Shown here in pieces: positions 1-33,463 of a stretch of 33,463 nucleotides of DNA. Under the pieces are notes generated by a model. It was given only the letters and a program-made list of their open reading frames with translations. It did no database searches and was not told the DNA's origin. Position numbers and translations under genes: made by a program. Numbering within the stretch: position 1 is the stretch's first letter; every line of letters starts with the position of its first letter. Source of the DNA: Candidatus Altimarinota bacterium (GTDB taxonomy: Bacteria; Patescibacteriota; Gracilibacteria; BD1-5; UBA6164). The DNA lies in the NCBI GenBank assembly GCA_020629795.1, contig JAHDCR010000008.1, positions 1-33,463 of the forward strand. The letters run 5' to 3'.

Positions 1-230
1 GGGAAGAGGTCATAACTCTCGGTTTCAAGAGGAGATTTTGTAATCACGTTTACAATCTGCGCTTCGTAATAATCTTTGCGTTTTTTCGTAATTTTTATAT
101 CTACTACAGCCTGAGGAACAGCTCATCCTGTTATAAATGCTACTTTTCCATCCTCTAGTCTCGCAAATCATTTCCCTCAAAATACTAGTTTTTCAACTAT
201 GATATTTTCTAATATTGCTCCTTTTTTCAT
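1..230 (-). CDS. TRAM-domain RNA uracil-C5 methyltransferase, N-terminal part (RlmD/TrmA-like), cut by window edge
   Basis: Only the first 76 residues are present. Starting at ATG 230 and reading UGA as Gly gives MKKGAILENIIVEKLVF-GGKGFARLEDGKVAFITGGAVP, followed by a beta-rich stretch ending ..VITKSPLE. This is the TRAM fold that precedes the Fe-S cluster and SAM-methyltransferase domains of the RlmD/RlmC/TrmA family, which makes 5-methyluridine in 23S rRNA or tRNA. The catalytic part lies outside the window, so the exact substrate is not decided. Two of the glycines in VFGGKG and one in ITGG are UGA. The start codon abuts the U tract of a terminator hairpin (231-263), which leaves no room for a ribosome binding site. 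An AAAGGAG lies just inside the reading frame, so translation may be leaderless or depend on readthrough from the gene upstream. Confidence 0.7.
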
Positions 231-263
231 AAAAAATCTCTCTAAATAATATTCAGAGAGATT
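231..263 (-). terminator. Intrinsic terminator after the 440-aa orphan gene
   Basis: A perfect 9-bp stem (aatctctct 235-243 with agagagatt 255-263, 11-nt loop) is followed on the minus strand by six U residues (231-236). It sits 41 nt after the stop of the 304-1626 gene and directly touches the ATG of the methyltransferase gene at 230. The same stem sequence recurs in the thrS leader hairpin (7057-7080). Confidence 0.7.
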
Positions 264-303
264 GTAGGGAATAAGCAGGGAATTGCAAAGCTATATTTTT
301 AAG

Positions 304-1626
304 TTACCTTGAAGGTCTTTCAACTGGCAATGGTGAGAATATAAGATTTGTTATTGGTACTAAATCTGCAGCAAAAGTATCGAAATGCTGCTGAACATTT
401 TCATTAACTGCAGCATCTGGTGAAGTATGATGAATTCTATTATAAAATCTTTTCATGTCAGATGCATCTCAATGCAAAATTATACCACTCATATATTCTT
501 GAGTTTTAGATCTACAAAAACTATCTACTAACCACATATTAATTGACTCTTCCCAAGATAAATCTAATGGAGAAAGCTCAGGTTGATTTTCATATGATTC
601 TATTACCCACTCAGGAATATATTCACTATATTTACTATAGTTATAATAGTCATTTGCATAACCTGGTGCCTGAGAAGCATAATATTCCATATTTCTTCTT
701 AACGCTGTATCAAAAGGTGAATAATCTCACGTTTCACGATTATATTTTCGAACCCTAGTTTCATTTCAATTTTCATCTAGTACAGGATCACCATTTTCAT
801 CTTTAACTAAGATTGTAGTAGGTACTCAATTAATATATCAATCTAAATATTGAAAGGGGCATTTAGCACTACTTCACTCATCATTGATAATATTTTTTCC
901 TCAATAACTTTCTACTGCTACTATGAATTTTATAAGCACTCATAAATTTTGATATAAGTTTCATATATCTTCTTCACTCACAACTTCAGAAAATGCTCAA
1001 TGCTTTTCAAATAATCACCTAATAATCTCTTTTGAAGATTCTGGTATTCAGTTTTCATCAAGAAAATCAGTAAGTGTTTCTTGATTCTGATTTTCTTGAT
1101 TTTCGCTAACTGCAGTAATTGATGTATCAATAAAAGTATCTGACTGATTCTCATTATTATTAGTAACAGGTTCTACAGTTTCTTGAGGTATAAAATAAGT
1201 ATAATTATAATTAATTCCATCAATCATAAATTCTTTTTCATCTGGAAGAATTCATCAATTATCTAAAAAATTAGAGATTGCATCATAGATAACCGGTTCC
1301 ATGAATTCAGATTCTTGAAAATTCACTAAATATTCTTGATTTTCCTCAAGAATGCGATTTTCATCCCAATTTTCTAAATTTGAATCGATAATATAATCAT
1401 ATATCTCATGCTTTAATTCTTGAGACACATTTTCAAATTTCATTATTGATGCAAGATACGTTTTGAATTGATTTCGAACTATAACACTCTCACGCAAGTC
1501 AATAAGTCAATTTTGAGATTTTTGCAAAATTGACAGAGTCAATCACTCTGGTAGTTTAAAGTCTCAAAAAACATTTGAAGTTTTATCAAATTCTCAGCAG
1601 TTTAAAGCTTCTGTGTTTTCAGCCAT
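304..1626 (-). CDS. Hypothetical acidic 440-aa protein, possible lysozyme-like C-terminal half
   Basis: The 440-aa frame runs from ATG 1626 to TAA 304 only if UGA is Gly, with many in-frame UGA codons. I do not recognise it with certainty. It is acidic and Asn/Glu-rich with no signal peptide or membrane segment. The N-terminal 200 residues look helical and end in a low-complexity linker rich in N, Q and E (SENQENQNQE). After that come VAVESYGGKNIINDEGSS and CPFQYLDGY. This loosely recalls the lysozyme-superfamily pattern of a catalytic Glu-Ser followed by a short spacer and a G..FQ motif, with an SPFDTALRRN and LSWEESINMW tail where transglycosylases have helices. That resemblance is by eye only. 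It is a single gene, flanked by terminators on both sides, with a probable promoter in the AT-rich 1627-1680 segment. Confidence 0.6.
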
Positions 1627-1682
1627 TAGTAATATCTAATTATATATATATTTAAAATACCATACTCTTTACAAAAACACAA

Positions 1683-1710
1683 ATAAAGCTCTGAATAATC
1701 AGAGCTTTAT
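1683..1710 (-). terminator. Intrinsic terminator of the groES-groEL operon
   Basis: A perfect 12-bp stem (ataaagctctga 1683-1694 and tcagagctttat 1699-1710) has an ATAA loop. It lies 16 nt past the groEL stop and is followed on the minus strand by a weak, interrupted U-rich stretch. Confidence 0.75.
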
Positions 1711-1726
1711 AATTTTATTCGTAAAT

Positions 1727-3385
1727 TTACATCATTCCCATACCTGGCATTCCTCACATTCATCCCATAGCTCACATATTTGGCATATGCTGAGCTTCAT
1801 CTGATTTTTTTGGTATTTCAGATATTGCAGATTCTGTAGTGAGAAACATTCCTGCAAGAGAAATAGCTTCTTGAAGCGCTACTCTTTCTACCTTTTTCGG
1901 ATCGATAATACCGGATTCTAGCATATCAGTGAATTCCTCGAGTGCAGCATCATATCAGTAGTTAACATCGTCCTTGCTAAGTACTTCTTTAAGTACGAGG
2001 CTCTCATCTCTCCCAGCATTTTTTACAATTTGCTCAAGTGGATATCTTAGTGCTTGTTTTACTATTTCTAAACCTGTATTTTGATCTTTACTTCATAAAT
2101 CTACTCATTCAAGCACTTTAGAAGCTCTGAGCAGAGCAATTCATCAACCAGCTACCACTCACTCAGAAACTGCAGCTCTGGTAGCGTTTAATGCATCCTC
2201 TATTCGAAGTTTCTTTTCTTTCATTTCTACTTCACTCATTGCTCACACCTTGATAACGGCAACTCCACCTGAGAGTTTTGCTATTCGCTCTGCAAGCTTT
2301 TCCATATCATAGTTACTCTTTGTGTTTTCATACTGGCTTTTTAGCTCAGATATTCTCGAAACTATTTCCTCAGCATTACCAGCTCATCCTATAATCGTAC
2401 TATTACTCTGGGTAGAAACAACACTCTTAGCCATACCAAGATGCTGCATACTTGCATTTTCTAGCTTCATACCTAGCTCTTTAGCAATAACAGTAGCTCC
2501 TGTAAGAACAGCTATATCTTTGAGATTTTCTTTTTTCTTTTCTCCAAAACCTGGAGCCTTAATTCCAAGCACATTAAGTACTCACTTAAGCTTATTGAGG
2601 ATAATAGTTGTAAGCGCTTCTCCATCAATATCTTCAGCTATGATAACAAGATCTTTTTTACCAGAGTTTACGAGCTCTTCCAGCAGAGGAAGAAACTCCT
2701 TCATATTAGAAATCTTTTTGTCTGTCAGCAGGATTGAAGCATCTTTGATTTCTGCCGTCATTTTATCACTGTCAGACACCATATACGGGCTCATATATCC
2801 ATTATCAAACTGCATACCTTCCGTGATTTCTACCTGCATTTCAAAAGTTTGTCATTCTTCAACCGAGATAACACCATCTTTTCCAACCTGCTGCATGGCA
2901 GTAGCTATGATTTCTCATACCTGCGAGTCTTGCGCTGATATACTTGCTACTTGCTGAATCTCCTCATGATTTGTAATCTGCGTAGCATTTTTAGCAAGCT
3001 CATTTGCTACGAGCTCTCCAGCAGCCTTCATTCCATTTTTGAGCTCAACAGCATTTACTCAAGACTCAATTTTTTGCATTCATTCTTTAGCCAGAGCGTA
3101 GGTAAGTAGGGTAGCAGTCGTAGTCCCATCACCAGCGAGAGAGTTTGTTCTTTCAGCAGCTTGCTTCACCAGCTCAGCACCCATATTTTCAAATGCATCT
3201 TCAAGCTCTATTTCTTTAGCGATCGTAGCTCCATCATTTGTTACCTGTGGAGCACCAAAACCTCTATCAAACACTACGTTTCGTCATTTTGGTCACATAG
3301 TCACAGTAACAGTCTTTGCAACCTGCTCAATCCCTAAAAACATACTTGCTCTTGCATCCTCTCCAAATTTTATTTGTTTTGCCAT
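1727..3385 (-). CDS. groL: Chaperonin GroEL (Hsp60), 60 kDa subunit
   Basis: ATP-driven folding chamber subunit of 552 aa, close to the usual 540-550. It begins [15 protein letters not shown] and continues with TVTVTMGPKGRNVVFD (both glycines of GPKG encoded by UGA), the nucleotide-binding loop [10 protein letters not shown] near residue 87, the ATPase-domain element [15 protein letters not shown], and VVAGGGIALLRA. It ends with the methionine/glycine-rich tail GGMPGMGMM typical of group I chaperonins. The start is fixed by the conserved MAKQ N-terminus. It is the last gene of a four-gene operon after groES, a thioredoxin-like gene and a Nudix gene; the Nudix stop is 5 nt upstream. It ends at the terminator 1683-1710. 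Confidence 0.97.
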
Positions 3386-3390
3386 GGTAA

Positions 3391-3834
3391 TTATTTTTTT
3401 GAATTAATATAAATTTCTGAAAATCCTTCACCAGCCCTTATTTTATTAAATACATTTTTTAAATAGGGAATAATCTCAGAATTTTGAAAATCAAGAAACT
3501 TTACTTCAGAGCACTTATCTGGCTCTCAATTAGCAATAACTCAAGTGTATTTTTTTACTTTAAAATAAAAATCGAAATACACTCTTTCTCAATTACTTAT
3601 TCTATGACTTATGTGAACCATTTCTAAATCTTCTTCTATAACTTCAATGCATATCTCTTCTTTAATTTCTCTTATAAGTCACTGCTTTAAACTCTCATAT
3701 CATTCTAAATGACCAGCTGGAAGACCATATTTATCATCCATAAATCCAGTATTTTTTCGCTTCATCAATAAAATTTCTCCTTTCTTATTTTCTATGATTC
3801 AATATACAGCTGCATAATATTCTGAATTTCTCAT
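3391..3834 (-). CDS. Nudix hydrolase
   Basis: A 147-aa protein of one Nudix domain. The Nudix box spans residues 41-63: G41, E47, R55-E56 and E59-E60, matching GX5EX7REUXEEXGU except that Cys62 replaces the usual last Gly. The substrate-side strand before it reads EILLMKRKNTGFMDDKYGLPAGH, the layout of small Nudix pyrophosphohydrolases that clean nucleotide or capped substrates. The substrate cannot be named. Four glycines, including G45 in the box, are UGA. The gene lies between the thioredoxin-like gene (7 bp upstream) and groEL (5 bp downstream), so it is almost certainly co-transcribed with the chaperonin genes. A role in housecleaning of oxidised or stress-damaged nucleotides is inference from this context. 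Confidence 0.9.
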
Positions 3835-3840
3835 ATTATT

Positions 3841-4071
3841 TTACACTTTAGTAAAATCAATCACTCCAACCTGCCTATCAATTTCTGTTTCTCCATCAAA
3901 AGTTATGAGTGTTGGAACTCCCATAACACGATATTGCATTTGCAAATCTCTTCCTGAACGTTCACTTGGATCGATATGTACAATTTCAATATCTGTTATA
4001 TTGTGGTCTGCAATATATTGTTTAGCGACTGCGCAGTTTGGACAGTCATCACCTGTAAATAGTTTTTTCAT
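3841..4071 (-). CDS. Small thioredoxin/glutaredoxin-like protein
   Basis: A 76-aa thioredoxin-fold protein, MKKLFTGDDCPNCAVAKQ. The redox CPNC motif has C10 and C13, and the cis-proline loop reads VMGVPTLITFDG. At about 75 residues it has glutaredoxin size and lacks the N-terminal extension of classical thioredoxin. It contains no UGA codon. The start codon follows the groES stop by one base (TAATATG), so the two are translationally close, and it precedes the Nudix gene by 6 bp. It probably reduces disulfides in the cytoplasm. Its place inside a chaperonin operon suggests a protein-repair or stress role, which is inference. Confidence 0.88.
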   Translation of the reverse strand: MKKLFTGDDCPNCAVAKQYIADHNITDIEIVHIDPSERSGRDLQMQYRVMGVPTLITFDGETEIDRQVGVIDFTKV

Positions 4072-4072
4072 A

Positions 4073-4354
4073 TTAATCTGTTATTTTTCCTAAAATATAC
4101 TCTATTGCTACTACTTTATACTCAGTATCTCACAGCTTTACTTCATCTCATGAGTATTGTCCTGCAAGAACTTTGTCTCCTACAGATATGCTCGACATAT
4201 CTCTATCAGGCATGCCAGGTCATACCGCAATTACCTCATAGACAAATGGTCGTTCCTTGCTGGCACTGTCTGGAAGAATAATACCTGAACTTGTAATAGT
4301 CTCTTGCTCTATAGCCTGTAAAACGACCCTATCAAAAAGTGGCTCAATATTCAT
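4073..4354 (-). CDS. groS: Co-chaperonin GroES
   Basis: A 93-aa lid protein of the GroEL chamber, of normal length. It starts [18 protein letters not shown], followed by the mobile loop [18 protein letters not shown], the beta-barrel segment VIAVGPGMPD and [17 protein letters not shown], and the C-terminal [14 protein letters not shown]. It is the first gene of the operon groES-trx-nudix-groEL. The start codon is the only in-frame ATG before the conserved PL.DRVVL. I see no CIRCE inverted repeat (TTAGCACTC-N9-GAGTGCTAA) upstream, so HrcA-type control is not supported here. Confidence 0.95.
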
Positions 4355-4378
4355 AAATTTTGCGCTTTAAGAAATAAT

Positions 4379-4404
4379 ATTATACTTGAGATGTATTATA
4401 TGAA
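4379..4404 (-). promoter_or_regulatory. Possible promoter of the groES operon
   Basis: On the minus strand a perfect TATAAT (4384-4379) lies about 25 nt before the groES ATG, preceded by a weak TTCATA (4404-4399) at a short 14-bp spacing. The -10 box is convincing and the -35 is not. Confidence 0.35.
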
Positions 4405-4419
4405 TGGAGATGTTTTTGC

Positions 4420-4540
4420 AAGCTTTCTCCATGGTCAAAATCCTTCACTGCTTCGCAGAGCTTCCTTTACAAAAGGTAGCCTTAAATAGAAGGCCCATTG
4501 CAGCCTCTTTCCTTTTTCAAAGGAAAAAATTCAAGTTAGA
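4420..4540. repeat. Cluster of short hairpins between groES and recX
   Basis: The divergent gap holds three back-to-back palindromes: CTGC-TTC-GCAG near 4449-4459, CCTTT-ACA-AAAGG near 4466-4478, and TTTCCTTT-TTC-AAAGGAAA near 4509-4527. In style (a hairpin closed by TTC, then pyrimidine-rich arms) it resembles the repeats at 26611-26740 and 29366-29470, but the sequences have drifted too far to be called a copy with confidence. Confidence 0.35.
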
Positions 4541-4557
4541 ATATAACTAAAGCACAC

Positions 4558-5142
4558 ATGCAAGACAACAAACCTTACACTCCTCAGCGACTCAAAGACT
4601 ACGCACTTTGGTATTATTTTCGCTATTACCCGAGTAACAACAAGCTCCTACAAAAATTAAATGAAAAGTGAGAAACAGAAGATGCCCAGCAGGTATTTCA
4701 GGAAATAAAAAACCTTACCCAAGAGGATGAGATCATCAAAGCCAAAATAGATAACTATATCTTTAGAAATAAAAACTATCGATACATCCGTCAAAAAATG
4801 CGAGAGAAACTCTTTCCAGTAGATAAAACTGAAGCATATCTAGAAAAATATATTAACTCTGGAGAAAGTATTCTTGATGAGATTTTTTTGAGAAAAAAAA
4901 TAGAAAATTACACAGCAAAAGGGAAGAGTCGATATTATATATTTCAGACTCTGGGTGAGACCAAGCTCGATAGAGAAAAACTTGAGGTCTTACTCGAAGA
5001 ATATTTTCCAGATGGTGAATATGAAAATATACGCAGAGAATATGAGAAAATACAACATAAATATGACAGACAAAAAATCATTCAAAAATTACTTTCTAAA
5101 TGATTTAAGTACGAAGAGATAAAAAAAGTTCTAGAAATCTAG
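4558..5142 (+). CDS. recX: RecX-family regulatory protein
   Basis: A 194-aa all-helical protein resembling RecX, which caps RecA filaments and modulates recombination. It shows the tandem three-helix pattern: ALWYYFRYYPSNNKLLQKL near residues 16-34, then a helix of the FQEIKNLTQEDEI type, then YRYIRQKMREKL. At the C-terminus it ends with RQKIIQKLLSKGFKYEEIKK, where RecX proteins have the R..LL.RGF.YE.I signature. One repeat boundary and the GF of that motif use UGA for Gly. The stop TAG is inside the terminator stem. The family has low sequence identity, so the assignment rests on pattern and length. It is a single-gene unit, divergent from groES. Confidence 0.75.
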
Positions 5143-5152
5143 AACTTTTTTT
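5121..5152. terminator. Bidirectional terminator between recX and thrS
   Basis: A7-GTTCTAG / CTAGAAC-T7 (stem 5128-5134 with 5139-5145, loop AAAT) has A and T tracts on both sides, so it can stop transcripts from either strand. The recX stop TAG (5140-5142) is part of the stem, and the thrS stop lies 8 nt beyond the end of the element. Confidence 0.8.
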
Positions 5153-5159
5153 ATCCATA

Positions 5160-7034
5160 TTATAACTTTTTTTCTCTAATCTCAGTTAGCAACATTTCAG
5201 TAAATTCTTCTGTTTTCATCACTGATTGATCTTTTGTTTTGTAGTTTCTCACTGCAACACTCTCACTGTTTTCTTCTTCCTCTCCGATAACGAGAATATA
5301 GTTTACATGCATCTTTTCTGCGTTTCTAACTTTTTTATTGAGAGAGTCAGAGCTATCATCTATTTCTACTCTAATACCGGCATCCTTGAGAGCCTTGTAT
5401 ACTGAGTCTGCATAGTCGTTAAACGTTGAAGCAACTGGAACAATTCGTACTTGACGAGGAGCCATCCAGAGAGGAAATGTTCCTGCAAAATGCTCTATAA
5501 ATACTCCCATACCTCTTTCAAGTGATCCAGCTATAGCTCTGTGAATAACTACAGGACGTTCTTTCTCACCTTTTTCATTAGTAAACTCAAGTTCGAATCT
5601 TTCTGGAAGATTAAAATCACACTGGATCGTTGCAAGCTGCCACTCTCGTCCAATTGCATCCTTGAACATAAAGTCGAGCTTAGGTCCGTAAAATGCTGCT
5701 TCTCACTCAACTCGCTTATATGGAAGCTGATTTTCCTTTGCTGCCTCCTCAAGTGCTGCTTCAGCTATTTTCCAAACATCATCTGTTCAAAGGTATTTTG
5801 ATTTATCCTCACCTCTTACAGAGAGAGAGACCCAATAATCATTTGTAAGTCAAAGAGTAGTATAGAACTCTTTGATGATATCAGTAATTGTTTTAACTTC
5901 GTCTTTGATTTGTTCTACGCGACAAAACAAATGTCCATCATCTTGAGTAATCGCTCTTACTCGAGTAAGACCTGAAAGTTGACCAGATTTCTCATCTCTA
6001 TAAATAGTTGCTGGCTCAAAATATCGAACTGGCATATCTCTATAAGAGAACTGATTATCAGCAAATATTTGCATGTGGTGCGGGCAGTTCATCGGTTTCA
6101 TAATAAACTTATCTTCTTTTCCTTGTACTCTAAAAAGTTCATCACCAAATTTTGCTGCATGACCGGATGTTTCATAGAGGGCTTCTTTTGCTATATGTGG
6201 AGTCCAAACTCTGTCATACCCACGAGTTTTATGTAAATCCCAGAGATAGTCCTCAAGCTCTTTTCTAATAACCATCCCTGCTGGTTGCATGAGTGGAAGA
6301 CCAGGACCTATAAGCTCCGAAACAGAAAAGAGTTTTAGTTTCGCACCAAGTATTCTATGATCTCGTTTTTTAGCTTCTTCGAGCATATGAAGATGTTTAT
6401 CAAGAGTATCTTTATCATCAAAAGCGTATGCATAAATACGAGTAAGTTGCTGATTATCAGCATTTCCCATCCAGTATGCACCAGCCACTCTTGCCAATTT
6501 AAAACTATTAGCATCGAGAGAGCTTGTAGAGGCTACATGCTCTGGTCCAGCACACATATCTATAAACTTGAGATTTCTTACTTGATCTCCATCCATGTGA
6601 GACGCAAAATCAAAATATCATTTTTCTTGGATATGAATCTGTACATCAGTTGCCTGACCTCATTTTCCTGTATTTATATAGAAGCTAATTTTCCCAGTTA
6701 TTTTCTCTGCGTTTTTAAATTTCCCAGATTCTAGCATATCAACTATTTCTGATTTAAAATCTTCTCCCATAAGTTTAAGTAGCTCACGAGCCTCGTCATA
6801 TGAGACTTCAAACATCTGAAAGTCTTGGTTTTGTGAAATGATTTTTTTCATAGATTTCTCTATCTTTTTGAGATCTTTATCAGAAAATTCTTGAGCCCCA
6901 AAATCAAAATCATAGTAAAATCAGTCCTCAGTAAAAGGTCATGTTGCGCATTTTGTTTCAGGAAAATTTTGCTGCACTGCCTGTGCCATGATATGCGCGA
7001 GCGAGTGTCTTTTTGTATCAAGTATATATTCCAT
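5160..7034 (-). CDS. thrS: Threonyl-tRNA synthetase lacking the TGS domain
   Basis: Charges tRNA-Thr with threonine in the cytoplasm; 624 aa. Residues 9-19 (RHSLAHIMAQA) carry the HxxxH zinc/editing motif, followed by DMCAGPEHV in place of the usual C-x-GPH, so the N2-type editing domain is present with a one-residue insertion. The class II core follows: motif 1 around LPLMQPAGMVIRKELE, MNCPHHM with the zinc cysteine, motif 2 RYFEPATIYRDEKSG, GLTRVRAITQDDGHLFC, and motif 3 VVIHRAIAGSLERGM. The anticodon-binding domain runs from WMAPRQVRIVPV to the end. E. coli ThrRS has a TGS domain of about 60 residues first; here the protein begins at the editing domain. The start ATG 7034 lies 18 nt after the leader terminator. 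Expression is probably controlled by the attenuator at 7053-7223. Confidence 0.96.
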
Positions 7035-7056
7035 GTATATAAATTAAAATATAAAA

Positions 7057-7080
7057 AATCTCTCTATTTCTAGAGAGATT
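7057..7080 (-). terminator. Attenuator terminator in the thrS leader
   Basis: A perfect 10-bp stem (aatctctcta 7057-7066 and tagagagatt 7071-7080, loop TTTC) is followed on the minus strand by six consecutive U (7053-7058 region) and then, 18 nt on, the thrS ATG. No minus-strand gene precedes it except the 14-codon leader peptide, so it is a terminator inside a 5' leader rather than the end of an upstream operon. Confidence 0.8.
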
Positions 7081-7119
7081 TGTAAAAGTGTATTTTATAG
7101 CATCTTACAAAATCCCTCT
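7072..7119 (-). promoter_or_regulatory. Antiterminator pairing of the thrS leader
   Basis: On the minus strand, segment 2 (AGAGGGATTTTGTAA, 7119-7105) is complementary to segment 3 (TTACAAATCTCTCT, 7085-7072) except for one bulged U and one G-U pair. Segment 3 is also the 5' arm of the terminator, so 2:3 and 3:4 pairings exclude each other. Segment 2 can alternatively fold back on CTCTCT at the end of the leader peptide coding sequence (1:2 pairing). A ribosome stalled on the threonine codons would cover segment 1 and favour 2:3, allowing readthrough into thrS. Confidence 0.7.
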
Positions 7120-7162
7120 AATAGAGAGTAGTTGTTGTAGTGGTTACAAGTAATGCTAGCAT
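7118..7162 (-). CDS. thrS leader peptide with six consecutive Thr codons
   Basis: The minus-strand ORF is ATG CTA GCA TTA CTT GTA, then ACC ACT ACA ACA ACT ACT, then CTC TAT TAG. It encodes MLALLVTTTTTTLY, 14 aa. Six threonine codons in a row sit right at the segment-1/segment-2 junction of the attenuator and precede threonyl-tRNA synthetase, so the codon content matches the enzyme's own substrate. This is the logic of thrL, hisL or pheM leaders in enterobacteria. All four-fold codon variety (ACC, ACT, ACA) shows it is not a simple repeat. The ATG lies about 27 nt after the predicted start of transcription. The purine run AAAGAAAG about 8 nt upstream is a weak ribosome binding site. The function is inferred from architecture. 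Confidence 0.75.
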   Translation of the reverse strand: MLALLVTTTTTTLY

Positions 7163-7192
7163 ATGCGTGCTTTCTTTAATCAATTAACTAGG

Positions 7193-7200
7193 TGTATAAT
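7193..7200 (+). promoter_or_regulatory. Extended -10 for the HD-domain gene
   Basis: TGTATAAT (7193-7200) is a perfect extended -10 box on the plus strand, 58 nt before the start codon at 7265. The -35 region is not recognisable. It overlaps the minus-strand thrS promoter, so the two divergent promoters may compete for polymerase. Confidence 0.4.
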
Positions 7201-7223
7201 ATAATAGTGAGTATGAAAGTCAA
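7196..7223 (-). promoter_or_regulatory. Promoter of the thrS leader
   Basis: On the minus strand TTGACT (7223-7218) and TATTAT (7201-7196) are separated by 16 bp, giving a start near 7189, 27 nt upstream of the leader peptide ATG. It overlaps the divergent -10 box of the HD-domain gene. Confidence 0.6.
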
Positions 7224-7264
7224 AGTTTTTTGCATATAAGAGGGAAGAGGTGTAATATAGATAT

Positions 7265-8005
7265 ATGAAAAAACTTGTATATAAATCCAGAGAAGAAAGT
7301 CTTCTTATTGATTCTCTTTCTCAAAGCCAACTCATTACTTATGAGCAACTTTTGTATATTAAAAAACTGTATAACGAAAACGTTCCATACCATAATTTTC
7401 TCCATGCACTCAAAGTAGCAGAGTGAGTACTTAAATTGCCTAGAGGGGAGTATAATATTATAGAAATACAAAGTCTCTTTATTTCAGCACTTTTTCATGA
7501 TGCGGGACATACCGGTACAGCATGAGACTTAGATGAATTTAGGTCACTAGATATGGCCTTTAAGTGAATTATAGATTTTGAACAAAAATATAACTATGCA
7601 TGAATAGATTATTCCATTGTGAGAAAATCTATAGTTTGAACTGTCTTTAAAAATAGAGCCACCAATAAGGATCCATATGCAATACTCCTTGCAGATTTAG
7701 ATGTATCAACAGTATGAATGAGCTTCCCAGAATTTTTGTATTATGCTGATTTTCCAATCTCCGTTGAATTATGAAAAGTTATAGATGAATGGATAGAGGA
7801 TCTGAGTTACTTTAAATTTCTTATGTGAGTAGATAAAAATATTTTCAGAAATCAAATTACAAGAGAGATTTTTCCTGAATACTTAAAAAATACAAAGAAA
7901 TATATAACAACTTGATGCCAAGATATTATGAAAATATATGAATATTGGAGAGAAAATAATATCACTTATCAAGAATTTGAAGATTTTTACTATAAAAACC
8001 TCTAA
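7265..8005 (+). CDS. HD-domain metal-dependent phosphohydrolase
   Basis: A 246-aa protein with an HD fold. Metal-ligand motifs are Y-H43-NFL-H47-A, then ALF-H78-D79-AGH82-TG, then a later DLD in the LLADLDVST segment. The YHNxxHA...LFHDxGHxG spacing resembles cyclic-nucleotide phosphodiesterase-type HD domains (PDEase_I) more than ppGpp hydrolases, but the substrate is not decided. No transmembrane segment or extra sensor domain is visible. A good purine-rich GAAGAGGTG lies about 12 nt before ATG 7265. Several conserved-looking glycines are UGA. The gene is divergent from thrS and followed 61 nt later by the PilT-like gene. Confidence 0.8.
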
Positions 8006-8066
8006 AATCTTGCTATTACACAGTAATAATGCTAATATTTAAATATACTATATAAAATCAAAATAT

Positions 8067-9119
8067 ATGATTTCAAAAGTTTTACAAAAAGCCATAGAGC
8101 TATGAGCATCAGATATAATCATATCACCAAAAAGTTATCCAGCTGTAAAAAAGAGTGGTGAAATTATTTATTTAGAAGATTTTTGACTTGTAAGTCCTGA
8201 AGAATTAGAAAATGAGATTTTTTCTATGATTCCAGAAAGACTGAAAAAAGAATTTAAAGAAGAAATGGAACTTGATTTTTCCATGCAAGCTGATTGACTC
8301 GGGAGATTTAGGGTAAACTGATTTAAACAAAAATATGGTTATGGACTTGTATTTAGAATTATTTCAGATGAAATACCAGAATTCGATAATCTCAATATAC
8401 CTAAAATCATTAAAAGTTTTTCTAATAGAAAAGCTGGACTCGTACTTATAACTGGTTGAGTAGGATCATGAAAATCAACAACTTTAGCTTCACTGATTAA
8501 CGAAATCAATAAAAACTACAAAAAACATATTATCACTATCGAAGACCCTATCGAATTTGTACATTCAAGCAAATTATCACTTATTGAACAAAGAGAAATT
8601 TGAAGCTCTACTCATAGCTTTGAAAATGGTCTAAAATATGCATTAAGACAAGCAAGTGACGTAATTATGATAGGAGAAATGAGAGATCTCGAAACTTTTA
8701 GACTGGCACTCAGAGCTGCAGAAACAGGAAATCTTGTATTCGCAACACTTCATACATCCGGAGCTGCAAGAACTATTTCTAGAATCATAGATATGTTTCC
8801 TGGTGATGAAAAAGCTTATATCAGAACTCAAGTAGCAGAATCACTCTTAGGAGTTGTATGGCAAGATTTGATCAAAAAAGAGGATTGAACTCGGATTGCA
8901 GCGACAGAAGTACTTGTAAAAAATAAGGCAATTGAAAACATGATTCGAGAAAGCCAATTACATCAAATAAATTGAGCAATCGAGACTGGTAAGGCTGACT
9001 GAATGGTTCCAATGGGAAGATACTTGTCATACTTATTAGATAGATGAGAGATATCCAAAGCTATCTATGACACCCACATGCAACGATACTGATTAGCAGA
9101 AAAAGAAGATGACGAATAA
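8067..9119 (+). CDS. pilT: PilT-like type IV pilus retraction ATPase
   Basis: A 350-aa hexameric secretion ATPase. An N-terminal PAS-like domain (DIIISPKSYPAVKKSGEI) precedes RecA-like motifs: Walker A G131-V-G-S-G135-K-S-T with both glycines encoded by UGA, the Asp box HIITIEDPIEFVH, Walker B VIMIGEMRDLETF, and the His box LVFATLHTSGA. The GEMRD and AETGNLVFATLHT wording is typical of PilT (retraction) rather than PilB, and the length fits PilT. It powers pilus retraction at the inner face of the membrane, giving twitching or DNA/host-cell contact. No other pilus gene is in the window. It ends in a terminator overlapping the stop codon. Confidence 0.88.
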
Positions 9120-9134
9120 TCATCTTTTTTTTTA
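9106..9134 (+). terminator. Terminator overlapping the pilT stop codon
   Basis: Stem aagatga (9106-9112) with tcatctt (9120-9126), then a run of T. The TAA stop (9117-9119) is in the loop. Confidence 0.8.
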
Positions 9135-9168
9135 TTTATTTTTTTAAAAAGGATAGTACAATTGTCAT

Positions 9169-9663
9169 ATGAAAACGAAACAAGAGCTCCGAGATTTTAT
9201 TAATGATACATTTAGTTCTATTTCACCCGAGGAAATAGAACTAAAAAGTTGTCAAATACGTTCAAAAATAGAACATTATTTTGATATAAATACGTTTACA
9301 CGAGTATGTATTTATGAAAACTACTCAGATGAAGTTATTACAAAAAACCTTATTGATTCATTGCGAATAAAGTGATTAAAAATTTATACTCCTCAGATGA
9401 TATGAGAAACTGAAATGATACTTATCGATGAAGAATATGAACATTATGAAAAAGAAATAGATGTTTTTATTGTTCCAGGGAGAGCATTTACACCTGATGG
9501 AAAACGTTTAGGGAGAGGGAGGTGATACTATGATAGGTTTTTATCAAATAAACTATATAAAAAATCTAGAAAAATAGGGATATGTTTTGATTTTCAAATC
9601 CTAGAAGATATACCAGTACAAAAATACGATATATTAATGAACAAAATTATTAGAAATGATTAA
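9169..9663 (+). CDS. 5-formyltetrahydrofolate cyclo-ligase family protein
   Basis: A 164-aa protein converting 5-formyl-THF to 5,10-methenyl-THF with ATP, salvaging a dead-end folate. The N-terminus KTKQELRDFIND has the K/R pattern of the family. The signature is VPGRAFTPDGKRLGRGRGYYDRFL, in which the second-last glycine of GRGRGYYD is UGA, followed by KIGICFDFQILEDIPV and YDILMNKII. It is slightly short (180-200 aa is usual) because the central region is condensed. An AAAAAGGA lies about 17 nt upstream of ATG 9169. The stop overlaps the start of the amidase gene (ATGATTAA), which couples the two. Confidence 0.9.
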
Positions 9664-10756
9664 AAAAACCATCAGCATACTATTAATCTGTTTAGCCTGC
9701 ATTCCATTACAGTCTATAGCCATAGAACCTGTACTCACCCCATGAGATAAACCATTTATAATACCAAGAGCTAGTTGGGGTGCAAATAGCCAATATAATT
9801 CAAAAACTGATATTTACTGGCAAAACATATTACAATCAAGAGAGCAATACTTAGCTCCTGTGCGATCTCAAGCATCTATTGACTATGCAGCTAAAAAAAA
9901 TAAAGATATAGAGGAGTATCTCTATTGAAATTTTCTATACCAATTTACATCTCAAGAGACCATTAGATCAAAAGACAATGATTCATATATCTATGCTTGG
10001 CCGTTAAAATATACTAATTATGTAGATTCTATCGTGATTCATCATACACATTCAGAGTATGATGATACTAATTCATGACTGCAAGACATACATAGATACC
10101 ATTCATTACAGAGACAGTGGTGAGACATCTGATATAATTATATAATTTGATATGATTGAGTTATATATGAAGGTCGGGAAGGATGAGATTATGTTGTAGC
10201 AGCTCACTCAAAATATAACAATTTTGCTACAGTATGAATAGCACTTATCTGAAACTATGATAGTGAGTGAATCACTGAAAAACAGTATCAATCACTTGAG
10301 TCATTAGTACAATATTTAATTATAAAATACTGAATTGACTTAAATAAAAAACGTTATTATCATATGGACTGTAGTGGAGTTAAATGTGATACTTTTCATC
10401 TTGAAACCTATTTAGATGATACACTTATATGACACAGAGATGCTACACATACAACTTGTCCATGAGAGAAACTCTATGAACAAATACAAGAAATTAAAAA
10501 TAATAATTTAGAATTTTCTGCTGGATTGAAACCCGTACTAAGATGAGTTAATACGCATGAGGACCCAAGCAATAAAAATGAAACAGATACGAGTCAAATT
10601 CAGAAAATATTAAAAATTCTCAGAAGTTATTCTCAGAGTGAAAAGCAAGATATTATTCATCTCATAGATCAAAAAAAATCAGAAACCAGTGATAGGGAAC
10701 TTATAAAAAAACTGCAAACTATTAGACTTGCAGCAGTATTGAGTTTAAAAGAATAA
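9656..10756 (+). CDS. Secreted N-acetylmuramoyl-L-alanine amidase (PGRP/Amidase_2 type)
   Basis: A 366-aa exported zinc amidase cutting the MurNAc-L-Ala bond of peptidoglycan. A signal peptide MIKKTISILLICLACIPLQSIA opens the protein (cleavage predicted after SIA). After a linker of about 100 residues comes the PGRP fold: IVIHHTH (zinc ligand His129 or His130), RQWGDIGYNYIIGYDGVIYEGR, VAAHSKYNNFATVGIALIGNY, and GHRDATHTTCPG with ligands His260 and Cys268. The C-terminal 80 residues are charged and helical with no named domain. The start ATG overlaps the folate gene's stop. It may remodel the cell's own wall or attack that of a neighbour or host; sequence alone does not say. Confidence 0.92.
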
Positions 10757-10757
10757 T

Positions 10758-11339
10758 CTATCAAAACTTTCTATCAGATTTTTTAAGTTGTAATTCTTTC
10801 ATAAAGCTATCTGATATCTCTGTCTTAACACTCGTTGGCTGAGAAATACTATGTATTTCTACTGAATTATTAATTGTATCATATACTCAAAACGTACAGG
10901 TATTTGTCTTATGAGCTGATATCTCTCCGGGATTAAAAAGCAGGCATTCTCAGATATATTCTTGTTTGAGATGATGATTGTGACCATAAAACACGGCATC
11001 AAAGTCTCCACTTTTAGCAGCTAAATCAGCCAAAAGTGGATAATGAGTAAGAAATACCGACTTCCCTCAAACTTGACAAACATCAAATGTTTCATCTGAT
11101 ACTATTGAGCCATTATTAGCCTCTAGGAATTTTTTTGTTATTGCAACTCTTGTACCATCATTATTTCACCAAACTAAATGCGTTGGAATGTCTTGAGATG
11201 CAAGCATTCTAGCTATTCAACCATTTATAAGGTCTCAAAGGCAGAATATCATCTCAACTCAAAGATCAGGTATTTGTTGTAAAACTCTTGAGAGATTATC
11301 AAAGTTTTCATGAATATCTGAAATTACTAAAATTTTCAT
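10758..11339 (-). CDS. YfcE/MJ0936-type metallophosphoesterase
   Basis: A 193-aa calcineurin-like phosphoesterase. Metal motifs appear in order: ISDIHEN (D-x-H), FCLGDLING (GD), VWGNNDG (GNND), LTHYPLLAD (H) and FYGHNHH (GHxH), then LFNPGEIS. This is the compact YfcE family, which hydrolyses phosphodiesters in vitro and whose cellular substrate is generally unknown. Glycines in the LGD, WGN and VGGK elements are UGA. It is convergent with the amidase gene: the two stops are 1 bp apart (10756/10758), and no terminator hairpin is obvious between them. Confidence 0.87.
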
Positions 11340-11496
11340 AAGTAAAACAAATTAAAAAGTAGGAGAGAGTAACTATGTAAATTATATGCGTAGATAAGTT
11401 TTATAACATTAATTATTTAATTTTATATATTTTAAGGCTTAAAACTAAAAAATACTATAAACTGTAAGATACTACGATTCCAAGAACTGTCTACTA

Positions 11497-11532
11497 TATC
11501 ACTTAACATAAGTTATATTATGTTAAGTGATA
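11497..11532. repeat. 15-bp perfect inverted repeat upstream of the glycosidase gene
   Basis: TATCACTTAACATAA (11497-11511) and its exact reverse complement (11518-11532) flank a 6-nt spacer GTTATA. No T tract follows on either strand, so it does not look like a terminator. It lies in the 282-bp divergent gap (11340-11621), 90 bp before ATG 11622. Operator, cruciform, stable 5' UTR hairpin or a remnant of a mobile element's end are all possible. The rest of this gap is AT-rich with a TATAAT at 11601-11606 and no other structure I can name. Confidence 0.75.
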
Positions 11533-11621
11533 GGTATAAAGATATATTACTCCCTATTATAAGAAATTTTACAATATTTAGAAAAATATTTTTATATGTA
11601 TATAATATGCTTACTTATTAT

Positions 11622-12671
11622 ATGAAAAAAAATATGAAAAAAATTCTCTTTGTGTTTTTACTATTCTCTCTCCCCTCTATTTCTTATGGAAATGTATTTA
11701 CTCAGATTAATTCTAGAGATATAAAAATAGAATATATAACGTATACTGTTGGATCTGAAATTTATGATTTAAAGGTATGATTATCTGACGATGTAGCAAC
11801 AATTTCAGCTATTTCAAGGGACTACTGAGCTATATCTGGTATTAATTGAGTCTTTTTTTGTCCTGCTGATTACAGTGCATGTAAATGAAAAAACTATACT
11901 ATCAATGAACGATTTGAGGATTGAATAGATCTAAGCTTTTACCCTGATACAGGGGAGAGAGGGGTATTTTGATGGGATCAAGACACTATCCCCTTTATTC
12001 ATCAAACTTGAAAAATTAACAGCTCAGAAAGAAATAATATCTTTGAGTGACTTGGGAACTTTCCCATACTTTATGCAAATGGAAAAAATATGCTAGAATA
12101 CTATCATGATGTATGACTCTATGATGCAAAAATGTCAGCTAGTATGAAACGTCACTTTATTTGCTCTAATAAAGAAAAAACTGAAATTTTCTTTGGGAGT
12201 ACTTCTTCTACGTCATTAGACAATTTAGCTCCTGCTCTCTATGATATTTGATGTTGGGATGGATTAAATTTAGATGCTTGAGCCTCAACTTATTTTAATT
12301 ACAACTGACGAGAGTTAGAAAAATGATCACGTAAGGTCTTGGATGGTTTTTTTATTGTACCAAAGACATTTGATGCAATAGCAATAAACAAAAAACTAGA
12401 TTCTGCTATGCCTGAGATTACGCGAGTATTCAAGCGTTATCCAAAACAGTCAGCTTTAGCTAAAATCACAGCTGTGAGAGAGTATCTTAAAAAATACAGA
12501 TGAGATATGTATGAAACATATTCAAAAGATATATTTGATTCAAATGGAGATCTAAATTGATATAGCTTAGAAGTAACAGATACATATATACTCCAAAAAA
12601 TATATTTATTCAATATATTAGATATAGAGCTTAAAAAGTTATATAACTCAATTTCAAGTAGCACATCTTAA
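11622..12671 (+). CDS. Secreted phosphodiester glycosidase (NAGPA/DUF2233 family)
   Basis: A 349-aa exported protein. The N-terminus MKKNMKKILFVFLLFSLPSISYG is a signal peptide, so start 11622 (or 11634) is preferred over the in-frame ATG at 11520, which would add a non-signal tail. The catalytic fold follows: ISGINGVFFCPADYSACK (the xNGxFF element), a middle RNNIFEGLGNFPILYANGK, MKRHFICSNKEKTEIFFG, and DGLNLDAGASTYFNYNGRE, the LNLDGGxS-like signature of the family. It is related to the mammalian 'uncovering enzyme' that removes GlcNAc from phosphodiesters; bacterial members act on exopolysaccharide or teichoic-like glycans. Many glycines, including those of LDAGAS, are UGA. The stop overlaps the convergent murD stop by 4 bp. 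Confidence 0.85.
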
Positions 12672-14017
12672 TAGCTTTTTACTGCCTGTATAAACTCGTC
12701 TGCTTTATGAGTATAACTCTTCCATAAGGAAAAACTTGGAGCACCACAAGACAGCAGAGCGCTCCTGCCTGGCAAAGTTGTTTTAAAAGCAAAATCTACT
12801 CATTTTTTCATACTTCTCGTTTTGATAAACTGTAGAGTTCTCCCCTCTATTTCTACTTCAAACGCAATTTCATAATCTCTCACTTCTATCTCAGGAAATA
12901 TAAGTTCACTTGTGTCAGGAAATGCAATGATATTTTGTATACTAGAGTTTAGGATTAGATATCGCAGATCTGAAAACTCAAAACCACTATCTTGTCCTCA
13001 AATAAATAATGTCTGTAACTCTCAATCAAAGGTCTTTATTGCTGCTATTGTACTTTGAGGAGTTGTTGCTATTGCATCATTTATAAAACGAATACACTCA
13101 AAAGTTCATATATCCTCTATTCTATGAGGAAGTCACTTAAATGAGGTTAATTCAGATTGTAGAGCATTACTAAGCCTTTCTTGTGAAATTCCTATATTAT
13201 CAAGTATAGCGATGACTCACGAGATATTCTTTCTATTATGCTCTCCGTTTAAAGCAACTGATCATGAGGAAACGACCTTAGCATCAATATAAAAATTATT
13301 TTCGTCATAGGTATAACTTCACTTTGTATCAAAAAATACTTTAGATTCTTTTATATGAGTTATATCACTCTCTTGAGATAAATCTCCATGAATAATTTTG
13401 ATATTCGAGTTACGAAGTATATTTATTTTTGCCTCCTTATAAATAGTAAGTGAGTCGTAGTGCCAATCTAAATGGCATGGATATATATTATTGAGATATC
13501 ATATAAATAGATGAGGACAGAAGTCTTGTAACATATAGCTCGAGAGTTCGTAAACTATATAGTCATAGCTCGCTAGTAAGTCAATTTCATCAAGCACTGG
13601 TGTTCAAATATTTCACACAAGCTGCACCTTGAAGTCTAGTTTTTGCAGTAACTGATATAGCAAAGTAGAGCATGTAGACTTCCCTTTTGTTCCTGTAATA
13701 CCAATAACTTTTCAGCTATAATTACTAAAAAATATTTGTGTGCTTGAAATAAATTTATCTCTATATGGTAATAGCTCTGGTTGAAATGGTGATACCCCAG
13801 GAGATTTTAAAATAATATCATAATCATTTAAGTCTGATAAATAATTATCTCATGTAATAATTTGTACATTATAATTATCAGCTAATGTAACACTACTCTT
13901 ATCAAGAATTGTTATATCAGTAATTCCCTGAGAAATCAAAAATCTTAAGTTACTCTGCCCTTCTCTTCAATATCAGAGTATAGCTATTTTTTTATTTTTT
14001 AGCTCTTGTATTTTCAT
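12668..14017 (-). CDS. murD: UDP-N-acetylmuramoyl-L-alanine--D-glutamate ligase MurD
   Basis: A 449-aa cytoplasmic ligase that adds D-Glu to UDP-MurNAc-L-Ala. A Rossmann N-domain starts KKIAILGYGREGQSNL. The ATP loop GTKGKST is at residues 109-115. Mur-ligase motifs follow: YELSSYMLQD, NNIYPCHLDWHYDS then YKEAK, LNGEHNRKNISG, and GLPHRIED then FINDAIATTPQST, where MurD proteins have FINDSKATN. The length matches E. coli MurD (438). Gly14 and Gly16 of the N-domain loop and the G of NGEHN's neighbour are UGA-encoded. It is 2 bp downstream of dedA. The presence of murD means the cell makes its own peptidoglycan precursors. It is the only mur gene in the window. Confidence 0.95.
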
Positions 14018-14019
14018 AC

Positions 14020-14706
14020 TTATTTCTTCTTTTTATGATTCTTTTTCTCTTCTAGTTCGTGATTATGCTCTATAGTTTTTTCTATTTTTTTCAGTTTTTT
14101 TGCTTGTGATTTAACATATGCAATGTAGAGCATTATTGCTGTTCAAAGGAGGATTACTATTACTAAAAAAGCATCTGATAAGAGTTTTTTAACGAGTTCA
14201 TCATTTTTACCAGCTACATATCAAATAGTGAGTAAAACAGCGTTCCATGTCCCAGCTCAAATACATGTTAGGATTACAAATAATCCATAATTCATTTTAA
14301 AAATACCAGCTGGAATTGAAATTAGTTGTCTCACTGCAGGTATAAATCGTCCAACTAACATGGTAATAGCTCCATGAGAAGCAAAGTATTCCTCAGATTT
14401 TTGATAGTGAGATTCTCGAATTAGAATATATTTACCATATTTATGAATCATACGTCTCACGATTACGGCTCCATATTTCATACCAATATAATAATTAAGA
14501 GTCGCTCACGCTAAAGCTCCTAAAGTACCAGCTAAAAAAGCTAGGAAAATATTCATTTCTCAAAGAGCCGATAAATAACCAGCTGGGAGCATCGCAACTT
14601 CACTTGGAAATGGAATAAATGAAGATTCTATCACCATCATAAGAAATATTCAAGCGTAACCTATTTCTCAAATGAGTCCTAAAATAATATCAACAATATG
14701 ATGCAT
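14020..14706 (-). CDS. DedA-family membrane protein (VTT domain)
   Basis: A 228-aa polytopic protein. ESSFIPFPSEVAMLPAG near residues 25-41 is the DedA motif 1 re-entrant hairpin with the key Glu. AGTLGALAGATLNYYIGMKYG is the G-rich helix, and GRFIPAVRQLISIPAGIFKM is the second re-entrant motif (F/GRF.P..R). The C-terminus after the last membrane helix is a highly charged Lys/Glu tail. DedA relatives (UptA) return undecaprenyl phosphate across the membrane for wall synthesis. With murD only 2 bp downstream, that role is plausible here but inferred. The start ATG 14706 gives MHHIVDII; no ribosome binding site is evident. Confidence 0.9.
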
Positions 14707-14789
14707 GTTTTATAGTTTAAAAATATTGCTAGTACTATACTCAGACAGCAAAAAAGACCAAATTATTAGTCTTTGTTTATGCTATTATT

Positions 14790-15125
14790 TTATAGTAATT
14801 TAGAACCTTTTTCGACTTCTCTCTCTAGATTACTCAAAACTACTCCTTTTTTTGTATGAACTCATAAGATCAAAAACTCACTCATAAACTTCCCTATTTG
14901 CTTAGGCTCAAAATTTACGACTCAGAGTATTTGTTTTCAAATAAGATCTTGGTGTGTATATAGCTGAGTTATTTGAGCTGAAGTTTTTTTGATTCAAATT
15001 TCTGAGCCAAAATCTACCCACACTTTGTAGCTTGGATTTCTAATTTCTGGGAAATCTTGTACATCTATAATCGTTCCAACTCTGATATCTACGGATTCAA
15101 AGTCTTGCCAAGAAATAGTTTTCAT
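14790..15125 (-). CDS. csaA: CsaA/YgjH-type tRNA-binding domain protein
   Basis: A 111-aa single OB-fold tRNA-binding protein, MKTISWQDFESVDIRVGTI. It continues with NPSYKVWVDFGSEIGIKKTSAQITQLY, GKQILGVVNFEPKQIGKF, SEFLILGVHTKKGVVLS, then EVEKGSKLL, the complete CsaA layout (about 110 aa). CsaA binds tRNA or acts as a secretion-related chaperone; its precise job is unsettled. It lies directly downstream of ftsH: the ftsH terminator ends 5 nt before its ATG, so its transcript must come from readthrough or from a promoter within ftsH's 3' end. Confidence 0.88.
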
Positions 15126-15130
15126 ATCCA

Positions 15131-15172
15131 ATAATAAAAAATACTTAGAGTTAATCTAAGTATTTTTTATTA

Positions 15173-15173
<1 letters not shown>
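15131..15173 (-). terminator. 19-bp terminator between ftsH and csaA
   Basis: A perfect 19-bp inverted repeat (15131-15149 with 15155-15173, loop GTTAA) contains A6/T6 tracts, so it is bidirectional in form. The ftsH stop (15173-15175) touches its edge and the csaA ATG begins 6 nt past the other edge. Confidence 0.8.
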
Positions 15174-17054
<1,881 letters not shown>

Positions 17055-17077
<23 letters not shown>

Positions 17078-17189
17078 TCGCGTATTTCTTATCTAAATTG
17101 TATAATAAAAAGAGCACTAATATAGTGCTCAGATATTGTAAGAGAAAGGTATATGATTGCAAAAGAAATTTTGCTTTGAAAATACTCAT
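17055..17189 (-). CDS. Possible small membrane protein overlapping the ftsH start
   Basis: Uninterrupted 44-codon minus-strand ORF from ATG 17189 to TAA 17055, MSIFKAKFLLQSYTFLLQ.. then YLSTILVLFLLYNLD and a charged end KKYANDKEKRS. This is the shape of a single-pass membrane microprotein. It overlaps the first 23 nt of ftsH in another frame, so it could be translationally coupled. Against it: a terminator-like hairpin (17112-17130) lies inside the frame, no ribosome binding site is visible, and an ORF this short can occur by chance with only two stop codons in the code. Confidence 0.3.
17112..17130 (-). terminator. Terminator-like hairpin in the ftsH 5' region
   Basis: GAGCACTA / TAGTGCTC (8 bp, loop ATA) is followed on the minus strand by five U, 35 nt before the ftsH ATG. 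No complete minus-strand gene lies upstream of it, so it may be a leader attenuator or heat/stress-sensitive hairpin rather than an operon terminator. I see no leader peptide with biased codons. Confidence 0.5.
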
Positions 17190-17287
17190 AAGTAATTACA
17201 AAAATACCTTAGCTTATTGACTTCTAGATTAAATATGTGTTATAATAACAACATAAAACATAGAAATAATTTTTATAAATAAAATTT

Positions 17288-20263
17288 ATGCAAAATTGAT
17301 CAAATAAACCAAAAGGCTTATGAAGTATGATAAGTAGATATCATACAATTGTAAGGAAATTAAGACAATCAACAGCTGCTTTGATAAACCCAATATTACA
17401 AGAAAAGTGAAAACAAGTATCTTGAAAAAATTTTTTATCAGATACAGAAACAATATCAGATGAAGAAACTATAAACGATTACATACAAGATAGCTCAGAT
17501 AGCTTAAGATGAATTGATTCTTATGACGATTTATTATGGGTAGAGTGATTCAATCAATGGGATTATGAAGATACTTTCCCTATTTTCTGGAAAAACATAG
17601 TAATTTCTATTCTACATAAATCAGTTGTAAATAATGATCCTTTAAAATGAAGGAGACTGGCACAGAAATTTAAAAACGTTATTGAGAATAATGTACCATC
17701 AAACCTACAAGGCATTATCAAAAAGTGATATTGAAAATGATTTCAGATAGAAAATTTTGACGTAACTCTAATAGATAATGAAATACAATATGCAAATGAT
17801 ATATTCATAGATACAATAAACCTTATTTTTAGACTTAATACGCTTCTCGATGATGATGATTTATCACGTATTGTGAGTAATTTTACAACTCAGGACAGAA
17901 AAAATGATGAGCAATGAATGGATGATAATGGTATCAGTCTCCATAGAGTAGCATTTCTTATAAGAATAAAGGAATCTTGAATACTTTCATGATTTATTGA
18001 GCCTTCATATATAGATGAAATAATAAAATCTCAGTTATTAATACTCTGAATGGAATGAGAAATGACAATATGAGCTGATATATTACTTAAAGAGCTTGAA
18101 GAAGGTACACTTAACAAAGAAAGTTATGCAAACAAAGACCCTGTCGACGAGCATGAGCGATCAGACAAAGTTCTAAGTATGTTCTCTAGTTTCATGGATT
18201 GATTGAACTCTATAAAAAGTAAAACAAAGTCTTTTTGAATTGAAAAGAATATTGTTAAAAATTTACTTTGAACATCAATAAATGACTCGCTTGCAAGAAA
18301 AATATTTAATAACGATAATCCTGTATATAAACTGATTTTTAAAAGTATAGTTTGTTTAGAAGAGTCTGAAACTAAGTGAATTAAATTTGATATTGAATTT
18401 AAAAAGTTTTTATTAAGATTAATGGTCAATTTACCAAAGACGCTCGATAATATTTGAAAGTCTCTTCCCCCTTTGTACATTGCGATGATTAATCTTGAGG
18501 CAGAAAAAAGACTTAATCAAAATAAGCAGGAGTCAATACTAGATTTTCTTAATTTAGTAGGAAGGGTACATGAAAACATTGATTTTTGCATATTTGTAAT
18601 TCTCGGAGATCTAGAAAATATAGATATGATTCAACACCTCAATGAAAGTGATAAAGTTTTCATATTACAGAATTTTTCTGGAGACGAAAGAGAGACTGCT
18701 TTTGAATGATTAAAGATAATGAGTTATGAAGATTTAGTACAACTAAAAAGTCTTAGTAAATCAGAGTTGAAGCTCGCAATTTGAAGTATTAATCAAACAC
18801 TCGAATTGTTTTCTCTCCAGAATCTTAGAAAAGAAATTGAAGAAGATTTACAATGGATACCTACTGATGCTCCTTGATATATAGATTTACAATCGCTTTT
18901 AGAAGAAGATACTAGTTCTCAAAATCTAGAAGAGCTTACAACAAGAAAAGATGCAATATATACTCAATCAGAAATAAATGAATCAGCACAAACTCATAGA
19001 CTGATGATGTGAACACTTATTTCTTCTGAAGATAGAAGTCTATTGTTGGAAGACATTTGATTTCTTTATAAATGCTTTTGAAGTATGGAGGTAAAACTGA
19101 AAAGACTATTTGTATATGAAATTTTTGAATTAGATGATGTAAATAGAAACACTATTATTTCACTAATAAGAAATAATGAATGATTTAATTATTCACTACT
19201 AGTTTGAAAATCAAAGGAATTATCAATCTTTGTAGCTAGTAACTTAATGGAAAATGATAATTTACAAGATATTTGGGATTTGTTTACCGAACAATTAGAA
19301 CAAAACTGCATAGTTATAAATAAAAAAGAGGCTTCAGAATTTAATATTTTTACAGAGGCTTTTTGAGAACAATTAGGATTAAAAATACTATTACTCGGTT
19401 TTCCATCTGAACTAAATAAACAAATTCTTAGTATTTGAAATAGATTAAATAGCTCTCAAATACCTTCATTTGTAGATTTTATATGTAAAAATAATGCTAA
19501 AATTCAGGAATCAATTAGATGAGATTTTAGTAAAATTATTTCTCGATTCCAATTTTTATTTAATGTTATAAACTTTTTCTATAGCAAAGAAATAACTATT
19601 TTTAAAGACTCTGGAAAATTATTTAGTTTTTGTATTTTTTGAGAAATGTCTATCAATGACTTTAAGAGAATAGAAGCTAGGCTCGATACTTATGAGATTG
19701 AACAATGAAAGTACGATGTTTTTGTCTCACATATACTTAGGGCTTTAAAGTATGATGATCAATCTTATATTAGAGAACTTACAAATAAAAATAAAAAAGA
19801 AGAATACATAGTCTTATGACAAAAATTATGACTTGAAATAGAAAATATAACTGCATCGAAAATTGATGATAAAATTGACCTATTACTAAAAGAAATATTA
19901 TCTATTTTTAAACCAAGTAACACTTCGTCAACTATGTGAAAATGATGATTAGGTTCTTGAAACTATACAAGGATATTTGCAAGCATGTTAGGAAAATTAA
20001 AAAAAGAATCTAATGAATCATCTGAAGACTATGTAAACAGGATGCTGCACATAAACTGGAATAATATTTATAACTGAGCTGATATTACCGATAAAAAGTT
20101 ATCTTGAATACTCTCAAACTCAGCAGATAGCAATTGAGATTTTTATGATACTATAAAAAACTTCCATCTTGAAGTAATTAAAAGAACTGTAACTAGTAGT
20201 AAAGTAGATATATCATATCTAACTACTTTTTGGGAAGACAAAATTATAAGCTTACTCCCATAA
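17288..20263 (+). CDS. 991-aa hypothetical protein, unrecognised
   Basis: The largest gene in the window. The 991-aa frame is open only with UGA as Gly (dozens of UGA codons; the standard code leaves no ORF longer than 78 codons on this strand). I recognise no domain. It has no signal peptide or convincing membrane helix, and it is rich in Ile, Leu, Lys, Asp, Glu and Asn with long amphipathic stretches, suggesting an alpha-helical cytoplasmic protein, perhaps a repeat/solenoid. The N-terminus is basic (ISRYHTIVRKLRQSTAAL). A small Gly-rich patch (MGKGGLGSGNYTR) occurs about residues 883-895. The Asp-rich LLDDDDLSRI lies near residue 190. It stands alone, 64 bp before the ABC-F gene and divergent from ftsH, so context does not suggest a role. 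Its codon use (many UGA, AT-rich) resembles that of its neighbours. Confidence 0.75.
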
Positions 20264-20310
20264 CTCATTTTCATTTTTTTTATAATTACTTATAATACAT
20301 CTATACGTAT

Positions 20311-20340
20311 ATGAGTAATTATAATAAGTGAATCACCTAA
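20311..20340 (+). other. 9-codon upstream ORF overlapping the ABC-F start
   Basis: ATG AGT AAT TAT AAT AAG TGA ATC ACC TAA would encode MSNYNKGIT and overlaps the GTG start of the ABC-F gene in another frame. A TATAAT at 20291-20296 would start transcription only about 8 nt before this ATG. Leader peptides controlling ABC-F genes are known in Firmicutes, but this one could be chance. Confidence 0.25.
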
Positions 20341-22076
20341 AAATTAAAATAGAAAAGCTCGAATTTCAGTGAGAGCCTATTCTCAGAGATATAGAACTTA
20401 CCATTAATCAAAATGATAAAATTTCTATAGTTGGACCAAATGGATCAGGAAAAACAACACTCATGAAAGTACTTGTATGAGAAATAGAGAATTATGAAGG
20501 CTTTATTGAAAATATTGGTTGAATGAGTCTCTGATACCTGCACCAAGTCTATAGTGATAATGAGGATAAAACTGTGAGACAAGAACTCTCAGATGCTTTT
20601 ACCCAAATTAGAGCGATGCAAGTACGTCTATGAGAGCTCGAGGATCAAATGTGAGATAATCATGACCTCATAGAAGAGTACACTGATACCCTGGAGCAGT
20701 TTAATAACATTGGAGGTTATGATTATGAAAATAAGATTCACCAAGTAAGTAGCTGAATCGGTGTTTTTGAGCTGCTGGACAAAAAACTCACTGAAATATC
20801 AGGAGGACAAAGAACCAAGGTAGCGCTCGCAAAAGTGCTGCTTCAATCTCCTGATATATTGTTTTTAGATGAGCCAACAAACTTTATAGATATGAGCTCT
20901 GTTGAGTGGCTTGAGAGCTATTTGCAAAATAAATGGAATGGCTGATATGTCATTATTTCTCATGATAGAGAGTTTTTGGACAAAACATGTAATAAGACCC
21001 TAGAAATTCAACCTCAACGACCAGCTACCATGTATCACTCCAGTTATACTGATTATGTTATTGAGAGAGAAAAAGTAGAGAAAATACGAAGCAATGACTG
21101 GGAACGTCAGCAAGAATATATATCAAAGCAAGAGCAGCTTATAAATAGATTCAGAGCTGGATCCAGAGCTGGTTGGGCAAAAAGTCGGGAAAAAATGATA
21201 GAAAAAATGGAAAAGCTTGAAAAGCCGTTTATACCTAAAAAACCAAAATTCTTTTTTGAGTACTCAGGAGAATCACCAGAAAAACTTCTTTCTTACAAAG
21301 AAGCTTTCATTGGAAGAGATAAAACCTCTCCCCTTTTCTATATAAATGAAGTCATACTTCATAAATGAATGAGGGTCTGAGTAGTAGGAGAAAACTGAGC
21401 TTGAAAATCAACGTTTATCAAGACTATACTCTGACAGATTCCACTTTTAGATTGATACCAATCTATTGGAAAGGCTACTGAAATACTGTATTATTCACAA
21501 ATGCATGAAGAGCTCGATAAAAACCTCACGATGCGTGATAATTTCCATAAGCATGGTATTGCCTATCCAGATGAGCATCTCATCTGACTCATCAAGCATT
21601 ATCTCTTTGAAAAAACTGACCTAGACAAAAAAGTTTCTCAGCTCTCAGGAGGACAAAATTCTAAGCTCCTATTTGCAATACTGTGACAAAAACAGTCCAA
21701 TCTCCTCATATTTGATGAGCCAACGAATCATCTTGATTATGATACTCGTGAATCACTTGAAGAGTCTCTCAGAGACTATGATTGAAGTATTCTTTTTATT
21801 TCTCATGATAGATATTTCGTCAATAAACTTGCTACGCAGGTATGGTTTATAAATGATGGAGAGTTGTCAGTTTCTTACGGAAATTACGAAGACTACAGAT
21901 TTAAAATCGAGCACAAACTCGATATGGATATGCACCTATATGATGAAGAGGCTCAATTAAATCTCGTACTGGAAGATAAGCTCTGAGAAAAAGAATTTGC
22001 CAGACTAAAAAATAAGTTTGGAAAATGAAAAAGTAAAAAAAGATACGGTTCAGCAAATAAAAAAAGAAAGAAATAA
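20328..22076 (+). CDS. ABC-F family ATPase (ribosome-associated translation factor)
   Basis: A 582-aa soluble protein with two ABC cassettes and no membrane domain. Cassette 1: Walker A GPNGSGKTT (36-44), signature EISGGQRTKVALAK, Walker B DILFLDEPTNFID. The linker (about residues 245-320) is the charged helical P-site-tRNA-interaction region, VEKIRSNDWERQQEYISKQE and FRAGSRAGWAKSREK. Cassette 2: GENGAGKST (354-362, two glycines UGA), signature QLSGGQNSKLLFA, Walker B LLIFDEPTNHLD. The basic tail GKGKSKKRYGSANKKRKK is typical of ABC-F proteins that touch rRNA. The start is the GTG at 20328: no in-frame ATG precedes the first strand, and a stop lies immediately upstream. Such proteins rescue stalled ribosomes or confer antibiotic resistance; the class cannot be told here. 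Confidence 0.9.
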
Positions 22077-22098
22077 TACTTCTTTCTTTCTTTTTTTA
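22058..22098 (+). terminator. Terminator at the end of the first ABC-F gene
   Basis: A purine arm (AAAAAAGAAAGAA) pairs with TTCTTTCTTTC and is followed by T7. The TAA stop (22074-22076) lies in the loop. Confidence 0.7.
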
Positions 22099-22116
22099 TT
22101 CTCGCGTCATAGTGTA

Positions 22117-22350
22117 TTAGTCCTCAGAGAGTTTTTCCAAGCTATTATCATTGAGTACAAGTATGAGTACCCCAATTACAATAGAAAGTATACTGGAAAT
22201 AACCCAATAATCTGGGAGAAAATAATGATCAAGTAGATTCCAAATACCTCTCCAAATCATAATAATTGCAGTAGCAATTAAAAATATTTTAAGATCGTTA
22301 ATCAGGGATCTTTTTGTAAATCGTTTTTTCACTTCTTTTCTTCAGAACAT
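22117..22350 (-). CDS. Small two-helix membrane protein
   Basis: A 77-aa protein beginning MFGRKEVKKRFTKRSLINDL. The basic N-terminus is followed by two hydrophobic helices (KIFLIATAIIMIWRGIWNLL and VISSILSIVIGVLILVLND) separated by DHYFLPDY. The IWRGIWNLLDHYF element resembles small uncharacterised membrane proteins that I believe are widespread in Patescibacteria; the function is unknown. The start is ATG 22350, which requires UGA as Gly at codon 3; a GTG at 22332 is the alternative. It follows the MFS gene in the same direction only by proximity (upstream neighbour 22434), with 83 bp between. Confidence 0.7.
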
Positions 22351-22433
22351 AAGCCAAATATGTAAAATACTAACATGTATATTCTAACATATTATTTTCA
22401 AGCTTTACAAAATATCGAGCGATAAATTTGTAT

Positions 22434-23690
22434 TTAAACAGTAAGTTCACTCTTAGCGAGGGAAAACTCAATGTTTCTAAAAAATATTTTACTCACGATA
22501 TATCCCGCAATTGGTATGAGCGAGATATATAAATACGGAGCTACATCTAATCCAGTATAAAGAGATGTAAATACGAGAGGAGCTAAAATAGATATAAAGC
22601 TTTCAAAACTACTACTCATTCACATTATTTCTCACTGGTTTTGTTCATCGACACTACGGGAGATGAGAGACCCTAGTGTAGCTAAACAAAGAGAAATTCA
22701 CAAAATAGCAAAGAAATAAATCACTGTAAATATAATTATATTTTGCGCTAGTCCCATAAGAAAGAACGATCATCCCATAAATAGCATTCATAAAAGAAGA
22801 GTTTTTCTATCTCTAAATTTTTGAATAAAAAATCTAATACTGAGAGCTTGATGAAATATTAAAAATGAACCAGTAAATGTGAGGTACAATCAGGTCTGAA
22901 GCTCTGAGAATCCGAAATTATCGATAAGATAGAGTGTTGAAATACTCGTATATCCTACAAAACTGAAAAAGATAAATGCTTTCATAATAAGCGTATATCT
23001 CACGGTGTTAATATGTTTCCATTTTTGAAATTGAGTGAGAATATTCATTTGCTTAAATGAAATTTTCATTTTTTGTTTTCTCTTAGAAACTTCCAGAGAT
23101 TCTTGGAGTAAAAAATACATAAGTATAAGCGTGATAAATGAAATTATCGCTCAAAGAATAGCTGTTGCTAGATATCCCCATGATGAAGCAAGAGAAAGTC
23201 ACCCAAGAGCTGGGCCGATAATCAGAGACATTCCAAATACTGCTCCATTTAATCCAAATACTTTTGATCGCTCTTCTGGTTTTGACATGTCTGCAAGTAT
23301 TGCTTGCGCGACTGACATATTTCATCCAGTGATACCATCAAAAACTCTTGAAACAAAAATTATAAAAATAGGAAGAGTAAAAATTCATATATTGAGCTCA
23401 GGCATAAAATACGCAGCAGCTAAGACCAACCAACTTAAAAATGTTCCTAACTGAGTAATCATTAGCACTGGCTTTCTCCCATGCATATCTGATAGAGCTC
23501 ACATGATAGGTGACGCTATAAATTGAAACAAGCTAAAGGTCGCAAGTAAAATCCCTAAAACATATTCAGGTTGAGCATATGATTTCACGATAAATGGAAG
23601 TACTGGAAATAACATCGTCATTGAGAGTCCATTGACGAAAGTGATTAAAAATACACTGAAATAGCGTGATTTTATAATTTTTTGAATCAT
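22434..23690 (-). CDS. Major facilitator superfamily exporter (TetA-like)
   Basis: A 418-aa protein with about 12 hydrophobic helices. MFS motif A lies between helices 2 and 3: SPIMGALSDMHGRKPVLM, where the Gly is UGA. Helix 4-5 carries SRVFDGITGGNMSVAQAILADMSKPEERSKVFG and GMSLIIGPALGG, the arrangement of tetracycline/multidrug H+ antiporters (DHA1 family). A long basic cytoplasmic loop KRKQKMKISFKQMN links the halves. The substrate is unknown. The start ATG 23690 gives MIQKIIKSRYFSVFLITF. It is followed by the two-helix protein gene. It could export drugs or take up metabolites from a partner cell; neither can be shown. Confidence 0.9.
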
Positions 23691-23752
23691 TAAAATATTT
23701 AAATAAATACAGACGCGATATTATAGCAATAAATAAAAATTAGTAAAAAATA

Positions 23753-23776
23753 AAACCAAAACTGATGTTTTGGTTT
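23753..23776 (-). terminator. Terminator of the 64-aa orphan gene
   Basis: A perfect 10-bp stem aaaccaaaac / gttttggttt with loop TGAT is followed on the minus strand by U-rich sequence, 18 nt after the stop of the 23795-23989 gene. Confidence 0.7.
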
Positions 23777-23794
23777 AGTGATAATAATTATATA

Positions 23795-23989
23795 TTAATA
23801 CCTTCATGATTTAACTAAAGCAACTTCTTGCTCAACTCGAGAAGTATTACATTCATATTGCTCCATCTTAGAAATAGCATCAGGTTGGAAATAGAGGTTT
23901 TCGCAATAATTTTTATGAATAGTTGTTACTTGCTCTGCAGTAAATCAGTGAGGAATGGCAATTGCGATTAGAGATGATAGAAAGTCCAT
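23795..23989 (-). CDS. Small hypothetical protein, 64 aa
   Basis: Minus-strand frame ATG 23989 to TAA 23795, interrupted in the standard code by two UGA codons read as Gly. It starts MDFLSSLIAIAIPHGF, a short hydrophobic patch, followed by a soluble segment with two Cys (NYCENLYF and YECNTSR). The N-terminus is too short for a classic signal peptide. It is not recognised. A good terminator just downstream supports it being a real transcription unit. Confidence 0.5.
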
Positions 23990-24146
23990 AAATGTGAAAA
24001 AGTGAATTATATACCTTTAATATAGGGATTTCTTATAGAGCTGTCAAAAGTATTTTAAACTTTGTTTTATATAAAACTATAGGCATTAAAATACTACTTT
24101 GTAAATATAACATTTTATAGATAAAAAATATTTTACATATAAAATA

Positions 24147-24174
24147 TTGATTTTATTGCAAGGCTCTTTATACT
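24147..24174 (+). promoter_or_regulatory. Promoter of tRNA-Lys
   Basis: TTGATT (24147-24152), a 16-bp spacer and TATACT (24169-24174) give a start near 24181, 13 nt before the mature tRNA 5' end. The remaining gap (23990-24146) is plain AT-rich sequence in which I see no structure. Confidence 0.65.
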
Positions 24175-24193
24175 CACGAAGCAAATATTTTAC

Positions 24194-24269
24194 GGATCGA
24201 TAGCTCAGTTGGTAGAGCACAGGACTCTTAATCCTTTGGTCCCGGGTTCGAGTCCCGGTCGGTCCACCA
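24194..24269 (+). tRNA. tRNA-Lys (anticodon CUU)
   Basis: A 76-nt cloverleaf including an encoded CCA. Acceptor GGATCGA pairs with TCGGTCC (one G-U), the D arm is GCTCAGTTGGTAGAGC, the anticodon loop CTCTTAA gives CUU, and the T arm is CCGGGTTCGAGTCCCGG. It reads AAG lysine codons. It has its own promoter and terminator. Confidence 0.97.
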
Positions 24270-24283
24270 TTTCCTATACAAAG

Positions 24284-24314
24284 AAAAACTCAAGATTCAT
24301 TCTTGAGTTTTTTT
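24284..24314 (+). terminator. Terminator of tRNA-Lys
   Basis: ACTCAAGA / TCTTGAGT (loop TTCAT), extended by AAAA/TTTT and a T7 run, 15-20 nt after the tRNA. Confidence 0.85.
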
Positions 24315-24359
24315 GTAATTAAATATATAATTTATCAAATACTTACTAAATAAATTAGG

Positions 24360-24560
24360 ATGAAACGAAGTACTCACTCAGATAGGATTGCAGCATGGGC
24401 AGGCAAGCAAAATATGTCTGGATACAAAACAAAAACTAATATTTCAAAAGCTGATTTACTCAGGCATAAAGCAATCGAATCCTCACTGAAACAAGAGGAA
24501 GAACTAGGTACTAAAAACGAAATAACCAATATTACTAAAACTAAAAACCCTCAAGATTAA
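24360..24560 (+). CDS. Small hypothetical protein, 66 aa
   Basis: A basic, hydrophilic 66-aa protein, MKRSTHSDRIAAWAGKQN.. and a middle KTKTNISKADLLRHKAIESSLKQEEEL. It is likely helical, with no membrane segment and no known motif. Its glycines use GGN codons only, unlike most neighbours, so code 25 does not help confirm it. AGGA lies immediately at the ATG, too close for a normal ribosome binding site. The stop codon lies within the shared bidirectional terminator, which supports a real gene. Confidence 0.5.
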   Translation: MKRSTHSDRIAAWAGKQNMSGYKTKTNISKADLLRHKAIESSLKQEEELGTKNEITNITKTKNPQD

Positions 24561-24575
24561 ATCTTGAGGGTTTTT
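24543..24575. terminator. Bidirectional terminator shared by the 66-aa gene and rnhA
   Basis: AAAAACCCTCAAGA (24543-24556) and TCTTGAGGGTTTTT (24562-24575) form a perfect 14-bp stem with A5/T5 tails on both strands. The loop TTAAA contains parts of both converging genes' TAA stops. Confidence 0.85.
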
Positions 24576-25273
24576 ATATCCCGCTTCGCTGCTTCTAGCA
24601 TATAGTTAGTCTTGCAAGATTCGCAGTGGTGATAGTACTCATAGTAGTACTGCTTTTCGAGTGTTTTCTTGGTATGTTTAGGATACTTCTTTACTAGAGG
24701 ACTGTTACACTTTTTACAGTCACTTCCGGCTGATTCAAACTCGCTTATGAGTCATACTTGTGAAATACTCGATTTTTTACTTTTAGGTTTTTCTGGAGAT
24801 TCTATAAATCACTCATCAACTAGTAAATCTGTTCTCTGCATTGCAAGAGTTGCCAGCTCATCACATAGCTCATTTTCTACGTGGCCATTATGCCCCTTTA
24901 TCCAGTTAAAACTTACTTCGTGCTTTTCATATTCCTCAAGTAGTATTTTCCACAAATCCCAGTTTTGAGCTTTTTGAGATCAGGTCCGAAACCAATTATT
25001 AGCTCTCCATTTTTTAGCCCATCATTTTTGGAGTCCATTAATTGTATACTGAGAATCGGTATTAAGCCTGACTCGAGATCTAGTTTTGAGTTTTTTAAAA
25101 CCAGTAATAGCTCCCATAAGCTCCATCCGGTTATTTGTTGTTCGCTTATAGCCTTGTGAAAAGTCTTTTTGATGTTCCCCACACTTTAAAATAACCCCGT
25201 ATCAACCTGGACCAGGATTTGGGTTTGCTCAGCCATCTGAAAATATATCTACTATTGGAATTGTTTGATTCAT
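24557..25273 (-). CDS. rnhA: Ribonuclease HI with C-terminal zinc-ribbon-like extension
   Basis: A 238-aa protein that degrades the RNA strand of RNA-DNA hybrids. Residues 1-150 are RNase HI: FSDGGANPNPGPGGYG with catalytic Asp13, TTNNRMELMGA (Glu), LNTDSQYTINGL (Asp), NWIKGHNGHVENELCDELA (His and last Asp). The first conserved GG pair and the PGG use UGA. About 85 extra residues follow: a basic linker (SPEKPKSKKSS) and CKKCNSPLVKKYPKHTKK then a Tyr/His-rich helix and CESC, which looks like a treble-clef/zinc ribbon with two CxxC pairs. The start ATG 25273 places the first strand normally. The stop overlaps the convergent 66-aa gene's stop. Confidence 0.93.
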
Positions 25274-25383
25274 GACAGGCATAATATGTATTTCAGATTA
25301 AAAGTGAATATTTTTGGTATACAATACTAGACAAATTATATTTTTTATATATTATAAACAATAATTACTCCTTAGTTTTTCAT

Positions 25384-26592
25384 ATGACAGAGCCGAAAAA
25401 CATCCATGAAGCTTTTTTAGAGCAAACTAAGACTCCGAAAAATAGAGTGGATATGGCTCTCAAGCTCAAAAAAACACCATGAGAAATTAATTCACTCACG
25501 GCCTATCATGACTTTAGAAGACTCAAATCCATAAATAAACATCTCGCAAAAATTTATATAGTCGCTGGAATAAGGGGTATATCTCACTTAGCAAAACTCA
25601 CAAGTAAGCAAGTAGAAAAGAAAATCAAAAACTCTCGAATTGGAAAAACAGTCCTGGTTAAGTCTTCACTTATTCAGGAAACTATTGCAGAAGCCAAAAA
25701 TACTCCAGTTATCATTTCGTGACTCGAAAAAGAACCGTTTTTTCTCCAAAGAAAATGATATATTCTCAGTAAAAGTGATCTCACGAGCATAGAGCAAACT
25801 CATGATACAAAAAATAATAACGATGTAGTCCTGCTAGTTCTTACGCTCATTATTCTATGAGTTTTTTCTCTTATATCACTCTATTTTCTAGCTCTTGTGC
25901 CAGTGTTAATTGCATTACACACACTCCTTGAAAGTAATATTGGTAATACTTTAGTTAGCCCTATAAAAAACTCATCCTATAAATGATGGATTACATGACT
26001 TTCTGCTGCTATTGTCGGAATATTTTCCTGCGTATTTGCGCTAGGATTTTTTAGTGGAAACATCCATAATAATATTCAGAGCTCACTGATGAGTATTACA
26101 TCAATGAGTTCTCAGTCATCCCAAGATTATTTCCCTAAAGAGATACATGAATACTATCAGCAAAAAGAAATAACACGTGAAGACCTTATAAAAATACTCA
26201 GCGTATCTACAAAGATTAATCTAGATGACTTTGATGAAATAGAATGTTTTAAGGATAATTTTCAGTCTCAATACCCTAAAGAAATATGTTACGCAAAAAA
26301 TAAATGATATATTCAGTGAGATGCGCTGGGAAATTTTTATCCTAACAGAGTTATCTCACACGGAGCTGGGCTCAAATTTATCCTAAACTATTATGGCTAT
26401 GGAGTACCAAAACGTTCTCTGTATCTGACATATACTGACCTGCAAAAAACACAATGGCAAACAACCTACGCAGAGTTTGCTAAGCGTATTAATCTCATAG
26501 ATGAATCTGTAACTGAGTTTTACCCTGATAAAACTATCACTATAGAGCAAGTAGACAGATATATATCTCGGCTTACAGAAATACAAAAATAG
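25384..26592 (+). CDS. Membrane protein with an SLH-like C-terminal domain
   Basis: A 402-aa protein. Residues 1-150 are basic and cytoplasmic with no known motif. Two or three membrane helices follow (VVLLVLTLIILGVFSLISLY, LALVPVLIALHTLLE, and GLSAAIVGIFSCVFALGFF). The remaining 170 residues face outward. They contain GYIQGDALGNFYPNRVISHG and LKFILNYYG, then WQTTYAEFAKRINLID and FYPDKTITIEQVDRYISRL. This matches the S-layer-homology pattern (G.i.Gd..G.F.Pn..itraea..il) that is frequent in Patescibacteria surface proteins, although the Arg-Ala-Glu core is degenerate (SHGAGLKFIL). It may tether an envelope layer to the membrane. No signal peptide; orientation inferred. Confidence 0.6.
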
Positions 26593-26610
26593 ATACATTA
26601 AAATCTCAGC

Positions 26611-26740
26611 TACTCCACCCTCTCTGCCCTTCGGGTATCTCTCTCTAATTCTAGGGAAAGATATTAAAGTTTACATCAATAAAATAATTTGCAGCTCTCC
26701 TCCCTGAAATCAGGGAGGAGATTCAGTGGTGGGTGGATTT
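26611..26740. repeat. Dispersed palindromic repeat, copy A
   Basis: An intergenic 130-bp element between convergent genes, bounded by TCCACCC (26614-26620) and GGGTGGA (26731-26737). Inside are GCCC-TTC-GGGTA, TTCTAGGGAAAG, and a perfect CTCCTCCCTGA / TCAGGGAGGAG hairpin (about 26697-26720) followed by ATTCAG. The same ends and internal words appear in copy B (29366-29470). It resembles a REP/MITE-type non-coding element. Confidence 0.7.
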
Positions 26741-26744
26741 AAAA

Positions 26745-28631
26745 TTAAAATATTTCACTAAATCAATTCTCTGGCTCATCATAGCTTACTAGCTGCATAT
26801 CTTTTATAAGCCAGAGTTTATTTGAGACAGACTCGAGTAAGTCTCGGTCATGCGACACGATGAGAGTTGTTCCCTCAAAGCTTTGCAGCATCTTTTTTAT
26901 CACCTGTTTTGAGTGGATATCCAGATGATTCGTCGGCTCATCCATGACGATGATATCTGGTTTACTGAGAAGCATTTTAGTAAGTGCGACTTTGGCACGC
27001 TCTCCTCCTGAAAGGGTTGCTATAGATTGATCTACTTTGTCTCAGGTGATGAGCAGTCCTCAGAGCATAGTACGGATTTCTCGCTCGTTTTCATAGTCCT
27101 TACCAAGCTCCGCGATGATACTCATAGATGTATCTAGTCACTCCAGTACCTGCGCGTATCATCAGATTTTCACTCGCTCATTTATCTCACTATTTCACTC
27201 AAGAGCCTGTATTTCTCACAGAATAGTTTTAAGCAGTGTTGTCTTCCCTGCTCCATTTTTTCCGATGATACCGATTTTATCCTGTTTATGCACCTGTATA
27301 AACTCTGGAAGCGTTACGAGTGGATATTCATATCCTACCTCTATATTTCTCAGTCTCATGATGACTTCTGGGAGCCTCATATTAGACTGCACGGTGATAT
27401 ATTTTCACAGCGTCTCATTTTCTGGTTTTTCCAATCTTTCGACTTTATCAAGAGCCTTGATACGACTCTGCACACTTGATGCCTTTGCGGAGTTGGCTCG
27501 AAATCTGTTGATATACGCTTCTTGCGTTTCTATTTCTTTTTGTTGATTTGTATAGTCTCTTAGCTGCTTGTCATATCTCTCCTGCTTTTCTGAAATATAA
27601 TAATCATAATTTCCTTTATAGTCGTGTATAGTTTTCCCAGATATTTCAGCGATTCTCTCGCAGGTATTATTGATAAATCTCACATCATGAGAAATAGAAA
27701 CAATAGCTTTTTTCCACTGTTTACAAAAATTTTCTAAAAATATAATCCCATCAATATCTAGGTGATTCGTCGGCTCATCGAGTATGAGTACATCTACTTC
27801 TTGCAGGAGAAACTTAGCTATTTGTACCTTAGTCTGTTCTCCACCAGAGAGCATCAATACATTGTAGTCCAGCTGATCATCCGTGATTCCAAAGTATCTG
27901 AGTATTTCCCCCTGAAGTATATGTTTTTTAAATCCGTTTATTTCTATAAGCTCTTTATTGAGTGACTCGATTTCTTCCCAGGCATCAGGATCGTTTTGTA
28001 TTTTTTCGAGCCTGAGTATCTTTGCAGTGAGTTCTGGAAAGAGAGAGTTCATTTCCTCTCTAAGAGTATTATTTGTATCAGACCAAAAGAGATCTTGTGA
28101 CAAATACCCAATAGTGAGACCAGGAGCCATTTCTATTTGTCCATCTATGTTTTCTAGATTGAGAACCTCAGCTTGCTCTCCTTGCAAGATCCCGGCTTTT
28201 GCAAGTATCATCTTGAGAAGTGTCGTCTTCCCTGCTCCATTTTTTCAGATAAGAGCAATCTTATCCTTGCTATTTACCTTGAGATTTGCGTTTATCAGAA
28301 GAGGCTCTGCTCAGATAGTTTTTGTAACATGTATGATATTTATGAGACTCGAGGCTATCTGCGACTTTCATTCAAAAAGGTGTTTTGGTATCGTTTCGAG
28401 AGAATATTCTTTCCCTCACCCTTGAATTCCCTCTCCTTTGGAGGAGAGGGAGGCTGCATCTTCACTTATATCAAACTCTCCGTTCATATATTTTTTTACT
28501 CTTTTGAGCTTGGTTTCGTGTTTTATCTTTGCCGGGATAGATTCATAAAAATCCTGACATATCTCCTCTAACTCTTCATAGCAAAAATCATCATGGGTTT
28601 TAAGTATTTCTTCTATTATTTCTTGGAACAT
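26745..28631 (-). CDS. ABC-F family ATPase with N-terminal extension
   Basis: A 628-aa soluble protein with two ABC cassettes. Residues 1-100 form a helical, acidic extension (MFQEIIEEILKTHDDFCYEE..) not usual in ABC-F proteins; it contains a palindrome-encoded stretch AASLSSKGEGIQG (28428-28451). Cassette 1: GKNGAGKTTLLKM, signature MLSGGEQTKVQIAK, Walker B VLILDEPTNHLD. The linker is charged and helical, SEKQERYDKQLRDYTNQQ and RFRANSAKASSVQ. Cassette 2: GKNGAGKTTLLKT, signature TLSGGERAKVALTK, Walker B IIVMDEPTNHLD. The end GFSEIF uses UGA for Gly. A perfect TATAAT (28717-28712) is a likely promoter. It is likely a ribosome factor of the Uup/EttA type, distinct from the copy at 20328. Confidence 0.9.
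28428..28451. repeat. Palindrome inside the ABC-F coding sequence
   Basis: CCCTCTCC and GGAGAGGG arms with a 6-nt loop, preceded by CACCC, resemble the pyrimidine/purine hairpin of the dispersed repeats nearby. It encodes part of the Ser/Gly-rich link between the N-terminal extension and cassette 1. Confidence 0.5.
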
Positions 28632-28651
28632 GTATATTATTTTTAAATAAT

Positions 28652-28697
28652 CCCCTCTGTCACATTCGTGACATCTCCCCTTTAGTTAAAGAGGAGA
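28652..28697. repeat. Hairpin pair in the ABC-F 5' leader, possible partial repeat copy
   Basis: GTCAC-ATTC-GTGAC (about 28659-28672) and CTCCCCTTTA-GT-TAAAGAGGAG (about 28675-28696) lie between the predicted ABC-F promoter and its ATG. The words are similar to the dispersed repeats, but the TCCACCC/GGGTGGA ends are missing. Confidence 0.45.
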
Positions 28698-28748
28698 AAA
28701 TATTGAGACTGATTATACAATTTATTTTTGAAATGCTAGATTTTTCAT

Positions 28749-29348
28749 ATGATAGATTATATACTTCATTATCTTGATAGTATGGATATTAAATACAATC
28801 GCTACATATCAGTATTCTTGGTACTGTGTATTGTTTCTTTCCTCTCCTTTTTCCTCACTCACGAGACATTTTTAGCTTGGACATTTAACAGGCATCAAAA
28901 TATCCTGAGTTGGTATATTCGTCCTGTGTTGATATTTCCTTTTTGTTATTTTGCGTATAAGAGAAATATTAACGGGATTCTTCTCTCTGTTCTCGCTATA
29001 TTTACGAGTATGTTTTGGTTTCCTGCTCCAGAGATTGTTAGTGAGCAAGTACAATGATTTTTATCTTGGGAGAGAGAATATTTACTCAGCCCTATGACAG
29101 TTTGAAAAGCATTTTTTTATTTTATAGTCATTGCATATTTTATACTCCTAGCTAAAGCATTTTGGGCTCGCTCGATACAGATATGAGCACTTGTAATATT
29201 TTTTGCTATTATCGGTAAAGCCTTTGGGAGCATACTCATGAATCCCGAGTACGGCTATGTAGTCATTCCCATATGTATCACAGCAGCTATTATCTCATTA
29301 TTTGCTCTACGGTATTATAAAAAGTGTTCGAAAAAAGACTGAAATTAA
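28749..29348 (+). CDS. Polytopic membrane protein, unrecognised
   Basis: A 199-aa protein with five or six hydrophobic helices, e.g. ISVFLVLCIVSFLSFFLTH, PVLIFPFCYFAYK, ILLSVLAIFTSMFWF, FFYFIVIAYFILLAKAFW, IGALVIFFAIIGKAFGS and VVIPICITAAIISLFAL, ending with a basic tail KKCSKKDGN. I do not recognise the family. Three or four glycines are UGA; the standard code would truncate it at residue 103. It is a single gene with its own terminator, divergent from the second ABC-F gene. Confidence 0.75.
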
Positions 29349-29361
29349 TTCAGTCTTTTTT
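29331..29361 (+). terminator. Terminator of the polytopic membrane protein gene
   Basis: AAAAAAGACTGAA (29331-29343) pairs perfectly with TTCAGTCTTTTTT (29349-29361). The last codons and the TAA stop lie in the stem and loop. Confidence 0.85.
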
Positions 29362-29365
29362 TATC

Positions 29366-29470
29366 CCCACCCTATCTAAATTCTTTCCTTAATTCTAGGG
29401 AAAGAGGCTTTATTCAAATTTGGTAGCCCTCCTCTCTAGAGTTAGGGAGGAGATTCAGAGGTGGGTGGAG
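29366..29470. repeat. Dispersed palindromic repeat, copy B
   Basis: A second intergenic element between convergent genes, bounded by CCACCCT (29367-29373) and GGGTGGA (29463-29469). It shares TAATTCTAGGGAAAG, an imperfect CCTCCTCT / GGGAGGAG hairpin and GGGAGGAGATTCAG with copy A, but is about 25 bp shorter in the middle. Confidence 0.7.
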
Positions 29471-29480
29471 TATCTTTTAT

Positions 29481-29975
29481 TTATTTCTCTAAATAACTCG
29501 GAAATCTCACATAGTGACAGGTATATCCATTTGGATTTTCCTGCAAATAGTCCTGATGGTAGCTCTCAGCCTCATAAAATTTATCAAACTCCTCGAGTGT
29601 CGTCACTACTGGACTCACCCATCTCCCAGACCTGTTAACTATTTCTATCATAGCCTCTGCCTGCAGCCTCTCATCACTATTTTGGTAAAATATCGCAGAT
29701 CTATACGAGTCTCCTCTATCGTTTCACTGCCTATCCTTAGTAGTGGGGTCATGAATCGTAAAGAAATAATCGAGAATATTTTGATAACTCGTCAGCTCAC
29801 TATCATAGCTCACTTCTATAGCTTCTGCATGTCAGCCGTGGTTTTGATACGTAGGATCAGCTACATGTCATCCCATATATCAGACTCGGGTATCTACGAC
29901 TCATGGCTGTTTACGAAACAGTTCCTCCATTCCCCAGAAACATCCTCCTGCAAGATATGCTTTTTTTATATTCAT
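29481..29975 (-). CDS. msrA: Peptide methionine (S)-S-oxide reductase MsrA
   Basis: A 164-aa repair enzyme that reduces the S-epimer of methionine sulfoxide. The active site is [10 protein letters not shown] with nucleophile Cys12. The substrate region follows: [19 protein letters not shown] and [12 protein letters not shown], then [23 protein letters not shown] and [11 protein letters not shown] further Cys in the C-terminal YTCHYV may be a resolving cysteine, but its place is unusual. Length is close to the family's shorter members. Many of the Gly-rich elements use UGA (e.g. VGYMGGH). It is the last gene of msrB-GNAT-msrA. Confidence 0.95.
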
Positions 29976-29990
29976 AGTATTTAATTAATT

Positions 29991-30554
29991 TTAATAGTTT
30001 TTTACTTGTACAATTTCTTTCAGTTTTCACTGATCATATGATGAGCTAGTAAACACTGAGCATCACATATACGTTATTGGTAATATTTGCCATCAAGATC
30101 TTTCATAGATTCATTCTGCAGGATCATCTTCTCACAATATACTCAGCAAAAATCATGGGCAATCTACTTGTAATAAAAATCTTTCTAAGTGCCTCATCAC
30201 AACTCTTGCATATCATCTTCATTCATATCAAGAGATTGTCTTTAAATCCTCAAGTATAAAGTGTGGATAGGGGGTATTGCAAACAGATATGACTCATGTC
30301 GAAACTCGGGTATTGTCTGTACTGACTGATATCTCAAATACTTGAGATTCAGTTACGCTACGCGAAACAGATACGCTCACTGGCTCTCATGATGTAGTCA
30401 TATCATCAAGCGTATATTCATTAATTATCGGAATTTCTATATCTGGTTGTTCTCATTGACTCACTCGAAATAGTAATTGATTTATTTTCGCTCTTAGCAG
30501 TTCTATTACTGAGCTTTTTTCTGCCGACTGGATTCATGTAGGCCTTTCAATCAT
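29991..30554 (-). CDS. GNAT-like acetyltransferase domain protein
   Basis: A 187-aa protein that is open only with UGA as Gly (15 or so in-frame UGA). The C-terminal half reads LKTISGYEGRGYARVVMRHLERFL, the acetyl-CoA-binding motif A (R-x-x-G-x-A-like: GRGYARVVM), followed by LLSILGEDDPAEGIYERSGWQIL, the YxxxGF-type motif B of GNAT enzymes. The first 100 residues are a beta-rich, Ser/Thr/Val-rich region (VSVSVSRSVTESQVFEISVS). The substrate is unknown. It sits between msrB (49 bp upstream) and msrA (15 bp downstream), on the same strand. Confidence 0.6.
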
Positions 30555-30603
30555 AACAATATTTTATAGATATATACAATATCTTAGCATCTAAACCTCA
30601 CAA

Positions 30604-30984
30604 TTACAAGTCTGACTCATCAGGGATAAACTTGAGTGAGATAGAGTTCACGCAGTGACGAGTGTTTTTATCGGTAAATCACTCTCCCTCAAACACATGC
30701 CCCAGATGTCCACCACAGTTCGCGCAGACTATCTCCGTACGTCTCCCGTCCATATCTGTCACTCTATCTACTGCATCCTCTATCTCATCATCAAAGCTTG
30801 GCCATCCGCATCCAGAGGCAAATTTGTCCTCTGATTTATACAGCTCTGCGTCGCACTGCCTGCAAACATAGGTTCCTGGCTCTTTGTGATCATTGTACTC
30901 TCAGCTCATGGGAGCCTCTGTCCCTTTGTGGAGTATTACTCGCTCCTCTTCTGGAGTGAGCTCGTTATAGTGTGTCATAATCAT
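30604..30984 (-). CDS. msrB: Peptide methionine (R)-S-oxide reductase MsrB
   Basis: A 126-aa zinc-containing repair enzyme for the R-epimer of methionine sulfoxide. Zinc ligands are Cys41/Cys44 (CRQC) and Cys87/Cys90 (CANC). The domain reads [17 protein letters not shown] then [24 protein letters not shown], and [13 protein letters not shown] with catalytic Cys111 (family RYCINSASL). It starts at ATG 30984 or two codons later at 30978. It is the first gene of the three-gene set with the GNAT protein and msrA, divergent from hsdR. Confidence 0.96.
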
Positions 30985-31139
30985 GTGTTAGTAAGTATTT
31001 ACAGGAATTATAGAGATGAATGTTAAATTAATGTAAGTTTTTGAGAGTTTTGTATTAAATTTTTATTAAAAAATAGCTTAATGTTGAGCTTTTAACATTT
31101 GTCTATATAGTATATTCATGTATGTTTTAATTGTAAAGT

Positions 31140-33463
31140 ATGTACTCAGAAAGCGATACTCGTAGTAAATTTATTGACCCGAAACTCAAGACAAGTAATT
31201 GGAGCGAATCTCATATAGTGAGAGAGCACTATTTTACTGATGGAAGAAAAGGACTTGGAGGAAAGCGTGGAACACGAAAGTTTGCTGACTATATACTGAC
31301 ACATAAGTGAATAAAGCTTGCAATTATTGAGGCAAAAAAATATGATCTTGAAATTACAGAGTGACTTGAACAAGTAAAAGAGTACGGAAAATGCTTACAT
31401 CTCAGATTTGTGTATTCATCAAATGGAAAATGAATATACGAGTTTGATTTAGAGTCAGGAACATGAAAAATACTTGAAAGTTTTCCAAGTCCTGAAGAAC
31501 TCTACGAAAAAATATATGGAGCAATAAATAAAACAAAACAAGCTCTTCTCTCAGAGCCATTTCTCCTCTCAGAAAAAAAGCCGAGATACTATCAAGAAAT
31601 AGCGATTCAAAAATCAATGGAAGCTATAGCAGAAGACCAAAAAAGAATTTTGCTAACACTTGCTACAGGAACTTGAAAAACAGTTATTGCTTTTCAAATG
31701 GCTTATAAACTATTTCAGGCTCGTTGGTCTCTCGATGGAATTTGAGTACGAAGACCGAGAATACTCTTTCTTGCAGACAGAAATGTTCTCGTAGACCAAG
31801 CAATGAATACTTTTAATCCTATGGAAAAAGATATTCTCAAAATTAATGGTGTAGAAATCAAAAAGAGATGATGAAAAGTTCCTACAAATGCAAATATTTT
31901 CTTTGCAATATATCAAGCTCTCGTCTGATGAGCTCAGTGAGATGATTGAGAGTGAGAAATACTCGAAGAAGCATATTACAATAGATATGAAAAAGACTTT
32001 TTTGACCTCATTATCATAGATGAGTGTCATAGATGAGGAGCAAAAGAGCAAGGAAATTGGTCTGAAATACTCAGATATTTTGAAAGTGCAGTGCAAATAG
32101 GTCTTACAGCAACTCCAAAACGAGATGATAACGTAGACACCTACAAGTATTTTGGTGCTCCAATATATGAATACTCTCTCAAAGCTGGAATTGATGATGG
32201 TTTTTTGACTCCGTTTAAGATTAAAAGAATCAAGCTCAATATAGATGAACTTGTCCTCAATTGCTGAGATGAAATTGTTTCATGAAATAGTAAAAAGGAC
32301 GTGTATTATGCTCCTGATATGGAGAGAAACATCATTATAGAAGAGAGAAGTGATATTATTGCAAGTACGCTTTTGCAGCAAATATGAAAAATGGAGAAAA
32401 CTATAGTTTTCTGTGTAGACCAGTGACACGCACTGAGAATACGAGATAGTATTAACAAATATAAATCTGTTACAGACCCTGATTATTGTGTAAGAGTGAC
32501 GAGTAATGAGTGAGAAATAGGTCGTAGATACTTAGAAAGATTTCAGGATAATGACAAAGATATTCCTGTTATTTTGACGAGTTCTCAAATGCTCACAACT
32601 TGAGTTGATGCGCTCAATGTACGAAACATAGTGCTTGTGAGAAATATCTGAAATATTGTTGAATATAAACAAATAGTTTGAAGAGGTACGAGAGTATTCG
32701 ATGGGAAAGATTTTTTCACGATATATGACTTTATGGGAGCTACTAATGATTTCAAGGATGAGTTATGGGATTGAGCACCTGAAGAAGAAAATATTATAGA
32801 CTGAGAAGATAAAATTCCAGCAAAAAAAGCTGAAAAAACCGACACTTCTGACGATGGTTCAGAACGTGTTGCTCCTGAAAGAGAAGAAAAACTCATAGTA
32901 AAGCTCTGACCAACAAGAGAAGTAAAAGTCATAGATATAGAAACTCGCTATCTCGACCCAGTTACAGGGAAACATCTTTCCAGTGAAGCATTTCTTGAAC
33001 GTATAGTATGAGAACTCCCAAAGCTCTATAGTGATGAACATCAACTCAGAGAGTTATGGAGTAAACCTGAAACAAGATGAGAGCTGCTCGACAGTCTTGC
33101 AAAGCTGGGAATAGAAAAAGACCAGTTAAATGATCTACGCAAGATGTTTAACGCAGAAAACTCAGATATTTTCGACATACTCGCTCATCTCTCTTTTGAT
33201 TCTGATATTAAGTATCGTCAGGAGCGTAGTGAATACGCAAAATGAGTTGTCTCTAAATATGAAAGTCTCAAAGCTCAAGACTTTCTTGATTTCTTGCTTG
33301 CTCTCTATGTGAAACAGTGAATTTTAGATTTTAGAAAAGATAGGTTTTCAAGAAAGATAGAACTCTATGGGAAATGACAAGCGAGAGAGATAGCGCAGGA
33401 ATTTTGAGGAATGGAAAAACTTGTGGATGCGTATTATGAGGTACAGAGAAGTTTATATAGTAA
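31140..33463 (+). CDS. hsdR: Type I restriction enzyme R subunit (HsdR, EcoEI-like), 3' end cut
   Basis: 774 full codons are present; the frame is open to the window edge. An N-terminal nuclease domain (HSDR_N) has FADYIL (Asp50) and IIEAKK (Glu64, Lys66), the D...ExK motif. The translocase follows: Walker A LATGTGKT with Gly179 encoded by UGA (31674-31676), IIDECH at 294-297, LTATPKRDD, FLTPFKIKRI, then the C-lobe TSSQMLTTGVDALNV, KQIVGRGTRVF and IYDFMGAT. An acidic, Lys/Glu-rich linker (EENIIDGEDKIPAKK) leads to the EcoEI-R C-terminal helical domain (YLDPVTGKHLSSEAF.. LKAQDFLDFLLALYV). It cleaves unmodified DNA after translocation with HsdM/HsdS, neither of which is in the window. The start is the ATG at 31140; a TATAGT-like -10 is about 30 bp upstream. 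Confidence 0.93.

Follow-up and report, generated by a model that had tools for sequence, protein, structure and literature searches.

The region upstream of thrS, the gene of threonyl-tRNA synthetase, in the window (the whole stretch of DNA that was analysed, 33,463 nucleotides) is very probably a ribosome-mediated transcription attenuator, judging from its sequence and from comparison with relatives. The mechanism of this thrS attenuator is classical, its target gene is rare for attenuation and the lineage is new. An earlier note on this DNA had read the region as classical attenuation with four mutually exclusive segments, a reading that now appears supported by conservation, covariation and geometry. 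The features concerned are the following:

7196-7223, minus strand: promoter TTGACT-16-TATTAT (TTGACT at 7223-7218, 16 nt, TATTAT at 7201-7196), 10/12 match
7158-7171, minus strand: hairpin of three pairs around the start codon of the leader, AGC (7171-7169) pairing with GCT (7160-7158)
7118-7162, minus strand: leader ORF of 14 codons, MLALLVTTTTTTLY*, with homologous Thr-rich leaders in relatives
7142-7155, minus strand: nucleotide motif CATTACTTGTAACC (family consensus CANNACTTGNAACC), almost invariant columns
7127-7144, minus strand: run of six Thr codons, ACC ACT ACA ACA ACT ACT, the proposed threonine sensor
7114-7128, minus strand: hairpin of segment 1:2 (CTCTCT-ATT-AGAGGG), which extends over the last part of the ORF with the stop codon
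7097-7120, minus strand: segment 2, 5' half of the antiterminator, including the leader stop codon
7072-7093, minus strand: segment 3, common to the antiterminator (2:3) and the terminator (3:4)
7053-7081, minus strand: intrinsic terminator (3:4), AAATCTCTCTA-GAAA-TAGAGAGATTT, 11 pairs with a T-rich tail
5160-7034, minus strand: thrS, threonyl-tRNA synthetase, 624 aa in code 25, from translation, Pfam and TIGR00418

We found the promoter and the 14-codon ORF with its six Thr codons, followed by thrS, exactly where the earlier note had placed them. The ORF reads ATG CTA GCA TTA CTT GTA ACC ACT ACA ACA ACT ACT CTC TAT TAG, and when the whole window was shuffled 150 times with its dinucleotides preserved, no ORF had a run of at least five Thr codons. 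The thrS product matched TIGR00418 with an E-value of 9e-193 and contained the Pfam core and anticodon-binding domains; seven in-frame UGA codons of the gene are read as Gly. Since the upstream neighbour of the leader, an ORF on the plus strand (7265-8005), is oriented away from it, the terminator is part of the thrS transcript.

Folding of the leader RNA gave a z-score of -4.3. The terminator was present as the earlier note described it, except that it has 11 pairs, one more than given there, closed by a GAAA loop. The pairing that excludes it was also recovered, as a 2:3 duplex between approximately 7120-7097 and 7093-7072 with an energy of -17.7 kcal/mol (z-score of -5.4, none of 200 shuffles equally good). 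The leader stop codon TAG itself lies inside segment 2. The 1:2 hairpin, for which an outer helix between 7158-7152 and 7104-7098 was predicted, occurs in the window and in many relatives, in a variable form that is less uniform than 2:3 and 3:4. The untranslated full-length leader was predicted to favour 2:3, so that termination without translation would depend on the order of folding.

Firmicutes thrS is under T-box control and an antiterminator/terminator pair exists here, so one could imagine that a T-box or another metabolite riboswitch governs the terminator. The earlier note had seen no T-box core, and indeed neither the window nor ten related loci contained a match to a T-box or riboswitch of Rfam, the T-box search of the window being made at gathering score. 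The window matched no Rfam family at all at that score, and a relaxed search up to an E-value of 10 returned only chance-level matches. Moreover, the gap between promoter and terminator is only about 140 nt and is occupied by the ORF and segment 2, and the part that varies in length among leaders is the run of Thr codons. The probability of such a riboswitch is thus close to nil.

To compare the locus with its relatives, we used 80 thrS loci from public genomes. Many of them carried a short Thr-rich ORF upstream with a terminator behind it, and thrS lay at most 1.5 kb behind a Thr-rich leader ORF in 59 of the 64 loci examined. These 59 leaders encode 58 distinct peptides with 2-10 Thr each, Thr making up 34% of the residues. 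The longest run has 10 Thr (MYICLTTTTTTTTTTI); further examples are MMHLGTTTTTTTSQ and VNLAQLVTITTTTTTSILK. Leaders poor in Thr also exist, such as MSLAQLVTTNIISMK and MVAKLGTSTG..., and threonine may have only a weak effect on those that contain two or three Thr codons.

We searched genomes with two covariance models, whose E-values are rough: R1, built from 27 leaders mainly of the window's own family, and R2, built from SR1-type leaders. R1 matched 63 of the 288 genomes of the class. In the window's family it matched 47 of the 48 genomes, including all 33 of good quality. One of these 47 (G288) matched in its proS leader only, its thrS contig being cut. In the SR1/Absconditabacteria family, to which the complete SR1 genome RAAC1 belongs, R2 matched 28 of 49 genomes. 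The earlier note would have counted the lack of a conserved short Thr-rich ORF upstream of thrS in close relatives as a refutation; such an ORF is conserved across the family, and also in Absconditabacteria and part of the sister family. Several weak R1 matches turned out to be plain terminators or coding sequence and were discarded (L093-L096 in the genome of the window; L140, L141, and L144 in relatives). No relatives of the element were found in the viral contigs searched.

The sister family retained the leader, often with fewer Thr, and sometimes with a gene for a VKOR protein or a response-regulator-like gene between leader and thrS. Insertions of this kind, NUDIX-like, response-regulator-like or VKOR-family, were observed at L258/L222 (G209:C11), L231, L237, and L238, the first two types being identified by eye only; they suggest that the leader controls a longer operon. 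The earlier note had also mentioned lineages that read UGA as Gly. The device is not tied to that code, since some leader-bearing genomes have a thrS without in-frame UGA; the leader of the window itself contains no UGA.

A promoter of the form TTGAC(A/T)-16-TANANT was found at the corresponding position in most of the 31 leaders compared, with a mean match of 10.0/12 against 8.3 in shuffles, and in most leaders the -10 box ended 24-33 nt upstream of the leader start. Transcripts are thus expected to begin before the peptide, and the comparison speaks against starts downstream of it, which the earlier note had named as a refutation of its reading.

The compensatory changes in 2:3 and 3:4 that the earlier note had proposed to look for emerged when the leaders of relatives were aligned. 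Nearly all leaders have strong terminators with T tails. On a structure-blind MAFFT alignment of 27 leaders, 93% of the cells of terminator 3:4 were paired and 9 of its 10 pairs showed changes on both sides; its covariation reached 0.579, compared to 0.277 in shuffled alignments (0/500 as high). The corresponding values for 2:3 were 0.261 and 0.188 (0/500), and 2:3 also scored above all slid versions. Tested leader by leader against 200 shuffles, the 2:3 duplex had at most three equally good competitors in most of the 31 leaders, with three clear exceptions (L028, L033, and L018) in which it was weak or no better than chance. When segment 3 was swapped between leaders, none of 20,000 permutations paired equally well with segment 2. 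Segments 2, 3, and 4 vary in concert: at one position, in the register of each leader's own predicted pairing, 12 leaders have G-C-G, 12 have U-A-U and two have A-U-A. Because related sequences may beat shuffles through common ancestry, the slid control and these three-way changes weigh more than the shuffles.

These data bear directly on the idea that the terminator is partial and constitutive and that the Thr-rich ORF lies before thrS by chance, with no regulation at all. Thr-rich peptides, antiterminator and promoter are conserved over several families and, as the permutations indicate, segment 3 is matched to the segment 2 of its own leader; we regard this explanation as extremely unlikely.

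In the attenuator that we favour, we infer that the ORF is translated, that ribosomes stall in it, that transcription terminates in vivo and that the outcome responds to threonine. RNA polymerase would start about 25 nt upstream of the leader ORF. With ample Thr-tRNA, the ribosome would pass the Thr codons, reach the stop codon in segment 2 and mask this segment; the 3:4 terminator would then form and transcription would stop before thrS. With charged tRNA-Thr scarce, the ribosome would stall in the Thr run and leave segment 2 free to form 2:3, which would block the terminator, and thrS would be transcribed. We modelled the geometry for 31 leaders, assuming that the leading edge of the ribosome lies about 12 nt past the A-site codon's first base. 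The mean energy of 2:3 was -13.3 kcal/mol for a ribosome on the first Thr codon, -10.3 kcal/mol for one on the last and -2.1 kcal/mol for one on the stop codon; that of the terminator was -11.6 kcal/mol. In each of the 31 modelled leaders, the antiterminator was accessible when the ribosome stood on the first Thr codon and covered when it stood on the stop codon. The energies thus suggest that a stall in the Thr codons promotes antitermination and that completion of the peptide promotes termination.

Two features of the leader RNA go beyond the classical attenuation scheme, which has neither of them. The first is the hairpin around the start codon, formed by AGC/GCU in the window and otherwise by AGG/CCU or AAG/CUU; 91% of its cells were paired, 13 cells had changed on both sides, and none of 500 shuffles scored as high. 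The second is the motif CANNACTTGNAACC, almost fixed within the family down to third codon positions, which points to a constraint on RNA or DNA and not on the peptide alone. It includes the codon ACC, the usual one at this place in the leaders, which is almost unused in the thrS of many relatives. That hairpin and motif control leader initiation or the timing of the polymerase is a guess on our part. In some leaders only, there is a partial pairing of AGCACAA with UUGUGCU, the latter located where segment 2 ends.

The invariant nucleotides and the covarying start-codon hairpin do suggest control of leader initiation, and the leader could accordingly be thought to act on the translation of thrS, by coupling, reinitiation or a functional micropeptide, instead of on termination. 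This would leave aside the strong T-tailed terminators of nearly all leaders; besides, other genes can separate the leader from thrS by hundreds of bases, and the C-terminus of the peptide is not conserved. Such translational action has, in our opinion, a minimal probability.

Autoregulation is known for E. coli thrS, and ThrRS might similarly repress its own mRNA here through a tRNA-like operator, with ORF and terminator being incidental. The sequence CUUGUAA of the leader resembles the anticodon loop of tRNA-Thr(UGU). We rejected it as an anticodon mimic: it has no flanking stem and is not conserved, the anticodon position varying between GTA, GAA, GGA, and GGT. An operator would also leave unaccounted for both the runs of up to 10 Thr codons and the covariation of terminator and antiterminator. 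We therefore consider an operator very unlikely.

The attenuator has several known counterparts. The enterobacterial thr operon leader (Rfam RF00506, Thr_leader) likewise combines a Thr-rich peptide, an antiterminator and a terminator in classical attenuation, but it controls thrABC biosynthesis and has Ile codons as well, whereas the target here is thrS and the lineage Gracilibacteria/Absconditabacteria. The window element did not match the RF00506 model, either at gathering score or at E-values up to 10. Leader peptides also control the cognate synthetase in gamma-proteobacterial pheST and in leuS and trpS of Streptomyces, for which attenuators were described (PMC1262725), although for other amino acids and in other phyla. 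The hisS/hisZ genes of Bacillus (hisS paralogs) have leader peptides too (PMC2965389), hence a leader before a synthetase outside Proteobacteria and Actinobacteria, but for histidine and in Firmicutes. The translational operator of E. coli thrS and the Firmicutes thrS T-box share the target gene and differ in the sensor, which is ThrRS itself in the former and uncharged tRNA bound directly by RNA in the latter.

A further case is Streptomyces lividans TK24, in which thrL (MKRVRPFLETTPGFVPAR) was proposed as a leader peptide of thrS (PMC8079986). This is also a short Thr-containing ORF before thrS, but it has only two Thr, a leaderless start and no clear terminator, in contrast to the up to ten Thr, the clear terminator and antiterminator and the covariation over many genomes observed here. 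The earlier note knew of no leader-peptide attenuator of thrS in Patescibacteria or in any UGA-Gly lineage. We found none described for this lineage either, and elsewhere only the weak S. lividans proposal. Our search retrieved no literature on attenuation in Gracilibacteria, Absconditabacteria or Patescibacteria; this is no proof of absence, as subscription papers mostly fell outside it.

The bacteria concerned are ultra-small, uncultured and probably dependent on other organisms, and almost nothing is known about their regulation. The thrS attenuator offers a testable switch, defined at the sequence level and linked to amino acid supply, that several families have retained and that can be annotated with the covariance models. 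In the literature consulted, most reports of leader-peptide attenuation concern Proteobacteria and Actinobacteria, and Bacillus and others contribute single cases; it now seems to be standard equipment in the Gracilibacteria/Absconditabacteria branch too. If amino acids are scavenged from host or prey, such leaders would sense that supply.

A broader proposal, to which we give slightly less than an even chance, is that leader-peptide attenuation is the general amino-acid-responsive control in Gracilibacteria/Absconditabacteria, in the role that T-boxes play in Firmicutes, covering thrS, proS, ilvB, aspartokinase, the M20-type peptidase and the trxB operon. It would include, for Thr leaders, an additional RNA element absent from classical attenuators (the start-codon hairpin and the invariant CANNACUUGNAACC) that controls leader translation or timing. 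The other leader/terminator units of the lineage are candidates, chance finds made through weak scores of one model.

Within the genus, proS leaders with PLxP were found at L132 (in the genome of the window, C6:16307-16459, minus strand), L138, and L185-L191. Their ORFs (MNTKQNRNLQPLIPSI, MKQLLNWHLQPLNLSS, and MNKQMNLHLQPLNPSQ) contain one or two Pro codons and are accompanied by an antiterminator and a terminator, and the nucleotides ACCTGCAACCCCT are mostly retained. No convincing leader ORF was found in the genus before pheS, hisS, leuS, ileS or serS. In several genomes, a conserved strong T-tailed hairpin ends 18-21 nt before the start of valS (L148, L150, L154, and L155), with no clear leader ORF.

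Approximately seven genomes have a Phe/Trp-rich leader (MTSTWNFFYFFFSKNGR..., TSTWNFFYFFFSKNGR...) with a terminator, at L253 (in the genome of the window, C10:119819-119989, plus strand) and L300-L305, followed by small unknown proteins and, in several, by the trxB operon. We considered whether CTTGGAAC in the Phe leader is the RNA motif of the Thr leader, an idea weakened by a conserved Ser/Thr-Trp-Asn peptide that can explain it. Leaders rich in Leu, Ile, and Val precede terminators at L255, L294, L297, and L256 (MQTVFTALILVLQKSFLK, MNCKSTITLLLLLGNILK, MQKIFTQTLLLILGTSLR, and MNYQSTNTLLLILRTSLR). At L255 and L294 one small ORF and then a peptidase of the M20/ArgE-DapE type follow, so that attenuation may govern the scavenging of peptides.

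In another family of the class, L221 (G036:C1:78236-78372, minus strand) has a MNKFALIITTTTTTTIM leader, an antiterminator and a terminator before an aspartokinase-like amino acid kinase, an arrangement of the thr-operon type. Finally, L295 (G291:C42:2073-2225, minus strand) has a MNLTQTSILVLVLIYQ leader and a terminator before the large subunit of acetolactate synthase (ilvB), resembling the classical ilv leaders.
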